A stretch of 64,000 nt of DNA from Deltaproteobacteria bacterium (GTDB lineage: Bacteria > Desulfobacterota > Syntrophobacteria > Syntrophobacterales > Syntrophobacteraceae), in NCBI GenBank assembly GCA_012517315.1, contig JAAYVE010000040.1, positions 1 to 64,000 of the forward strand, read 5' to 3'. Below, in pieces: positions 1-64,000 of this stretch. The notes under the pieces are model-generated. The model had not been told where the DNA came from and did not search any database. It saw only the letters and a list, made by a program, of their open reading frames with translations. The first letter of the stretch is position 1. Each line of letters starts with the position of its first letter. The translations under genes and the position numbers were made by a program.

Positions 1-823
1 CCAGGGCCAGCATTCTGGGCACCACCAGGAACTCCATGGGAGAAATACCCAGGGTCTTGAAGGCGTCGATCTCCTCGTTCACCTGCATGGTGCCCAGTTG
101 GGCGGCAAAGGCGGCGCCGGTTCGCCCCGCCATGATCACCGCCGTCATCATGGCTCCCATTTCCCTCGCCATGCCAATGGCCACCATGTCGGCGACGAAG
201 ATCTGCGCCCCGAAGAGCCTGAGCTGAATGGCTCCCACAAAGGCCAGGATAAGCCCCACGAGGAAGCTGATGAGGGAAACGATGGGGAGGGCCCTGGCGC
301 CGCAATCCTGGATGAACAGCATGAGATCCGATACCCGGAAGCGGGCTTTTCCCACGAAAACCTTCATCGACGACACGAAAGCTTCCCCGATGAACGCCAA
401 CATCTCCGCAGCGGATCGTTCCACCTTGATGGTGTGCTCGCCAATCCGGGAGAGCAGGGAATTCTCCTCCGGGTTCCGAGTGGCTTCAGCCACTTCCGGC
501 ACAGCCCGGGCAAGCTGGAGCAGCCTCGACACGCCTTGGGAGAGCCCTTCCTGGTTGACTTGCACATCAGTGGACGCGCAATGATCCAGGATCCCGTTGA
601 GAAACGCAAGGAGGCTGGTGTCCCAAACACGCACATCCCGTGTGTCGAAAGTCACCCGCCGAACAGGAGGATCCCGTTTGAGGGCTTCCAGGAACCCGTC
701 CAGGGAGGGAAGGCCTTCCCTGATGGACCATTCTCCTCCCAAAACCACAAGCAGGGTTTCGTAGTCCGGACGGGAATAGGTGATCCTGACTTTCCGGCCG
801 CCTTCCGGAATGGAACCGGGCAT
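1..823 (-). CDS. mlaE: MlaE-family ABC transporter permease, C-terminus cut by window edge
   Basis: Inner-membrane permease of an Mla-type ABC system that moves phospholipids or other hydrophobic compounds across the envelope. Read on the minus strand, the visible part begins with a STAS-like N-terminal domain of about 110 residues and continues into the MlaE core. That core contains the family signature EMGAMMTAVIMAGRTGAAFA followed by QLGTMQVNEEIDAF and KTLGISPMEFLVVPR. The start is the ATG at 823; there is no strong ribosome site. About 274 codons are present and the end lies outside the window, where mlaF and mlaD partners would be expected. The extended N-terminus with a STAS-like fold is common in the longer MlaE subfamily. 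The family is certain; the transported substrate is not. Confidence 0.88.
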   Translation of the reverse strand, partial: MPGSIPEGGRKVRITYSRPDYETLLVVLGGEWSIREGLPSLDGFLEALKRDPPVRRVTFDTRDVRVWDTSLLAFLNGILDHCASTDVQVNQEGLSQGVSRLLQLARAVPEVAEATRNPEENSLLSRIGEHTIKVERSAAEMLAFIGEAFVSSMKVFVGKARFRVSDLMLFIQDCGARALPIVSLISFLVGLILAFVGAIQLRLFGAQIFVADMVAIGMAREMGAMMTAVIMAGRTGAAFAAQLGTMQVNEEIDAFKTLGISPMEFLVVPRMLAL

Positions 824-1480
824 AGGACAACTCGCTTCTTCACCAAATGAACTCTGATGCATCCGGGTTCGCCCAGGATAGATGGGGTGGGCAGCGGAAA
901 CGCGAGTGCGGACAGGTGCGCACTCCTTCTCTTTCCACTGGCCCCATTGCGGCGATACCGCCATGCCGGGACTGAAGCAAGGCTCTTTGAGCACAGGGTT
1001 CGGCTCCGGCCCACGATTTTGTACCAGGTAAGAGGAGACGTCCCCTGTGATTCCCTCCCGATTGAGGGAAATGATAAGGGAATGGAGCAAGACCGATCGA
1101 AGCCGCAGGGACTTCCCTGTATGCCAAACCAAGAGCGTTAAAACAGATGTGATGCCTGTTGTCAATTTCATCCACTCCGTGGTGAAGAGAAGTGAGGTGC
1201 GGGGGGAGGTTGCGTCTATGGAGGTCCGAGGGGCTGTGAATCTGCCCCCAAGTGAAGAGGGAAAACGCGCAGGGGGGGAGCAGGGGCGGTAAGCCGTGAA
1301 GTGCATGCCAATCAAAGAACTCTTGAGCAGAGAACGGGAAGTGGGGTATACGAGAATGGAGGCTGCTTTTCAGAAGTTCCCCTTCAGTTCCGTTTCCGGA
1401 TGCCATCAAGGAGCCTGATTCAGCCCCAAAGTGAGGAACATTACCCCGAAACCTCCTTTCTTCCCGTTCATGGGGCAGCC
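824..1480. other. Divergent intergenic region between mlaE and the cytochrome gene
   Basis: This stretch of about 650 bases holds the mlaE promoter candidate (1137-1165) and otherwise no recognisable gene. The open frames across it have no protein-like composition. The leader towards mlaE contains short inverted repeats, but I could not match it to a known riboswitch. The open frame of the cytochrome gene extends upstream to 1301 in this region, but the signal peptide places the real start at 1481. Confidence 0.5.
1137..1165 (-). promoter_or_regulatory. Putative sigma70 promoter reading towards mlaE
   Basis: On the minus strand there is TTGACA (1165-1160), a 17-base spacer and TTTAAC (1142-1137). 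The -35 box is perfect and the -10 box is partial. It would give a leader of about 300 bases in front of mlaE. Confidence 0.45.
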
Positions 1481-3997
1481 ATGAGAAAATGTCCAGCAGG
1501 CTGGAAATCGGCCATGGTTTGCTGCTTCGTCATCGGGCTGGCCTGCATTTTCATGCTGCCCGGAAACGCCCTGCCTGCGAAAAAAGGGCGCCCCGCCGCC
1601 GCTTCGCTGCAGAAGGATTCAAAGGTCCACCCCGGGAAGGTTTCCTGCAGCGAGTGTCACAAGACGTTTTACGAACACTGGTCCGTGTCCCGCCATGGGC
1701 TCTCCGTGCGCCCCTTTTCGCCCGCATTTGCCCGGGATCATCTCCAGTCCCCCGGCGTGGAGGTTGTCGTCGGGGAGAACCCCTGCCGAGCGCACTGGGA
1801 CGGTGACGAAGGCTGGATGATCGAGCGGGGGAAGAAGGGGGACATGCGCTATAAAATCCACCACGTCATGGGGGGCAGAAGCGTGTACTATTTTCTGACC
1901 TCCCTGCAGGACGGGCGTCTCCAGGTCATGCCTCTGGCCTATGATATCCGCGCGGGATCCTGGTTCAATGTGCTGCAGAGCGCCGTACGGCATTTCATCG
2001 AGCGTGGCGAAGAACCCCTCGACTGGAGAGATGCCTTGCTCACCTTCAACATCGCTTGTTTTCAATGTCACGTGGCACAGAATGCCACCAACTACGACGA
2101 GGAGACGGAAACCTACAGAAACGTCTTGACGGAGCCCGGCATTCGCTGTTCCGCCTGTCACGGACCGACGGATGCCCATGTGAAGGCGGTTTCGGAAATG
2201 GGCAAGGGGCAACCTCCCCAGGACTTGAAAATCAACGACTGGAATTCCTTCAGCCCTCAGCAGAAAAGTGAAGGCTGCGCACCCTGCCATGGAAGGACCA
2301 GGCCGCTCACCAACACTTTCAAGCCTGGAGAACGGTTCTTCGACCACTATGATCTCATCGCTCTTGAAGACCCCGATTTCTTTCCGGACGGCACAGACCG
2401 GGGCGAAAACCACGTTTACACCCGATGGCTGATGAATCCGTGCGCTGGAGCCGGCCAACTGGAATGCACCCACTGCCACATGCCCGGGGGACAATACCGG
2501 TTCGGGACATCTGAAAAGGCGAACGAAGTGTGCCTGCCCTGTCACGAGGAAAGGGTCCGCAACGCCAGCGCCCACTCGAATCATCCCGAGGAGAGTGAGG
2601 GCAACCGTTGTGTGGCATGCCACATGCCCAAGATCCGAGGGGAGACTGCTAAGGCGCGGGATCACGCCATGCTGCCCCCCTGTCCTGCCGCTACACTGGC
2701 TTTCCAGTCACCCAACGCATGCAACGGCTGTCACCGGGACAGGGACGCCGCATGGTCCGATGAATGGGTCCGCAAGCGGCAGCCTCGTGATTATCAGGCT
2801 CCGATCCTTGAGCGGGCCAGGCTGGTGGATGCCGCCAGAAGGAGGGACTGGGGCCGGCTTGCCGATATTCTCAAGTTCATCGGCAACAAGGAACATGAAC
2901 CCGTGACGGCGGTTTCCCTCATCCGCCTTCTGGCCTTCTGTGATGATGACCGCAAATGGCCGGTCCTCACCGGTGCCCTTGAGAGCCGATCGCCCTTCGT
3001 GAGAGCAGCCGCTGCAGAGGGGCTTGCGGGGAGCTTCGCCCCTGAGATCCTCCATCCGCTCCTCAAGGCGACGGAAGACGAATACCGCCTCGTTCGTGTC
3101 CGTTCAGCCATGGCTCTTTCGGCTTATCCCCGAACGATGCTCGGGGAGGCCGATTTTCAGAGGCTGGAGCGGGCCAGCATGGAACTGGTGGATGCCTTGG
3201 AAGTGAGGCCCGATGACTGGGAATCTCACTACACGCTGGGGAACTACCTCCTCAACAGAGAATATCTTCCTGCTTCTCTGGTGGCCTACGATGCGGCATC
3301 GCGGCTCAATCCCCGCCGCACCGCACCGCTCCTAAACGCCTCCATCGCTGCGGCGCGCCTTGGGGAAATGAACAAGGCCGAGGAGTTTCTGCAAAGAGCC
3401 TTGAAGATCGAACCGGCCAGCCCGGTAATCCATTTCCACATGGCCCTGTTGAGAGCCGACCAGGGGGACTATCCCCGCGCGGAAAGCCATCTTCGTGAAG
3501 CCCTGAAAGCCGATCCGCAAATGGCGGAGGCGGCATGCAATCTTTGTGTCCTTCTGGCGAGGGATCGCTTGGAAGAGGCGCTTCAATGGTGTCGCAGGGC
3601 CCACGAGATTGACCCCGAGAACGGCAAGTACGCCTACACGCTTGCCTTCTATGAACGGAAAAGCGGCAACACCGAAGTCGCCGGTCGGATCCTCCGAGAA
3701 CTCACAGACAGGGAACCCATTCACGTGGAAGCCGTTCTTCTCCTGTGCGAAATCCTGGAAGAGCAGGGAATGCAGAAAGAGGCAAGGGAAATGCTTGCCA
3801 GAGCGCTCACCCGCGAGAGTCTTGCAAGCCGGGATCGCTACCGCCTCTTTCTGAAGGTCCAGGAAATGGAGAAACGGGAAAGCCCTCCCCAGGAAGGAGA
3901 GGCGCCCCGGGTCCGGAGAGAGGAGGATGCCGGCAAGTCACCGGAGGGGAAGGATGGGAACAATCCGGGCCTCGAACCTGAGGGGGTCGGCTCCTAA
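1481..3997 (+). CDS. Octahaem cytochrome c with HEAT and TPR repeats
   Basis: Exported electron-transfer protein of 838 residues. The start is set at 1481 because a clear signal peptide begins there (MRKCPAGWK, hydrophobic core, cleavage near residue 30). Eight CxxCH haem-binding motifs follow at about residues 56, 193, 223, 266, 329, 351, 377 and 414. The haem part resembles the cytochrome c-554/NrfA-like multihaem proteins. After it come HEAT-like helical repeats (about 460-540) and a series of TPRs (about 555-790). The C-terminal tail is charged and low in complexity. Haem-plus-TPR proteins of this type are common in metal- and sulfate-reducing Desulfobacterota, where the TPR half is assumed to dock partners. 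The redox partner is unknown. It stands alone, followed 33 bases later by a thioesterase gene. Confidence 0.85.
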   Translation: MRKCPAGWKSAMVCCFVIGLACIFMLPGNALPAKKGRPAAASLQKDSKVHPGKVSCSECHKTFYEHWSVSRHGLSVRPFSPAFARDHLQSPGVEVVVGENPCRAHWDGDEGWMIERGKKGDMRYKIHHVMGGRSVYYFLTSLQDGRLQVMPLAYDIRAGSWFNVLQSAVRHFIERGEEPLDWRDALLTFNIACFQCHVAQNATNYDEETETYRNVLTEPGIRCSACHGPTDAHVKAVSEMGKGQPPQDLKINDWNSFSPQQKSEGCAPCHGRTRPLTNTFKPGERFFDHYDLIALEDPDFFPDGTDRGENHVYTRWLMNPCAGAGQLECTHCHMPGGQYRFGTSEKANEVCLPCHEERVRNASAHSNHPEESEGNRCVACHMPKIRGETAKARDHAMLPPCPAATLAFQSPNACNGCHRDRDAAWSDEWVRKRQPRDYQAPILERARLVDAARRRDWGRLADILKFIGNKEHEPVTAVSLIRLLAFCDDDRKWPVLTGALESRSPFVRAAAAEGLAGSFAPEILHPLLKATEDEYRLVRVRSAMALSAYPRTMLGEADFQRLERASMELVDALEVRPDDWESHYTLGNYLLNREYLPASLVAYDAASRLNPRRTAPLLNASIAAARLGEMNKAEEFLQRALKIEPASPVIHFHMALLRADQGDYPRAESHLREALKADPQMAEAACNLCVLLARDRLEEALQWCRRAHEIDPENGKYAYTLAFYERKSGNTEVAGRILRELTDREPIHVEAVLLLCEILEEQGMQKEAREMLARALTRESLASRDRYRLFLKVQEMEKRESPPQEGEAPRVRREEDAGKSPEGKDGNNPGLEPEGVGS

Positions 3998-4030
3998 GGG
4001 GAGTCGCCGCCGCAGAAGGATGGACGAAAA

Positions 4031-4537
4031 ATGGAAAGGGAAACCCTGTACCTCCTCCCCAACCGGGAGGACCATCACTGTTTCGGCTGCAGTCCTTTGA
4101 ATCCGTCCGGACTGCAGATGAAATTTTACACCGATGGCGAGAAGCTTTATTCATGGGTGGCCGTGCCCGCTCATCTGTGTGGCTGGCAGAGGCTGGTTCA
4201 TGGAGGGATCCTCTCTACGATCCTGGATGAGATCATGGGTTGGTGCGCTATTCACCTTCTGAAGCGCATCACGCTCACCAAGTCCATGGAAGTGCACTTT
4301 CTGAAACCCGTTTACGTGGAACAGTCGTTGCGGGCGGAAGCGCGTATCCTGAGCACGGAAAACAGCCGGGAAGCGATTGCGGAGGGCTGGATCGTGAACG
4401 ATGCAGGAGAGGTGTGCACCCAGTCCACCGGGCGTTTTGCCCTCTTCACCCCTGGGACCATGCGGCGTATGAACCTTTTCGGCGAAGAGGTCATCCGAAG
4501 TATAGAGGCCGTGATGCGGGATATTAGCGAGTCATGA
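4031..4537 (+). CDS. PaaI-type hotdog-fold thioesterase
   Basis: A 168-residue single-domain hotdog protein, probably hydrolysing an acyl-CoA in the cytoplasm. Supporting features are the N-terminal HHCFGCSPLNPSGLQ stretch, the segment VHGGILSTILDEIMGW that carries the catalytic acidic residue on the hot-dog helix, and the following strands (MEVHFLKPVYV). The HGG(I/F)xxxxLDE pattern is characteristic of the PaaI/YbgC-like 4HBT superfamily. It starts 33 bases after the multihaem cytochrome and may be cotranscribed, although no functional link is evident. The substrate cannot be told from sequence. Confidence 0.8.
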   Translation: MERETLYLLPNREDHHCFGCSPLNPSGLQMKFYTDGEKLYSWVAVPAHLCGWQRLVHGGILSTILDEIMGWCAIHLLKRITLTKSMEVHFLKPVYVEQSLRAEARILSTENSREAIAEGWIVNDAGEVCTQSTGRFALFTPGTMRRMNLFGEEVIRSIEAVMRDISES

Positions 4538-5080
4538 TGCTGCTGCCCCGGGGGGCGCCCCTCGGGGAGAGCCGGCGAATCCGAGGGTTTTTCTCCCCGG
4601 AGGAGGCAACGGATTCTTCACTGCCTGAAGCCCACCATGGCCTGTCACGGGCGTCCATGCAGATTGCCACCTGTAATTTCCCCATAACCCTTTGCCCCAA
4701 TGCCGATTGCCGGCTCCCTCTTTGGCGCAATGAGGACCCTTTCCTGGGTCGTCTGCGTTCCTCAAGGAGATTAGAGGGCGAACATGTCACATGATCGTCA
4801 CGGAGATGTCACACGGTCGTGGAACACTGCCCCCATGAGTCTGCGGGTACTTTGCTGACCAAGGCCCCATGGTATCAGAAAGCCCGAACCTGAATCCCCC
4901 TCGAGGTTCGGGCTTTTTTTGCCGGAACTCGCGGGTTGGCTTCGGGAAGGAGACACATCGCAGAAGGGAGGTGGGACCCGCATTTCACACATGAGGTGAG
5001 GGCGCCGCTCGCGGAGTCCATCCGAGCGGGTTTTTCCGTCGGTCGCCCGCCGGGAAACAAGACATTGAGTGTTTTGAGAA
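4538..5080. other. Intergenic region upstream of the c-di-GMP riboswitch
   Basis: About 540 bases without a convincing gene. A strong hairpin with a T-run lies at 4881-4920 (separate entry). A short open frame at 4534-4794 contains several cysteines but has no ribosome site, shows no family resemblance and overlaps the thioesterase stop. I therefore did not call it. Confidence 0.5.
4881..4920 (+). terminator. Rho-independent terminator
   Basis: The arms AGCCCGAACCT (4881-4891) and AGGTTCGGGCT (4904-4914) are perfectly complementary around a 12-base loop, and seven T follow. It probably ends the cytochrome-thioesterase transcript about 345 bases beyond the thioesterase stop, and it insulates the riboswitch unit downstream. 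Confidence 0.85.
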
Positions 5081-5083
5081 AGA

Positions 5084-5158
5084 CAAAGCCAAACCCATCG
5101 TAGGGTGGGGACGGAAAACCGCGGGTCCCGCCCCCATGGGACAGCCGGGTTACCTCTA
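5084..5158 (+). promoter_or_regulatory. Cyclic di-GMP-I (GEMM) riboswitch aptamer
   Basis: The sequence follows the GEMM-I consensus in order: GCCAAACC, a P2 stem CCCATC/GGTGGG closed by GTAG, the core GGGACGGAAAACC (consensus GGGACGCAAAGCC), a P3 arm beginning ACC-GCG-GGT, and the receptor strand AGCCGGGTTACC. The G-to-A change at the base of P3 is compensated by C-to-U on its partner, so the A-U pair keeps the stem. The GNRA loop is slightly off consensus (GTAG). It lies 118 bases upstream of the PEP-CTERM protein start, in the same orientation, so c-di-GMP most likely controls that gene. Confidence 0.85.
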
Positions 5159-5179
5159 ACAGGGCGATCCGGCTTTTTT
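5143..5179 (+). terminator. Riboswitch expression-platform terminator overlapping the aptamer
   Basis: AGCCGG (5143-5148) is complementary to CCGGCT (5169-5174), which runs straight into TTTTTT. The left arm is the conserved 3' strand of the c-di-GMP aptamer (AGCCGGGTTACC). The terminator and the folded aptamer therefore exclude each other, so ligand binding should prevent termination, making this an ON switch. This is inferred from base-pairing only. Confidence 0.75.
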
Positions 5180-5275
5180 GTGCATCGTGACGATCACCCT
5201 CCTCTCATTGAAGGGAGGATATTGGCTGTCGGCGGAAAAAAACCATGTTTTCGAGTCATTGGAAAGGAGGAAGAT

Positions 5276-5845
5276 ATGCAGAGGCCGAGGCTTCTTTTGT
5301 TTTTGGCTGTCGCCTTCTTCATGGCCGTGGGCCTGGCAGATCGTTGTCACGCGTATATGCTGAATGCGGGGATCTGGCAACCCACGGACGGGGACTTCAA
5401 TGCTCTGAAATTCGATATCAATTGTCTGGAGGGGAAGACCATCGACCTTTACTTGTACAATCCTTCAACCACTCCGCCATCGAACAGGGACCTGAACATT
5501 TTCTCAGGGAGTTCTCCTTCCATCACCATCGGTGGGGTCAAGATCCAAGGAGGCACCATCAGCTTCACGATGGATTCCCAGGGGCATCACATCGCGACAC
5601 TGGGTTCCGATTCCCTGGACCTGGGGCCGAGCGGCCTGTTCGGGCTCTACATGGAGGATCACGGGACGGGTTCGGACGGCGACATTTCGCCGGTATTCAT
5701 CGCAGAAAACCAGTGGAAACTCATCGATGATTGCGCCATCATCACCGTCACGGACGCAAACCCCGTTCCCATTCCCGGGCCGGCCTGGCTCCTTGGTTCA
5801 GGTCTGCTCGGAATGGCAGGAGTGAAGAGACGCCTCGAGATTTGA
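5276..5845 (+). CDS. PEP-CTERM sorting domain exoprotein
   Basis: A 189-residue secreted protein. The ATG at 5276 is chosen because GGAAAGGAGG ends six bases upstream and the protein then starts with a signal peptide (MQRPRLLLFLAVAFFM, cleavage near CHA). The middle is a beta-rich domain I do not recognise. The C-terminus is a PEP-CTERM tripartite signal: VPIPGP, a hydrophobic helix (AWLLGSGLLGMAG) and a basic end (VKRR). Such proteins are sorted by an exosortase and usually belong to the exopolysaccharide matrix. The gene is controlled by the c-di-GMP riboswitch upstream, which fits a biofilm role. A terminator follows, so it is monocistronic. Confidence 0.85.
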   Translation: MQRPRLLLFLAVAFFMAVGLADRCHAYMLNAGIWQPTDGDFNALKFDINCLEGKTIDLYLYNPSTTPPSNRDLNIFSGSSPSITIGGVKIQGGTISFTMDSQGHHIATLGSDSLDLGPSGLFGLYMEDHGTGSDGDISPVFIAENQWKLIDDCAIITVTDANPVPIPGPAWLLGSGLLGMAGVKRRLEI

Positions 5846-5871
5846 TCAGTCTTGAAGGGAGACAGCAGAGG

Positions 5872-5903
5872 AAGGCAGGGAGAGGGGCGCTCCTGCCTTT
5901 TTT
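5872..5903 (+). terminator. Rho-independent terminator after the PEP-CTERM gene
   Basis: The arms AAGGCAGG and CCTGCCTT enclose a G-rich loop and are followed by a run of T. It ends the riboswitch-controlled transcript 30-60 bases past the stop. Confidence 0.8.
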
Positions 5904-5948
5904 CCTGTAAGGAGTTGGAAACCCGTTGCCGGTTTCGGTAGTATCTCC

Positions 5949-7736
5949 ATGGCGAGAGTTTTGGTGTGGAACGGTCAAGCGGGGCGACACGCTATCCAAC
6001 AGAGGTTCGGCACAGTGGAATCCATCCAGGAATTGCGGGCGGACCTGCATCGGTTTCGGGAGATCGTGGGCAGAGGAACACTCATTTCTTATTCCCAGGA
6101 TGAGAGAGAGTCCCTACTGGAGAATTCCCAGAAGCTTCTCCAGAGACTCGATGCCATGGGGGAGAGTGTCCTCACGGTGGGACTCCTTGGTGGGACGGGA
6201 GTTGGGAAGTCGACTCTCATGAACGCCCTTGCCGGTGCTCCCATAGCTTCCACCAGCCACAGGAGGCCCCACACGGAAAGGGTGCTCATCTATCGGCATG
6301 GGGAGGTGCCTTTGCCCGCCTCCCTCACAAGAAACGGACTATGGATGGAAATCGTTCATGCTGCGGATGCCATCCGACACATCCTCTTGTGCGATCTTCC
6401 TGATTTCGACAGCCTCGTGGGGGAGCACCGGCGACGCGTGATCCAGTTCCTGGAGAATCTGGATGTCCTTGCCTGGGTGGCGTCTCCGGAGAAGTACGGC
6501 GACGCTCGCTTTTACGCTTTTCTGCGCCAGGTGCCCAAGGCCCGTCAGAACTTCTACTTTGTCCTGAACAAAGTGGACCTTCTCTTCCAGGGGCGAACCC
6601 TGGAAGAGGGATATGGCGAACTGGGCAAGGTGTTGAACCGGTTCACACAGCATCTGGTGGACAACGACATACCGGATCCCATCGTCTTTGCCGTTTCCGC
6701 CGACCTGGCGTGTGATTCGGGGGGACTGGCTCCCTGGAATCAGTTTCCCCACTTCAGACACCAGATCTTCCAGCTTCGGGATGCCATGGAAGTGACCGCC
6801 ATCAAGACCGCCAACCTGGATGTGGAGGTGAAACGGTTTCTTTCGGTGGTAGAAAAGGAGATCCTTCAGTTGGCGAAGATGCGGGAAGTGCTGGAGGAAC
6901 TGGTGGACGAACTGGGGGGAGAACGGCAGGAATGGGCCGCAGCGGGGAGGGAGGCCATGGACCTCTGGCTGGATGGCACTTTTCGGAGTGTCGTCCCCGA
7001 ACTTCTCATGGATCCTTGCCATCTGGTGGGGCCTGCACGTCTCGTGGGAAGAACCGTTCAATTCCTTCGCGGCTGGTCTGGGCCTTCTTCTTCCGATCCT
7101 GCCGACGGCGTGTCCCCTCCCCGGGAGGCCGCGTTTCTTCTTCGAAGCCAAATGGAGCGGTTGGCGAACCGGATCGCCCGAAGGCTGCTCCACCGGGGGT
7201 TCGCCGCCGACCTGGAGACCGGCGCCGGAATGGCCTGCGAAGGTGTGTCCCCGTGGGAACGCTTCCTGGAAAAGGTGCGTGAGTTCACCGTCATGCGCCT
7301 CATGGACCAGAAATCCGCCGGACCCTCAGGCTTCCGCCTCATTCAGTGGGGGGCGTATCTGGCGCTGCTGGTGCCTTTCGTTCTGGCGGTATCCGGCGCG
7401 GAAACCTGGCGGGATTTGCTGAAGCTGACCGATGCCGGTTCTTTACTGAGGCTGGCCGCCGATCTCCCTCTCGTTCTTTTCACTCCGCGGGGTCTTGCAG
7501 CCCTGGGGAGTTGTCTCATCCTGCTATTGCTCACGGGCATCGGCTTTTACAGCCGCTACAAGAAATCCTTGCAGCGGCGGACACAAAAGTTTATAGAGTC
7601 ACTCAAGCTTGGACTGGGCAGCCTGTGGGAAGGGGAGTTGCAGTCCGTCATCGAGCATTTGAATCAGCACAAGGCACAGGTGGAATCCCAGGTGGGGGAG
7701 CTTTCCTCCCTATACGCGGCAGGCGGGAAGGACTGA
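5949..7736 (+). CDS. Dynamin-like/Era-type GTPase with C-terminal membrane segments
   Basis: A 595-residue GTPase. The G1 loop is GGTGVGKST (81-89), a G3-like DLPDFDS lies at about 149-155 and the G4 NKVD at 207-210. A long helical region follows, then two hydrophobic segments (about 472-492 and 510-535) and a coiled C-terminus. The order GTPase, helical bundle, membrane segments resembles bacterial dynamin-like and YdjA/YcjX-type membrane GTPases. The exact family is uncertain. It probably acts at the inner membrane. A small membrane protein gene follows with only three bases between. The start ATG at 5949 lacks a strong ribosome site. Confidence 0.72.
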   Translation: MARVLVWNGQAGRHAIQQRFGTVESIQELRADLHRFREIVGRGTLISYSQDERESLLENSQKLLQRLDAMGESVLTVGLLGGTGVGKSTLMNALAGAPIASTSHRRPHTERVLIYRHGEVPLPASLTRNGLWMEIVHAADAIRHILLCDLPDFDSLVGEHRRRVIQFLENLDVLAWVASPEKYGDARFYAFLRQVPKARQNFYFVLNKVDLLFQGRTLEEGYGELGKVLNRFTQHLVDNDIPDPIVFAVSADLACDSGGLAPWNQFPHFRHQIFQLRDAMEVTAIKTANLDVEVKRFLSVVEKEILQLAKMREVLEELVDELGGERQEWAAAGREAMDLWLDGTFRSVVPELLMDPCHLVGPARLVGRTVQFLRGWSGPSSSDPADGVSPPREAAFLLRSQMERLANRIARRLLHRGFAADLETGAGMACEGVSPWERFLEKVREFTVMRLMDQKSAGPSGFRLIQWGAYLALLVPFVLAVSGAETWRDLLKLTDAGSLLRLAADLPLVLFTPRGLAALGSCLILLLLTGIGFYSRYKKSLQRRTQKFIESLKLGLGSLWEGELQSVIEHLNQHKAQVESQVGELSSLYAAGGKD

Positions 7737-7739
7737 GGG

Positions 7740-7949
7740 GTGTTGCTCAGGTTTGTCATCTTGATCGTCCTTCTGACGGTTCCCATCATCCCCACCTTCT
7801 GGGCCATCCTGGACATCCCCCGTCGGCGTTTCGCCACCCGGAAGCTGAAAGTGGTCTGGTTTTTTGTGGTGGCCACCTTGCCCTGCATCGGAGCGATCCT
7901 TTATATCCTGTTTGCTCGACGTCGCACGCAACCCGAGGAGACACCCTAG
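7740..7949 (+). CDS. Small membrane protein with PLDc_N-type domain
   Basis: A 69-residue protein starting with GTG, three bases after the GTPase stop, which suggests translational coupling. It has two transmembrane helices (LLRFVILIVLLTVPIIPTFW and VVWFFVVATLPCIGAILYIL) joined by a short basic loop, and ends in a charged tail. The pattern W-A-I-L-D-I...LP-IGAILYILF-R matches the N-terminal membrane module of cardiolipin synthases and related small proteins (PLDc_N). It has no phospholipase domain of its own. The function is unknown, perhaps as a partner of the GTPase upstream. Confidence 0.7.
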   Translation: MLLRFVILIVLLTVPIIPTFWAILDIPRRRFATRKLKVVWFFVVATLPCIGAILYILFARRRTQPEETP

Positions 7950-8042
7950 AGAAGGCACGCGCCCAAAATCCCTCCGTCGCGCTCACGGCGGCGGACAATG
8001 GCGCCCGCGGCATGGAAGGCGAAAAGGAGGCGTATTCAGGTC

Positions 8043-9935
8043 ATGCTCGAGTTTCTCAGAAGACATTCCAAGTCATGGCTCATGATCGTTGCGTTTGGCT
8101 TCATCATCATATCTTTTGTCATATGGGGGGGATTCAGGACGGGAGAAGAGGGCCAGATCGCCGAGATCGACGGTCAGTACATCAGTCGGGCGGATTACGA
8201 CAAGTTCTACAGAGACCTCCTGGAAATGTATCGCCGGCAGTTCGGCAACGCCTTTTCCGATGATCTCATCAAGCAACTCGGGTTGGAAAAGCGGGCCCTC
8301 GAGATGATGATTCAACGATACCTCGTCATGAAGGCAGCCGGCCAGATGGGCCTCAGCGCTACGGCCCAGGAGGTGCAGCAGGTCATCCTGGAAATCCCGG
8401 TGCTCCAGACGGACGGGCGGTTCGACCGGAAAAAATATGACCTTTTCCTCCGGCAGAGCCGAAGGACCGCGGAGACGTTTGAACAGCAAGTGGCGGAAGA
8501 CCTGACGCTGCGCAAAATGGAATCGTTCGTGAAACGCAGGGCACTGGTTACCGACGAGGAAATCTTGGCGGAGTACCGCATGAACAGTGCACAGGTCCGG
8601 TTGGAGTACGTACTCCTGAACCCCAAGTCTTATGAAGACAAGATTTCCCCGGTCGACAAGGCCCTCGAGGCTTTTTACCAGCAGAACGTGGACAAGTTCA
8701 AGGAACCCGAGAAGAGACGGTTTTCCGCTGTGCTTTTCCCTGCCGCTCAGCACTTATCGGGGGTGAAGGTTTCCGAGGAGCAGCTCCGTCAGTACTATGA
8801 GGAACACCTTTCCGATTACCGAAAGGAAAAGGAGGTTCGGGCCCGTCACATTCTTTTCTCGGTGAAGGAGGACGCACCGGAAGACGAGGTGAAAAAGGTC
8901 CGGGGGGAGGCCCAGAAGGTCCTGGAAGAGGCCAGGAAGGGGAGAGACTTTTCAGAACTTGCCAGGAAGCACTCCCAGGATCCCACCGCGGCGCAGAATG
9001 GAGGGGACTTGGGGTATTTCACCAGGGAAAAGATGGTTCCAGCCTTCTCCGAGGCCGCCTTCTCCCTGAAACCCGGCGAGGTGGGGGACCTGGTGCGTAC
9101 CCCGTTCGGCTTCCACATCATCCGGGTGGAAGATGTGCGGCTGGAGAAGACATCCACCTTTGAAGAGGTCCGCGGCGAGATTGAAGCCGCCATGAAAGAC
9201 CAGGAGGCACGGGACATTGCCTTCAGGGAGGCACGAAATTTTTCGGATTTCGCCTATGCCAGAAAGGACATTGAGCAGGCCGCCCAGGCCAAGAACTTGC
9301 CGGTAGTCGGTTCGTCGGCTTGGATCTCCCGAAACGATCCCGTGCCTGAGGGGGAAGGACTGGCTCCCGATGCGTTGAACAAACTATTTGCCTTTGGAGA
9401 AAATGAAATCAGTGACCCCCTGGAGGTGACCAAGGGCTTCCTTGTGATCCAACTGAAAGGGATCCAGCCTCCGCAGCCGATTCCCTTCGAAAAGATCAAA
9501 GACCGGGTGGAACGGGAATATAAGGCGGAGGAATCGCGAAAACTTGCGTATGAGGCAGGGGTGAGTCTCCTGGATGCGGCGCGAAAAGGTGATAGTCTGC
9601 TGGAGGCTGCCAAGGCAAAGCAGGTGGAAGTGAAGCAGAGCGAATGGTTTTCGAGAAGTCAGCCCGACAAAGATTTGCGATTGCTCAAGGCGGATGCCAT
9701 GGGAAAAATCATGCAGCTGAGACCCGACCAGCCTCTTCTGGATGCCCCGCTGGAGATGGGCAACCGATACCTCGTCGGCCGCCTGCTGGAAAAGAGGGAA
9801 TCCGATGAGAACCTGGAAAAGGAGCGCGAGGCCATCGAGAATCGCATCCTTCAGCAAAAGCAGATGAGCATTTGGCAGGCATGGCTCAAAGACCGGGAGA
9901 GGCAGGCGGAAATCAAGCTGTTCCGGCAGCTTTGA
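8043..9935 (+). CDS. ppiD: PpiD/SurA-type peptidyl-prolyl isomerase, membrane-anchored
   Basis: Periplasmic folding factor of 630 residues anchored in the inner membrane. The start at 8043 (MLEFLRRHSKSW) is chosen over an upstream frame start at 7998 because PpiD proteins begin this way and AGGAGG lies just upstream. One transmembrane helix (about 13-34) is followed by a SurA_N-like chaperone domain (40-200) and a parvulin domain (about 260-350, RARHILFSVKE through GGDLGYFTREKMVPAF to FGFHIIRVED). A second helical C-terminal region then follows. It assists folding of exported proteins, with prolyl isomerase activity in the parvulin domain. The size and layout match PpiD. Confidence 0.88.
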   Translation: MLEFLRRHSKSWLMIVAFGFIIISFVIWGGFRTGEEGQIAEIDGQYISRADYDKFYRDLLEMYRRQFGNAFSDDLIKQLGLEKRALEMMIQRYLVMKAAGQMGLSATAQEVQQVILEIPVLQTDGRFDRKKYDLFLRQSRRTAETFEQQVAEDLTLRKMESFVKRRALVTDEEILAEYRMNSAQVRLEYVLLNPKSYEDKISPVDKALEAFYQQNVDKFKEPEKRRFSAVLFPAAQHLSGVKVSEEQLRQYYEEHLSDYRKEKEVRARHILFSVKEDAPEDEVKKVRGEAQKVLEEARKGRDFSELARKHSQDPTAAQNGGDLGYFTREKMVPAFSEAAFSLKPGEVGDLVRTPFGFHIIRVEDVRLEKTSTFEEVRGEIEAAMKDQEARDIAFREARNFSDFAYARKDIEQAAQAKNLPVVGSSAWISRNDPVPEGEGLAPDALNKLFAFGENEISDPLEVTKGFLVIQLKGIQPPQPIPFEKIKDRVEREYKAEESRKLAYEAGVSLLDAARKGDSLLEAAKAKQVEVKQSEWFSRSQPDKDLRLLKADAMGKIMQLRPDQPLLDAPLEMGNRYLVGRLLEKRESDENLEKEREAIENRILQQKQMSIWQAWLKDRERQAEIKLFRQL

Positions 9936-10068
9936 GTTCACATTAACCCTAAACAGCAAGACGGGTCATATTCCGAAAGGCCCGGTCGGAAGCGATGTCC
10001 TGCGTGAATCCCCTGGAGGCGCTGTGCAGGGGAAAAGCTTTTCACCCCCTTGAGGAGAGGCATCAGAT

Positions 10069-10434
10069 GTGATCACCCGTCACGACAAGGGAAGGATCGG
10101 TGAGGAGTTGGCTGCCCGTTACCTGGAGGAGCGGGGTCTGCAAATTCTCGATCGGAACTTCCGTTGCCCGCTGGGAGAGATCGATCTCATTGCCCAGGAC
10201 GGGAGGACGCTGGTTTTTGTCGAGGTGAAATCCCGCTACGGTAAAGGGTTCGGATTGCCCCAGGAAGCGGTGACCCATGCCAAGCGGAGAAAGTTGACCC
10301 TGCTCGCCCAATGGTATTTGAAGTCCCGGGCGTTGGACACCGGGCGGGCCCGGTTCGATGTGCTTGGAATCGTCTGGAGTGGCAAGGGTCCGGAATTGAC
10401 CTGGATAGTCAATGCCTTTGAAGCGACCTCCTGA
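10069..10434 (+). CDS. yraN: YraN family (UPF0102) endonuclease-like protein
   Basis: A 121-residue protein starting with GTG after a GAGGAG ribosome site. It has the restriction-endonuclease-like fold: GEELAARYLEERGLQILDRN, then GEIDLIAQDGRTLVFVEVKSR, which holds the E-x-D...E-V-K catalytic pattern, then EAVTHAKRRKLTLLA. The family is widespread and of unclear function; links to Holliday-junction processing and competence have been proposed elsewhere. Its last 23 bases overlap rsmI, so the genes are probably coupled. Confidence 0.85.
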   Translation: MITRHDKGRIGEELAARYLEERGLQILDRNFRCPLGEIDLIAQDGRTLVFVEVKSRYGKGFGLPQEAVTHAKRRKLTLLAQWYLKSRALDTGRARFDVLGIVWSGKGPELTWIVNAFEATS

Positions 10435-11293
10435 ATCAGGAGAAAAAAAGAAACCGGGTACTCTTTTCGTTGTGGCGACTCCCATTGGAAACCTCTCGGA
10501 TGTCACCCTGCGTGCCCTGGAGGTTTTGAAAACGGTCCAGTTCATCGCCGCCGAGGACACCCGGCACACGCGAAAACTCCTCACTCATCACCAGATCCGA
10601 AAGCGGCTGCTGAGTTACCACGCCCACAATGCGGGCCAACGCGGCCCCGTGCTCATGGGAAAGCTCCTGGCCGGTGAAGACCTTGCGCTGGTCACGGATG
10701 CCGGAACCCCTTCCGTTTCAGACCCGGGGGAGGTACTCATCCGGGAGGCGCTCCACCGGGGCGTGCCTGTTGTGGTGATCCCCGGGCCCAGCGCCGTCGT
10801 CACGGCACTGGTCGCTTCCGGTCTGCCGTCTTGCCCTTTCGCTTTTCTCGGTTTTCCACCTTCCCGGGGATCTGCCCGTGGCAGGTTTTTGGAAGCTTTC
10901 GCCACACTTCCCATGACCCTCGTCCTGTATGAATCCCCTAAGCGTCTCGCTCGGACTCTGGAGGAGTTGCTCCAGGTATGGGGAGACCGGCCTGTTGCGG
11001 TGGCGAGAGAACTCACCAAGCTTCACGAGGAAGTATATCGGGGGACCCTGTCGCAAGCGGTGCAACGCTTTTCAGCTGAGGTTCGGGGGGAGGTGACCCT
11101 GGTGGTGGGAGGCTTTGTCCCACGGGCGGATACACGGCGAAACGATCAGGACTGGCTTGAGGACCTTGAGTCTCTTCTTCGAGAAAAAGAGATCAGGTTG
11201 AGGGAGGCGGTGGAAATCGTTGCTGCCCGTCACGGCCTGCCGCGACGCCAAGTCTATGGGGAAGCCCTGAAGCGGAAGGAATCCAGGGAATGA
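10412..11293 (+). CDS. rsmI: 16S rRNA (cytidine1402-2'-O)-methyltransferase
   Basis: A 293-residue SAM-dependent tetrapyrrole-methylase-fold enzyme that 2'-O-methylates C1402 of 16S rRNA in the ribosomal P site. Diagnostic parts are GTLFVVATPIGNLSDVTLRA at the N-terminus, AAEDTRHTRKLL, LVTDAGTPSVSDPG and PGPSAVVTALVASGLP, then YESPKRLARTL and ARELTKLHEEVYRGTL. The length is normal for the family. It starts inside the yraN coding region and its stop overlaps the murI start (ATGA), so yraN-rsmI-murI behaves as one translational unit. Confidence 0.93.
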   Translation: MPLKRPPESGEKKKPGTLFVVATPIGNLSDVTLRALEVLKTVQFIAAEDTRHTRKLLTHHQIRKRLLSYHAHNAGQRGPVLMGKLLAGEDLALVTDAGTPSVSDPGEVLIREALHRGVPVVVIPGPSAVVTALVASGLPSCPFAFLGFPPSRGSARGRFLEAFATLPMTLVLYESPKRLARTLEELLQVWGDRPVAVARELTKLHEEVYRGTLSQAVQRFSAEVRGEVTLVVGGFVPRADTRRNDQDWLEDLESLLREKEIRLREAVEIVAARHGLPRRQVYGEALKRKESRE

Positions 11294-12111
11294 ATCCTTT
11301 GCAAGGGGCAGCGGACCGATCTTCGGCCATCGGCGTGTTCGACTCGGGTGTGGGCGGGCTAACCGTTGTTCGAGCGGTCATGGAGAGACTGCCCTCGGAG
11401 AGCATCCTGTACTTCGGAGATACTGCCCGCGTCCCATACGGGGTCAAGTCCGTCGAAACGATCGTCCATTTTGCGGGCCAGATTACGGAGTTTCTGCTAC
11501 GAAAAAGGGTCAAGCTGCTCATCGTGGCGTGCAACACCATGTCTGCGGTGGCGTTGGAGGTGATCCGGAGTATGAGTCCCGTCCCGGTGTTGGACGTGAT
11601 CCATGCGGGTGCCAAGAGTGCGGCGGAGGCCACCAGGTCGGGATACGTGGCCGTGATCGGCACGCCGGCGACTATTGAGAGCAATGCTTACGTGAAGGCC
11701 ATTCATCGACTGGATCCGGCCATCCGGGTCGTCTCTCAGGCTTGTGCCCTTTTTGTTCCCCTGGTGGAGGAAGGGTGGCTCGACCACCCCATCACAAAGC
11801 TCACGGCAAAGGAATATCTCCGGTCGATCCTTCAACACCCCGTGGACAGCCTGGTGCTCGGCTGCACCCACTATCCCCTCATCAAGCCGGTCATCCGTGA
11901 AGTGGTGGGAAACCGCGTTCAACTGGTGGATTCCGCAGAGGCCATGGCACAAGAGGCCGAACGGGTCCTCCAGGAAAGGGGACTTTCCAGACCCTCTTCT
12001 GCACTACCGGAATACAGGTTCTGCGTGACCGATATCCCGCTGCGATTCCGGACCATCGGCGAGCGTTTTTTGGGGCGGAGCCTTTCGAGTGTGGAGGTTG
12101 TGCAACTGTGA
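11290..12111 (+). CDS. murI: Glutamate racemase
   Basis: Converts L-glutamate to D-glutamate for peptidoglycan. The 273-residue protein has the signature IGVFDSGVGGLTV, the first catalytic cysteine region LLIVACNTMSA and the second LVLGCTHYPLI, plus YFGDTARVPYG. The start ATG overlaps the rsmI stop. All active-site motifs are intact. The transcript probably ends here, because the next gene is on the opposite strand. Confidence 0.95.
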   Translation: MNPLQGAADRSSAIGVFDSGVGGLTVVRAVMERLPSESILYFGDTARVPYGVKSVETIVHFAGQITEFLLRKRVKLLIVACNTMSAVALEVIRSMSPVPVLDVIHAGAKSAAEATRSGYVAVIGTPATIESNAYVKAIHRLDPAIRVVSQACALFVPLVEEGWLDHPITKLTAKEYLRSILQHPVDSLVLGCTHYPLIKPVIREVVGNRVQLVDSAEAMAQEAERVLQERGLSRPSSALPEYRFCVTDIPLRFRTIGERFLGRSLSSVEVVQL

Positions 12112-12252
12112 AAAGTGTTGAAACGGTCGACTGCTACCCCGTTCTCGCAACGCCCCCTTGGCCGGGACGCTTCCCGACAGGGCGCGGACGGCAACTGCGG
12201 GAATCCTGTCCGATGCATCCGACGTCACTGCCGCCGGGAACACGACGGTCGA

Positions 12253-12891
12253 TCATGGAGTTGCCAGCACTTGGAGCGACACGAGGTGCTGGGGGGCGCC
12301 TTCCAAATGCGTGAGCAGTTCATCCGTTGCGGTGAGTTGATCGTCGATCCGGATTTCCCTGCACTTCTTCCAGAAGGAATCCGGCTGATTGGCCAGAAAT
12401 CGGGTGAGTGCAAGGGAATCCAACAGGATCCCGACCCGAAGGAAGGATTCCCCCAATTCCGCAGCCACCAGGTTGAACAGCTTCATTTTAAAAAAACCCG
12501 GTTTTTCGTTGTATTGGGAGGGATCGTTGTCGTAAGTGGTCCCGGAACGCATCACCCTGTAATATCCCCCTTTTCGGTAGGCCGCTCCGACGAATCCGGG
12601 CATCGCGGCGGAAAGTGCCACAACGGAAGCTTCACCCACCACCGACGCCTCCAGATCGTCGATGGCCTTACCGTCGAGAAACACCGTCTGCACCCGCTCC
12701 TCAAGGTATTCCGGTGAAAGGCCGATCTCCTCACAGAGTACCTGGCGCAGGTTTCGCCCTATTCGTGTCTTTACTAGGAAGCCTTGGCCGAGGAGGGGAA
12801 ACCAGGTGGCGAGACCTTCAGGGGTCGTTCCAATCCGTATTGTTTCCCTTGCTGATGGGTTTGCCACGCCACTCGCACTGGTATTTATCAT
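12253..12891 (-). CDS. Conserved-looking hypothetical protein
   Basis: I do not recognise this 212-residue protein. The start is set at 12891 (MINTSASG), which has a purine-rich GAGGAACAAAGAG stretch upstream. The open frame itself reaches 12981, but those codons look like leader. The sequence has a globular composition: RIGRNLRQVLCEEIGLSP, then a hydrophobic core SVVALSAAMPGFVGAAYRKG and an acidic helical C-terminus. There is no signal peptide or transmembrane helix. It is convergent with murI and divergent from the ClpX-like gene. Its codon use and lack of internal stops support a real gene. Confidence 0.6.
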   Translation of the reverse strand: MINTSASGVANPSARETIRIGTTPEGLATWFPLLGQGFLVKTRIGRNLRQVLCEEIGLSPEYLEERVQTVFLDGKAIDDLEASVVGEASVVALSAAMPGFVGAAYRKGGYYRVMRSGTTYDNDPSQYNEKPGFFKMKLFNLVAAELGESFLRVGILLDSLALTRFLANQPDSFWKKCREIRIDDQLTATDELLTHLEGAPQHLVSLQVLATP

Positions 12892-13028
12892 TTTCTCTTT
12901 GTTCCTCTTCGTTCCTGGGCGGCGGTGGAGGTTCTGTTGAAATGAGTCTGCTGAGCGTTTATATTTACCATGCCTGCGCATCTGATTATAGTTATTAATT
13001 TAGCGACAAAACCCTAGAGGTCGCGCAC

Positions 13029-14804
13029 ATGTCCGACGACATACCCAAGATTCCCGATCACGAGGAACTGGAAAAGGAACTCAGTGATTATCTCACGAAG
13101 AAGTATGGATACAGGATCAAGGTGATATCGCCCATGATGATGCCCCAGACCAAGGACACCCAGGAAGCGTTGAAGAAGACGGACCTTTCGGAAAAGATCA
13201 AGTTCGATCTGAAGCCTGAAGAGCTGGAAAGTTACCTGGATCAATATGTGATCAAGCAGGATGAGGCGAAAGCCGTCCTCGCGACCAAGATCTGCACGCA
13301 TTACAACCGCATCAAATACCAGTTCCGCAAGGGGCGGTCTTCCAGGGAACCGATGGTGGGAAGTGTCAAAAACAACGTCCTCCTCATCGGTCCAACTGGA
13401 GTTGGAAAGACCTATCTCGTCAAACTTATCGCTCAAAAGCTTGGAGTCCCCTTTGTGAAGGGCGATGCCACCAAGTTCAGTGAAACAGGTTACGTGGGGG
13501 GCGATGTGGAGGACTTGGTGCGGGAACTGGTGGTGGAAGCGGGAGACGACATTGAACTGGCCCAGTGCGGGATCATTTACGTCGACGAGGTGGACAAGAT
13601 CGCATCTTCTCACCAGATCATCGGTCCGGACGTTTCTCGGACGGGTGTGCAGAGGGCTCTTCTCAAGCCCATGGAAGAGACGGAAGTGGATTTGAAGGTG
13701 GCCCACGACCCCATCTCCCAGATTCAGGCCATCGAGCATTACAGGAAGACGGGAAAACGGGAGAAGCGAACGGTCAACACCAGGAACATTCTCTTCATCA
13801 TGAGCGGAGCTTTCAACGACCTTGCGCCCATCGTGAAAAGGCGGCTTCAGAAACAGGGAATCGGCTTCGGGGCACAGATTCACAGTAAGGAGGACGATGT
13901 CAAGTCCCTCAAGCAGGTCAAAGCGGAAGACATGATCGAGTATGGTTTCGAGAGCGAGTTTGTGGGGCGCATCCCGGTCATTGCCGTGTTGGAACCCCTT
14001 GAGGTGGAAGACCTTTACCAGATCCTCAGGAACCCTAACAATCCCATCATCTTGGGCAAGAAAGAAGATTTTCGCAGCTACGGCATCGATATCAAGTTCG
14101 ACGATGAGGCGCTTCACTGCCTTGCCGCGAAGGCCTACGAGGAGAGAACCGGGGCCCGCGGGCTGGTCAGTGTCATTGAGCGGGTCCTGCTTCCATTTGA
14201 AAAGAGCCTTCCCTCTTCCTCCATCAGGTATCTCGTCATCACCCGGGAGGTGGTGGAGCATCCCCAGGAGGAGTTGAAACGTTTGCTGAAGGACCCGGAC
14301 GATCCCATAAGGGTCCAGAGATACCAGAGAATGCTCAACGAGGAGAAATCCGCGCTGCTGGATCAACTCTCCAAAAAACAGAGTCACTACATCCAAAACT
14401 ACCCCCTGGTGTTCACCCCCGAGAGGGTCGAACTCGTAGTGGACCATCATCTGAGAACGGGTTTGCCCATCGAGGGGATCTTCGATGAAACGATTCTCCT
14501 GTACAACCAGATCAAGGTTTTTGAAAGCGACTTCTTTGAACGATACGGATTCAAGGTGCGTTTCGATGAAGAGGCAGTGAACGAAATCATCTCCAGGGCA
14601 CTCCAGAGGGACTCGTCCGCCACGGTGATCTGTCACGGCATATCCAGGGATTATGACTACGGCTTCAAACTCATCTTCGACCGCACCGGTCAGACGGAGT
14701 TCGTGGCGCCCAAAATGGCCGTTGTGCACCCGCAGGTTTTCATGGATGAATTGATTCGGGAGAGCTACAGGCACAATCCCTTCAATTCGGGCGAATCCGA
14801 TTGA
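13029..14804 (+). CDS. ClpX-like AAA+ unfoldase without zinc-binding domain
   Basis: A 591-residue ATPase. It has Walker A GPTGVGKT (121-128), Walker B IIYVDEVDK (182-190), the pore-region motif GYVGGDVEDLV, an arginine-finger-like GR (313-314) and sensor 2 GARG (375-378). All are typical of ClpX/HslU. The ClpP-docking tripeptide IGF is present (278-280, in GIGFGAQ). The four-cysteine zinc domain of true ClpX is absent; the N-terminus is instead a short charged segment. Beyond the AAA+ core there is an extra C-terminal region of about 180 residues with no motif I know. It may feed ClpP with a different substrate set. GAGGT lies upstream of the start. Confidence 0.85.
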   Translation: MSDDIPKIPDHEELEKELSDYLTKKYGYRIKVISPMMMPQTKDTQEALKKTDLSEKIKFDLKPEELESYLDQYVIKQDEAKAVLATKICTHYNRIKYQFRKGRSSREPMVGSVKNNVLLIGPTGVGKTYLVKLIAQKLGVPFVKGDATKFSETGYVGGDVEDLVRELVVEAGDDIELAQCGIIYVDEVDKIASSHQIIGPDVSRTGVQRALLKPMEETEVDLKVAHDPISQIQAIEHYRKTGKREKRTVNTRNILFIMSGAFNDLAPIVKRRLQKQGIGFGAQIHSKEDDVKSLKQVKAEDMIEYGFESEFVGRIPVIAVLEPLEVEDLYQILRNPNNPIILGKKEDFRSYGIDIKFDDEALHCLAAKAYEERTGARGLVSVIERVLLPFEKSLPSSSIRYLVITREVVEHPQEELKRLLKDPDDPIRVQRYQRMLNEEKSALLDQLSKKQSHYIQNYPLVFTPERVELVVDHHLRTGLPIEGIFDETILLYNQIKVFESDFFERYGFKVRFDEEAVNEIISRALQRDSSATVICHGISRDYDYGFKLIFDRTGQTEFVAPKMAVVHPQVFMDELIRESYRHNPFNSGESD

Positions 14805-15099
14805 AATGTGATGCTCCCGAGACCTCTCAAGACTTCTTTTTTTTGCGGGAACCCTTCCAACTTGTGGTTGAATCTGGAAGAATTCCTGTGCGTTGCTCAT
14901 GTCAAGATGCCCTCTGCCCGCACCGGATGCCTGTTTGAGAGTTGCGTTGGGAGATGCTCTCCCTTAATGAGGGATTCGTGACCGTTGAACGGCTTGCGAG
15001 TTAGGTCCTTCGGGGTGCCGTCCGTTGGGGGCGGAATTGGAGGGCCGAAAGCGGTCGGCCTGCTAAATGACTCGCCCAGGGACTTGGAGATGGATACAC

Positions 15100-16278
15100 A
15101 TGATCGGAATTTCAAAGCTTTACTGTGGAACGGTGGAACCATCCGACGCTCTGCGCTATGGGCGACAAAGCGGCAGGCTTCCCTCCCATTTGCTCCAGTT
15201 TTCCGCAGACAAAAAGCCGGTGGTTGTGTGGAACGTCACGAGGCGGTGTAACCTCAAATGCATTCACTGTTACGCCCACGCCAAGGATGAGTCTTTCCCC
15301 GACGAACTCTCGACGGTGGAAGGAAAGCTGCTCTTGGACGACCTCGCCGGGTTCGGCTGCCCGGTTGTGCTGTTCTCGGGAGGTGAGCCCCTCATGAGGC
15401 CCGACCTGGTGGAACTGGCGGACTACGCGGTGAAAAAGGGAATGCGGGCTGTCATCTCCACCAACGGGACACTCATCACCCCTTTGGTGGCAAAAGAATT
15501 GAAAACCGTAGGCCTGTCTTACGTCGGCATCAGCCTCGACGGGATGGAGGCAGTCAACGACCGATTCCGCGGCGTGAGTGGAGCGTTCAGGAAGGCTTTG
15601 CAGGGGATCGAAGCCTGCAAGGAGGCCGGGATCAAAGTGGGTCTTCGTTTCACCATGAACCGGCTCAACAGCCTGGAGATTCCCTCCATCTTCGACCTGC
15701 TTGAAGAAAGGGAAATCCCCCGGGTCTGCTTCTATCACCTTGTCTATGCGGGTAGGGGCAGCAGGCTCATGAAGGAAGACCTGTCACACGAAGAGACACG
15801 CCGGGCGGTGGATCTCATCATCGACCGGACCGTGGACCTGCATCGCCGGGGCAATGAGAAAGAGGTTCTCACGGTGGACAATCATGCTGATGGACCTTAC
15901 CTCTACCTGAGACTCGTGCGCGCGGGCAACCCAAGGGCCGGTGAGGTACTGGAGCTTCTGAAGATGAACGAGGGGAACAACTCGGGGCGGGGCATCGGAT
16001 GTGTCAGCTGGGACGGATCCGTTCATGCAGACCAGTTCTGGAGACACCACTCTTTCGGGAACGTGCGTGAGAGACCTTTCAGCACTATCTGGACGGACCT
16101 CTCAGATCCTCTCATGAAGCGCCTGAAAAACAAAAAACAGTATGTTACGGGCAGGTGTTCCCGTTGCAAATGGCTGGACGTGTGCGGAGGGAATTTCCGG
16201 GTGAGGGCGGAAGCGGCGACGGGGGATCTTTGGGCGCCGGACCCTGCCTGCTACCTCACCGATGAGGAAATCAGCTGA
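15100..16278 (+). CDS. ahbC: AhbC, 12,18-didecarboxysiroheme deacetylase (radical SAM)
   Basis: Radical SAM enzyme of the siroheme-dependent haem pathway. It removes the two acetate side chains of didecarboxysiroheme to give Fe-coproporphyrin III. The start at 15100 (MIGISKLYCGT) has GGAG upstream and matches family N-termini. The SAM cluster motif CNLKCIHC is near residue 52, followed by SGGEPL and a C-terminal SPASM-like cysteine set (CSRCKWLDVCGGN). The neighbours hemB and ahbD, on the same strand, settle the assignment against the related NirJ/PqqE-type proteins. It contains 392 residues. The gene is 58 bases upstream of hemB. Confidence 0.88.
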   Translation: MIGISKLYCGTVEPSDALRYGRQSGRLPSHLLQFSADKKPVVVWNVTRRCNLKCIHCYAHAKDESFPDELSTVEGKLLLDDLAGFGCPVVLFSGGEPLMRPDLVELADYAVKKGMRAVISTNGTLITPLVAKELKTVGLSYVGISLDGMEAVNDRFRGVSGAFRKALQGIEACKEAGIKVGLRFTMNRLNSLEIPSIFDLLEEREIPRVCFYHLVYAGRGSRLMKEDLSHEETRRAVDLIIDRTVDLHRRGNEKEVLTVDNHADGPYLYLRLVRAGNPRAGEVLELLKMNEGNNSGRGIGCVSWDGSVHADQFWRHHSFGNVRERPFSTIWTDLSDPLMKRLKNKKQYVTGRCSRCKWLDVCGGNFRVRAEAATGDLWAPDPACYLTDEEIS

Positions 16279-16335
16279 AGGCTGCTCCCTGACTTCTGCC
16301 GCACAACCTTCTTGAACCCAAGTCGAGGCTGTCCC

Positions 16336-17310
16336 ATGTATTTTCCTGCTTATCGACCCAGGCGTCTGCGCCGCACGGAAAATCTGCGCCGCATGGTTCG
16401 CGAGACCCGTCTTTCTGTTGACGATTTCATTTACCCCCTTTTCGCGGCTCCGGGAAAGGGTGTGAAAAACCCTGTCCCGTCCATGCCCGGCGTCTTTCAG
16501 ATGTCCGTGGACCAGCTCCTGGAAGAAGTGGAAAGTGTCAGTGCACTCCGCATTCCCGCTATTCTTCTTTTTGGGCTCCCCCGGGAAAAGGATGAGCAGG
16601 GCAGTGAGGCCCATGCGTCGGACGGCGTTGTCCAGGTGGCGGTCCGGGCCATCAAGGACCGTTTTCCCGACCTGGTTGTGGTCACCGATGTGTGCCTTTG
16701 CGAATATACCAGTCACGGGCACTGTGGAGTCCTCCATGGTCGGGAGGTGGACAACGACGCCACCCTCGACATTCTGACCAGGGTGGCCCTCTCCCACGCC
16801 CGGGCCGGGGCGGACATGGTCGCCCCTTCGGACATGATGGACGGCCGGGTACGATCCATTCGGCAGGCTCTGGATGAATGCGGTTTTGAGCAGGTGAGCA
16901 TCCTGTCTTATGCGGCAAAGTACTGCTCCGCTTTCTACGGACCGTTCAGGGAAGCCGCCCAGTCGGCCCCCCAATTCGGGGACCGCCGGGCTTACCAGAT
17001 GGATGCAGCCAACGGGATGGAGGCGTTGCGTGAGGTCGCCCTTGATATCGAGGAGGGTGCCGACATCGTCATGGTGAAGCCGGCTCTCCCTTATCTCGAT
17101 GTCATTCGCAAGGTGAAGGAGAGCTTCAACCGCCCAGTGGCCGCCTACAACGTGAGTGGCGAGTATTCCATGATCAAGGCGGCGGTGGAACGGGGGTGGC
17201 TTGATGAAAGGAAGGTCGTGTTGGAGACATTGACGGCCATTCGAAGGGCTGGGGCCGATTTGATCCTGACATATTTCGCCAAGGATGCCTCCCGATATCT
17301 CCAGGAATGA
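16336..17310 (+). CDS. hemB: Delta-aminolevulinic acid dehydratase (porphobilinogen synthase)
   Basis: Condenses two 5-aminolevulinate molecules to porphobilinogen. The 324-residue protein starts at 16336 ([13 protein letters not shown]) behind a GAGG site. It has the zinc-type metal site [14 protein letters not shown] with three cysteines, the Schiff-base lysines in [16 protein letters not shown] and [12 protein letters not shown], and GEYSMIKAA. It sits between ahbC and ahbD, the usual arrangement in sulfate reducers that make haem from siroheme. Confidence 0.95.
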
Positions 17311-17345
17311 GGAAGGCGCTTTAGGGAGTTCTGAAAGGGAAGTGC

Positions 17346-18503
17346 ATGAAGATTGTCCTGAAAGGTGAGAAGGGTTTGAAGATCGGTCCTGCCCAGGGGC
17401 ATCCTTCGGAGCCATCGGAGGTGCATGAAACGGGGCCTCCTGGGGGGGAAGGGATCCTGAGGGCAAATCTTCGCCTGGTGGCCTGGGAGGTCACACGCAC
17501 CTGCAATCTAGCGTGCATCCACTGCAGGGCTGCCGCTCTTGATCGCCCTTATCCCGGAGAGTTGGCCACAGAAGAGTGCTTCAAGCTCCTCGACGACATC
17601 GCTTCCGTGGGAAAGCCCATCATCATTCTCACGGGGGGGGAACCGCTTCTGCGCCCGGATATATTCGAAATCGCCGCCTACGGAAACGGGAAAGGCTTCC
17701 GCATGACCATGGCGGTCAACGGGACGCTTCTCACGTCCGAGAAGGCAGAGCGGATGATCGATGCCGGGATTCAGCGGATCAGCATCAGCATTGACGGGGC
17801 CGGTGTGGAATCCCACGATGCGTTTCGCCGCATGCCGGGGGCCTATGAGGGAGCGCTTCACGGTATCCGGAACGCTAGGCAGGCCGGGCTCGATTTCCAG
17901 ATCAATACCACCATCACGCAGCAGAATCTCCACGAACTTCCGGCAATCCAGGAGTTGGCCGTATCCCTCGGCGCCGTGGCCCATCACATCTTTCTTCTCG
18001 TACCCATGGGGAGAGGAAAGGAAATCAGCGAACAGGCCATCAGCGCACAGCAGTATGAAAAGACCCTCCACTGGTTCTATGAACAGAAGGACAAGGTACC
18101 GCTGCAGTTGAAGGCGACGTGCGCGCCACACTATTATCGCATCCTCCGCCAGAGAGCCAGGGAAGAAGGCAAGGAGGTGACCATGCACACCTTCGGCCTC
18201 GATGCCATGACCCGCGGCTGCCTCGGGGGCACCGGCTTCGTCTTTGTGTCCCATGTCGGCCAGGTGCAGCCCTGCGGCTACCTGGAAATCAACTGCGGCA
18301 ATGTCCGTGAAACGCACTTCAAAGAAATTTGGGAGAACTCCCAGGTGTTCAAAAACCTCAGGGATTCCAAGAAATATGAAGGAAAATGCGGACGCTGCGA
18401 GTACATTCGCGTTTGCGGTGGATGCCGCGCAAGGGCCTACGAAAGCACAGGGAATTACCTTGCCCCTGAGCCTCTTTGTCTCCATGAGCCCAAGAGCTCG
18501 TGA
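17346..18503 (+). CDS. ahbD: AhbD, Fe-coproporphyrin III oxidative decarboxylase / haem synthase (radical SAM)
   Basis: The last step of the alternative haem pathway: radical SAM decarboxylation of two propionates of Fe-coproporphyrin III to vinyl groups, giving protohaem. In the 385-residue protein the CNLACIHC cluster motif lies near residue 51, followed by TGGEPLLRPD. The C-terminal part carries the auxiliary-cluster cysteines (CGYLEINCG, CGRCEYIRVCGGCRA and a final C). It begins 35 bases after hemB. Together with ahbC it indicates that this organism makes haem from siroheme. The earlier decarboxylase ahbAB is not in the window. Confidence 0.9.
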   Translation: MKIVLKGEKGLKIGPAQGHPSEPSEVHETGPPGGEGILRANLRLVAWEVTRTCNLACIHCRAAALDRPYPGELATEECFKLLDDIASVGKPIIILTGGEPLLRPDIFEIAAYGNGKGFRMTMAVNGTLLTSEKAERMIDAGIQRISISIDGAGVESHDAFRRMPGAYEGALHGIRNARQAGLDFQINTTITQQNLHELPAIQELAVSLGAVAHHIFLLVPMGRGKEISEQAISAQQYEKTLHWFYEQKDKVPLQLKATCAPHYYRILRQRAREEGKEVTMHTFGLDAMTRGCLGGTGFVFVSHVGQVQPCGYLEINCGNVRETHFKEIWENSQVFKNLRDSKKYEGKCGRCEYIRVCGGCRARAYESTGNYLAPEPLCLHEPKSS

Positions 18504-18528
18504 AAACGACCCTGCCATTTTTTAAAAG

Positions 18529-19674
18529 TTAACGTTTTTCGGGCTCGTCGGCACCGGGTGCATCCTCTCCGAATGATCCCTTCCCATCCCCTCCCTTTTC
18601 AGGAGCCACAACCAAGGCAGGCGTCTTTGCGTCCTGGGCATTGACCAGCAAGACAGTGACCTGCTGCGGAGCAGCTGAAGGCACGTCGGTTTCGATACCC
18701 AGAGAAATCTGCTGCCTTGCCCCCGGCCTGATGTTTTCCAGGACGGGCGAGATCTCCAGAGTGTAGCCCTGGTCCTTGGGTAGAGGCTGCTGGGTGACGC
18801 GGATGAGGTTTGAGTCATAGGAAAGCTTGGTGATTTGGAACGGCTTGCCGCGGTTGTTGATCACCCGGACCGTCTGCATGCGCAAAGGTTGCTGGGCGGC
18901 GAGTTTACCCACCAGCACCGTCGGTGGCTTGACGGCGATCTCACCCTCCAGGGAACCGATGACGCGGACAACAATCTCGGGTTTGCGGGGGTGATCAGTG
19001 AAGCATTTGATGAAGCCGGTGTAGCTCCCATGCTCCACCTGGTTGGCGATCTTGAGGCGATAGTGCTTTCCTTCTTCGATGGTCTGTAGTTGGTGCGAGA
19101 CATTGCCGCCCAGAGTGCTCTCTACCCGACGGATGTGGAAAGGCTCAGACGTGGTCACCATGTCCACTGTCTGCTCACCCATCTGGCCGGCCAAACCTCG
19201 GAAGGAAACCACGTTTCCGGGGCGCACCTCGACAAGCTGCTTCACGTTGGCCTGCAGGGTGAGCTTAACCAGGGGATTCCGAGGATCGTCCGTCAGAACC
19301 GTGGAAGTCTTCCGAACGGGTCCGCTGTAATTCTTCAGGTTCACCTTGATCGCAATCTTGCCCTCGCCTCCAGGAGGGATCGCCCGGTCAAACTCGGCGA
19401 CGGCGCAGCCTCAGCCCGGACGGACTTCGCGGATGTTCAGGACCGCCTTTCCCGTGTTTCTGACCGTGAATTCGTGGACGACTTCGGCGCCTTCCAGGAC
19501 TTCACCAAAATGGTGGTTCGGGTCCGGTACCTGGATGGAGGGTGTGTCCGGGTAGACCGCCCCCTGAGAGGGGGGTGCTTGGGGGTCAGGCGTCGAACAC
19601 TCCACGGTGCCGCTCAAGGCGACGAAGGAAACCGCTAATAAAAAGCACACGGTCTTGGCGAGAAACCGAGTCAT
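18529..19674 (-). CDS. DUF1573 protein with in-frame UGA: candidate selenoprotein
   Basis: Two minus-strand open frames in the same phase are separated by one UGA (19413-19411). Read through, they form one 381-residue protein. The start ATG at 19674 has GAAGG six bases upstream, followed by a signal peptide. The first part is a typical DUF1573 domain (HHFGEVLEG, HEFTVRNTGKAVLNI) and the UGA falls in VRPG-U-GC. Family members usually carry Cys at this place (CGC), so UGA replaces a conserved Cys. After it the domain continues (VAEFDRAIPPGGEGKIAIKV, then STVLTDDPRNP) with no loss of phase. A stem (19401-19396 with 19384-19379) with an 11-base loop starting in G begins 10 bases after the UGA, as expected for a bacterial SECIS. 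The protein is probably periplasmic; its function is unknown. The alternative is a nonsense mutation. Confidence 0.78.
19379..19401 (-). promoter_or_regulatory. Candidate bacterial SECIS hairpin
   Basis: On the minus strand GTCGCC (19401-19396) pairs with GGCGAT (19384-19379), five Watson-Crick pairs and one G-U. The loop is GAGTTTGACCG, with G in the first position. The loop begins 15 bases after the UGA, close to the 16-37 range described for bacterial SECIS elements. The stem is short, so this is suggestive only. Confidence 0.45.
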
Positions 19675-19826
19675 GAACATCCTTCTCTCTTACCCTATCT
19701 CTTGGAAACACAATGGAAACACCGTCCTGACGCATCTTTCGGTTTTGGTTGGCCTTGCATAACGTTTGATCATCAAAAGGTCAAGGTGAAACACCGATGT
19801 GAGATCGGCAGGTGCGCAGCCCTTCT

Positions 19827-21086
19827 TCAACGAACCCTTGCGGTGCTTCCATTCCGGGTGATCAACTCCCCTGCCGACAGGACGGCGACTCCTTCGTCCC
19901 GAAAGCGATTCGCTTCCTGTGTCAGCACCTTGAGCGTGACATCATAAGGGTGGCCGATAGCGACGGCTTTGCCTTCGGTTCGCGCCTTCCGGATGAGGGT
20001 CGCGATCTGAGACCGAACGAAGTCCTCGGTAGGGACGTGGTCCAAAAAGATGTCCCTCTTGGCGGTGGGGACCTGGAGTTCCTCCGCCAGGGCCAGCCCC
20101 ACGCTCCTGGGGCTTGTGGAACTGTCCAGGAAGTACAGCCCCTTCTCTTTCAGCTCTCTCAAAAAGACGTGCATGCCATGTCGGTCTTCAGTGAATCGGG
20201 ATCCCATGTGATTGTTCACACCGGTGAAGTGAGGGCTGACTTCGAGAGCGCTGCTGATCGCCTTTTTCAGGAGTTCATGGGACATGGAGGTGAGAAGAGC
20301 GCCTTTACCCGGGTTCTTCATGGGATAACCCTGAGGTTGCATGGGCAGGTGCAGGATGACTTCGTGGTGGTGGGAATATGCGAGTTCGGCAATTTCGCGG
20401 CTGTACTTCTGGTGGGGCAGGATGGAAAAAGTCAAGGGAAGAGGGATTTTCAGGAACTTCTTAGCCACCTCCAGATCCAGGCCGAAATCGTCGATGACAA
20501 TGGCGATCTTTGCCAGGTAAGGAGAGATGGGGGGTGGAGGGGGTTGAGGAAGGGGGGGCTTGGTCAGAACACCCGAATGGTCGTGAAGGGACACGACCTG
20601 TTCTTTCTCCTCCTGTGGGGCGGGCCTTGGGGGAGGCGGCGATGCCTCTTCATGTGCCGCTGTTTCCGGCGGCGGTTGCGGTCGCCTCGCGGGAGATGGG
20701 ATTGTGGCCTCCCCCGCGGGGGTAGAGCGGGCGAGAGGCAAAGTTACCGGGGGATCGGCTGAAGCCTTCTTTTGAGGTTCGGCGGTTTTGCCCGTTTTCC
20801 CCTTCGACTGGGCGGCAGGAGGTTGAGACTTGGACGGGGCGGTTCCCTCGGGGCCGACTCCCCAGTAGATCAAGCCGGCCAGCAAGACGACGGCAAGAAC
20901 CCACGCGGAGAGAAGGGGGAGAGAGTGACCCGCTTTCATACTCTTCCGGAGGAGCTTGGCCGACCGTGATGTGTCGTCTTGTTTTTTGCCCCGGGGGCGA
21001 GCTCCGCGATTCTTTTCGGAGGACGCCCCGCGCCCCTGGGGGGAGGATGCCCCGCCTTTCTTCCCTGTGCCCACCTTGGCCGGCAT
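19827..21086 (-). CDS. Divergent polysaccharide deacetylase family protein (YibQ-like)
   Basis: A 419-residue protein with a basic cytoplasmic N-terminus, one transmembrane helix (about 57-77), a long Pro/Ala/Lys-rich linker (about 80-185) and a periplasmic domain of the divergent polysaccharide deacetylase family. Domain landmarks are IAIVIDDFGLDLEVAKKFL, LTFSILPHQKYSREIAELA, EVILHLPMQP and GVNNHMGSRFT, then a final AIGHPYDVTL. GGAAGAG precedes the start. It follows a C-terminal processing protease gene by 21 bases on the same strand, a pairing seen repeatedly with cell-division and envelope genes (ctp, yibQ, envC). The enzymatic activity of the family is not established. Confidence 0.85.
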   Translation of the reverse strand: MPAKVGTGKKGGASSPQGRGASSEKNRGARPRGKKQDDTSRSAKLLRKSMKAGHSLPLLSAWVLAVVLLAGLIYWGVGPEGTAPSKSQPPAAQSKGKTGKTAEPQKKASADPPVTLPLARSTPAGEATIPSPARRPQPPPETAAHEEASPPPPRPAPQEEKEQVVSLHDHSGVLTKPPLPQPPPPPISPYLAKIAIVIDDFGLDLEVAKKFLKIPLPLTFSILPHQKYSREIAELAYSHHHEVILHLPMQPQGYPMKNPGKGALLTSMSHELLKKAISSALEVSPHFTGVNNHMGSRFTEDRHGMHVFLRELKEKGLYFLDSSTSPRSVGLALAEELQVPTAKRDIFLDHVPTEDFVRSQIATLIRKARTEGKAVAIGHPYDVTLKVLTQEANRFRDEGVAVLSAGELITRNGSTARVR

Positions 21087-21107
21087 CGGAATGATGCTCT
21101 TCCAGAA

Positions 21108-22427
21108 CTACCTGAAATTCATCTGGGCCATGATCTTGTAACTCTTGAGCAGGTCGAGGGCTCTCCTGAGCTGATTGTCCTGCTCGATCATCTTCTGTGT
21201 CTCAGCGGCGAGATTCTCCTGTTTGGACGGGGGGGACTCGGGTTTACTGTTTTCCATGTGCCTGGGAAGATCCTTTTCCCGAATACGGCGTCCTTGGTCG
21301 GGGTTTTCGTCTTCCTCCTCCTTGGGTGGATTCTCCCGTTTCACCACGATGTCCGGTTCGATTCCCTTGGCCTGAATGGAGCGGCCCGAGGGAGTGTAAT
21401 AAAGAGAAGTGGTGAGTCGAATCGCCGATCCGTCGTTCAATGGAATCACTGTCTGGACGGAGCCCTTGCCGAAAGTGGGTTCCCCCAAGATCACGGCCCG
21501 CTTGTGATCCTGGAGGGCGCCGGCGACGATCTCCGACGCGCTGGCGCTTCCTGAATTGACCAGGACCACAATGGGGTAGCTGCGAGGTTTGCTGTTCTTG
21601 TGAGCCTCAAAGCGCATCTTCTGGCTTTCCAGCCGGCCACCGGTATATACAATGAGGCCGCTGTCCAGGAATTCGTCCGATACCTCGACCGCCTGGTCCA
21701 GCAGTCCGCCGGGGTCGTTGCGCAGGTCCAGCACCAGGCCGAGCAGGGGATGATTCTCACTTTCCAGCTGGTCCAGGGCCTTTTTCAGGTCGGCCGAAGT
21801 GCCGCTTTGAAAACTGGAAATCCTGATGTATCCGTATCCGGGGTCCAATGTCCTCATGCGAACACTCTGGATGGAGATGATGTCTCGGATGAGTTCGAAT
21901 TCCAGCGGCTTGCGTTCCCCCTTGCGGATGATGGTAAGTTTCACCCTGGTCCCCTTGGGTCCCCGCATCTTCTGCACCGCCTCCATGAGGGACATATCCT
22001 GTGTCGGCTGATCGTCGATCTTGATGATCTGGTCGTTGGAATGGATGCCCGCTTTGTCCGCCGGCGTTCCTTCCAGGGGAGAGACCACGGTGAGGACACC
22101 GTCACGGAGGGTGATCTCGATGCCGAGCCCTCCAAACTTGCCTTTCGTTTCTATTTGCAGTTCCTTGTAGTCTTCCGGCTTAAGAAAGGATGAATGGGGG
22201 TCCAGTTCCCGGAGCATTCCGTTGATGGCCCCATGAATCATTTTCTTGGCTTCGACCTTTTCAACGTAATTGTCCTCGACAATGTTCAGCACATCGCTGA
22301 AAAGTCTCAGTTGCTGATATATGTCCGGGTTTTCCTGACCGGTCTTGGCGCGCAGGGTGGACCAGCCCGCGAGCAATGCCACGAGTCCGAGCAGCAGGAT
22401 AAACAGCGTCTTCTTGTTTCTTCGCAT
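21108..22427 (-). CDS. S41 C-terminal processing protease
   Basis: Periplasmic serine protease of the CtpA/Prc type, 439 residues. The start at 22427 follows GAGG. A signal anchor (LFILLLGLVALLAGW) is followed by the N-terminal helical part and a PDZ domain (about 95-175, GGLGIEITLRDGVLTV). The S41 catalytic core then shows LRNDPGGLL, the nucleophile serine in NSGSASASEIVAG and the lysine in FGKGSVQT. The charged tail (about 365-425) is longer than usual. It probably trims exported proteins or regulates peptidoglycan hydrolases, and is likely cotranscribed with the deacetylase gene downstream. Confidence 0.9.
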   Translation of the reverse strand: MRRNKKTLFILLLGLVALLAGWSTLRAKTGQENPDIYQQLRLFSDVLNIVEDNYVEKVEAKKMIHGAINGMLRELDPHSSFLKPEDYKELQIETKGKFGGLGIEITLRDGVLTVVSPLEGTPADKAGIHSNDQIIKIDDQPTQDMSLMEAVQKMRGPKGTRVKLTIIRKGERKPLEFELIRDIISIQSVRMRTLDPGYGYIRISSFQSGTSADLKKALDQLESENHPLLGLVLDLRNDPGGLLDQAVEVSDEFLDSGLIVYTGGRLESQKMRFEAHKNSKPRSYPIVVLVNSGSASASEIVAGALQDHKRAVILGEPTFGKGSVQTVIPLNDGSAIRLTTSLYYTPSGRSIQAKGIEPDIVVKRENPPKEEEDENPDQGRRIREKDLPRHMENSKPESPPSKQENLAAETQKMIEQDNQLRRALDLLKSYKIMAQMNFR

Positions 22428-22669
22428 GGGAAATCCTCACTCTTTGATGACCTTTTCTCAACCTGGATTGCAAGGGATCGGCCGCCTGCGGACCATTCCG
22501 ATCCGGAAATTGCCCTGGAGTTTTCTTCCTGATCATTGATTACTGCCGTGACCGGCGCGCGTCCAATCGGGCCTTTTCTTCGCATCCCTCGAGACGTTCA
22601 CCTGTTCCGATAATATTCGGATTGTCCAATGGAGGTGCGAGGGCTGGTGTAGGACGGCATCACGATTAT

Positions 22670-22675
22670 ACAATA
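22670..22675 (-). promoter_or_regulatory. Possible -10 box for the protease-deacetylase unit
   Basis: A perfect TATAAT on the minus strand (22675-22670) lies about 245 bases upstream of the protease start. The -35 side is weak (TGGTCA with 16 bases between), so this is a low-confidence promoter. Confidence 0.25.
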
Positions 22676-22710
22676 TTCCATAACAATGACCATGTGTTCT
22701 TGTATCGCGC

Positions 22711-22742
22711 AAAAAAAAAGCAATCACCAATCACTTTGCTTT
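22711..22742 (-). terminator. Rho-independent terminator after ftsX
   Basis: On the minus strand AAAGCAA (22742-22736) pairs with TTGCTTT (22723-22717), with a 12-base loop, and the right arm continues into a run of nine T. It lies 40 bases after the ftsX stop. Confidence 0.75.
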
Positions 22743-22783
22743 CGGCCGGCCAAGTGATCGTCCGCTTGACGCGCAGGTGGAAC

Positions 22784-23686
22784 TCAGTCCCAGAATCTCA
22801 CGGGCTTCGAGTAAGACAGCCTGCACCCCAAGAGGCACAAGAACGTCGACCAGCAAAGGATCACTCCCATGAAAAGGCCAATACGGCCCCATTCCCGGAG
22901 AAATATCCATGGTTTCAGCTGAAAATGCGGAACTTCCACCTGCCACAGGAGGAACAAAACGGTCCCAAGGCACAGAATGGAAGCGAAAATGGCCAGGGCG
23001 AGGGCTTGCAGGTATGACGGAAGGCGGACCTGAAAGGGGGTCGCTCCCAGGAGTTCCGCCACTTCCCGTTCCTCACGGCGGATGGAGGCGTCCAAGCGGC
23101 AAAAAAGAGAGGAAACGATGAGGCAGATCAGGGAAAAAGCCCCCCCGGCAGTCACCGTCATCCATTTGGAGAAAGACTGGGCGTATTCCAGTCTCTCTCG
23201 GAGGGTGCTCCAACCGATCACTTCGGCCACGCCTGAAAGTCCTGCCAATTTCGAAGCAAGCGCCTCAAAATCTGCATCGGAATCTCCGTCGTTGGCAAAA
23301 AACACTTCCACGCGAGTCGGAGCCTCCCCTGTCCGGACTCCCGGGATCCACCAAGGCCAGGAAACCGGGTTGAGCATCTCGGTACGGCTTCCGCCCCGAT
23401 TCTCGCAGAACGCATGGACTCTCGCCACGCCAGGCCACTGCGTCAGTTGGGACACGAGCCTTTCCTGATCCCCGTAACCGGCTTTTTCATGGAGAACGAT
23501 CCATGCCTTGGGGCGGGAAATGGCCTGGGAATAGTGAAAGCGGAAACTCTCCAACAGAAGCCATGAGCACGCCAGAAAGAGAAGGCAAAGGGCGATGGAG
23601 AGGAGGGAAAAAAGGACGGCCGAGGAGTTCCTTCTCATGGCCTGGACAGCCAGTAGGGAAGCGTTTCGCACAAACGGCCACGTCAT
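22784..23686 (-). CDS. ftsX: FtsX-like cell-division ABC permease
   Basis: A 300-residue membrane protein with the FtsX layout: a first transmembrane helix (about 25-47), a periplasmic domain of about 120 residues, then three C-terminal helices (about 172-195, 228-250, 265-290). EREVAELLGATPFQVRLP is the coupling segment. It partners the adjacent FtsE ATPase to activate cell-wall hydrolases at the septum. Its ATG overlaps the ftsE stop (ATGA), so the two are translationally coupled. Sequence conservation in the family is low; the call rests on topology and the ftsE neighbour. Confidence 0.82.
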   Translation of the reverse strand: MTWPFVRNASLLAVQAMRRNSSAVLFSLLSIALCLLFLACSWLLLESFRFHYSQAISRPKAWIVLHEKAGYGDQERLVSQLTQWPGVARVHAFCENRGGSRTEMLNPVSWPWWIPGVRTGEAPTRVEVFFANDGDSDADFEALASKLAGLSGVAEVIGWSTLRERLEYAQSFSKWMTVTAGGAFSLICLIVSSLFCRLDASIRREEREVAELLGATPFQVRLPSYLQALALAIFASILCLGTVLFLLWQVEVPHFQLKPWIFLREWGRIGLFMGVILCWSTFLCLLGCRLSYSKPVRFWD

Positions 23687-24438
23687 GTGCCCATACCCGC
23701 TGCTTTGTTGGCGGTGCCTCGAAGCAGAGAAGGGCCCACTTCCAGGACGCGGCCACCGGTGAGCCGCAGGGTGCGTGGGGCATTGATGAGCTCAGCCACC
23801 TTGGGTTCGCGGGTGAAAACGACGATGGTGGTCCCTTTCAAATTGACGGATTTCAGGTGCTCCACAACCTTCAAAGTATGAGATTCATCCAAATGCGCCG
23901 AAGGTTCATCCCCCAGGAGAAGGAGGGGGGCATGAGCCGTTGCCCTCCCGACGGCCACGAGTTGCTGTTCACACCGGGAGAGTTCGCCGCACCTCAGGGA
24001 GGCTTTCTGCTCCAATCCGAGGGCAGTCAAAGACTGCATGGTCTTCCGGTGGATCAGGGCCCTGGAACTCTCAGCGAGCAGCAAGGGGAACGAGACATTT
24101 TCATAGACTGTCCTGGCCGGCATCAACTTGAGATCCTCAAAGACAACGCCCACCTGTTTGCGGAAAGAGGGCGCCTCGCGGGGAGCCAGTTTCGAAGGAT
24201 CTGCACCTCCCACGATGACCCGGCCTTCATCGGGGCTTTCCAGACCCAGAAGGAGCCTCAACAAGGTGGTCTTTCCACTCCCCATCTCGCCCACGACGCA
24301 AACCAACTCTCCCCTGAAAAGCTCTAATTGAAGGCCGCTCAGCAAATGTTTGCCGTTGTGGCCCAGCTTTTCCAGATGAAGACACTGCACATGGGGGATG
24401 GGATGGGACCGACGGGATGCTTCGCCTGGCAATTCCAT
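23683..24438 (-). CDS. ftsE: FtsE-like ABC transporter ATPase
   Basis: A 251-residue ATPase. Walker A is GEMGSGKTT (about 50-58), the Q-loop region is QVGVVFEDLKLMPARTVYENV, and Walker B is LLLLGDEPSAHLD. The ABC signature reads LSRCEQQ instead of the usual LSGGEQQ, so the two glycines that contact ATP are replaced by Arg and Cys. This is unusual and may weaken ATP hydrolysis. The neighbour ftsX supports the FtsE assignment. The first ~17 residues are not typical of FtsE, and a later start is possible. Confidence 0.83.
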   Translation of the reverse strand: MELPGEASRRSHPIPHVQCLHLEKLGHNGKHLLSGLQLELFRGELVCVVGEMGSGKTTLLRLLLGLESPDEGRVIVGGADPSKLAPREAPSFRKQVGVVFEDLKLMPARTVYENVSFPLLLAESSRALIHRKTMQSLTALGLEQKASLRCGELSRCEQQLVAVGRATAHAPLLLLGDEPSAHLDESHTLKVVEHLKSVNLKGTTIVVFTREPKVAELINAPRTLRLTGGRVLEVGPSLLRGTANKAAGMGT

Positions 24439-24676
24439 GGATTCGAAAGCGTTTTCCTGTTTTCTTGTTCCGCCGGGTGCGTGATTCCGCCCAAGTCACC
24501 CGGCTTGTCCGAATGGGACGGCCGGGAGTTCTGTCCCGGCATATCTCTAGAGTACCCGCCGGTTCTCTCGGTGCCGGGTTGCCCGTGTCTCAAAACGCAC
24601 GACGGATGGTCCAGCAGTTTTGCCACGGCGTGTGGTCGTCTTGCCGACGCCTTCTCCACGGAAGGTTCGACGGTTT

Positions 24677-25291
24677 CTAAGGCTTGGGGCGCTTCTGTGG
24701 GCGCTCCATTCCAGGCAGACCTGTCTTCCTGTAGCCGGCGGGAAGCTCAAAAAGGGAGTCCGGCAGGCCTTGCAGCTGAATGTTGCTCAGCTCGGTCTTC
24801 ATCCCGTAACCCTTTGCCCCCGAGTGTTCCGTCCTGATGGGAAATTTCAGATCTCTGGCTACCCACTGGGTCACGACCCCCAGGTCTCTGTCCTTGTAGA
24901 CGTATTGGTACTTGTCACAGAGGAAGCCGTTGATCGTTTCCGTGCCCAGATTCTTCTTATCGGCCATCTCCTGTGCAGCTCTGTCCAGATCCTCCAGGCT
25001 GGAATGCTCCATACCCGCCATCTCCATGTAGGTCTTGCTGTCGGGCAAGAGGATCCAAGTAACCCCCCTGTCCATCCGGTGGATTGTGATGGTCCTCCGG
25101 CCACCCTGGACCCCCTCACTGCGTATTTTGTCTCCCTTGACGTAGGTCTTGCCGGTGAAGGTGCCCTGGGGATGGCTGGACGTGGTGTCGGCGACGAACT
25201 CCGCCGCCGCACAAATGCCTGCAGTGTTCAGGAGGAGGAGGACAGACAGGCCAAAACACATGAAAGGGGCTCTACCTCGATGCTGTTCCAT
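24677..25291 (-). CDS. Secreted DUF4412-like protein
   Basis: A 204-residue exported protein. The start at 25291 (MEQHRGRAPFMCFG) is chosen because GAGGAG lies eight bases upstream and a signal peptide follows (cleavage near CAAAEF). The mature part is a beta-rich domain: KTYVKGDKIRSEG, ITIHRMDRGVTWILLPDSKTYMEM, then NGFLCDKYQYVYKDRDLGVVTQWV. This pattern (a salt-soluble domain that reports a substance through a lipid-binding-like fold) resembles the DUF4412 and LolA-like proteins. The function is unknown. It ends 49 bases before the CoA-transferase gene start region, which runs the same way. Confidence 0.65.
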   Translation of the reverse strand: MEQHRGRAPFMCFGLSVLLLLNTAGICAAAEFVADTTSSHPQGTFTGKTYVKGDKIRSEGVQGGRRTITIHRMDRGVTWILLPDSKTYMEMAGMEHSSLEDLDRAAQEMADKKNLGTETINGFLCDKYQYVYKDRDLGVVTQWVARDLKFPIRTEHSGAKGYGMKTELSNIQLQGLPDSLFELPAGYRKTGLPGMERPQKRPKP

Positions 25292-25340
25292 GGCATGATC
25301 TCCTCGGTGAACCGCATGGTCCAACCAAGCATCCCGGCGT

Positions 25341-27278
25341 CTAACCGATCAGGCAAGCCTGAGCCGGCTGATCGAACCGGATGCGTATTTCGTGAACGCC
25401 ACTTTTGAAAGAGGTTTCCACAACGTAACCGAGCTTGTGAAAGACTGCGAACACTCTCTCATTCCCCGGAAGGACATATGCCGTGAGCAGCTTGGCGGAT
25501 TGACTCCTCGCCGCCTCGCTCAGGAGTTGAACGAGAAAACTGGCGATTCCCCTACGCCCGTAGTCGGGGTGCACCGCAAAGTCCAGTTCGGCCTTGTATC
25601 TGGGTTCATCGAGGACGAAGCGGCCGATGGCGACCACCCGTTCCGCCTCCAGGTCTCCAGGGAGGGCCACAATGCTCATTTCCTTCTGGTAGTCGATATT
25701 GACCATGCTCCGCACGTCATAGTGGGGAAATACACGCATGGTGGACAGAAAGCGATAGTAGGATTCGTCCCTGGGAAGGGAATAGAAAAATTCCTTGACC
25801 GCTCTCTCGTCGGTTGGTTTCGCTGGGCGAAAAAAGACCTTCAGACCGTCCTCAAACAGCTGGGTCACTTCCCATTGGGCTGGATAGAGTGCTTTGGGGG
25901 GGATGACCTGCACAATGTCCTGGGAAAGGTAGTTCAGTCGGCGTGCAGCGGCCATGAGTTCCTCACGGAAGTCAGGATGTGCGATCCCGATCAGGGCCAG
26001 GGCCCGGTCCCTGATGCGCTTTCCATGGAGGTAGGCGATGCCGTATTCCGTGACCACGTACTGGACCCCTGCCCGCGTGGTGACGACGCCGGCCCCTTCC
26101 GTCAGCACCGGCACGATCCTGGACGTCTTGCCGTCGAGGGTGGTGGAGGGCAGGACGATGATGGCCTTTCCTTTATGGGAATACATGGCTCCCCGCAGAA
26201 AATCCACGGCACCCCCGACGCCGCTGTAAATCTCGTAACCGAGGGAATCGGAGCAGACTTGGCCGGTGAGGTCCACTTCAAGGCCGGAATTGATGGAGAT
26301 CATGCGGTCGTTTTCGGAAATGACGAGATAATTGTTCGTGTATTCCGTGGGGTAAAAGGCCACCATGGGGTTGTTGTCCACGAAATCGTACAGTCTCTGG
26401 GATCCCAGGCAGAAACTGGCCACGATCTTTCCCTGGTGCACGGTCTTTCTGGCATTGGTGATCACCCCTTTTTCCACCAGGTCCAGATATGCATCGGTCA
26501 GCATGTCCGTATGGACCCCGAGGTCCTTTTTGTCTTCGAGGGCGTACAAGGCTGCCGTGGAGAGGCTGCCAACACCCGCCCGTATCGTCGATCCGTCTTC
26601 GATGAGTTTGGCCACGTGCCTGCCGATCTCTCGAGCGATGGGATTCATGAAAGGGAGGCTCACCTCGAGCAGGGGTTCGTCCCATTCCACAACAGCGTCC
26701 AACTGCTCGACGTGAATGAAGGAATCACCGAGGGTCATGGGCATCTTGGCGTTTACCTGGGCGATGACATGCTTTGCACTCTCCGCCGCAGACTTCACGA
26801 TGTCAATGGATATGCCGTAGCTGCAAAACCCGTGTTCGTCAGGTGGGGAGACCTGAATGAGAGCCACATCGATAGGAACCACTCCACTGCGAAACAAGTC
26901 AGGAACATCCCCAAGATTAATGGGTGTGTAGTCCGCTCGTCCCTGGGCGACGGCCTCTCTGCTGGCCGTTGCCACAAAAAAGGATTTGAGCCGGCATTTC
27001 TCGAAAAAGCTTGCTTCCGTGTAACGACTCGTCCCCACACTGAGGATGTGGAGGATTTCCACGTCGGCCAATTCAGGAATGACTCTTTCCAGAGCCCGGA
27101 CGAGATGCTGCGGTTCGCCGCAGCCGGAACCGATAAAGATGCGGTAACCGCGCTTGAGAATTCTCAACGCCTTTTCCGCGCTCGTCTTCTTTGCTTCGTA
27201 ACCGGAAATCCAGTTCCGATCGCCGCCGACGGAGGCCGGGCGCGTACTGCCCGCCGGTGCCTGTGGACCGTTTAGCAT
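25341..27278 (-). CDS. Acetyl-CoA hydrolase/transferase fused to a GNAT acetyltransferase
   Basis: A 645-residue fusion. Residues about 28-445 are an acetyl-CoA hydrolase/4-hydroxybutyrate CoA-transferase: RIFIGSGCGEPQHLV, VSPPDEHGFCSYGIS, RAGVGSLSTAAL, then YSGVGGAVDFLRGA and the VVTEYGIAYLHGK region that carries the catalytic glutamate. Residues about 475-630 form a GNAT domain (FFRPAKPTDERAVKEFFYSL, LDFAVHPDYGRRGIASFLV with the acetyl-CoA loop). The same fusion is known from other Desulfobacterota, including Geobacter. It may transfer CoA between acids and also acetylate a target, possibly as self-regulation; that is inference. It lies 67 bases downstream of lgt. Confidence 0.9.
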   Translation of the reverse strand: MLNGPQAPAGSTRPASVGGDRNWISGYEAKKTSAEKALRILKRGYRIFIGSGCGEPQHLVRALERVIPELADVEILHILSVGTSRYTEASFFEKCRLKSFFVATASREAVAQGRADYTPINLGDVPDLFRSGVVPIDVALIQVSPPDEHGFCSYGISIDIVKSAAESAKHVIAQVNAKMPMTLGDSFIHVEQLDAVVEWDEPLLEVSLPFMNPIAREIGRHVAKLIEDGSTIRAGVGSLSTAALYALEDKKDLGVHTDMLTDAYLDLVEKGVITNARKTVHQGKIVASFCLGSQRLYDFVDNNPMVAFYPTEYTNNYLVISENDRMISINSGLEVDLTGQVCSDSLGYEIYSGVGGAVDFLRGAMYSHKGKAIIVLPSTTLDGKTSRIVPVLTEGAGVVTTRAGVQYVVTEYGIAYLHGKRIRDRALALIGIAHPDFREELMAAARRLNYLSQDIVQVIPPKALYPAQWEVTQLFEDGLKVFFRPAKPTDERAVKEFFYSLPRDESYYRFLSTMRVFPHYDVRSMVNIDYQKEMSIVALPGDLEAERVVAIGRFVLDEPRYKAELDFAVHPDYGRRGIASFLVQLLSEAARSQSAKLLTAYVLPGNERVFAVFHKLGYVVETSFKSGVHEIRIRFDQPAQACLIG

Positions 27279-27345
27279 GGAGACATCCTCTTCTGACGTT
27301 CATCCTTTGTGAGAGGGCGTTTGGAGGATCTGCAAGCCTTTGGAG

Positions 27346-28149
27346 TCATTGCTGTTCTGGTTTGGAAGACCTGAGATGGATGAGAGAGGCCAGGAGAATG
27401 GCCGCCAGAACCATCATGGCACATAGAATCTGTCCCATGGTGAAATAGGTGAACAAGTATCCGATCTGCGGGTCAGGTTCTTTTACAAACTCGATGAAGA
27501 ATCTTCCGATCCCGTAGAAAAACAGAAAAAACACCACCATCATCCCGTCAGGAAAAGGCCTTCGCCTGAGGACCCAAAGCAGGGCGAAGAGGACCACTCC
27601 CTCAAAAAACGCCTCATAGAGCTGCGACGGGTGTCGGGGAAGGGGCCCCCCCCCGGGAAAGATCATGCCCCACGGCAGATCTGTGGGAAGCCCGAGCAGT
27701 TCCGCATTGATGAAGTTGCCGATCCGCCCCAACCCCAGTCCAATAGGCGTGGTGACGACGATGCTGTCGGCGACGGCCGCAAAAGGCAGCTTCCGCCTGC
27801 GGCAAAACAGGATGGCGGCCAGAAGGACTCCGATGAATCCTCCGTGGAAGGACATGCCCCCGTGCCACGTTGCGAAAATCTCCAGAGGATTCCTGAGGTA
27901 GGATCCATAATCGTTGAATTCGTAAAAGAGGACGTATCCCAGCCGACCTCCCAGGATGAGTCCGATGGCGAGGTAAAAGATGAGATCCTGGACGATGGGG
28001 CCCACGAGGCCTATTTGCCTCGAGCGCTCCTGCTTCTGGATGAGGAAGTAGGAGGCAATGAAACCCAGGACGTACATGACGCCGTACCATCGGATGCGCA
28101 ACGGGCCGATTTGGACGAGATCCGGATCGATATTGGGATAAGGAATCAT
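27346..28149 (-). CDS. lgt: Prolipoprotein diacylglyceryl transferase
   Basis: Inner-membrane enzyme that attaches diacylglycerol to the lipobox cysteine of prolipoproteins. In the 267-residue protein the essential motif HGGMSFHGGFIG (residues about 98-109) and the signature GLGRIGNFINAELLGLPTDL are present, with seven hydrophobic helices in total. Start and length are normal. It probably shares a transcript with the CoA-transferase fusion downstream. Confidence 0.95.
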   Translation of the reverse strand: MIPYPNIDPDLVQIGPLRIRWYGVMYVLGFIASYFLIQKQERSRQIGLVGPIVQDLIFYLAIGLILGGRLGYVLFYEFNDYGSYLRNPLEIFATWHGGMSFHGGFIGVLLAAILFCRRRKLPFAAVADSIVVTTPIGLGLGRIGNFINAELLGLPTDLPWGMIFPGGGPLPRHPSQLYEAFFEGVVLFALLWVLRRRPFPDGMMVVFFLFFYGIGRFFIEFVKEPDPQIGYLFTYFTMGQILCAMMVLAAILLASLIHLRSSKPEQQ

Positions 28150-28785
28150 GGTGCTGACCTCTTCTCAGTTTTCAGGCTAGCATACGGAAGTGCATGGGTC
28201 AATTGCGAGGGTTGTAAAGGTTCAAGGGGGCAAACCCAATTCACGCTGCCTCCGCTGCTTGCTGAAAACCATATGCGGCAAATTGCGCGGGATGAGGATC
28301 GCTCAGACGGTCATGATACTGCCCAAGATCGGCGGGGATGTCTGACATTTTTCGGATGCTGCGGGCATGTCTTGCCGGTGCCTTCAGGTGCCCCGCTCCG
28401 TCTAGTCTTGCGAGCACCGCGTTCCGCCGTAGCTCGAGTTCCCGATGTGCGAATCGGATCCTGTGAAGCATTGCTCTCTCTCCGTGCGGACTGGTTTCGC
28501 TTCAATTGCAGTTGAGTGCGCGGCGGTCGAAGCGTGATTCCCGTGACGGTTTTTGGAGAGCGAAGAATGAGTAGGAGGGTTTCTTCCAGGGCGTGGCCCT
28601 TCTGAACTGCGGGCGTTGACAAATAGGCGGTTCTGCTTTTCAATACGGAACGCCCCATAGGTGATTTACCAACAAGGGGAAACCGTTGGACCTGCAGAGT
28701 TTCCCCCCCACTCTTGGGGCCTTTTCTTCCGTGGGTGCCCATGGTGTTTTTCCATGAAGGCTGCTTGAAAACCGGAAAACGAAGA
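28150..28785. other. Divergent intergenic region upstream of lgt and the aldehyde dehydrogenase
   Basis: About 640 bases. It contains the sigma70-like promoter at 28616-28644. A minus-strand frame at 28241-28471 has a protein-like C-terminal half (ADLGQYHDRLSDPHPAQF) but no ribosome site or recognisable family, so it may be a gene remnant. Nothing else was recognised. Confidence 0.4.
28616..28644 (+). promoter_or_regulatory. Putative sigma70 promoter for the aldehyde dehydrogenase-mob unit
   Basis: TTGACA (28616-28621), a 17-base spacer and TTCAAT (28639-28644). The -35 box is perfect and the -10 box matches four of six. It points at the aldehyde dehydrogenase start at 28786. Confidence 0.5.
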
Positions 28786-30231
28786 ATGCGAGAATCTGAG
28801 GTGCTGGTTCACTCGTCGTGGATAGACGGTAAAGATGTGAGAGGAGACGGAACAACATACCCCCTGATCAATCCAAGGACAGGGGTGGAATATGCCAAGG
28901 TGTCCGCCGCGAGTGCGAGCACGGTCCAACTGGCCCTCGAGAGTGCTCGCCGGAGCTTCGCCGGGTGGAAATCTCTCGATGCCTCCAGCCGGTCCTCCGC
29001 ACTCCGTGAACTTGCTCAGTTGATAAGGGCAGACCGGGAATCGTTGGGAGCCGCTCTTTCCCTAGAGGTGGGAAAGAGCCCAACTGCGGCCGTTGATGAG
29101 GTGATGAATGCCGCCTCCCTTCTAGATTACTTTGCTGAGGAGAACCTCCGAAGGTCTGGAGAGATGCCTTTGATGGGCCACCGTCGCGAAAGGGTTCTGG
29201 TGATGCGGGAGCCCGTGGGCGTCGTGGTGGCCATCACTCCTTTCAACTATCCCTTGAGTACTCTCGCCTGCAAGATCGCACCGGCTTTGGCGGTGGGCTG
29301 CACCGTTGTGGCCAAACCCGACGAGCACACGCCGGTCAGCACGCTGACGGTGGCGAAGATGGCTTCTTGTGCGGGTATTCCTCCAGGGGTTTTCAATGTG
29401 GTCACCGGGACTGGAGTGGGAGCGGGGCGCATGCTGGTGGACCACCACATACCTGGGCTTATCACCTTCACCGGCAGCACGGAAGTGGGAAAAGAGATCA
29501 TGGCCGTCAGTTCCCGTTGGGTGAGAAAAGTGGTCCTCGAACTTGGTGGCCACTGCCCTGCCATTGTATGCGGGGATGCGGATTGGGGCGAAGTGCTGCC
29601 GCAGATCCTGAACCAGAGCATGAAGAACTCTGGTCAGTATTGTTACCGGATCAGCCGCATTCTCGTCCACAAGGAAATCTACCCCTCGTTTCTAAAAGCT
29701 TTTGTGGCTGAAGCCTCCAAGCTTGGACCGGGTTGTTCGGACGAACCGGAAAGAGAGATCGGGCCTCTGAATAACGTGCAAGTCCTCAGCCGACTGCGCG
29801 CTCAGGTGCAACAGGCTGTGGATGAGGGAGCCCGGGTGGAACTGGGTGGCAATTCCGTGGCCATGCCTTCGGGGGGATTCTTCTATCCCCCCACGGTCCT
29901 GACGGGCATCTCAGGGGACATGAGCATCCTCAAGGATGAAGTCTTTGGCCCGGTCACACTCATTCAACCCTTCAGCACCATGGAGGAGGCGGTGGAATCC
30001 GCCAACGGGACCCGATTTGGCCTGGCCGCCTATCTTTTTACCAGGGACCTTGCCATGGCTCTCGAATGGGCCGATCGGCTGGAGGCTGGCAGTGTCTGGA
30101 TCAACAGGATCCATCAGGCCTATCCGCAAGTGCCGTTCGGGGGAATGAAGGAAAGCGGTCTGGGCAGGGAAAAGTCCAGGTTCGGCATGGAGGAATACAC
30201 GGAGTTGAAGGCGGTTTACTTGTCATACTGA
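28786..30231 (+). CDS. NAD(P)-dependent aldehyde dehydrogenase
   Basis: A 481-residue cytosolic ALDH-superfamily enzyme oxidising an aldehyde to the acid. The nucleotide-binding part has PFNYPLSTLACKIAPAL and TGSTEVGKEI. The general-base glutamate lies in VLELGGHCPAI, and the catalytic cysteine in NSGQYCYRISR, where QxC is kept although the flanking residues differ from common ALDHs. The C-terminus has KDEVFGPVTLI and PFGGMKESGLGRE. The start at 28786 (MRESEVL) fits the family; the open frame extends to 28714. The subfamily (succinate semialdehyde, glyceraldehyde-3-phosphate or other) cannot be decided. It lies 53 bases before mobB. Confidence 0.88.
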   Translation: MRESEVLVHSSWIDGKDVRGDGTTYPLINPRTGVEYAKVSAASASTVQLALESARRSFAGWKSLDASSRSSALRELAQLIRADRESLGAALSLEVGKSPTAAVDEVMNAASLLDYFAEENLRRSGEMPLMGHRRERVLVMREPVGVVVAITPFNYPLSTLACKIAPALAVGCTVVAKPDEHTPVSTLTVAKMASCAGIPPGVFNVVTGTGVGAGRMLVDHHIPGLITFTGSTEVGKEIMAVSSRWVRKVVLELGGHCPAIVCGDADWGEVLPQILNQSMKNSGQYCYRISRILVHKEIYPSFLKAFVAEASKLGPGCSDEPEREIGPLNNVQVLSRLRAQVQQAVDEGARVELGGNSVAMPSGGFFYPPTVLTGISGDMSILKDEVFGPVTLIQPFSTMEEAVESANGTRFGLAAYLFTRDLAMALEWADRLEAGSVWINRIHQAYPQVPFGGMKESGLGREKSRFGMEEYTELKAVYLSY

Positions 30232-30284
30232 ATGGGAGGGACCTAGGGGTCCACGTGCGACAATCCTTGGGAGGGAAAAATTTC

Positions 30285-30941
30285 ATGATACCGATCATCT
30301 GCTTTGTCGGGGCTTCCAACGTGGGAAAGACCACTCACCTGGAGCGGCTCATTCCTGAGTTGAGAGGAAGGGGCTACCGGGTAGGGGTTGTGAAGCACGA
30401 CGCCCACAGCTTCACAATGGATCGGGAGGGAAAGGACACTTGGCGGCTTCGGCAGGCGGGCGCCGACACGGTGGCCATCTCATCGGCGGAAAAGGTCGCA
30501 ATGATCCGAGGCACAGATGCAGAAATGGACCTCGAGATGATGGCCAGCCGCCTTTTCTGGAATGAAGACCTGTTGCTCACGGAAGGTTTCAAACGCTCCC
30601 GATTCCCCAAGATCGAAATCTTCAGGGCCTCCGTGGAAAAAACGCCAATCTGCACACCCGGTGACAATCTTGTGGGATTGGTCACCGATGACCCCCTGCA
30701 AGCGGACATCCCCGTTTTCCGATTTGCGGAGGTGACGAAACTGGCTGATTTCATTGAAGAACGTTATCTCAAAGGTAGGAAGAGGACCAAGGCAACCGTT
30801 CACCTGGATGGAAAGCAGCTTCCTGTGAACGATTTCGTCCGCGAATTTCTGGGGGCGGGGATCGTGGGGATGCTCTCGACCCTTCGCGGCTGGAAAAGCC
30901 CACGCACCATCGATATTCACTTGCGGACAGGAGATGAATAG
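30285..30941 (+). CDS. mobB: Molybdopterin-guanine dinucleotide biosynthesis GTP-binding protein MobB
   Basis: A 218-residue accessory protein of molybdenum cofactor maturation. The P-loop is GASNVGKTT, followed by RGYRVGVVKHDAHSFTMDREGKDTWR, the classical MobB segment, and later DLLLTEGFKRSRFPKIEIFR. GGGAGGG precedes the ATG at 30285. The C-terminal 55 residues go beyond the core domain and end in an amphipathic region (NDFVREFLGAGIVGML). The mobA start follows the stop directly. Confidence 0.9.
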   Translation: MIPIICFVGASNVGKTTHLERLIPELRGRGYRVGVVKHDAHSFTMDREGKDTWRLRQAGADTVAISSAEKVAMIRGTDAEMDLEMMASRLFWNEDLLLTEGFKRSRFPKIEIFRASVEKTPICTPGDNLVGLVTDDPLQADIPVFRFAEVTKLADFIEERYLKGRKRTKATVHLDGKQLPVNDFVREFLGAGIVGMLSTLRGWKSPRTIDIHLRTGDE

Positions 30942-31511
30942 GTGATCAGCGGGGCGGTCCTGGCCGGAGGCATGAGCCGCCGGTACGGCAGGAACAAAGC
31001 CGTCGAGGTCTTCCGAGGAAAGCGTCTGGTTGATAGCGCCGTCGAAGTCCTCCAATCCTTCTGTGACCCGGTGTTTGTCGTGATCAACGACCTTTCCCTC
31101 TACTGGGACCTGCCTGTGACCCTCATCCAGGACGTCCTGCCCGGCCAAGGCCCTCTCGGAGGCATCTACACCGCCTTGCTTTTCAGTCCCAACGAATGGG
31201 TGTTCGTGCGTGCCACGGACATGCCGCTGCTTGTCCCCGAACTGCTCCTCTATATGTGTGAGGTCAGGCCGGGCTTTGACGCTGTCGTCCCCGTGTTCAA
31301 CGGCCTCCACGAACCCCTTTTCGCACTCTACCACCGGCGATGCCTCGCCCCCATCGCTTCCCTCCTGGAGAGAGGGGAGAGGAAAATCGTCCGCTTCTTT
31401 CCAGGACTGCGCGTCAGGAAACTGCAGGAAGAGGAATGGCGCCCTCTCGATGCCGAAGGACTGAGTTTTGTCAATGTGAACACACCTGAAGACTGGGGAA
31501 AGATCCCATGA
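30942..31511 (+). CDS. mobA: Molybdenum cofactor guanylyltransferase MobA
   Basis: Adds GMP to molybdopterin, giving the bis-MGD cofactor used by DMSO-reductase-family enzymes. The 189-residue protein has the nucleotidyltransferase N-terminus GAVLAGGMSRRYGRNKA, then DVLPGQGPLGGIYTAL and the RATDMPLL metal-binding region. It starts with GTG immediately after the mobB stop. The window also holds a molybdo-oxidoreductase (about 52-54 kb) that would need this cofactor. Confidence 0.9.
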   Translation: MISGAVLAGGMSRRYGRNKAVEVFRGKRLVDSAVEVLQSFCDPVFVVINDLSLYWDLPVTLIQDVLPGQGPLGGIYTALLFSPNEWVFVRATDMPLLVPELLLYMCEVRPGFDAVVPVFNGLHEPLFALYHRRCLAPIASLLERGERKIVRFFPGLRVRKLQEEEWRPLDAEGLSFVNVNTPEDWGKIP

Positions 31512-32755
31512 ACCTGCGGGAGGTGAGGAAACGGGTTCTGGAGTTGGTGCGGATGTCCGAGGCGGAATGGATTGACCTGGAACAGGCCGTCGGACGGGTG
31601 GCGGCCGCTTCGGTTCGGGCGAAGGTCGATCTGCCTCAATCGGGTCGGTCGGGCTTCGACGGTTTCGCCATCCGCAGCGCGGACACGAGAGAGGCGTCCA
31701 CGGAGGCTCCGTGCACCCTCACCTGCCTTCCTGGGTCCGTGGCGGCGGGTTCCACCAGGCGGGTGAGCCTGAGAACCGGGCACACCGTGGAGATCTTCAC
31801 CGGCGCTCCCCTTCCCGCCAATGCGGATGCTGTGGTGCCCATGGAGAATGTGGTCCGGAACGGTCAGCGCGTTGCCATCCCCCACGTGATTCATGCCGGG
31901 GAGGGCGTGAGGCGGATGGGGGAGGAGGCGCTGAAGGGCGAGGAGTTGATCGCAAGGGGCCAGATCCTCACACCGACCCGTCTGGCCATCCTCGCCACCC
32001 AGGGAATCCGCACACTGCAGGTTTTCAGCCGACCACGGGTTTTCGTGCTGGGGACGGGGGATGAAGTGAGGGAGCTGGGACAACCCACGGACGGCCCCTA
32101 CATCTACGGCAACAACCGGCTTCTGATGGGTTGGCTGGCCTCGTGTTGCGGGGGAATTCCCGTTCAGGCTGGCATCGCCCGGGACGACACGGCCGAAATC
32201 GCCGGGAGGCTTGAGACGGCGAACGGGGAGGTCGTCATCACGACGGGAGGTATCGGCCGCGGGGGAAGGGATTGTGTTCTCGACGCCTGGGCCAGGATGG
32301 GTGTCCAGGTGATCTGCAGGGAGATCAATCTCATTCCTGGAAAAACCAGTGCGACCGGTTGGAAGGACAATCGGCTTTTTTTCGCCTTGCCGGGCAATCC
32401 TTGGGGTGCGCAGGCCGTGTTCGAAGAACTGGTCGCCCCGGCACTTCGAAAGCATCAGGGTTTGAAACCGTTGCAGCGGCCTGCGGTCGCGGCGAGGTTG
32501 ACCTCATCGGTTCGAAAGCGACCGGGCTTTTTCAAGGCCGTTCGGGGGATTCTGAAGTTCGAGGGGCCAATTCCGTCCTTTGAGCCCATAAGGCCAAAAG
32601 ACACCTCCCTTTTCTCGATTCTCAAGAAGAGCTTGGCGTTTGCTCTCCTCGATGCGGAGACGGAAGAGTTGGAGGCCGGATCCCAGTTGGAGGTTTTCCT
32701 CCATGAGTGCCCGCTGGCTGCGTATCCCCTGCTTTCGGATTCCACGTTGTGCTGA
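31508..32755 (+). CDS. moeA: Molybdopterin molybdenumtransferase MoeA
   Basis: Inserts molybdenum into adenylylated molybdopterin. In the 415-residue protein recognisable parts are RSGFDGFAIRSADT, EIFTGAPLPANADAVVPME, the GTGDEV motif, TTGGIGRGGRDCV and FALPGNPWGA. The start ATG overlaps the mobA stop (ATGA), so mobB-mobA-moeA are coupled. In common MoeA the motif reads GGxSxGxxD; here it is GGIGRGGRD, which is still within the family's range. Confidence 0.9.
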   Translation: MNLREVRKRVLELVRMSEAEWIDLEQAVGRVAAASVRAKVDLPQSGRSGFDGFAIRSADTREASTEAPCTLTCLPGSVAAGSTRRVSLRTGHTVEIFTGAPLPANADAVVPMENVVRNGQRVAIPHVIHAGEGVRRMGEEALKGEELIARGQILTPTRLAILATQGIRTLQVFSRPRVFVLGTGDEVRELGQPTDGPYIYGNNRLLMGWLASCCGGIPVQAGIARDDTAEIAGRLETANGEVVITTGGIGRGGRDCVLDAWARMGVQVICREINLIPGKTSATGWKDNRLFFALPGNPWGAQAVFEELVAPALRKHQGLKPLQRPAVAARLTSSVRKRPGFFKAVRGILKFEGPIPSFEPIRPKDTSLFSILKKSLAFALLDAETEELEAGSQLEVFLHECPLAAYPLLSDSTLC

Positions 32756-32884
32756 ATCTTTGAAACTGCTAAGCTGGCATCTTGGGAATCCGGCCGCTTG
32801 GAGTCCCCCTCTTTGTGAGCCATGGAGATCGCCACAAATCGCGCATGGAACCCGTCAAACAGTCGTAGCCGGTAAGGGGTCAGC

Positions 32885-33526
32885 ATGTTCAAAGGCACAC
32901 CCATAGAGGCGGGGTACTATTCCCTCCTCCAACGCCATCTCGTTCCCAGACTCATGATCCTCAAAGTCAAACCTAACCACATCACGTTCATGGGGCTCTT
33001 CGTCAGTCTCGGGGCGGGGTTGTCCTTTGCCTATTCCCCTCTGCTGGGAGGATTGTTCACCCTCCTCACCGGATTGCTCGACACTCTGGACGGATCCCTC
33101 GCCCGGGCCCTGGGACAGACCAGGAAATTCGGTGCTTTCCTGGATTCGGTCCTGGACCGCTACACCGAGTTCATCATCTTTCTGGGAATCTGGTGTTATT
33201 TCTATCGCCAGGGGGCTTCAACCCCGTTTTTCTCCCTCGTCATCCTGCTCATTCTTTTCGGCTCCCTCATGGTGAGCTATACCCGCGCCCGGGCTGAGGG
33301 CCTTGGAGAGCCTTGCATGGTGGGATTGTTTCAGAGGGGTGAAAGGATCGTCCTCATTGGTTTGGCTGGAATTTTCAATCCGCTGGTGAACAGATGGATC
33401 GGCTTGTCCGCTGGTCATTGGGGTCAGGACATCACGCTGACCCTGGTGCTTCTCGTTCTGGCGGTGGGGACCAACTGGACCGCTCTGTGGAGATTCCTAC
33501 ACGTTCTGAATAACTTGAGGAAGTAG
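32885..33526 (+). CDS. CDP-alcohol phosphatidyltransferase family protein
   Basis: A 213-residue integral membrane enzyme of phospholipid synthesis. The catalytic motif DG-x2-AR-x8-G-x3-D-x3-D is complete in LDGSLARALGQTRKFGAFLD followed by SVLDR (about residues 74-97). About six hydrophobic helices are visible. The start at 32885 follows a purine-rich GGTAAGGGG stretch. The family includes phosphatidylglycerophosphate, phosphatidylserine and phosphatidylinositol-phosphate synthases; the spacing and size are closest to the last group, but the acceptor alcohol is uncertain. Confidence 0.82.
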   Translation: MFKGTPIEAGYYSLLQRHLVPRLMILKVKPNHITFMGLFVSLGAGLSFAYSPLLGGLFTLLTGLLDTLDGSLARALGQTRKFGAFLDSVLDRYTEFIIFLGIWCYFYRQGASTPFFSLVILLILFGSLMVSYTRARAEGLGEPCMVGLFQRGERIVLIGLAGIFNPLVNRWIGLSAGHWGQDITLTLVLLVLAVGTNWTALWRFLHVLNNLRK

Positions 33527-33552
33527 TCTTACCGTTTTTCGGTGCCCTGCCC

Positions 33553-33975
33553 TCAGGCCGGATTGAGCACCTTTTTGAGAACGATCCGGTCTTCTTCCCT
33601 GTAAATCTCGAAAGAATCGCCAATAGCAAAGCCCAACTGCTCAATGAGAAGGGCCTTGTTGAGCGTGATGCTCCCGCTTTGCCCGATGGTCCGGAAATTG
33701 GACGTCTTGATGAGCATACCAGGCTTGGCCGGAGGTTTTTCCCGCCTCCGCACCACAGTTCGCTCCGGGTAAGAGGGCATTATCTTTGGATTGTTTGTTT
33801 TCTGAAAATCCAGCTGGGGAATCTCCCCCAGTTCCATGAGGCCCCGGAGATAGAGGTCCTGGACTTCGCTTTTGAATTTGATTCCAAAAATCTTTTGCAC
33901 GGACTCCAGAGAGCGCCCGTTTCTGATTTCATTCACCACCAGTTTCGGATCGATATTCTTGTATTCGATCTGCAT
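33553..33975 (-). CDS. AbrB/SpoVT-fold protein with an N-terminal helical domain
   Basis: A 140-residue protein. The start at 33975 (MQIEYKNIDPK) is preferred because GAAGGG lies upstream; the frame itself reaches 33999. The N-terminal 60 residues form a small helical domain (LVVNEIRNGRSLESVQKIFG), a middle basic linker follows, and the C-terminus is a swapped-hairpin AbrB-like DNA-binding domain (SGSITLNKALLIEQLGFAIGDSFEIY, then EDRIVLKKV). It may be a transcriptional regulator. Its transcript could start at the strong promoter at 34434-34462, through a leader of about 450 bases. Confidence 0.7.
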   Translation of the reverse strand: MQIEYKNIDPKLVVNEIRNGRSLESVQKIFGIKFKSEVQDLYLRGLMELGEIPQLDFQKTNNPKIMPSYPERTVVRRREKPPAKPGMLIKTSNFRTIGQSGSITLNKALLIEQLGFAIGDSFEIYREEDRIVLKKVLNPA

Positions 33976-34219
33976 GGATATAACCCTTCGATTCATCAAA
34001 CGTTGAGGACAAAACGTTCACTCGCCTTGCACATTCTCATCATCTCGACTCCCACGCCCCTCCCTTCACGTCTCCATCCGGGAAGCTCCGCAACGCATTC
34101 CCACTTGCGTGGGTTTGCGGTGCAATCACGCCTCGGGCGCGAACAGGAACTGCGACCTCGAATCCTGGATCTCAAGAGATGAGCCGATTAACGGGCGAAT
34201 GAGCCATCATTCAGAAATG

Positions 34220-34427
34220 CGGCGTCCCTCTGACCAGAAGTGCTGTTGAATGACTACGGATTCCTTGTAGGGAGAATCGACGAGAGGGTGAAACCAAACT
34301 CTTCCCCGCCCCTGCATCCACGGACGAGGTGACATGCAGTTCGGCATTCACAACCGCTGATTTCGAGTAAACCCGTGTGGAAGAGTTGGAATCTGAAAGG
34401 AAACACTCCCGTGCGTAGGCTCTGGCA
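34220..34427 (-). ncRNA. Candidate 6S-like structured RNA
   Basis: A near-consensus promoter (next entry) fires into about 200 bases with no gene but with nested long-range pairing. CGTAG (34418-34414) pairs with 34258-34254, CTCCC-complement GGGAG (34410-34406) with 34274-34270, and CCAACTCTTCC (34389-34379) with GGAAGAGTTTGG (34305-34294), 11 pairs with one bulge. An internal CACGG/CCGTG follows. Between the second and third helices the strand on each side is unpaired for 16 and 19 bases. A rod with a large central bubble is the hallmark of 6S RNA. No terminator was found, and no primary-sequence match to 6S was recognised. Confidence 0.35.
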
Positions 34428-34433
34428 CCCACT

Positions 34434-34462
34434 ATAGTAATATTAGCGTTTCCCTTTGTCAA
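34434..34462 (-). promoter_or_regulatory. Strong sigma70-type promoter reading into a gene-free stretch
   Basis: TTGACA (34462-34457), 17 bases, TACTAT (34439-34434) on the minus strand. Both boxes and the spacing are near ideal. The next start codon on this strand is 33975, about 450 bases away, which suggests a structured RNA or a long leader. Confidence 0.7.
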
Positions 34463-34519
34463 GAGATCAAGTGCTCTACCTGTCAGGTGCGTCTTGAAGT
34501 TCCGCAAGGAAAACTCTCC

Positions 34520-35593
34520 TCACGAATGCAGATGGCCCTGCATGATCGCACCTACCTCCCGGGTGAGGTGGAGGACTCTTTCCGCCAGTGCCTCCGGAAG
34601 GCTTCCGCAACCGCAGCTGGGGGTGAATAGGGACTGACGGAGGAGGCGGTCTACAGTCATAGACGGTGTTGTAATGGTCTTGACATTCTCCAGCCACTGA
34701 TCCACCAGATGACCGGCCGTCTCCTCCCGGATGCAGTCGTGGTCTCCCGTGGGGACCAATCCCCAGGCGATGTTGCCCCCTTTACCCACAAACTGTGCCA
34801 GTGCCTCCCCGTAGAGAGAGAACCTGTCGAAATAACTGTATGCGTCGAAATTGATGATATCCACCCCCGATTGAAAAGCAATCATCCATTCCGTGTTGGC
34901 ACAAACGTGAATGCCCGCAAGGCCTCCTTCCATGTGAACGGCGTCGATCACCTCCCTGAGAACCCCGTCTACGAGTTCTCTGGACACGCTGATGAAAGCG
35001 GATGAGCCGAATCCTGCGAGGGCGGGTTCATCGAGAAACAGGATGACCGGGCAATCCAACCGCTTGAGTTGCCTGACCTGCCACCTTGCTTTCATGGCCA
35101 GGTGTTTTGCTACCACATCCTGCATCTTCTCATCGTAAAGGGCGAGCCGATCGCCTTCGTCCTTGAGGCCAGCGAGAAGCGTGAAGGGTCCCACCACCTG
35201 GCCCTTCACAGCGAAGCATTCTTGGGCACGGGTGGAGAGAACTTCGAGGAACCGGTAGAAGGTCCGCCCAGAATCCGGACCCATGGCGAACCGGGAACTT
35301 TCCAATTCCCTGGTTCCCGCCTCCACCTCCAGGTACTCTTCGTAGAACCGAAGCACTTCGTCATCGAATTGGGGCTCGTGGAGGCCCACTAGAATGCGGT
35401 CCGACCTGCAATCCACTCCCGGCAACCCCTCCAGGTACTGGACCATCATCTGCTCGGCCCTGAATGCGGCCAATTGAGGCCACGCGGGGATGGTCGGCAC
35501 TGCCTGGAGAATCAACTCGATGGCTTTTTCCGGGTCCTTGTGGGGCATGCTGCCCACAAGTGTTGGATGAGACATTCCTGACCAAACATGCAT
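34520..35593 (-). CDS. Core-MetE-like (UroD/MetE fold) zinc methyltransferase
   Basis: A 357-residue protein with only the C-terminal catalytic half of cobalamin-independent methionine synthase. Zinc ligands are seen as His and Cys in GIHVCANTEW (MetE has HxC at this place) and a later Cys in FTPSCGCGSL. LFLDEPAL and the start VGSMPHKDPEKA also match. Short core-MetE proteins in anaerobes can take the methyl group from a corrinoid protein instead of folate; whether this one makes methionine is uncertain. The start at 35593 (MHVWSG) has AGGG nearby. It is followed by the strong promoter of the 6S-like region. Confidence 0.75.
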   Translation of the reverse strand: MHVWSGMSHPTLVGSMPHKDPEKAIELILQAVPTIPAWPQLAAFRAEQMMVQYLEGLPGVDCRSDRILVGLHEPQFDDEVLRFYEEYLEVEAGTRELESSRFAMGPDSGRTFYRFLEVLSTRAQECFAVKGQVVGPFTLLAGLKDEGDRLALYDEKMQDVVAKHLAMKARWQVRQLKRLDCPVILFLDEPALAGFGSSAFISVSRELVDGVLREVIDAVHMEGGLAGIHVCANTEWMIAFQSGVDIINFDAYSYFDRFSLYGEALAQFVGKGGNIAWGLVPTGDHDCIREETAGHLVDQWLENVKTITTPSMTVDRLLRQSLFTPSCGCGSLPEALAERVLHLTREVGAIMQGHLHS

Positions 35594-36068
35594 GAGATCC
35601 CTACTCCTCTTGGGTGACAGACCCGAATCGCAACGGCATCGGAGCCTATGGCGCCAGCCTCCTGGGGCACCTCGCATCTATCCCTCGTGTTTCCTCAGCA
35701 GGCGAAAACGGCCGTCTCCTTCCACGGCAACCGGGCGAATTATAGCCCGAGATGCAGTGGTCCCACAACCTGCATCTCTTAATCGGCACATGGGACCGCC
35801 TTGAGAGGTTCTTGGGGGGTGAAAGGGCTACCCTCCCCGGACAAGCCGATGAGTGCAGGAGTCAATGAAACGCGATGACCGTTGAACGAACTGGAAGGTT
35901 GATAATGAAAAGCATTGACATAAGGGCTGAGGAGGCAAATGGATCCACTGACAGTCTTTGGGAAAACCATAAGATGCGCAATGACTTTGGGGACTCCCCC
36001 ATTTTTTCGGCGAGGGAGTCGTCTCTCGACGCCATTGATCGTGCCGAAATCTTGAAACCCCGGAGGAG
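35594..36068. other. Intergenic region without a recognised gene
   Basis: A stretch of about 475 bases. A 68-codon frame at 35875-36081 could be the original start of the decayed locus that follows (it ends in a basic PRRRWF), but there is no independent evidence for a functional protein. Confidence 0.35.
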
Positions 36069-37335
36069 ATGGTTTTCTTGACAGCAGGCATCTTCACTTG
36101 CTTCAATTCAATACCTTGGGTTGCAGGAACCGGTCTGGACAGCCCGGTTGCCGCCTGCTGCTTTCAAGGTTGGATCAGCTCCTGTCTCCGCCCTTCATTG
36201 CATTTGCAGTTGCCCTCATCTATCCGTCAGCTTCAGGCCAGGCTGAAGGCTCTGGAAAAGCAGGAGTCCGCTTCAGTTGCGTAGCCCGTAAGCCGTGTTT
36301 GGCTGGAGTATGCCAAGGGAGCAAGGGGGGCGCAGAAGCAGCAGACAAACCCTGCACCTAGCGATGGGTGCGCTTTGGGCAATGTGGGGAAGAGGATTGT
36401 CCTCGGGGCCTACCAGAGTTGGAATCCCAGCAGCCTCGAGTCTTTGAACCGTCACGCCCGTCACATCACCCACCTGTCTGCCGAATGGCTGAGTCTGGTG
36501 GATGCAAGAGGGACTCTCGCCGTGAGGCCGGATGCAAAGTTGATCGCCTTCTGCCGTAGCAGAGGAATCCTTCTCATGCCAATTTTGGACAACCTGGTTG
36601 AGGACAACCGGCAGCCGGAGGCGGTGGAAGGCTTGGTGTACGATCCCATCGCCTCGCAGCAGCATTTCATCTCTCAGTTGGTCGGCCATTTGAAGTCGGC
36701 CATGGCCTGCGGTGTCATCGTCGCCACTGTTCTCACCATCCTGCGCTCCCTCGCCATCGTCTTCCTGGCCATCAAGGACGGGCGTGCATGTATGCAGGAG
36801 GAGTGCAACCCTTCCTTTCGTCCTCCTGTGAGTATCCTGATCGCTGCCTAAAACGAGGAGAAGGTGCTGGGAAATAGCCTGCGAAGCCTTTTGAAAACAA
36901 GCTATGCGGGCGGATTCGAGGACATCGTCATCGATGACGGCTCTATTGACGCAACTGCGGAGATCGTCTCAAGATTCGCTGAAACGGAGTCGCGCATCCT
37001 CCTGATCCGTCAGCGCAACCGCAGCAGGGCTGGAGCAATGCGGCGAGGTCTGGATTCAGCCTCCTGATGGTGGCTGTGGCCCCGGTCGTCGATGCCTTTC
37101 TCCTGTATTCCGTCTCTTTCGGCCTGGGCGAGACAGTCTAAAGGCTCAATGGATTCGGGAGGCCTTTAAAGCCATGAGACTGGCGTATCCCAGGGTGAAA
37201 GCGGCCGTTAACTGCCACGAATGCTTGCGCAACGCGAAGGGAACCTGCAGCAATCTCCACATCCATTCATCGCCGGAGGCGCTGGAGGCCTATCGGGCCT
37301 GCGTCAAGCATCCATACTGGAGGGACCGTCTCTGA
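36069..37335 (+). pseudogene. Decayed glycoside hydrolase/glycosyltransferase locus
   Basis: Remnants of envelope polysaccharide genes. One frame runs from 36069 to 37067 with a stop at 36282-36284 and another at 36849-36851. The part at about 36387-36700 reads like a GH18-type domain (RIVLGAYQSWNPSSLESL, HITHLSAEWLSLVDARG). Around the second stop the sequence is a family 2 glycosyltransferase start: PPVSILIAA, stop, NEEKVLGNSLRSLLKTSYAG, then VIDDGSIDATAEI, where the stop sits at the Tyr of the usual AAYNEE. After a frame change at about 37064 there is a membrane segment (LMVAVAPVVDAFLLYSV). After one more stop comes a GH26-like tail (EAFKAMRLAYPRVKAAV, SSPEALEAYRACVKHPYW) ending at 37335. 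Internal deletions are likely. It is not expected to make protein. Confidence 0.72.
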
Positions 37336-38120
37336 CAGGTGGCGTACACCTTCACAGGCGCCGTTGCAAGAGGCTATGTACTGTCAAAACGGTCTCCTGC
37401 CCGCCGACTTCCTTTTCAGAAGTCTCTGGCAGACCTCTTTCGGGACATAGGGGGGCTCCGAATCTCCAGTTCCCGGCGGAGGTAGATTTCCCTTGACGCA
37501 TGCCTGCTGCTTTGGTAGCCTGCAAACCTCAATCCTCAAATATTAAAACGACTTAGCAGGGACAATCCCGTAGGCTTTATCCGGATGGGGTCGATCTCCA
37601 ACGGGGATTCAGCTGGGGCGAACCGTTCCACTTCAGGTGAACGGCTGCAGGGGATGCCCTTGGTTACCGTCTGCACTCCTCGCCTCCATGCCGCTCTGAC
37701 AGGGGTTCCGAGTGATGCCTCCCCCCTCTGCATCCTTTGAACCGACGGAGAGAATTCCTTGACAGGACGGTAGATGAGGTTCTGCCCATCGGTTTTCCGG
37801 CTAAAAGGGGGCGGTCCAGGAGCGTTCCGGGTCGAGAGAGCCCTTTAGGGGGCTTACGCAGGTTTCCGGCACCGGGTTGGCCCCGGGCCATAACCCTAGA
37901 GCGGTTTGAAGGGAAAACAGCGAGGTGCATCCGCGCTTGATTTTCAGGCCTTCGGATACTTCCCTCCACACCTGGCGCTTTCCAAAAAATGCTCTCCGCC
38001 GTGACATGGGAAGTCTCTTGAAGCGTTTCCACCAAAGGGCTGCAGGAAGACGTCTTTTGAAGACGGCGGAAGAGGAGGAGAAGCTGTTCATAACGTTTCA
38101 TGGCAGGCGAGGAGGGGCTC
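37336..38120. other. Long intergenic region upstream of the FadL-type porin gene
   Basis: About 785 bases. I see no supported gene; open frames on both strands have no family resemblance. A loose promoter-like pair, TTGACG at about 37494 followed by TAGCCT 17 bases later, points right. The region may contain further eroded remnants of the neighbouring pseudogene locus. Confidence 0.4.
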
Positions 38121-39389
38121 ATGAGAGGAAAGTGCTGGTTGCGTGGGATGGTTTTTTTGGCATTATGCATGGTTTTTGGGGTGGAGGGCGCTTGGGGGGC
38201 CGGCTTTGCGCTCTACGAGGGGAGTGCAAGGGGAATCGCACTGGGGGGAGCGGTCGTTGGGCGTGCCGATGATCCTTCGGCTCTTTTTTACAATCCTGCG
38301 GGGATCACGCAGCTTCCCGGACTTCAGCTCATGACGGGCGTCGCACCCATCATGCCGAGCACGGATGTGACGACGACCGTGGCGGGAGTGAGCCGAACCA
38401 CGACCACGGAGGATAATGTTTGGCTTCCCCCGCATTTTTATGCCACTTATCAGGTCACCGACCGGGTATGGCTAGGTCTCGGTTTTTTTTCTCCCTTCGG
38501 ACTGGGTACGGAATTCGACGAGAACTGGCCCGGGCGCTACAACAGCTACCGAGCGGTGATTCAGTCCCTCACCCTCAATCCCAACATCGCCATCAAACTC
38601 AATGACCAGTTTTCGTTAGCCGCGGGGCTTGAAGCCATGTGGTTCGATCTGGACCTGAGGCAAAAAATCCCGGTGACCCGATTCGGCGATGTGGACCAGA
38701 CTCTGAAAGGTGACAGCTTCGGATACGGATTCAATGTGGGGTTACGCTACCAGCCCTGTCGCTACTTCGCGTTCGGGGCTTCCTACCGCAGTCAGGTGAC
38801 ACAGCATGTGGAGGGAAGAGCGGACTTCTCGAAACCGACCGCCCTGGCACAGCTGTTTCCCGCAAGCTTCAGGGACACCGATGCTTCGGGGACCATCACG
38901 CTTCCTGACATGCTTTTCCTGGGCGCTGTGTTTTACCCCACCCCCCGCATCAGTCTTGAGATCGGCAGCGTGCTCAGCCGGTGGAGCACTTATGACGCCC
39001 TGACCATCCGCTACGACAATCCCGTCAACCTGGTGACAAGGAACATCAATTCCGTGATCAGGGAAAAGAACTGGCACGACACATGGCGATTCCAGACGGG
39101 CTTGGAGTTCAAAGCGACCAATTGGCTGGATCTGCGTTTGGGCTATGTCTTCGACGAGGAACCCGCACCGACGGAATTCGCGGACTACCTGGTGCCGGCC
39201 AACGACAGGCATCTCCTGAACTTCGGGACGGGAATCCATTTCGGCAACTGGGTGGTGGACCTTGCATACACTTACCTCATTATCGAGGATCGGGACAACG
39301 TCCTTGCCAGGGCGGACGGTGTGCTCAATTCCAGTTTCAGCAATGGGGATGCGCACATTTTTGGACTCAGCCTGGGATACAAGTTTTGA
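38121..39389 (+). CDS. FadL/OmpP1/TodX-family outer-membrane transport protein
   Basis: Outer-membrane beta-barrel of 422 residues for long-chain fatty acids, alkanes or aromatic hydrocarbons. The start at 38121 (MRGKCWLRG) follows GAGGAGGGG; a signal peptide is cleaved near WGAGFA. Right after it comes the N-terminal hatch motif (GFALYEGSARGIALGGAVVG, DDPSALFYNPAGI) typical of FadL. The rest is alternating beta strands, and the last residue is Phe preceded by Lys (LGYKF), the outer-membrane insertion signal. The substrate is unknown. It is followed 76 bases later by the AICAR transformylase gene. Confidence 0.9.
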   Translation: MRGKCWLRGMVFLALCMVFGVEGAWGAGFALYEGSARGIALGGAVVGRADDPSALFYNPAGITQLPGLQLMTGVAPIMPSTDVTTTVAGVSRTTTTEDNVWLPPHFYATYQVTDRVWLGLGFFSPFGLGTEFDENWPGRYNSYRAVIQSLTLNPNIAIKLNDQFSLAAGLEAMWFDLDLRQKIPVTRFGDVDQTLKGDSFGYGFNVGLRYQPCRYFAFGASYRSQVTQHVEGRADFSKPTALAQLFPASFRDTDASGTITLPDMLFLGAVFYPTPRISLEIGSVLSRWSTYDALTIRYDNPVNLVTRNINSVIREKNWHDTWRFQTGLEFKATNWLDLRLGYVFDEEPAPTEFADYLVPANDRHLLNFGTGIHFGNWVVDLAYTYLIIEDRDNVLARADGVLNSSFSNGDAHIFGLSLGYKF

Positions 39390-39465
39390 TGTGATTTCGT
39401 GTGGTATCCTGTCCTAAGGGACCTGGAGCGCATACTCCGGGCTCCGAGCATTTGAAGGAGTCGAA

Positions 39466-40755
39466 ATGCCCGAAGACCTCAAGAAAATGTACCGTACTGT
39501 CATGGAAGACCACTTTCCCGATTCCTTGAGCATCCGTTTTGGAGGCCAGGAGCTTGCCTATCGAAAGCGGTCCTGGAAATTCCCCGATGAGAAGACGGGA
39601 GAAATCATCGAAAAGGGGCTGCGCTACGGTGAAAACCCCGGTCAGGAAGCGGCCCTCTACGAACTGGTGGGGGGAAATCTGACCCTCGGCAATTGCCGCT
39701 TCATTGATCCCCACAATGGATTGGTCAGCGCCATACGGGAAGAGGACATGCTCCAGGAGGGGAAGCACCCCGGTAAAATCAACCTCACGGATCTCGACAA
39801 CGGATTGAATATTCTGAAATTTCTCATGGACAAGCCCGCCGCCGTCATCCTCAAGCACAACAACCCCTGCGGTGCGGCCATGGGAAAGGGACCGGCGGAG
39901 GCCTACCGGCGGGCCAACCGGGCGGACCGGATCGCCGCCTTCGGGGGTTGCCTCGTTGTCAATCGTGCGGTGGACAAGGAAACGGCGGCTCTCATTTCCG
40001 AGAACTATCTGGAGGTGGTGGCCGCTCCCGACTACGAGGAAGGGTCGCTTGATCTTCTCAAGAAACGATCCAACCTGCGCATCATCCAAGTAGCCCGGAT
40101 CGACCGCCTGGCCGAGTATGTGGACATGCGATTCGTTGATTTCAAGTCCTTGATCGATGGTGGACTCATTGTTCAGCAGTCGCCCTTGAACCGCATCAAG
40201 GGTCCCGGAGACCTGAAACTGGCTGAGACCACATACCAGGGAAAGACCTACAGGATTTCGAGGGAGCCCACCCCCCAGGAAATGGAGGATCTGCTCTTCG
40301 GCTGGTTCATTGAACAGGGGGTGACCTCCAACTCTGTGTTGTATGTAAAGGACGGGTGCACAGTGGGTATCGGGACTGGAGAGCAGGATCGGGTGGGAGT
40401 GGCGGAGATCGCCGTGTACAAGGCATACCAGAAGTATGCGGATGCGCTTTGTTTTGACCGGCACCGTCTCTCGTACAAGGAGCTGGAACTGGCTGTGGAG
40501 AAAGGGGAAAAACCTCTGGACCTCAAGGAGGCGATCGACGCCGCTACCCGGGAGGCCAAAGGCGGTCTGATGGGTGCAGCCATGGTGTCCGATGCGTTTT
40601 TTCCCTTCCGTGACGGCGTGGATGTGGGCATCCGTCAGGGGATCCGCGCTGTGGTGCAGCCCGGCGGTTCCATGAGGGACTGGGAAGTCATCGAGGCCTG
40701 TAACGAAGCCGGCGTGACCATGGTCCTGACAGGGCAGCGCGCTTTCAAGCACTGA
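39466..40755 (+). CDS. Stand-alone AICAR transformylase (PurH C-terminal domain)
   Basis: Formyl transfer from 10-formyltetrahydrofolate to AICAR, the penultimate step of purine synthesis. This 429-residue protein contains only the AICARFT domain: LRYGENPGQEAALYELVGG, the catalytic Lys-His in AVILKHNNPCGAA, SDAFFPFRDGVD and AVVQPGGSMRDWEV. The MGS-like IMP cyclohydrolase domain that bifunctional PurH has at its N-terminus is missing, so IMP cyclohydrolase must be encoded elsewhere. Split PurH enzymes occur in other Desulfobacterota. The start ATG at 39466 follows GAAGGAG. Confidence 0.87.
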   Translation: MPEDLKKMYRTVMEDHFPDSLSIRFGGQELAYRKRSWKFPDEKTGEIIEKGLRYGENPGQEAALYELVGGNLTLGNCRFIDPHNGLVSAIREEDMLQEGKHPGKINLTDLDNGLNILKFLMDKPAAVILKHNNPCGAAMGKGPAEAYRRANRADRIAAFGGCLVVNRAVDKETAALISENYLEVVAAPDYEEGSLDLLKKRSNLRIIQVARIDRLAEYVDMRFVDFKSLIDGGLIVQQSPLNRIKGPGDLKLAETTYQGKTYRISREPTPQEMEDLLFGWFIEQGVTSNSVLYVKDGCTVGIGTGEQDRVGVAEIAVYKAYQKYADALCFDRHRLSYKELELAVEKGEKPLDLKEAIDAATREAKGGLMGAAMVSDAFFPFRDGVDVGIRQGIRAVVQPGGSMRDWEVIEACNEAGVTMVLTGQRAFKH

Positions 40756-40834
40756 TCCCTTGGCACCCGAGAGGATCTCCTTTCCTTGCCGGAGGGACGT
40801 AATCAAACGGCGCCGTCTGGGGGACGGTAAGGCT

Positions 40835-41449
40835 TCATGGGAGATAATTCCACGGTGCCACGAGGTCCTGGGGGATTTCGAGATGGTCCAGTATTCTCGC
40901 CACTACGAATTGAACGATTTCTTCCACGGATCCGGGCCGGTTGTAGAAGCCGGGCATGGCGGGCAGGATGACGGCCCCGGCTCGGGAGAGCCTCAGCATG
41001 TTCTCGAGATGGATCTGGTTCAAAGGGGTCTCACGGGGGACGAGAATCAGGCGCCGCCTTTCCTTCAGACAAACATCCGCCGCCCGGTGGATGAGGTTGA
41101 GGGAGATTCCGCCGGCCAACGCGGCGAGGGTACCCATGGTGCATGGGACAACGACCATGCCCAGGGCGGGAAAAGATCCACTGGCAAAAGGCGCTGTGAA
41201 ATCGTCCTCCCTGTAGAGAATCACCGCGGATGGCAGGTCCTCTTCGAGAGAGACCCCCACTTCCATTTCATAGACCATTCGGCCGGAACGGGAGGCGACG
41301 ACGTGGACTTGCAGCTCCTCCCGGGGGAGAACCCTCAGGAGTTCCCGGGCGTATGGGGCACCGCTTGCCCCCGTGACGGCAACGATGAGGTGTCTCTTCA
41401 AGGTTTCATTCCGCTGGCTTCGGTCGCACGTGGAGAGAGATTCAGTCAT
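40835..41449 (-). CDS. ubiX: UbiX flavin prenyltransferase
   Basis: Makes prenylated FMN, the cofactor of UbiD-type decarboxylases. The start is set at 41449 (MTESLSTCDRS), overlapping the end of the aldolase gene by eight bases; upstream codons of the open frame are a shadow of that gene. The 204-residue protein has LIVAVTGASGAPYARELL, the phosphate loop ALGMVVVPCTMGTLAALAGG and RRLILVPRETPLNQIHLENM. It ends the menaquinone operon, where it likely serves a UbiD-family decarboxylase (MqnL type) of the futalosine pathway. That partner is not in the window. Confidence 0.9.
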   Translation of the reverse strand: MTESLSTCDRSQRNETLKRHLIVAVTGASGAPYARELLRVLPREELQVHVVASRSGRMVYEMEVGVSLEEDLPSAVILYREDDFTAPFASGSFPALGMVVVPCTMGTLAALAGGISLNLIHRAADVCLKERRRLILVPRETPLNQIHLENMLRLSRAGAVILPAMPGFYNRPGSVEEIVQFVVARILDHLEIPQDLVAPWNYLP

Positions 41450-42230
41450 CCACCCAGGCCTGCGATGCTGGCACGCCTTCGTGGACGAGCCGCTGAACGG
41501 CTCGCAGCATCCGCTCCGGGTGTTCGTGCTGGAACACGTTTCTTCCGATGGCCACACCCCGTGCTCCGGCCTGAAGGGCCCTCTCAATCCGCTGAAGAAA
41601 CGTTGTGGTGTTACGGTGCTTGGTTCCTCCCGCCACAACCACGGGCACCGGCAGGCTCAAGACGATCTCCTTCAGGACCTCGTCGTTGCAGGGAGCTGGC
41701 AGTTTGACGCAGTCGGCTCCCAGTTCCGCAGCAACCCTGGCCGCATGGGCGATGGACAGATCCTTCCGTTCCGTCATCTCCTCCCCTCCCCTGACGTAGA
41801 TCATGACGAGAAGCGGCATCTGCCACCGGGCACACTCCGACCCGATTTGCCCCACGTCATGGAGCATCAGAGGTTCCGCCGGATCACTGAGATTCACGTG
41901 AACGGAGACCCCGTCCGCACCACGGCGAATGGCCTCTTCCACCGTGCCCACCAGCACCTTGTGATGCACATTGGGGCCCAGCTGGGTGCTGCCGGAGAGA
42001 TGCATGAAAATGCCGGGTAGCCTCGACGGGACGCTCTCCAGAAGGCGCAGCATTCCCTTGTGGAGGACAAGGGCGTCCACCTCCCCGGAGACACCCATTT
42101 GAATGGCGCTTTCCAATCTCACGAGCCCCGGAATGGGACCGCAGGTCACCCCGTGGTCCAGGGGGAATATGAGGAGCCTGCGGCCGGGCTCGATTCCCAG
42201 CCTTTTCAATCGAAGGATCTTTCCGCTCAT
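41442..42230 (-). CDS. DhnA-type class I aldolase family protein
   Basis: A 262-residue class I aldolase-like TIM barrel. The start at 42230 (MSGKILRLKRLG) has GAGAGG eight bases upstream. Landmarks are LLIFPLDHGVTCGPIPGL, VHVNLSDPAEP, ADCVKLPAP with the Schiff-base lysine, and VVVAGGTKHRNTTTFLQRI followed by GVAIGRNVFQH. The group includes archaeal-type fructose-bisphosphate aldolase and 2-amino-3,7-dideoxy-D-threo-hept-6-ulosonate synthase (first step of an alternative shikimate route). It lies in the menaquinone operon, whose entry substrate is chorismate, which favours the second function; this is inference. Confidence 0.82.
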   Translation of the reverse strand: MSGKILRLKRLGIEPGRRLLIFPLDHGVTCGPIPGLVRLESAIQMGVSGEVDALVLHKGMLRLLESVPSRLPGIFMHLSGSTQLGPNVHHKVLVGTVEEAIRRGADGVSVHVNLSDPAEPLMLHDVGQIGSECARWQMPLLVMIYVRGGEEMTERKDLSIAHAARVAAELGADCVKLPAPCNDEVLKEIVLSLPVPVVVAGGTKHRNTTTFLQRIERALQAGARGVAIGRNVFQHEHPERMLRAVQRLVHEGVPASQAWVDD

Positions 42231-42362
42231 GCCCATGCCCTCTCGAGGTTCCTGAAAAAGTCTTCCAGGCATTCCTTTTTCAAGTAAGAAACATCCCAGC
42301 GTCGGGCAGCCCCACATTCTGCAGGATGGTGTCGTTTGCCCGGGCGGGGTTTCGCCTCGTTA

Positions 42363-43223
42363 TCAGGCCACGCAGGCCAGCGGCGATGCGATCTCCAAGA
42401 CCGGCACCCTCGGAATCTCTTCCATCTGCTCCAGGAAACGGAAAAAGAGATTCAACCCGGTCTGTTCATTCTGGCAGAGGTCATAATCGAGGCATTGGTA
42501 ATAGTCCTGGAGGGCTTCGAAGGTGAGGACGCCCTTCTCGGAAGCTGCGCGGCAGACCCGGTCCAGGTGATTCCGCCCCCATGCCTTGGCGGCGCAGAGA
42601 ATCTCCAGTGCCGTCCGCAGCGATCCGTTGAGCTTCTCCGCGGCATTTTTCTGAATCACCCACAGGGCGAAGACGAAAGGCAGGCCGGTCCATGTGTGCC
42701 AGACTTCCCCCAGGTCCATGCTGAAGGGGAAGATCCCCTGCCCGTTGAGCTGTAGGGCCTCGTCCCCAATGGCCAGGAATGCAAGGGGGAGATGCTCCGC
42801 CTCCAAATGGTCCGGCATCCTTCCCGGTCGCAGTTCGGCTCGGATTCCATATCTCTGGGCCAGCAGGATCCTAAGGAGAGCCACCGATGTGTGGGACTGG
42901 GTGGTCACGGTGATGGTTCTGGAGTCCAGTTGTTCCACGGGGACACGGCTCAGTAGAAGCACGCTTTTCACTGCACCACGGCAACTGATGGAAAGATCTG
43001 GTAGGATGAAGTACCTTTCGGGATGTCGGGCGTATTCGATGGAGGAGACAACGCTCAAATCGAGGTGCCCCGCGGCCATGAGCCGGTTGAGACAGGCGGG
43101 GGTTCCGGAGACAATGTTGAAGGGATGACTGATGATCCCCGTTTCCAGGGGATAGTAGATCGGAACGACATTGAGGAAGCCGATCTTGCCGAGTTTCAGT
43201 TTTTCGCTGGACAGCGGCACCAT
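42363..43223 (-). CDS. mqnA: Chorismate dehydratase MqnA
   Basis: First enzyme of the futalosine menaquinone pathway; it dehydrates chorismate to 3-enolpyruvyl benzoate. A 286-residue periplasmic-binding-protein-like fold without a signal peptide: LGKIGFLNVVPIYYPLE, the LDLSVVSSIEYARHPERYFILPD segment, SVLLLSRVPVEQL, TVTTQSHTSVALLRILL and LAFLAIGDEAL. These match MqnA. Its start overlaps the deaminase gene by 28 bases, so the two are coupled. Confidence 0.9.
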   Translation of the reverse strand: MVPLSSEKLKLGKIGFLNVVPIYYPLETGIISHPFNIVSGTPACLNRLMAAGHLDLSVVSSIEYARHPERYFILPDLSISCRGAVKSVLLLSRVPVEQLDSRTITVTTQSHTSVALLRILLAQRYGIRAELRPGRMPDHLEAEHLPLAFLAIGDEALQLNGQGIFPFSMDLGEVWHTWTGLPFVFALWVIQKNAAEKLNGSLRTALEILCAAKAWGRNHLDRVCRAASEKGVLTFEALQDYYQCLDYDLCQNEQTGLNLFFRFLEQMEEIPRVPVLEIASPLACVA

Positions 43224-44482
43224 TGGATCACTTCTCCATTTCCCCCGTGAAGAATCGCTTCAGCAAGCTCCCACGGCGGGACGAAGCCGGGGAGAGGGAT
43301 GGCTGCAATTGCGGCTCGCCTTCCCGGTTCGAGAGTCCCGTAATCTCTTTCACGCCCGAGTGCCTTTGCCCCGTTCAAGGTGAGCATTTGAAGAACCGTT
43401 TCGGGGCGGACGGACGGATGATCGTTCAAAACCTGCACCCCTTCCGCCAAAAGGTTCAGGTCCCCGTTGCTTGCAAGGCTGTCCGTGCCGATGCATGCCG
43501 TCACCCCGTGACGCAGGGCGCTCGGAATGTCCGCCTTGCCCACGCCCATGTTCCGATTGCTGCGGGGGCAAAAGCACACCGCCGCCTTGCTTGCGGCAAC
43601 GGTCTTCCAGTCGTCTTCCTTCATGTGAACCGCATGGACCAGCAGTGTTCTCGCATCCAAAACACCCAAACGATCCAGATAATCAACCGGGGTCGCCCTC
43701 GGCGGCGCCCAGCAGGGAGCCCACTTCCCCAAGGTTTCGAGCAGGGCGCGGCAGTATCCTGTCCCATCCCTAAGGAATTCCATCTCTTCCGTGTGTTCAG
43801 CAGTGTGAATGGTGAAAACCCGGTTTGTCTTGCGGCACCATTCCTTGGCTTCCACGATGACGGGCGCGGATGTGGAATAGCAGGCGTGTGCGGCAAGAGA
43901 CACCCACCACTCGTCCCGGATGGAACTGAGACTCCCGAAGCCTCCACCATCCAGAGCATCAGACAGGGAAAGGAGGTTGAAACCGATGAGTTCCCAGAAA
44001 ACCTGCCTTTCGGGAAAATCCCCCTCGCATGCTGCATTCGGGAGGAACCCGCCTGTGATATCCCCACAGAGTGCCACTCCTCCCGATTGCAGGTATTTGA
44101 GCCCCGAATGGAATCCCTCCTGGAGTTGAGCAGAATCCAGGCACCCCCGCAGGGCCAAAAGATCGCTCAACCATTGCGGAAAGCCGGCCTTGGGCAGAAC
44201 CATCCGACCGCGCATCGCGGACAATTCCAGGTGACAGTGTCCGTTCACAAGCCCCGGGATGAGTGCCGCGTCCCCGTGGTCCCATTCTGTGGCCGCCGAG
44301 GGACTCTCACGCTTCACCTCCCCGTAAGGACCCCCAAGAAGGATCCGATTGCCCGCAGCAAGCACTGCCCCATTTGGGATTGGGGGGCGGCTCACGGGAA
44401 CGACCCAGCTTGCCCGGTGCAGCGCGTACTCTCCAGTGGAGTGGGAAGCCGAGGGTTGAAGGGCGGTCACGGTAGTGTCCAT
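43196..44482 (-). CDS. Amidohydrolase, probable aminodeoxyfutalosine deaminase (MqnX-like)
   Basis: A 428-residue metal-dependent hydrolase. Metal ligands appear in GLVNGHCHLELSAMRG (HxH), FTIHTAEHTEEMEFL, LLVHAVHMKEDD and IGTDSLASNGDLNLL; these belong to the ATZ/TRZ cytosine-deaminase-like group. Being located between mqnC and mqnA, it most likely deaminates 6-amino-6-deoxyfutalosine to futalosine, a step known to be done by such amidohydrolases in other bacteria. The substrate is inferred from context. It starts 20 bases after mqnC. Confidence 0.82.
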   Translation of the reverse strand: MDTTVTALQPSASHSTGEYALHRASWVVPVSRPPIPNGAVLAAGNRILLGGPYGEVKRESPSAATEWDHGDAALIPGLVNGHCHLELSAMRGRMVLPKAGFPQWLSDLLALRGCLDSAQLQEGFHSGLKYLQSGGVALCGDITGGFLPNAACEGDFPERQVFWELIGFNLLSLSDALDGGGFGSLSSIRDEWWVSLAAHACYSTSAPVIVEAKEWCRKTNRVFTIHTAEHTEEMEFLRDGTGYCRALLETLGKWAPCWAPPRATPVDYLDRLGVLDARTLLVHAVHMKEDDWKTVAASKAAVCFCPRSNRNMGVGKADIPSALRHGVTACIGTDSLASNGDLNLLAEGVQVLNDHPSVRPETVLQMLTLNGAKALGRERDYGTLEPGRRAAIAAIPLPGFVPPWELAEAILHGGNGEVIQWCRCPAKN

Positions 44483-44501
44483 TTCCTAGCGGCGGCCGGA
44501 T

Positions 44502-45581
44502 TCAGGTTGACGCACGAAGGGAAGCTGCAACCGGTTCATAAGCCATGGTCCTTTGCTGGGGCCTGAAGCCGGCGGCCCCGATGATTCTCCGGATTTCCTC
44601 CACCGAGAGGCGAAAATGCACACCGGCCGCAGCCACCACGTTCTCCTCAATCATGGTGGATCCGAAGTCATTGGCTCCAAAGTGGAGCGCCAGTTGGGCG
44701 ACCTTGGGCCCCATGGTCACCCAGGAAGCCTGAATGTTCTGAACATTGTCCAGTACGATCCGGGAGAGGGCGAGAAGCCTCAGGTAGGCCACAGCCGTCT
44801 CCGAAGGTTTTGAAATCCCGGTATTGGCGGGTTGAAATGCCCATGGAATGAAGGCGGTGAAGCCTGCCGTCCGATCCTGCAACTCGCGCAGGGCAAAGAG
44901 ATGTTCCAGTCGGTCCTGTATCGCCTCTTCGTGGCCGAACATCATTGTTGCCGTAGTTTTCAGCCCCTGGCGATGGGCTTCCTCCATGACCCCAAGCCAC
45001 TCCCTCGCAGAGCACTTGTTGGGGGACACTCTCCGGCGAACGGCATCCACCAAGATCTCCGCTCCCCCCCCGGGGATGGAATCGAGCCCTGCAACGCGAA
45101 GCCGGGCGATGACCGAGGCGATGTCCACCCCTTCCAGCTTGCTGAAGTGCACGATTTCAGGAGGGGAGAAAGCATGAACGTGAACGGTGAAGTGTGCCTT
45201 TATGGTGCGCAGCATTTCTTCGTAATAAGAGAGGGGAAGGTCCGGGTGATGCCCCCCCTGCATGAGGATCTGCGTTCCCCCCAGTTCAAGGGTTTCCCGG
45301 ATCTTGGAAAAAAGCTCCTCGCGGCTCAAGACGTAGCCCTCGGGATGGCCTGGCGGACGGAAGAAGGCGCAAAAACGGCATCCACAGACGCATATGTTCG
45401 AATAATTGATGTTGCGGTCCACCACGTAAGTGACGACAGGGTCAGGGTGTTTCCGCATCCGGATGCCATGGGCGAGGTGGCCGAGTTCGTGAAAGTCCCC
45501 ATCATCATAGAGCTTCCGGGCATCGGAAATGCTGATTCGCGATCCAGCTTCGATTTTCTTGATGATGGTTTGAAAGTCCAT
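44502..45581 (-). CDS. mqnC: Cyclic dehypoxanthinyl futalosine synthase MqnC (radical SAM)
   Basis: Radical SAM cyclase of the futalosine pathway. The 359-residue protein has CVCGCRFC as the CxxxCxxC cluster motif (near residue 69), preceded by TYVVDRNINYSNI and followed by the MQGGHHPDLPLSYYEEML segment. DSIPGGGAEILVD and the C-terminal HFGANDFGSTMIEENVVAAAG are diagnostic. The start is set at 45581 (MDFQTIIKK) because AGGA lies at a good distance; upstream ATGs at 45587 and 45596 are possible. Confidence 0.9.
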   Translation of the reverse strand: MDFQTIIKKIEAGSRISISDARKLYDDGDFHELGHLAHGIRMRKHPDPVVTYVVDRNINYSNICVCGCRFCAFFRPPGHPEGYVLSREELFSKIRETLELGGTQILMQGGHHPDLPLSYYEEMLRTIKAHFTVHVHAFSPPEIVHFSKLEGVDIASVIARLRVAGLDSIPGGGAEILVDAVRRRVSPNKCSAREWLGVMEEAHRQGLKTTATMMFGHEEAIQDRLEHLFALRELQDRTAGFTAFIPWAFQPANTGISKPSETAVAYLRLLALSRIVLDNVQNIQASWVTMGPKVAQLALHFGANDFGSTMIEENVVAAAGVHFRLSVEEIRRIIGAAGFRPQQRTMAYEPVAASLRAST

Positions 45582-45669
45582 TCCCATCCTGGCCATGAAA
45601 ACAACCAGACGCCGATCACGAGCGTGCGCCCTGTATGAACGCTGACGCTTCTCAGGCAGGGAGCTCTCC

Positions 45670-46809
45670 CTAATCGGCGACCTTTTCGAAAAAGGAATTT
45701 CTCTCCACCGGCTGAAAACCGGCGTCCCGGATGAGCCTCTCCAGTTCCGGACGCGTGAGCGCCTGTTCTGATTCGGCGCCCGCCATGTGCCCTATCTTTT
45801 CTTCCACCACGGTCCCATCGAGATCGTCCGCCCCGAAATGAAGCGCCACTTGGGCAAGCTTTACCGTCAGCATCACCCAGTAGGCCTTGATATGGGGAAT
45901 GTTGTCCAGCATGAGGCGGCAAACAGCCATGTTTTTCAAGTCTTCAACCCCCGTGGTGGGTTCCACTTTTCCCACTCGCGTGTTCGCAGGCTGAAAGGGA
46001 AGGGGGATGAAGCAGACGAAGCCCCCTGTTTCATCCTGGAGTCGTCGGAGGGCGTCCAGATGCTCCAGCCTCTCGCGGGGGGTTTCGACGTGGCCGTAAA
46101 GCATGGTGGCGTTGCTCCGGATGCCCAGTTCGTGAGCCTCCCTGCTGACCGCAAGCCACTGGTCCCCGCTTAGCTTATGAGGACACAGGAGCGAACGGAC
46201 CCGGGGGCTGAACACCTCGGCGCCTCCTCCCGGAAGCATGTCCAGGCCGACGGATTTCAGTCGCAGAAGGATTTCCCTCGTGGATTTTCCTGTCTGCTTG
46301 GCAAAATGAGCGATCTCCACAGCAGTGAACGCCTTGATCACGGCTGAGGGCCGAAAGGCTTTCACTTCTCTCAGGATGCTTTCATAGTAAGAAAAAGGAA
46401 GGTCCGGATGGCAGCCGCCAACGATGTGAATCTCGGTGATGGGTTCCTTTTCCCTTTCCTTCAGTTTGTTGAGAAGATCCTCGGTGGAAAGCTGAAACGC
46501 TTGTGATTCCCCCTTTACCCGGCCAAACGCGCAGAAGAGGCAGCCGTTGATGCAGATATTGGAATAATTGATGTGCTGGTTGAGGACATAATAGGCAGCT
46601 TGCCCGTGGAGACGGGTGCGGACGTGGTGCGCCAGCGCACCCACCGCCACGACGTCGGGACAGGCCAACAATTTCTCCCCATCCTCCAGGCTCAGACGCT
46701 CCGCACCTTGGACTTTGCCGTAGATCTCACCCAAACCGAGATTCTCATACCAGCCTGCATTCAGCATGACGAAACCATTCTCCGCGACGCTTTCACCGAC
46801 GCTCCGCAC
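45670..46809 (-). CDS. mqnE: Aminofutalosine synthase MqnE (radical SAM)
   Basis: Joins 3-enolpyruvyl benzoate to the adenosyl radical from SAM, giving aminofutalosine. The 379-residue protein has CINGCLFC (CxxxCxxC), HINYSNI, VGGCHPDLPFSYYESIL, DMLPGGGAEVFSP and the end HFGADDLDGTVVEEKIGHMAGA, all typical of MqnE. The GTG at 46809 has GAAGG five bases upstream and overlaps the tetR stop by 17 bases. An ATG at 46767 (MLNAGWYENLGLG) is the main alternative start, closer to the usual family N-terminus. Confidence 0.9.
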   Translation of the reverse strand: MRSVGESVAENGFVMLNAGWYENLGLGEIYGKVQGAERLSLEDGEKLLACPDVVAVGALAHHVRTRLHGQAAYYVLNQHINYSNICINGCLFCAFGRVKGESQAFQLSTEDLLNKLKEREKEPITEIHIVGGCHPDLPFSYYESILREVKAFRPSAVIKAFTAVEIAHFAKQTGKSTREILLRLKSVGLDMLPGGGAEVFSPRVRSLLCPHKLSGDQWLAVSREAHELGIRSNATMLYGHVETPRERLEHLDALRRLQDETGGFVCFIPLPFQPANTRVGKVEPTTGVEDLKNMAVCRLMLDNIPHIKAYWVMLTVKLAQVALHFGADDLDGTVVEEKIGHMAGAESEQALTRPELERLIRDAGFQPVERNSFFEKVAD

Positions 46810-47443
46810 CCATGCCTTCGCGAATCAATCGGACAAATTCGTCGATCTTCTGAGAGACACTCTCCGGGCTTGCCTGATACAGCCCTGCCCCGGCATCGAG
46901 AAACGAGACTGCATAGGCTTGCAGAAACCGGTCCATGATGGCATCCAGGAAGAAAACAGCCATGTCCGGATCCAGATCGGTGCGGAGTTCTCCTCTCTCG
47001 ACGCCTGCCTGAACCAGTGGTTTCAAATACTCGGCGGAGAAGAGGTGGACCTGGTTAAGGAACTCGGCCCTCAGGGGAAAATCTTCCTGGAAGACCATCT
47101 TGAGGTAGATGTGAAACACGCGGGGGTGTCGGTCGATGAAACGGATGCCCGCGAACAGGCTCTGGCGAATCCGTTCGAAAAAATCCTGTTCCGCCGTGTC
47201 CTGCTTCACGCGCCTGAGAGAATGCCGCACTAGTTCCACGGCATGGTCGAAGACCAGATGAAAAAGCCCTTCTTTACTCCCAAAATACTGGAAGATGGAA
47301 CCCTTGGCAATGCCCAGCTTATGAACCATCCGGTTGATGCTGGCTTCTTTGAATCCATGGGCGCCGAATTCCTCCACGGCCACGTCCAGGATCTTCTGCT
47401 TCTTCTGACTTTCGAGGTTTCGGAATCTCTCTCTTGGAATCAT
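46793..47443 (-). CDS. TetR-family regulator heading the menaquinone operon
   Basis: A 216-residue repressor-type protein. The helix-turn-helix is in KILDVAVEEFGAHGFKEASI, then RMVHKLGIAKGSIFQYFGSK, with the usual YFGSKEGLF end. The C-terminal ligand domain is variable (RVFHIYLKMVFQEDF). The start at 47443 (MIPRERFRN) is the first plausible ATG after the promoter. The frame overlaps mqnE, so it is the first gene of the operon. It probably controls its own operon through the palindrome at 47468-47485. The ligand is unknown. Confidence 0.85.
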   Translation of the reverse strand: MIPRERFRNLESQKKQKILDVAVEEFGAHGFKEASINRMVHKLGIAKGSIFQYFGSKEGLFHLVFDHAVELVRHSLRRVKQDTAEQDFFERIRQSLFAGIRFIDRHPRVFHIYLKMVFQEDFPLRAEFLNQVHLFSAEYLKPLVQAGVERGELRTDLDPDMAVFFLDAIMDRFLQAYAVSFLDAGAGLYQASPESVSQKIDEFVRLIREGMGAERR

Positions 47444-47467
47444 GACACCAACCTGGACACAACAGGA

Positions 47468-47485
47468 AATGACCACCTGGTCATT
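47468..47485. promoter_or_regulatory. Palindromic operator candidate for the TetR regulator
   Basis: AATGACCA and TGGTCATT are perfect inverted arms around CC. The palindrome overlaps the downstream edge of the -10 box (47483-47488), so a bound repressor would block RNA polymerase. TGACC/GGTCA arms are usual for TetR-type operators. Confidence 0.7.
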
Positions 47486-47510
47486 ATAGGAGAAGTCCCT
47501 TGGATGTCAA
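47483..47510 (-). promoter_or_regulatory. Consensus sigma70 promoter of the tetR-mqn operon
   Basis: TTGACA (47510-47505), 16 bases, TATAAT (47488-47483) on the minus strand: both boxes are perfect. It should be a strong promoter unless repressed at the overlapping palindrome. Confidence 0.85.
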
Positions 47511-47671
47511 TAGAACGGGAAGATCTCGACACGCTTTGCTGCAGGACCGTCTTTCCCTTGCCGGTTGACATCCCCCCCCGCTTCCTCTAGACATTTCATC
47601 GGGTGTGAGGGCAAGGGGAGGGTTCGTTTCGGGTCGGGCCTACGGAATCACGGATGGCACAGGGGGGTGAG

Positions 47672-48325
47672 ATGGAAAAACCCGTGGAAAACTACTGGCG
47701 CAAGCGCCTGGAAGCAGTCAAGGAGGCCCTCGAGGGCAATGGTTTTGATGTTTTCGTTGCCCAGGACGCGGGGGAAGCCAAGAAGATCGTACTGGAAGAG
47801 ATTCTGCCCAAGCTGGAAGTGAAGAGCGTCTCATGGGGGGGGTCCATGACATTCCCGGCTACGGGTCTTTACGAAACCCTGAAGGACAATCCGCGGATGC
47901 AAGTGCTGGATACTTACGACAGGAGCCTTTCACCGGAGGAAAATATCGAGCGCAGGCGCCGGTCGCTCCTCGTGGACCTGTTCATCACCGGGACCAACGC
48001 CGTGACGGAGACGGGGAAGCTTGTGAATCTGGACGGTGTGGGCAACCGGGTGGCGGGCATCACTTTCGGCCCTAGGCACGTGGTCATTCTGGTAGGTCGC
48101 AACAAGCTCGTGCCGGAATTGGAGGATGCCATGTTCCGCATCAAGAATTATGCGGCCCCCGCCAACGCCATGCGGTTGGACAGAAAGACACCTTGTGCTG
48201 CCACGTCCTTCTGTGAGGAATGCAACAGTCCGGACCGGATATGCAATGCCTGGTCCGTGCTGGAGAAGTCTTTTCCCAAGGGGCGCATTAAGGTGGTGCT
48301 CATCAACGAGGATCTGGGCTTGTGA
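47672..48325 (+). CDS. LUD-domain (LutC/DUF162-type) protein
   Basis: A 217-residue protein of the lactate-utilisation LUD family. The start at 47672 (MEKPVENYWRKRLE) has GGGGG upstream; an ATG at 47654 is also open. Typical segments are KSVSWGGSMTFPATGLYETL, DLFITGTNAVTETGKLVNLDGVGNRVAG and the FGPRHVVILVGRNKLV strand, then a cysteine cluster CAATSFCEECNSPDRIC. Members of this group with CxxC clusters are often stand-alone and of unknown function. No lutA/lutB genes are nearby. It is divergent from the mqn operon. Confidence 0.83.
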   Translation: MEKPVENYWRKRLEAVKEALEGNGFDVFVAQDAGEAKKIVLEEILPKLEVKSVSWGGSMTFPATGLYETLKDNPRMQVLDTYDRSLSPEENIERRRRSLLVDLFITGTNAVTETGKLVNLDGVGNRVAGITFGPRHVVILVGRNKLVPELEDAMFRIKNYAAPANAMRLDRKTPCAATSFCEECNSPDRICNAWSVLEKSFPKGRIKVVLINEDLGL

Positions 48326-48336
48326 AGGTGCCTGCT

Positions 48337-49131
48337 ATGAGTGGTGACCTAAATGGGACCGAACCGGCAAGGGGGGGCGTCCCTCCCATCGTCGAGGGCA
48401 AGGGTTTCCCCCAGCCGGGGGGTGGTTATTCTGTTCGGGAGAGCACCAGGGCCAAGCGGGTCATTTTGCGCGTCCTGCCTCACGGCCGCCTTGAAGTGGT
48501 CGTTCCCAATGGGTTTGACCGGGACAAGTTGCCTGCCATCGTTTTGGAGCATGCCCAATGGATCGAAAAGGCCGTGGGGAGGATGGCGTCGAGGGGCGGA
48601 GGCTCCACGGCCGCTTTTTCAGTGTTCCCCCCCGAAGTTCATCTCCGGGCGGTGGGATTGTGCCTCGGGGTGCGATTGATTCCAACGGGGGACAGAACCC
48701 TCCGGTTGAGCCAAAGGGGGGAGGATCAACTGGAGTTGACAGGGAAGTGCACCGACACAGGCGCTTGTATCCTGCTCTTGAGGCGGTGGCTCCGACATCA
48801 GGGACGGCTTCACCTGATTCCTTGGCTCGAAAACACTGCGGGCCGGCTGGGAATGAGCTTCAGAACGGCTCAAATTCGCAGCCAGAAAACCAGGTGGGGC
48901 AGTTGTTCCAGCAGGGGAACCATCAGCCTCAACGATTGTCTCCTCTTTCTGCCCAGGGAATTGGTGTGCTACATCATGGTCCACGAACTCTGCCACACGA
49001 GGTACTTGAACCATTCGCAAAGCTTCTGGAGGCTCGTGGCATCACACGCGCCCGACTTCCAGGTCCTGGATGCGCGCATGAAAGAGGGACGCCGGTTTGT
49101 CCCTTCCTGGGCAGGGGGGGAAGGAAAGTGA
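48337..49131 (+). CDS. YgjP-type (DUF45) zinc metallopeptidase
   Basis: A 264-residue protein. The start at 48337 is a few bases after the LUD stop. The active-site helix is YIMVHELCHTRYLNHSQSFW (HELCH plus a downstream His), preceded by QKTRWGSCSSRGTISLN, the standard WGS signature of the YgjP/SprT-like family. The N-terminal part is a beta domain (RAKRVILRVLPHGRLEVVVP). A role as a zinc-dependent peptidase is assumed for the family and not proven. It is convergent with the oxidoreductase operon, with three bases between the stops. Confidence 0.85.
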   Translation: MSGDLNGTEPARGGVPPIVEGKGFPQPGGGYSVRESTRAKRVILRVLPHGRLEVVVPNGFDRDKLPAIVLEHAQWIEKAVGRMASRGGGSTAAFSVFPPEVHLRAVGLCLGVRLIPTGDRTLRLSQRGEDQLELTGKCTDTGACILLLRRWLRHQGRLHLIPWLENTAGRLGMSFRTAQIRSQKTRWGSCSSRGTISLNDCLLFLPRELVCYIMVHELCHTRYLNHSQSFWRLVASHAPDFQVLDARMKEGRRFVPSWAGGEGK

Positions 49132-49134
49132 AAT

Positions 49135-51066
49135 TCAAAAGTTGGCGAATCTTTCCGCTCTCTTTGCCCGGGCACACTGGGGGCAGAGCTTGCGCAACAC
49201 CATCTTCCCCATGGTGGCGTCGCTTCTGCCGGTGACATAATCCAGGTAGCGTTGAGGAACGAAGGGTTGTCCGCACCCCGCACACCTTGGAGTCTCCAAG
49301 CGGTTGAGTAGGGTTCCGCAAAGCCTCAGTTCCCGGCTGTTTTGGTGTTCGAAATATTCCATGGCCCCAGTGGGGCATGCGAGGGCACACGCACCGCAGG
49401 TGATGCAGAGGTCTGCAGGTCGGTGGTAGTCGCTCAGGATGCGCTCGTTGGGGCCGATCTCCTTGAACTGGAGAGCGTGAACGAGCATCTGGTCCCGGCA
49501 CACGGCCTCGCAGGCTCCGCATCGGATGCAGGAATCGCAGCGCAGGCAGCGCTTGGCTTCTTCCCTTGCGGATTCCTCTGAGTAGCCGATTTCCACCAGA
49601 TCGAATGTCTTGGATCGTTCTGCGGGGTCCAAATAGGAGAGCGGTATGCGCCGGGTTCCGATCTTTTCCGATGCCGGGACGGGCAAGAACGGCACCATGG
49701 CTCTCCGTCGACGTGTGAACACGGAAGAGGTTCCATCGCCGCTCAAAAACCGATCTATGTCCAAAGCCGCCTGCTTGCCCGCCGCGATCGCTTCCACAAC
49801 CGTTGCGGGGCCGGTGACCGCATCCCCCCCGGCGAATACATCCTCCACGTTCGTCTGAGTCGTGGGTTTGGCGGTCACAATGAGGTTTCGCGGTGAAATG
49901 CCGACGGGGATATTCTCACCGAACTGAGCAAAATCAGGCTGTTGGCCTATGGCTGCGATGACGGCCCCCGTCTCGATCCGGAAGTTGCTGCCCTCCATGG
50001 GAATGGGACGCCTGCGTCCACTGGCGTCCGGCTGCCCTAGTTCCGCCTGGAGACATTCCAAGTACTCCAGCTGTCCCGGGGATCCCCCAATGGCCACAGG
50101 CACGGCGAGGAAGTGAAACCAGATCCCCTCCTCCATGGCCTCCTCAACTTCATGGGCGCTGGCAGGCATCTCGAGGCGCGTCCTCCTGTAGGCGATGTGG
50201 ACTTCAGAACAACCGAGTCGCAGACAAGTGCGTGCCGCGTCCATGGCCGAGTTGCCTCCACCCACCACCACGACGCGATCCGCCGGTTTTCTCCTTCCTT
50301 GGAGATTGCCGTCCCTCAGGAAGGAGACGGCGTCGTAAACCTGAGGGAAACTGTCCTCGCCTGGAATGCCGAGCTTGAACCCCTGATGGGCGCCGATCCC
50401 CAGGAAAAAGGCTTCGTATCCCTCTTTTCTCAGCTGGTCCAGGGTAACGTCTTTTCCAACCGTGACTCCCGTTCGAATTTCCACACCCAGAGACTGAATG
50501 GACTCCACTTCCTTCCGCACAATCCACCTGGGCAGGCGGTATTCGGGAATGCCCACGACGAGCAGTCCTCCGGCAACGGGCAGCGTTTCAAACACCGTTA
50601 CCGCATGTCCCTTTAGGGCAAGGTAGTAGGCTGCGGAGAGACCAGCCGGCCCCGAACCGATAACGGCGACTTTGTGCCCGCTGGGTTTCTCAGGCTTTGG
50701 ACAGGGATATCCGGCATGATTGTTCACCCACTCGGCGACGAAGGCTTTGAGATAACGGATGTTGATGGGCTGGTCCAGCTGGGCTCGGACACAGGCCTTC
50801 TCACAGGGGTGAGGACAGATGAGACCGCATACCCAGGCGAACGGATTGTCCCGGCGGATGACCTCCAGCGCCTCTTCATAGCGCCCGTGGGCAACGAGAG
50901 CGAGGTAACTCGGGACGTCGATTCCTGCAGGACAGGCCATGTGGCAGGGGGCGGGAAGCGCTTCGGCTCTGGGTAACATCACGGTGGTCAACTCCATCCA
51001 TGCTTGCATGATATGAGATCGGAGGGCTTCACAGACCTGTGAACGACCGGTTTCCGATCTCTGCAT
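49135..51066 (-). CDS. GltD-like FAD/NAD(P) oxidoreductase with extra Fe-S domains
   Basis: A 643-residue flavoprotein of the glutamate-synthase small-subunit type. The start at 51066 (MQRSETGRS) has AGGA upstream. The order is an N-terminal Fe-S domain (CHMACPAGIDVPSYL, CGLICPHPCEKAC), FAD site VIGSGPAGLSAAYYL, NAD(P) site VVVGGGNSAMDAA, the FAD end DVFAGGDAVTGPATVVEAIA, then two ferredoxin-type motifs (CDSCIRCGACEAVC and CITCGACALACP) and a C-terminal zinc-ribbon-like pair of CxxC. It would link NAD(P)H to the iron-sulfur and molybdo subunits encoded upstream. It is the last gene of that operon. Confidence 0.87.
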   Translation of the reverse strand: MQRSETGRSQVCEALRSHIMQAWMELTTVMLPRAEALPAPCHMACPAGIDVPSYLALVAHGRYEEALEVIRRDNPFAWVCGLICPHPCEKACVRAQLDQPINIRYLKAFVAEWVNNHAGYPCPKPEKPSGHKVAVIGSGPAGLSAAYYLALKGHAVTVFETLPVAGGLLVVGIPEYRLPRWIVRKEVESIQSLGVEIRTGVTVGKDVTLDQLRKEGYEAFFLGIGAHQGFKLGIPGEDSFPQVYDAVSFLRDGNLQGRRKPADRVVVVGGGNSAMDAARTCLRLGCSEVHIAYRRTRLEMPASAHEVEEAMEEGIWFHFLAVPVAIGGSPGQLEYLECLQAELGQPDASGRRRPIPMEGSNFRIETGAVIAAIGQQPDFAQFGENIPVGISPRNLIVTAKPTTQTNVEDVFAGGDAVTGPATVVEAIAAGKQAALDIDRFLSGDGTSSVFTRRRRAMVPFLPVPASEKIGTRRIPLSYLDPAERSKTFDLVEIGYSEESAREEAKRCLRCDSCIRCGACEAVCRDQMLVHALQFKEIGPNERILSDYHRPADLCITCGACALACPTGAMEYFEHQNSRELRLCGTLLNRLETPRCAGCGQPFVPQRYLDYVTGRSDATMGKMVLRKLCPQCARAKRAERFANF

Positions 51067-51163
51067 GTTCCTGACGGTTCCCGGGAAAAGACACCCGGCG
51101 CCCTTCCCGTAAATGAAAGGCTCGAGCCTCCAAATGCTTCGGCGCAAAATCCCGGGAACCTGA

Positions 51164-51688
51164 CTACCTGCCGCTCACAAGGGTTTCCAGCTCAAAAGCG
51201 ACGTTTCTGGCAAAGCGTTCCCGCCGCGTGGTGTCCAGTTCGCTCGCTTTCATGAAATGCAGGCAGTGGGTAACGCATTTCGTCACGCAGGCGGGTTTGA
51301 GTCCCTGATCAATGCGATCCATGCAGTAATTGCATTTGACCGCCTTCCCGGTTTCGGGGTTCCACTGGGGAGCTCCCCACGGGCATGCTGAGATGCAACT
51401 CTTGCAGCCGACGCAAAGAGAGGGTTCCACGTAGACGATTCCGTCCTTGGGCCGCTTGCGCATCGCTCCTGTGGGGCAGACGGCCACGCACCAAGGTTCC
51501 TCGCAGTGAAAACAGGGCATGAACACGAAAGACATGCGGGGGACATCCCCGACCATCTTGGGCCCGACCGTCATGACCTGGCCGAGTCGGGGGCCGACGG
51601 GCATCCCCTGGTACATCTTGCAGTGAATTTCACAGCTGAGGCAACCGATGCATTTCTTCTGGTCTTGGAAAAGATAATATTGACTCAT
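51164..51688 (-). CDS. Four-cluster ferredoxin subunit (DmsB/PhsB-type)
   Basis: A 174-residue iron-sulfur protein with the spacing of the electron-transfer subunits of DMSO-reductase-family enzymes. Cysteine groups are CIGCLSCEIHC, then CFHCEEPWCVAVCP, CVGCKSCISACPWGAP and CNYCMDRIDQG with later CVTKCVTHC. It carries up to four [4Fe-4S] clusters. It has no signal peptide. Its place between the molybdo subunit gene and the flavoprotein gene suggests it wires the two together. Confidence 0.88.
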   Translation of the reverse strand: MSQYYLFQDQKKCIGCLSCEIHCKMYQGMPVGPRLGQVMTVGPKMVGDVPRMSFVFMPCFHCEEPWCVAVCPTGAMRKRPKDGIVYVEPSLCVGCKSCISACPWGAPQWNPETGKAVKCNYCMDRIDQGLKPACVTKCVTHCLHFMKASELDTTRRERFARNVAFELETLVSGR

Positions 51689-51848
51689 GGAAGGATCCTT
51701 TCGTCACGGAGATCCATTTGATGGCGGCTGGAAAACGTATGATGGTCCCCTGTGTTCCCATGGGCATTTTTCGGCACTTACGCCGGGTTGTCGACAGGGA
51801 ACAAGCCGGATGGAAGCGTTCGATGGAAGCGTTCAATGCTCGTCCGAA

Positions 51849-53939
51849 TCAACCCGCTGCCTTGCGAACCTTGACCACCGTGCAGTCGAGAGCGGGGCTG
51901 CCGCCGGCGTTGTCCGATATGTTCTCCTGCAGGAGTGCGTCGCTGGCCCCTTTCTGGTAGCTTCGCGTCTGCACCGGCACGGTTTTCCCAAATCCGTGGA
52001 GCATGAAAACTGCCTCGGCGTGGATGAAATCGGTTACCTTGGCCCGGATTTTCGCCGTGGAATGGCTGGAGGACACCTCGACAAGGTCGTTGTCCTTAAT
52101 GCCCAGTTTCGCAGCTGCCCCTGCGTTGATCCAGAGCCGGTTTTCCGGGACAAGTTCGCTGAGGTATGGGTTGTTCTGGGTCGAAACCTGAGTGTGCGCC
52201 GCACATCTGCCCACCGTGAGCCGGAAAGAACCCTCCTCCATGGGCGGCTGCCGTTCATAGGGTGGGAAGGAGGGAATGCCCGCGTTTTCGAGAAGCGAAC
52301 TCACCAGTTCTATCTTCCCGGAAGGCGTCTTGAACTGGATACCGTCCTTTCGGTCCCACAGGATGGCTTTGTCCGAAAGGGGAACAAATCCCTTGGCGTC
52401 GAAGTCCTCAATCTTCACGCCCATTTTGCCCAGCTGATGGTTCCAGATGTCTTCAATGGTTTTGTATGGAAGATAATGGCCGATCCCCATCCTGTCGGCC
52501 AGTTCCTTGATGATGAGCCAGCCCGGTTTCGTGTCGAAACGGGGGGTGACGGCCTGTCTGCGCATGAAAAGCTGGGGCTTCAACCCCGACGCCACCTGGA
52601 TGGAGTCCGACCGTTCCAGGTATGTGGACTCGGGCAGGACCACGTCGGCGTACCATGCGAATTCGCTGAAATTCACCTCAATGGCTACCAAGAGGTCCAG
52701 TTTGTCCAGTGCCTTCCTGGTGTGTTCCGTGGCCGGAATGGAGGTGAGGGGCTCGAACCGGTTGGCGATGAGCGCACGGATTGGGTAAGGATCCTCGTTG
52801 AGAATGGCGTGGGGCAACATCTGGGGATTGCCGTGGGAGGCATCCGCAACGGGAAAGAGGTTTCTCCCGGAACCGTCGAACCTCGGTTCCGTGATCTTAG
52901 GGAACTCCTGGTCGACGTACTTGCCGATATCCGGGTGGCCCGCAGCCTTAGGTCCCTTTTTGAAGAAAATCCCACCTTGGGCCTCGATGCTTCCCATGAG
53001 TGCATTGAGCATGATTATGGAGCGCCGCAAATAGAGTTCGTGGGGATGATGGGAACCGCGATATCCGAAATGAAATACCACAGAAGGCTTGGCTGCGGCG
53101 ATTTCCCGCGCGAAGACGATCATTTCGCCTGCCGGGATACCCGTCTCCTTCTCGGCCCACAGTGGAGTGTAAGGTTCCACAAAGGTTTGCAGTTCGGTCC
53201 AACCCGAGATCCAGCGCTTCACGTATTCTTCGTCATATAGCCTTTCCTTGAGAATGATGTGCATGAGGGCGTAGTTGAGAGCGAGGTCGGTTCCGGGGCG
53301 GATCATCCAGTAGCGGTTCGCCTTAGCGGCCGTGATGGACACCCTGGGATCGATATAGGTGAGCCTTGCGCCTCTTTCCATAGCATCGAGCAAGTTGTTG
53401 ATGGCCTTGATCTCCAGGGATTCGAAGATGTTGCGACCGTACAGGACCATATGTCTCGTGTTGGCGTAGTCAATTCCCACCTGCGCATCCGTGTAGCCCG
53501 TGAGACTTCGGAAAGCGGTGTTCACGGACCCTTTGCACAAAGCGTCGTGTGTGAAGTAGTTGGGGGATCCGAGAGCCTTCATGAAGGTCTTGCTGATGTG
53601 CGTGTTTAGGTTGGTGCGCTCACCGAACAGGATGCTCCTGGCTCCGTCCCGGGCGATGATCCCTTTCAGTTTTTCGGCCACATGGTCCAGGGCCTCATCC
53701 CAGGTGGCCCTCCTCCACTGCCCTCCCCCTCTCGGCCCCGTGCGGATCATGGGATACTGCAACCGTTCGTGGTCGTTGAGGAAGGCAAGGCCCGCCGACC
53801 CCTTGGCGCAGAGAGCGCCGTCGATGCCGGGCACGTGGGGATTTCCCTCAATCCACCTCACTTCGTCGTTTTCCACCGTCACCTTGATGGGACATCTCAC
53901 CGTACACATGAAACACAGGCTGTAAACGTCCTTTGGCAT
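51849..53939 (-). CDS. Molybdopterin oxidoreductase, catalytic subunit, cytoplasmic
   Basis: A 696-residue bis-MGD enzyme of the DMSO reductase family. The N-terminal [4Fe-4S] ligands are C9, C12, C16 and C44. Cys135 in HDALCKGSVN is the probable Mo/W ligand. DPRVSITAAKANRYWMIRPG and the C-terminal MGD-binding part (WINAGAAAKLGIKDNDLVEV) are typical. There is no twin-arginine signal, unlike Phs/Psr/Ttr enzymes, so it should stay in the cytoplasm. The substrate is not identifiable. The operon order is this gene, a ferredoxin subunit 160 bases on, and a GltD-like flavoprotein. GGATGG precedes the start. Confidence 0.87.
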   Translation of the reverse strand: MPKDVYSLCFMCTVRCPIKVTVENDEVRWIEGNPHVPGIDGALCAKGSAGLAFLNDHERLQYPMIRTGPRGGGQWRRATWDEALDHVAEKLKGIIARDGARSILFGERTNLNTHISKTFMKALGSPNYFTHDALCKGSVNTAFRSLTGYTDAQVGIDYANTRHMVLYGRNIFESLEIKAINNLLDAMERGARLTYIDPRVSITAAKANRYWMIRPGTDLALNYALMHIILKERLYDEEYVKRWISGWTELQTFVEPYTPLWAEKETGIPAGEMIVFAREIAAAKPSVVFHFGYRGSHHPHELYLRRSIIMLNALMGSIEAQGGIFFKKGPKAAGHPDIGKYVDQEFPKITEPRFDGSGRNLFPVADASHGNPQMLPHAILNEDPYPIRALIANRFEPLTSIPATEHTRKALDKLDLLVAIEVNFSEFAWYADVVLPESTYLERSDSIQVASGLKPQLFMRRQAVTPRFDTKPGWLIIKELADRMGIGHYLPYKTIEDIWNHQLGKMGVKIEDFDAKGFVPLSDKAILWDRKDGIQFKTPSGKIELVSSLLENAGIPSFPPYERQPPMEEGSFRLTVGRCAAHTQVSTQNNPYLSELVPENRLWINAGAAAKLGIKDNDLVEVSSSHSTAKIRAKVTDFIHAEAVFMLHGFGKTVPVQTRSYQKGASDALLQENISDNAGGSPALDCTVVKVRKAAG

Positions 53940-54616
53940 GCTTCCATCCTTTCTTCGGAAACCGTCTACGAAATTCGCGGCATTATGTCTGAAGGACTTG
54001 AGAAAATCAATCCATTCAGTGAGTTAAATAGTCTAGAAAAACGATGCACTTTTTTCGTCGAGAAGCATTGTGGGGGAAAATGACTCCCTTTACTAAGACA
54101 CCTCCGCCTGCCTGAGAGGCGGATTGAGAGAATCTCCCTTTTGTTGCAGCCGTGTACAAAGAGAGGCTGCAGGCACACGCCGTGAAGTCCTCACCCGCAT
54201 TGGGACGCATCCATCAACCACGCGGCATTGTGATAAAGAAGGAGAGCGTATGCGCCGGAGCAAGAAAATGAAGCTTTCGAGTTGAATCACAGCTTTTCAG
54301 TAATTACTATTCGAACACGTGTCAATTTATAATGAAAGCAGTCATTCCGCAGACTAAGCGGAGTGCTGCGTATTGAGAGGTTAGACTCGAATCGCTTCTG
54401 ACGTTCCAGTGCTGATCGCGCTCTTTTAGATTTCAATGCCTCACCCTCTTGCGGACCGCCCGACTTCTCCCTCTCTAATCGTAGTAAGACCTTGCTTCTT
54501 TTGAATTTTCCCTTCTGATGGTGCGGCTTTTCTGCTGACCTCAGAGTCGGGTTTCCAGTGTGGAGGATGAGGTTGAAGGGAAGTGGAGTAAACTGGATTC
54601 AAGAGGGAGGAATGCG
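53940..54616. other. Divergent intergenic region between the oxidoreductase operon and the TauE-like gene
   Basis: About 680 bases, AT-richer than the flanks. It holds the minus-strand promoter at 53982-54010, a hairpin TCCGCCT/AGGCGGA at 54103-54123 without a T-run, and a perfect TATAAT at 54328-54333 on the plus strand with a poor -35 region. No gene was recognised. The AT-rich stretch at 53990-54400 could be a regulatory zone or remnant of acquired DNA. Confidence 0.45.
53982..54010 (-). promoter_or_regulatory. Putative sigma70 promoter of the molybdo-oxidoreductase operon
   Basis: TTGATT (54010-54005), 17 bases, CATAAT (53987-53982) on the minus strand; nine of twelve bases match consensus. 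It is 43 bases upstream of the molybdo gene start. Confidence 0.6.
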
Positions 54617-55876
54617 ATGAGGCGTTTTTGGTATTCGCTCGTTGTCGCCCTGAGCGCAACGGCATTCATGATGATTCAAAGCGGCATTTTTGCGCAACAT
54701 CAACTGCCGGGGGTCCAGGGTTCTCCTGGACTGGAGGCCCAGAAGCCGGAGGGATCGGCGTCCGTAACCCTGACCCTCGACAAGACATCCCTGAACAACG
54801 GAGGAACCGTAGCCATCACGGGCACGGCGCCGCCGGGCAGACCGGTTTATGTGGAAGTCTGGGCTGAGGATCAGGTCCGTGCGTCCCGTTTCGATTCTGA
54901 GCCGGACAAGGAGACCGGCAAAAGGCCCTACGTCCTCTATATGACGCATCAGATGCCCGCCATGTACCGGATTCTAGTACCCAAGGAACTCCAGGGCAAA
55001 CTCGACGAGGTGAAGAAGCAGGGCAAGGGATGGAGCTATTCTCAGGCCTTAAAGGATTTGGATGCCGAGGCTGCCTATTCGGCTCCGGCAAAGGCCAAGA
55101 TTGAGCGTTACCAAGCCACTCTCATGGGCAGTGTCGTGGGTTCCAGGGGTGAGCTCCTGCCGGCAATGGATGAGAAGGAGAACAGAAAGCGGTCCATGCA
55201 GCTTGTGAAAGCGAGGTTCAGAACCCCCGGCAAAGTGTTTGCGGCCAATGTGGAAGTGAAACCGGACGGTGCCTTTGCCGCGAAACTGAACATCGATTCC
55301 GGCTCGGCCCCCGGCAACTATAGGGTCAGGGCGGTGGCAGGCAAGGATGCGAGCAGCGAGCCTGTCACAATAGAAAACAAGATCGCATTTCCCTATCTCT
55401 ACCTGAGCAATGCGGGCACGAGTCTCAACTTTTTTGGACCTTTCCTCCTCACCCTCGCAATCGCCATTTTCGGGGTGCTGATGGGCGCCGGTGGAGGTTT
55501 CATCCTCAATCCATTGCTGGTCTCCATCTGGCCCCTCCCCCACACCATCGTGGCGGGGACGGTAATGCCCACCGTCTTGTTCTCCCAAGCCAGCGGTATT
55601 TACAACTACTCCAAGATCAAGTTCATCAGCTGGAAGCTCGGGGTGACCATCGGACTTGCCATGGTCCTGGGAGGATTCATCGGCCCAAAGCTCACGGAAT
55701 TGATCACTCTGGACCAGTTCAAGTTCGTGTTTGGTTGGATCCTCATCATCTTGGCAGGACTCATGTTCTGGCAAACCACTTCCGGTTACCTCGCCAGGAA
55801 CAAGAAGGAGCAGGCCATTTTGCGGGAGTTCAAGAAGAAAGCGGAAGAATCGGCCCGGCGCAAGGCCTCCAAGTGA
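54617..55876 (+). CDS. TauE/SafE-type transporter, N-terminal half with a periplasmic domain
   Basis: A 419-residue protein. The start at 54617 (MRRFWYSLVV) follows GGAGG. A signal sequence is followed by about 240 residues of periplasmic domain with an Ig-like beginning (VTLTLDKTSLNNGGTVAITG). Then four membrane helices follow (about 275-390), containing the first TauE repeat motif GVLMGAGGGFILNPLL and HTIVAGTVMPTVLFSQ. The C-terminus is a charged cytoplasmic tail. A complete TauE/SafE protein has two such four-helix repeats; the second is encoded by the next gene, 45 bases on. It probably exports a sulfur anion such as sulfite or an organosulfonate. Confidence 0.83.
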   Translation: MRRFWYSLVVALSATAFMMIQSGIFAQHQLPGVQGSPGLEAQKPEGSASVTLTLDKTSLNNGGTVAITGTAPPGRPVYVEVWAEDQVRASRFDSEPDKETGKRPYVLYMTHQMPAMYRILVPKELQGKLDEVKKQGKGWSYSQALKDLDAEAAYSAPAKAKIERYQATLMGSVVGSRGELLPAMDEKENRKRSMQLVKARFRTPGKVFAANVEVKPDGAFAAKLNIDSGSAPGNYRVRAVAGKDASSEPVTIENKIAFPYLYLSNAGTSLNFFGPFLLTLAIAIFGVLMGAGGGFILNPLLVSIWPLPHTIVAGTVMPTVLFSQASGIYNYSKIKFISWKLGVTIGLAMVLGGFIGPKLTELITLDQFKFVFGWILIILAGLMFWQTTSGYLARNKKEQAILREFKKKAEESARRKASK

Positions 55877-55921
55877 TGGACAAAGTTTGACATAAAACCC
55901 GCTTGAAGAGGAGAACATATC

Positions 55922-56311
55922 ATGGTGATTGAATTCTGGGGCGTACAATTCAAGGTCAACGTGCTCCTGGGATGCATCGGAGGTTTTCTCATCGCAGTGG
56001 TTTCCTCCATGTTCGGTTTCGGAGGCGGACCTTTCATGGTTCCACTCATGACCGTCGGCTTGGGGCTTCCCATGTACGTGGTGGTGGGCAGTTCCCTTCT
56101 CGCCATTTTCTTCAACACGCTCATGGGTACGGCGCGCCATTATCAGTTCGGCAATTTCGACCTGCTCTTCTTTCTCATCATGTTTCCTGCGGCCATCTTG
56201 GCGGGTTTCATCGCCCCTCAGATTGCAAAGAGAGTGAGTCCTCTGGTGGTCAAACGCATCGCTGCGGCGGGACTTCTCATTCTGGCGGGAAATTTGCTCG
56301 GACTTTATTGA
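55922..56311 (+). CDS. TauE/SafE-type transporter, C-terminal half
   Basis: A 129-residue membrane protein with four helices and the second TauE repeat motif SSMFGFGGGPFMVPLM, then GSSLLAIFFNTLMGTA. It begins with its own ATG behind GAGGAG and is in the same phase of function, not a frameshift product: the upstream gene ends in a proper hydrophilic tail. The two half-proteins probably assemble into one transporter. Confidence 0.82.
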   Translation: MVIEFWGVQFKVNVLLGCIGGFLIAVVSSMFGFGGGPFMVPLMTVGLGLPMYVVVGSSLLAIFFNTLMGTARHYQFGNFDLLFFLIMFPAAILAGFIAPQIAKRVSPLVVKRIAAAGLLILAGNLLGLY

Positions 56312-56508
56312 TCCGATCCTCTGGGCAAATCCATCCTTTCGATGCAATGAACGCGAAGAGCACGACAAAGGACGGCTGGAAATGATCCCGAAAACTTTTC
56401 GCAGTCGTGCTCTCCGCGTTTTTCATCCCACCACTTTAGATGTGCGGCTTCTCGCGTCGTGGGTGCCTGAGGCAAACACTTTGCCCGCGTTTTCTCCACT
56501 CCATCTCC

Positions 56509-57789
56509 TCATGGGGCCTTTTCCCTTCTTGCCAGTTCCTCCGGCGAAATGAAATGCAGGTTTCCCGCAGCGTTGACCACGTGTTGGACTTTTCCCTCCC
56601 GAAAGAGGATGTTGGAGAAATGATAGAACCAGAAGTTTCCCTGGATGCTCGTGGGAGTGCCCTGCACGGCGAGCACTTCGTCCCTGGTGGAACCAATGGT
56701 GAAGTAATCCCGCCTTGGAGGCGTGCTGGATGGATGGGACGGCAGAAGCCTCACCTTGAGATTGCCGAAATAGTTGTCGTAGTCCTCAACGCGACCTTCT
56801 TTGAAGCGCACTTCACTGAAGCCGAAGGTCCATTTGTTGCCGTCGACTCGGGTGGGAGTTCCCTGGACGGCGAGGACTTCATCCCTTGTGGATCCCACCG
56901 TGAAAAACTCAGGAGAATGGGGCGGTGGAGTGCGGGCGGGCAGAAGCCGGACCTTAAGAGAATGGTCGAAATTGTTGTAGCGCCACACGCGGCCTTCCCG
57001 GAACTGGACATCCGAAAGGCCGTAGATCCATGTCTGGCCGCGAACCCGGGTCGGCGGTCCCTGAACCCTCAATACTTCGGCTTTGCTGGATCCGATCGTG
57101 AAGTGAGGTGCCTGTGTATCCTTTCCTGCATCCTCCCGAAGGCTCGAGTCATCCGGAGTAGGGCTTAGCCTCGCCGCCCCCTCGGAACCAGGCCGAGAAC
57201 TCGCAATGTCGTCCTGTTGTGGATCCCCGACATCCGCTTGGGGTGAAGGGAGAGCATAACGTCCGGCCTCAACGGGCGGGGTGGCGGGAGGCACTTTGCG
57301 GGACGGTGAAGGCGAATGTGGCACGAGGGTGAGGAGGAGTCCGCAGGTGACTAGAGCGATGGCGGCCCAAAGGATGTGTCGAACCGAGATGGCAACCCGT
57401 GAGCTGCGTCCCGCCTCCGCAACGCCCCTATCCCTTCCTCCGGGTTGCCTCCCCTTGGCGGCATGCCGATCCTTCGCCCCGTTTACGCCAGGCTCCCCAC
57501 GGTCGTCAAATCCTTGACCACCTCCCGGGTATTTCTCTGCCCATTGCTGGTGCGGCGCCTTCCTTCCCGCCTTCAGACCCTTGGAAATGCGTGTATAAGC
57601 GCGGGTGATTTCCTTGAACTTCTCTTCCGAACGCTTGCGGTCCTGGGCCGACTGCTGCTGGAAGCGGTCCGGATGCCAGCGTTTGGCCAGTTCCCGGTAG
57701 GCTTTCTTCACCTGTTCGATGGAGGCGCCGGGTTCGAGGCCCAGTGTGTGAAAATCCTCGAAGGAAGCTTTGTCTAGCGGAGTTGGCAT
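56509..57789 (-). CDS. Membrane-anchored J-domain protein with triple C-terminal repeat
   Basis: A 426-residue protein. Residues 10-70 form a J-domain with the essential HPD (39-41), so it can stimulate a DnaK ATPase in the cytoplasm. A basic linker leads to one transmembrane helix (138-156), and a Pro/Ser-rich spacer follows. The rest carries three similar repeats of about 54 residues at 230-283, 296-349 and 363-412. Each begins F(T)(I/V)GS(S/T)(K/R)(A/D)EVL and continues VQGxPT, W-x-(Y/F)-x-(F/L)-S and F(R/K)EG(R/K)V. With the J-domain inside, the repeats lie outside the membrane. I do not recognise the repeat; the GxP loop recalls BamE/SmpA-like units. Confidence 0.8.
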   Translation of the reverse strand: MPTPLDKASFEDFHTLGLEPGASIEQVKKAYRELAKRWHPDRFQQQSAQDRKRSEEKFKEITRAYTRISKGLKAGRKAPHQQWAEKYPGGGQGFDDRGEPGVNGAKDRHAAKGRQPGGRDRGVAEAGRSSRVAISVRHILWAAIALVTCGLLLTLVPHSPSPSRKVPPATPPVEAGRYALPSPQADVGDPQQDDIASSRPGSEGAARLSPTPDDSSLREDAGKDTQAPHFTIGSSKAEVLRVQGPPTRVRGQTWIYGLSDVQFREGRVWRYNNFDHSLKVRLLPARTPPPHSPEFFTVGSTRDEVLAVQGTPTRVDGNKWTFGFSEVRFKEGRVEDYDNYFGNLKVRLLPSHPSSTPPRRDYFTIGSTRDEVLAVQGTPTSIQGNFWFYHFSNILFREGKVQHVVNAAGNLHFISPEELARREKAP

Positions 57790-58163
57790 GATCTCTGAAT
57801 TGAGGAACCGTGGACCGGTTAGATACGTGGCTGCAGTCGAAGCAGCGTCACATAAGGCCTTGCGCCCTTCGACTCCTCAAGGCCCGAAAGAGGCTGTGCC
57901 ACATTGTCACTTTCCGCAACACAGTCGTGATGCGAACACAAGTCGGTATCAAAAACTGCCTGGAGAGATGGACGTCGGGTCTGTGAACGGGGAGTTTCAG
58001 AGTTTCCTCGCCGGATGGAGATTTCCCCTCCGGGTTGAGCAATCCGTCCGTCATCGATGGGAAGAATAGCCGTTTCACAAATAGTATTCAAGTTTTGACA
58101 GTGGTCATTCGATCGAGAGGGGCAAGGCCTCTTTCGCCTTGTCTCATTTCAGTTCAGGAGCAA
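57790..58163. other. Divergent region with a leader hairpin upstream of the HDOD gene
   Basis: A stretch of 374 bases without a gene. A hairpin GGCAAGGC/GCCTTGTC with loop CTCTTTC lies at about 58122-58144, about 20 bases upstream of the HDOD start, and may affect its translation. No promoter is clear. Confidence 0.4.
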
Positions 58164-59033
58164 ATGATGTCATTGTACCCTTCGCCTTCTTTGTTGTTGC
58201 ACGAAGTGCTTGAAGCCGCTAAAAAACTGCCGCCTTTTCCCGACGTGGTGTGGAAGGTCATGCCCCTCATCCAGAAGACGGCACCTCTGGGTGAGATCGA
58301 GGCGGTGATCAAGTACGATCCCGTCATCACGGCCAGGGTGCTGGCGTTCAGCCAAAGCCCTCACTTTTCAAGACGGCACAGCATCAGCTCGCTTCGTGAC
58401 GCCATAGTCTTTCTGGGGGAGCAGCAACTGATCCAGGTCATTGTGACCGCTTGTTCCGAGCGTTACTATGCCGGCAAAACCCCTGTTGGCTATGATCTGA
58501 GGGAAGGGGAACTTTGGGAGCACGCCGTCGCCACGGCCCTCATGACGGAGATCGTGGGAAAGCATCTTGGGTTGGGGGATCTGTTCACGGCTTACACGGC
58601 GGCTTTGCTGCATGACATTGGGAAAACCGTTCTGAGCCATTTTGTGGAGAGTTATTTTGATTCCATTCTGACCCTGATCAAGAAAAAGCGCATGCGATTC
58701 CTGGATGCGGAGAGGGAAATCCTCGGCATCGACCACCAGCAACTGGGTGTCCTCATCGGCGAGCAGTGGCAGCTCCCTAGGGAAGTGATCGCTGCCGTGG
58801 GATACCACCACTCGCCTCAGCAGGCCGAAAGCAACCGGGATCTGGCTTCCCTCGTGTACGTGGCCGACCGGATGGTTTCCGCACTGGGGATCGGCTGTGG
58901 CGTGGACGGCTTTCTGCAGCCCAACCAGGACGCGGTGTTTGCAGAGCTGGGGATCAGTTCTGACTTGATGGACCGGTGCCTGGCCGACCTGGTGGAGGCG
59001 GTGAGGGAGACGAGGACTTTCCTCACTTCATGA
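58164..59033 (+). CDS. HDOD-domain signalling protein
   Basis: A 289-residue cytoplasmic protein. The start at 58164 (MMSLYPSPS) has AGGAG six bases upstream. The HDOD domain covers most of it: LPPFPDVVWKVMPLIQ, YDPVITARVLAFSQSPHFSRRH, ISSLRDAIVFLGEQQL, then HDIGKTVLSHF and the region VGYHHSP. The usual HD-GYP catalytic residues are incomplete, as in other HDOD proteins, so it is probably a signalling scaffold rather than a phosphodiesterase. It lies in a cluster with flagellin and a second HDOD gene, so a role in motility or c-di-GMP signalling is plausible. Confidence 0.82.
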   Translation: MMSLYPSPSLLLHEVLEAAKKLPPFPDVVWKVMPLIQKTAPLGEIEAVIKYDPVITARVLAFSQSPHFSRRHSISSLRDAIVFLGEQQLIQVIVTACSERYYAGKTPVGYDLREGELWEHAVATALMTEIVGKHLGLGDLFTAYTAALLHDIGKTVLSHFVESYFDSILTLIKKKRMRFLDAEREILGIDHQQLGVLIGEQWQLPREVIAAVGYHHSPQQAESNRDLASLVYVADRMVSALGIGCGVDGFLQPNQDAVFAELGISSDLMDRCLADLVEAVRETRTFLTS

Positions 59034-59304
59034 GACAATCAAGCCGTGCCATTGCAATCACCTGAAGAGCGCCCTCGCAACCGACGCTCACTCCGGCGAT
59101 CTCTTTGGGATTGACTCGACATCGTCCCAATGTCGGGACTTGGGCGGAGAGCAAAGATTCCCCCCGCCTTCAGAATTTTCCCAACCACCCTATCCTCCCT
59201 GCAGGACGCAAACTCCATCCTCCGCAGCAAGGAGGCAGCAGCCCGGAGGGTAACCTCTCCAGCTGGTTGATTCCAATAGACAAATGCGTGAAGAAAAATT
59301 TTTG

Positions 59305-59332
59305 TCAAGTTGCCGCCAGAAATATCCGATCA
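59305..59332 (+). promoter_or_regulatory. Possible sigma28-type flagellin promoter
   Basis: TCAAGTTG (59305-59312), 12 bases, TCCGATCA (59325-59332) resembles TAAAGTTT-N11-GCCGATAA with several mismatches and one extra spacer base. Its position, about 160 bases before the flagellin start, makes a long leader. Confidence 0.3.
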
Positions 59333-59450
59333 CTGTGTCAAATGCGACAAGTGTGAGGAAAGGGGGACGAGACGACCCAAGGAAAAGGCAAGATCAGGTT
59401 CTTTAGATGTTATTGAAAGGCCGCGGGGATCGCGGCGACCCATCAAAATC

Positions 59451-59469
59451 TCCGGCAAGAATTGCCGGA
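59451..59469 (+). promoter_or_regulatory. Hairpin in the flagellin mRNA leader
   Basis: TCCGGCAA and TTGCCGGA are perfect 8-base arms around GAA. It ends 14 bases before the ribosome site (AAAGGAG) of the flagellin gene. FlbT, encoded nearby, binds the flagellin leader in Caulobacter, so this is a candidate target; that link is inference. Confidence 0.5.
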
Positions 59470-59495
59470 CCTCAACCTAGAAAAGGAGACACACC

Positions 59496-60308
59496 ATGGC
59501 ACTGAATGACATTTCCCTTACCAGTGGAATGAGACAGAACCTCGTCAGCCTGCAGAACACCGTCAGCCTTCTCAACCGGACTCAAGAGAGACTGGCAAGC
59601 GGCAAGAAGGTGAACAGCGCTCTGGACAATCCCACGAACTTTTTTGCTGCTCAGGCCCATTTGAACAGGGCATCCGACCTTTCCGCGTTGAAAGACGGGA
59701 TGGGCGAAGCCATTCAGGCGATCAAGGCCGCCGATGCCGGAATCAAGGGAATCACCGGTTTGATCGAATCCGCCAAGGGTCTTGCCCAGGCTGCCCGGTC
59801 TGCGGATGCTGCCGGTCGCGCCGGTCTTGCAGGTCAATACGATGACTTGCGCACACAAATCGACCAGCTTGCCGGCGACTCCGGATACAAGGGAACCAAC
59901 TTCCTGGATAACGCTGATCTTCAGGTGAACTTCAATGAGGATGGCACGAGTTCTCTGACGATCGAAGGTTTTGCGGCCGATTCCACCGGACTGGCCATCG
60001 ACGCGGCTGCCAATGCGTGGGTCGCAGACACCGACATCGATGCGGCGGTTGCCGACTTGGACGCCGCTCTGGCAACACTGAGAACCGAGTCTGCGGCCTT
60101 GGCCTCCAACCTCAGCGTCATCACCACGCGGCAGGAATTCACGACGAACATGATCACGACATTGACGACCGGTGCCGACCAGCTGACGTTGGCGGACATG
60201 AACGAGGAAGGCGCCAACATGCTCATGCTCCAGACCCGCCAGGCTCTGGGGACGACGGCGTTGAGCCTTTCATCCCAGACGGCCCAGTCAGTCCTTAGGC
60301 TGTTCTAA
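59496..60308 (+). CDS. Flagellin
   Basis: The filament subunit, 270 residues. The N-terminal D0/D1 part reads LTSGMRQNLVSLQNTVSLLN, then RTQERLASGKKVNSALDNPT. The C-terminal part reads ANMLMLQTRQALGTTALSLS and ends in SVLRLF. The variable middle domain is short, so it is a small flagellin of the alphaproteobacterial/FlbT-associated type. AAAGGAG precedes the ATG at 59496. It is followed by an 11-base-pair hairpin and a helical protein gene, then flbT and flaF. Confidence 0.95.
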   Translation: MALNDISLTSGMRQNLVSLQNTVSLLNRTQERLASGKKVNSALDNPTNFFAAQAHLNRASDLSALKDGMGEAIQAIKAADAGIKGITGLIESAKGLAQAARSADAAGRAGLAGQYDDLRTQIDQLAGDSGYKGTNFLDNADLQVNFNEDGTSSLTIEGFAADSTGLAIDAAANAWVADTDIDAAVADLDAALATLRTESAALASNLSVITTRQEFTTNMITTLTTGADQLTLADMNEEGANMLMLQTRQALGTTALSLSSQTAQSVLRLF

Positions 60309-60340
60309 CCCATGAGTTCCTGAGGGGCTGGTAGATTATC

Positions 60341-60369
60341 GCACGGGGAGGCGATTGTCCTCCCCGTGC
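60341..60369 (+). repeat. Strong hairpin between flagellin and the next gene
   Basis: GCACGGGGAGG and CCTCCCCGTGC are perfect 11-base arms with a 7-base loop. No T-run follows, so it may protect the flagellin mRNA 3' end or reduce read-through into the downstream genes rather than terminate. Confidence 0.7.
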
Positions 60370-60393
60370 GCACATCCTCAGGAGGATTGAGCC

Positions 60394-61233
60394 ATGACTC
60401 CCTTCAAAGTATCGAACGATCATTCGGTCCCTGACATCGGTCATTCAGGGATGGCAGTGGATCGCTTCAATCTGCGGCTCGGCACGGAAAAAGGCGACCC
60501 TGCATCGGGAGTTGAAAACCATGGGTGGATCAAGGTTTCCACGAGTCAGCTGAATGGTCTGCGATCGGTTGACTCCAGTCTGAACAAGGTCGCAAGAACC
60601 ATCAGGCATGCCGACTCAGCCATGGAAAAGATCGGTGAACTCTTGGGGGAGATGAAATCCAAGCTTGAGAGCATCGTAAAGAACTATCCTCCCTTTCCGC
60701 CGGGGACCGAAGAGCGGGCCAGGTATCTTGAGAGCTACAACGGCCTCCGCTCGCAGATGGCACAGTTGGCGATACCACCGGAGAAGGAAGGGGCCGGGGC
60801 AAAGATGTTCCCTCCCACCGAGTACCGTGAAGGGGGGAACTGGGAATTCCTGGTTGAAAAAGACGGGCAGCTGAGGACCGTCCACAAGGGGGAGATTCAG
60901 CTGAACCTGGAAGGCTTGGACATCCCCGAGCTGAAACCGGATGCGAGCGATGAAGAGGTCTATCTTGCGCTGCAGAGACTGGACGCCGGCCGTGAAATCC
61001 TGGATTCCAGGAGACAGGCGCTGGCTGAAGATGCAGAGGCAATCATCAACTCCTTGAAAAGGTCCCTGGAATCCCATAAGCTTTACCCCAGTTACGGTGA
61101 GCAGATGAAACTTTCAGAGGACGAAGAGGCGGCGGTTGGCCGGATGAGCGCTTTGCTGCAGGAGACATTGAGCAGTGCCAAGTTCGTCAGCCTCACGAAT
61201 GCCAGTGCCGCATTAGCGGAACTGCTATACTGA
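60394..61233 (+). CDS. Flagellin-associated helical protein of unknown function
   Basis: A 279-residue protein without a signal peptide. AGGAGG stands eight bases before the ATG at 60394. Predicted long helices (SQLNGLRSVDSSLNKVARTI, then HADSAMEKIGELLGEMKSKL) recall the D1 rods of flagellin-like proteins, followed by NYPPFPPGTEERARYL. A central beta-like section and another helical end follow. I do not recognise a family name. Its place between flagellin and flbT suggests a filament- or hook-related role, for example a minor filament protein. Confidence 0.65.
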   Translation: MTPFKVSNDHSVPDIGHSGMAVDRFNLRLGTEKGDPASGVENHGWIKVSTSQLNGLRSVDSSLNKVARTIRHADSAMEKIGELLGEMKSKLESIVKNYPPFPPGTEERARYLESYNGLRSQMAQLAIPPEKEGAGAKMFPPTEYREGGNWEFLVEKDGQLRTVHKGEIQLNLEGLDIPELKPDASDEEVYLALQRLDAGREILDSRRQALAEDAEAIINSLKRSLESHKLYPSYGEQMKLSEDEEAAVGRMSALLQETLSSAKFVSLTNASAALAELLY

Positions 61234-61237
61234 AAAA

Positions 61238-61645
61238 ATGGCCCTCAAAATCACACTCAAGCCTCACGAGCGACTCATCCTGGGCGGAGCCGTCATAGAA
61301 AACGGCGATGCCCGCGCGGACTTCATTGTGGAGAACAACGTTCCGATCCTCCGTCAAAAGGACATCATGGGGGAGGAAGACGCGAATACCCCCTGCCGGA
61401 GGATCTACTTCGTGATTCAACTCATGTACATTGACGAAACGGGGCTTGTGAACCATCACAACACCTACTGGCAGCTGGTTCAGGACGTGGTGAAGGCGGC
61501 GCCGAGCACGCTGGTTCTAATCGACCAGATCAGTGAACTCATCCTTCAGGCAAAATACTATCAGGCGCTGAAGCTCACGCGCAAACTCATCGACTATGAA
61601 AAGGAGTTGTTGGATCATGCACTCAGCTCAAGTGGGAGCGTATAA
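61238..61645 (+). CDS. flbT: Flagellin post-transcriptional regulator FlbT
   Basis: A 135-residue RNA-associated regulator. MALKITLKPHERLILGGAVI matches the FlbT start, followed by NNVPILRQKDIM, TPCRRIYFVIQLMYID and the C-terminal AKYYQALKLTRKLIDYEKEL. In Caulobacter FlbT associates with the 5' leader of flagellin mRNA and links its decay to filament assembly. The gene is four bases after the helical-protein gene and overlaps flaF by 29 bases. FlbT outside the alphaproteobacteria is less often described. Confidence 0.87.
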   Translation: MALKITLKPHERLILGGAVIENGDARADFIVENNVPILRQKDIMGEEDANTPCRRIYFVIQLMYIDETGLVNHHNTYWQLVQDVVKAAPSTLVLIDQISELILQAKYYQALKLTRKLIDYEKELLDHALSSSGSV

Positions 61646-62012
61646 GAAAGTCCAGATGCAGACGATTTCAGGTCGTGAAATCGAGGCGAATGTTCTGACC
61701 AAGGCGGCCATGGCCCTGAAGGATTGCCAGGAAACCTGGGAAAATGGGGGATCGAACGGAAAGCTGGATGAGGCGCTCAGGTTCAATCAACTTATTTGGA
61801 GCATATTTCAGACGGAACTGACAAAGGAAGAAAACCCTCTGCCCAGAGAGGTACGGCGGAACATTCTGATGCTGAGTGCGTTCATTGACAGGAGAATCTT
61901 TGAGGTCATGGCTTACCCTTCACCTGAAAAGCTCAACGCCATCATCAATATCAATCTGAATCTCGCTGCGGGATTGCGCGGTTCGCCCGTAGAGAATCAA
62001 AGTGGCTACTGA
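61617..62012 (+). CDS. flaF: Flagellin regulator FlaF
   Basis: A 131-residue partner of FlbT. The ATG at 61617 (MHSAQVGAYKKVQ) lies inside flbT. Family features are GREIEANVLTKAAMALKDCQ, EALRFNQLIWSIFQTEL, PREVRRNILMLSAFIDRRIF and INININLNLAAGLRG. FlaF acts with FlbT to couple flagellin synthesis with secretion. The gene is followed by a terminator. Confidence 0.85.
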   Translation: MHSAQVGAYKKVQMQTISGREIEANVLTKAAMALKDCQETWENGGSNGKLDEALRFNQLIWSIFQTELTKEENPLPREVRRNILMLSAFIDRRIFEVMAYPSPEKLNAIININLNLAAGLRGSPVENQSGY

Positions 62013-62053
62013 AAGACCCGTTCGTCAAACACGTCGACCATCATTAGAAAGAA

Positions 62054-62106
62054 AAATTGGCCCTTCCGGGGGAATGCGTATTTCCTCGAAAGGGTCAATT
62101 TGTTTT
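62054..62106 (+). terminator. Rho-independent terminator after flaF
   Basis: AAATTGGCCCTT (from 62054) pairs with AAGGGTCAATTT (to about 62102) with one G-U pair; TGTTTT follows. It ends the flagellin-flbT-flaF unit 40 bases past the flaF stop. Confidence 0.75.
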
Positions 62107-62295
62107 GCCCGCCCTAGAGAGCCGTTGTCATGCAGAAAAGCCTTCACTGGTGAAGTCCTCATGCCGATGGAATGATAGTTGGTTGATTGCGTGAGGATCG
62201 GCAGGCAGAAGCTGCCGGGCACGCCGCATCATCACCTCTATTTCGAAGACTGTTTTGAGATGCACCATGGTCATTCAGACGAGGGGGGGGTACAC

Positions 62296-63126
62296 ATGGA
62301 ACAGGTATCCGCGCAATTGGACGCACTTCCTCCCTTGCCGTGCTCCCTGCAGAGACTGCTTGGGATTGTGCAGGATGAGAACGCCTCTGCAGCAGATCTG
62401 GAGCATCTCATTCGGCACGACGAGGCTCTTTGCGCCAAAATCCTTCGGATGGCCAACTCGGCTTTTTACGGCCACAGGGGAGGGGTGAGAACTCTCTCCA
62501 GGGCGATCCTCACAATCGGGTTCCATGAAGTGAAGTCCATTTGCCTTGTTGAACTGCTCATGGCAAGCTTCCCGGTCAAGGAGAATGACAGCCGCCGGGA
62601 GAGGGAAAAACTGTGGAAACATGCCCTCATGACAGCGAAGCACGCCGCCGAAATCGCCCGGGTGAGGCCGTGGGTGAGGGGGGATGAGGCCTACGACCTG
62701 GGTTTGCTCCACGATCTCGGGTGGCTGGTCATGCTTGTGCACTTCCATGGCCACTATCAAAGGGTCCAGGTGATTTCCGCCGAGCAGGGGATTCCCCTTC
62801 ACGTGGCTGAGCGGGGCCATGGCCTCACCCATACCCAGGTGGGAAAATGGATTGCCCTTCGTTGGGGCCTCCCCGCCGTTTACCATTTCGTCATGGCATA
62901 CCATCACGCCCCGGAGGAAAGCCCGTCCATGCGGCCTGCGGTCAAGATGGTGGCACTGGGGCATCTGCTGGCACACATGAGGGAGCAGGGCGAACTTGTG
63001 GGTATGGATCATGTTGCCTCTCTCTGTGCCGATCTCCGCATCCCGGAAGAGGAGTGGCGGAAGCACGCGGGGAAAGTGGCTCAGGTGGGAGAGGAAGTGG
63101 ACCGACTTTGGCGACTCTTGAACTGA
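62296..63126 (+). CDS. HDOD-domain signalling protein (second copy)
   Basis: A 276-residue protein. The start at 62296 (MEQVSAQLDALPPLP) follows GAGGGGGGG. HDOD features are LPPLPCSLQRLLGIV, RHDEALCAKILRMANSAFYG, TLSRAILTIGFHEVKSI, then LGLLHDLGWLVMLVHF and AYHHAPEE. It shares the layout of the HDOD protein at 58164-59033 but is only moderately similar. It is followed by a GAF-PAS sensor gene 13 bases later, probably cotranscribed, which suggests a signalling pair. Confidence 0.83.
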   Translation: MEQVSAQLDALPPLPCSLQRLLGIVQDENASAADLEHLIRHDEALCAKILRMANSAFYGHRGGVRTLSRAILTIGFHEVKSICLVELLMASFPVKENDSRREREKLWKHALMTAKHAAEIARVRPWVRGDEAYDLGLLHDLGWLVMLVHFHGHYQRVQVISAEQGIPLHVAERGHGLTHTQVGKWIALRWGLPAVYHFVMAYHHAPEESPSMRPAVKMVALGHLLAHMREQGELVGMDHVASLCADLRIPEEEWRKHAGKVAQVGEEVDRLWRLLN

Positions 63127-63139
63127 AGAGAGCAGAGTG

Positions 63140-64000
63140 ATGAATATTGAGGAACTCCTGAGAAACGAACTGCTGGAAGTGAGGCGCAAGGAAGTGGAGA
63201 AGACCGGTGTCCTCACAATGCTCTACCGCCTCATGGAATTGCTTCCCAGGAAACTCGGCGTGAAGCAGACGTGCGAGGAGTTGGTGCGGATCGTCATGGA
63301 GGAGACGGACTTCGAGAACTGCTCCATCGCCCTCTGGGATGCAGCTGAAAAAAGCCTTTGCTTCGTTGCCGCATATGGGCTCCCGGAACTCCTGGACGAG
63401 GAGGTGGACTTTGCCTACCACCGTGACCTGAAATTCCGCTCAGGGCGAGATGTGGCGAGCAAAGTCTTTGAAAGCGGCGAACCGGTGTTCATTGAGGATA
63501 CCAACAGCCAACCAATTCCCCGGAAGAACAGTGCCGTCGTGAACCCTGCGTGCCTGGTGTGCCTTCCACTGCTGGATTTGGGAATTCTCAACATGAGTGC
63601 CTCCCACCCGAGGAAGTTCTCGGATGAAAAGCAGCGCAATTGGGTCCTCATGGGGAACATCATTGGCCAACTCATCTCCACGGCGCTTATGAACGAACGG
63701 CTTCGGGATGCCAACCAAATCCTAGAATACGAGGTGGAGCAAAAAACGAGGGCCTATGAGGAGCGAAATCGAGAACTGACTCAGGCCAACCAGATCCTGG
63801 AGAAAATCATTGATCATGCGCCTGAGGGTATCTGCCTCCTGGATGCGGAGGGCGTGCTGGTCCGCATCAACAGGAGCATGCTGAAATTCCAGGGCGATGA
63901 AGCCTCGGCGGCCATTGGCGCCTCGCCGGAGATCTTTTTCAAAAACCCTCAGGTCTTCCGGGACTTGATGGAAGAGGTGGCAAAAACCGAACAGAAGCTT
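63140..64000 (+). CDS. GAF-PAS sensor protein, C-terminus cut by window edge
   Basis: At least 287 residues, open to the end of the window. The start ATG at 63140 is 13 bases after the HDOD stop. An N-terminal helical segment leads into a GAF domain (about 25-190, with TCEELVRIVMEETDFENCSI and SVVNP-like core VVNPACLVCLPLL). A coiled coil follows (about 195-230), then the beginning of a PAS domain (ILEKIIDHAPEGICLLDAEG, at about 223-242). The output domain (histidine kinase, GGDEF or sigma54-interaction) is not visible. Confidence 0.78.
   Translation, partial: MNIEELLRNELLEVRRKEVEKTGVLTMLYRLMELLPRKLGVKQTCEELVRIVMEETDFENCSIALWDAAEKSLCFVAAYGLPELLDEEVDFAYHRDLKFRSGRDVASKVFESGEPVFIEDTNSQPIPRKNSAVVNPACLVCLPLLDLGILNMSASHPRKFSDEKQRNWVLMGNIIGQLISTALMNERLRDANQILEYEVEQKTRAYEERNRELTQANQILEKIIDHAPEGICLLDAEGVLVRINRSMLKFQGDEASAAIGASPEIFFKNPQVFRDLMEEVAKTEQKL

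Follow-up and report, generated by a model that had tools for sequence, protein, structure and literature searches.

Does the UGA codon that interrupts a DUF1573 gene on this Syntrophobacteraceae contig end a broken reading frame, or does it encode selenocysteine (Sec)? The gene lies in a window of 64,000 nucleotides, the whole stretch of DNA analyzed here, and occupies positions 18529..19680 of the minus strand, starting from an ATG at 19680 or 19674 and ending with the stop codon TAA at 18531-18529. The TGA at 19413-19411 (minus strand) is the sole break in the frame 19680-18529, which is open on both sides. Reading through it yields a single protein of 381 residues from ATG 19674 (383 residues from ATG 19680), in which the UGA corresponds to residue 88, counted from ATG 19674. 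As a previous sequence-only reading had claimed, the two minus-strand frames are in phase and together make up a complete DUF1573 domain: with Cys placed at the UGA, the Pfam profile PF07610 matches residues 50-144, across the UGA, with 76.4 bits against a gathering cut-off of 26.1. The UGA, in the motif VRPG-U-GC, takes the first Cys position of the DUF1573 CGC motif. When the 64 kb were scanned crudely for TGA codons flanked on both sides by coding-like composition, this site and eight others emerged; the eight overlap longer open reading frames and are taken as chance. No promoter or terminator scored above shuffles in the gene or its flanking sequence.

In-frame stops in draft contigs frequently result from errors, and both halves of the gene are also open reading frames by themselves, as would fit a stop codon in a decayed gene or two separate genes. 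Against such an error or pseudogene stands the conservation of the codon. A search of genome contigs revealed relatives of the gene in Syntrophobacteraceae and other Desulfobacterota, and two close ones (L212 and L220) come from the cultured Desulfoferrobacter suflitae; DUF1573 was found in 47 of the 60 genomes searched as relatives, with one TGA in most copies. Among the 98 DUF1573 domains collected from the source genome and its relatives, 82 have TGA at the same motif site, always this one, in many independent assemblies. The source genome itself has five DUF1573 domains, four with TGA and one with Cys (L143, the same gene as L009), and a phylum-wide search found TGA-bearing copies in many families. 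Moreover, the nonsynonymous rate is well below the synonymous rate on both sides of the UGA (dN of 0.40 upstream and 0.17 downstream, against a dS of about 2, which is near saturation and makes the ratio a rough one), so that the part behind the putative stop has a low dN/dS. Silent base-pair covariation behind the UGA, described below, likewise speaks against decay. Owing to this conservation, the error or pseudogene explanation is refuted for the family, and we give it practically no weight for this gene.

The copies that lack TGA mostly have Cys at the site, including L066, L141, L142 and L143, the short proteins L120, L126 and L127, and distant proteins with CGC or CCG, which bears out the proposal that the UGA stands at a conserved Cys. 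The Sec site of L139 is Ser. Two further copies deserve mention. L069 (G005:C93) has Thr (ACA) at the Sec site with the hairpin behind it still intact, as if Sec had been lost recently. L128 (G025:C91) has Trp (TGG) there and retains a Cys in the E-F loop; its codon is one base off TGA, or results from an assembly error.

The frame of the gene is also open under a code in which UGA is a sense codon, and a code change or general read-through would then place a standard amino acid at this position. However, a true TGA stop terminates 38 of the 82 TGA-bearing genes, and therefore UGA is not reassigned. The full Sec machinery and a hairpin whose register relative to the UGA is conserved, both presented below, count against this explanation as well, and we consider it very improbable.

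The hairpin lies at 19379..19401 on the minus strand, with the arms 19401-19396 (GUCGCC) and 19384-19379 (GGCGAU) and an apical loop at 19395-19385. Nucleotides 10-15 after the UGA pair with nucleotides 27-32, forming a stem that is one pair longer in most relatives. Analysis of genes in which codons +4 and +10 are both fourfold degenerate, so that both third bases are free for silent change, showed that these bases form Watson-Crick pairs in 53 of 67 genes (C-G 17, G-C 23, T-A 12 and A-T 1), compared to 21.8 expected and a maximum of 39 in 100,000 permutations, figures that ignore relatedness. In a check for kinship, 29 disjoint closest pairs of genes contained six double changes, four of which replace one Watson-Crick pair by a different one. 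In a second sample, taken from other families of the phylum, the two bases pair in 11 of 16 genes, against 5.95 expected (p 0.003). Across the alignment, 84.7% of the helix pairs are standard and the covariation score is 0.269, compared to 0.142 after shuffling and reached in 0 of 500 shuffles; both partners are changed in 48 cells, compared to 22 in shuffled data, and sliding the register lowers the pairing to 30-46%. The stem-loop that had been described as SECIS-like and placed 10 bases downstream of the UGA is thus found at that position, and its covariation supports its assignment. On these comparative grounds, the predicted hairpin is a real SECIS.

The helix was counted directly because RNAalifold on the full alignment returned only a second small hairpin (CCCU...AGGG) at 19361..19378 (minus strand); the miss may be due to gaps introduced by L051, an outlier with a longer loop. 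The second hairpin is weak and may reflect only the codons of the conserved PPGGEG. Folding of the window hairpin as a lone sequence gave an energy not above shuffles (z = +1.2) and was left out as evidence, and an Rfam search around the UGA gave no relevant match.

For Sec to be inserted, the organism needs the corresponding machinery, and the sequence-only reading had named the absence of sel genes as a refutation. All four, selA, selB, selC and selD, are present in the source genome. The selA gene on contig C45 scores 632.8 bits, and three selB genes (L014, L015 and L016) reside on C25, C28 and C43 with 377.9, 277.8 and 244.6 bits, respectively. A fourth strong selB match, on C53, was rejected as EF-Tu-like by sequence. 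Of the two strong selD copies, L232 (G000:C42:27607-28530) has an in-frame TGA, and its SelD is probably itself a selenoprotein. Two tRNA-Sec genes (selC) with the anticodon UCA were identified.

The second tRNA-Sec (G000:C43; L002 1498-1589; L016; L147), also with the anticodon UCA, has by eye a short D arm and a discriminator A. It adjoins the third, divergent selB (L016) and is convergent with a formate dehydrogenase operon, in whose large subunit the usual Sec site is apparently occupied by Cys (TGC). A selC beside selB also occurs in the genomes G001, G003, G026, G028, G030, G032, G034, G036 and G038.

Altogether, what marks a bacterial selenoprotein gene is found here: an in-frame UGA flanked by conserved coding sequence, with homologs that have Cys in its place, a SECIS in the coding region close behind it, and all four sel genes in the genome. 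We thus assign the gene, with a probability of roughly 0.93 and on the strength of sequence comparison, to a predicted exported OS_HP2/DUF1573 selenoprotein in which UGA would be read as Sec by SelB and Sec-tRNA, acting via the hairpin 10 nt after it. The view of a Sec-containing secreted or periplasmic DUF1573 protein accordingly gains support from the UGA conservation, the SECIS, the machinery and the predicted export.

The earlier reading left open whether DUF1573 proteins were already known as selenoproteins; they are, which agrees with our assignment and lowers its novelty. OS_HP2 was described as a pfam07610 selenoprotein with the motif UxC (PMC2398784), and DUF1573 (pfam07610) with the motif UGC is also listed as a selenoprotein (PMC9312934, PMC13188914); PMC9312934 cites a 2007 Olavius study for it. 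The window protein scores 121.8 bits with the NCBIfam model OS_HP2_seleno (NF041425), above the curated cut-off of 100, and has Sec in the UxC/UGC motif (VRPG-U-GC). It shares the domain, the motif and the above-cut-off score with OS_HP2, from which it shows no difference; the family is already described and is not new. The DUF1573 (PF07610) proteins with a CGC motif, such as L143, have the same domain and the same site, but Cys replaces Sec.

The AlphaFold model of the window protein (mean pLDDT 90) consists of a helix (residues 4-22), three Ig-like domains (about residues 55-147, 150-245 and 254-347) and a disordered tail. The N-terminal helix is a predicted signal for export, and the Sec, as part of Sec-Gly-Cys, is placed in the first domain, within its C-C' loop. 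Foldseek search with this protein revealed Ig-like repeats of ciliary central-apparatus proteins, and the same search with a short form of the family returned HYDIN, 2qsv and VesB/VesC. A search for PDB relatives of the family at the sequence level found none. The likeness to HYDIN/PapD-like Ig-like domains, including VesB/VesC of Vibrio cholerae and 2qsv of Porphyromonas gingivalis, is one of fold only, and unlike the window family, these proteins are not described as selenoproteins.

Further comparison of the relatives revealed two forms that differ in the position of a potential partner Cys. The long proteins, mostly of 320-440 residues, have U-G-C and an aromatic residue at the E-F loop position (Tyr in 25 and Phe in 20 of 51). 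In most of the short proteins, of about 140-240 residues, U-G-[S/T/L/V/I] replaces U-G-C and Cys occupies the E-F loop position (NPKxC). All of 77 Sec proteins have Cys in at least one of the two places: at Sec+2 alone in 47, in the E-F loop alone in 26 and in both in four. With the E-value set to match a cut-off of about 100 bits, 41 of 51 long proteins but none of 35 short ones passed the OS_HP2 threshold. The short protein L124, for example, reaches only 74.9 bits against the cut-off of 100. Thus the short paralogs differ from OS_HP2 in falling below its curated cut-off and in mostly lacking the published UxC motif. In the model of L124, Sec (residue 122) is located in the C-C' loop and Cys150 in the E-F loop. 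The C-C' and E-F loops of an Ig-like sandwich lie at the same end. Judged from strand order only, the Sec and the E-F loop Cys of the short form would be near each other, at one pole of the fold. We found no literature report of the short UG[S/T/L/V/I] paralogs, 26 proteins whose partner Cys lies in the E-F loop.

Relatives from other families show further arrangements. In family f15, L245 and L246 are short exported DUF1573 Sec proteins with a lone Sec and no Cys at all, and therefore a Sec-Cys pair is not universal; in L247 and L248 of the same family, the only Cys beyond the leader is C-terminal. In L249 (G318:C3), a DUF1573 relative from another family, Cys stands next to Sec (KPC-U-GV).

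What could such a protein do? The likeliest role, which we hold at about even odds, is that of a secreted thiol/selenol redox protein. We propose that Sec would form a reversible selenenylsulfide with a nearby Cys; in the short paralogs, the E-F loop Cys would serve as the partner instead of that at Sec+2. The window protein would then carry out thiol/selenol redox reactions in the periplasm, acting on envelope proteins or oxidants, and might receive electrons from a CcdA/thioredoxin-type relay. Some neighbors point in this direction. A DsbD_TM/CcdA gene is the nearest same-strand upstream gene of the long paralogs L058 and L064 (both Sec) and L143 (Cys, in the source genome); L064 is also near a short thioredoxin-like open reading frame, and the short L100, L117 and L121 are near a protein with thioredoxin/glutaredoxin-like domains. 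These neighbors, at few loci, suggest a redox role, and DUF1573 paralogs directly behind CcdA/DsbD-type genes were not found reported in the literature. Against this role, the protein lacks a catalytic fold and a known substrate, and the window gene lies beside ctpA and a deacetylase gene, not beside ccdA.

Alternatively, Sec is made, but Sec-Gly-Cys binds a soft metal or selenium/sulfur species without redox cycling. A short Sec-X-Cys on a β-sandwich loop could plausibly bind soft metals, and the two short relatives lacking Cys have no partner for a selenenylsulfide. Nevertheless, the presence of a Cys partner at either of two places in 77 of 77 relatives and the CcdA- and thioredoxin-like genes beside some paralogs fit redox chemistry better, and we regard a pure binding role as unlikely.

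The surroundings of the window gene itself bring in another alternative. Upstream, all on the minus strand, lie genes for a divergent polysaccharide deacetylase (PF04748; 19827..21086), which comes directly next, an S41/PDZ carboxy-terminal protease of CtpA type (21108..22427), an FtsX-like permease (PF02687; 22784..23686; E-value of 4e-5, just below the cut-off) and an ABC ATPase that is FtsE-like by position (23683..24438). Two of these same-strand upstream neighbors are conserved: the deacetylase recurs in 31 genomes, and CtpA, the S41 protease, in 26; this place of a DUF1573 gene behind the deacetylase and ctpA was not found reported in the literature. The Ig-like domains might thus form an envelope scaffold that binds partners of peptidoglycan hydrolysis (FtsEX, CtpA and the deacetylase), with Sec as a redox switch. 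The conserved deacetylase, directly upstream, and CtpA would fit this role, but a gap of about 147 bp separates the window gene from the deacetylase gene and the paralogs are located elsewhere, which makes a scaffold slightly less probable still than the binding role.

Returning to the redox protein, we tentatively propose, at a little below even odds, that the short paralogs are an apparently undescribed selenoprotein subfamily of secreted or lipid-anchored Ig-fold proteins. Their resolving Cys would have shifted from Sec+2 to the E-F loop, where it would form a selenenylsulfide with Sec of the C-C' loop. Short and long forms alike would be Ig domains with redox activity that depend on a relay of CcdA/thioredoxin type, with up to four Sec copies in a single genome within this family. 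Standard gene calling splits the window gene at its UGA, and the same is expected in dozens of Desulfobacterota genomes. The window gene itself is a confirmation for specialists; what is new is the shifted position of the partner Cys. For OS_HP2, the gain consists of codon-level support for the SECIS, a genomic setting, a redox hypothesis open to testing and a second branch not captured by the curated model.
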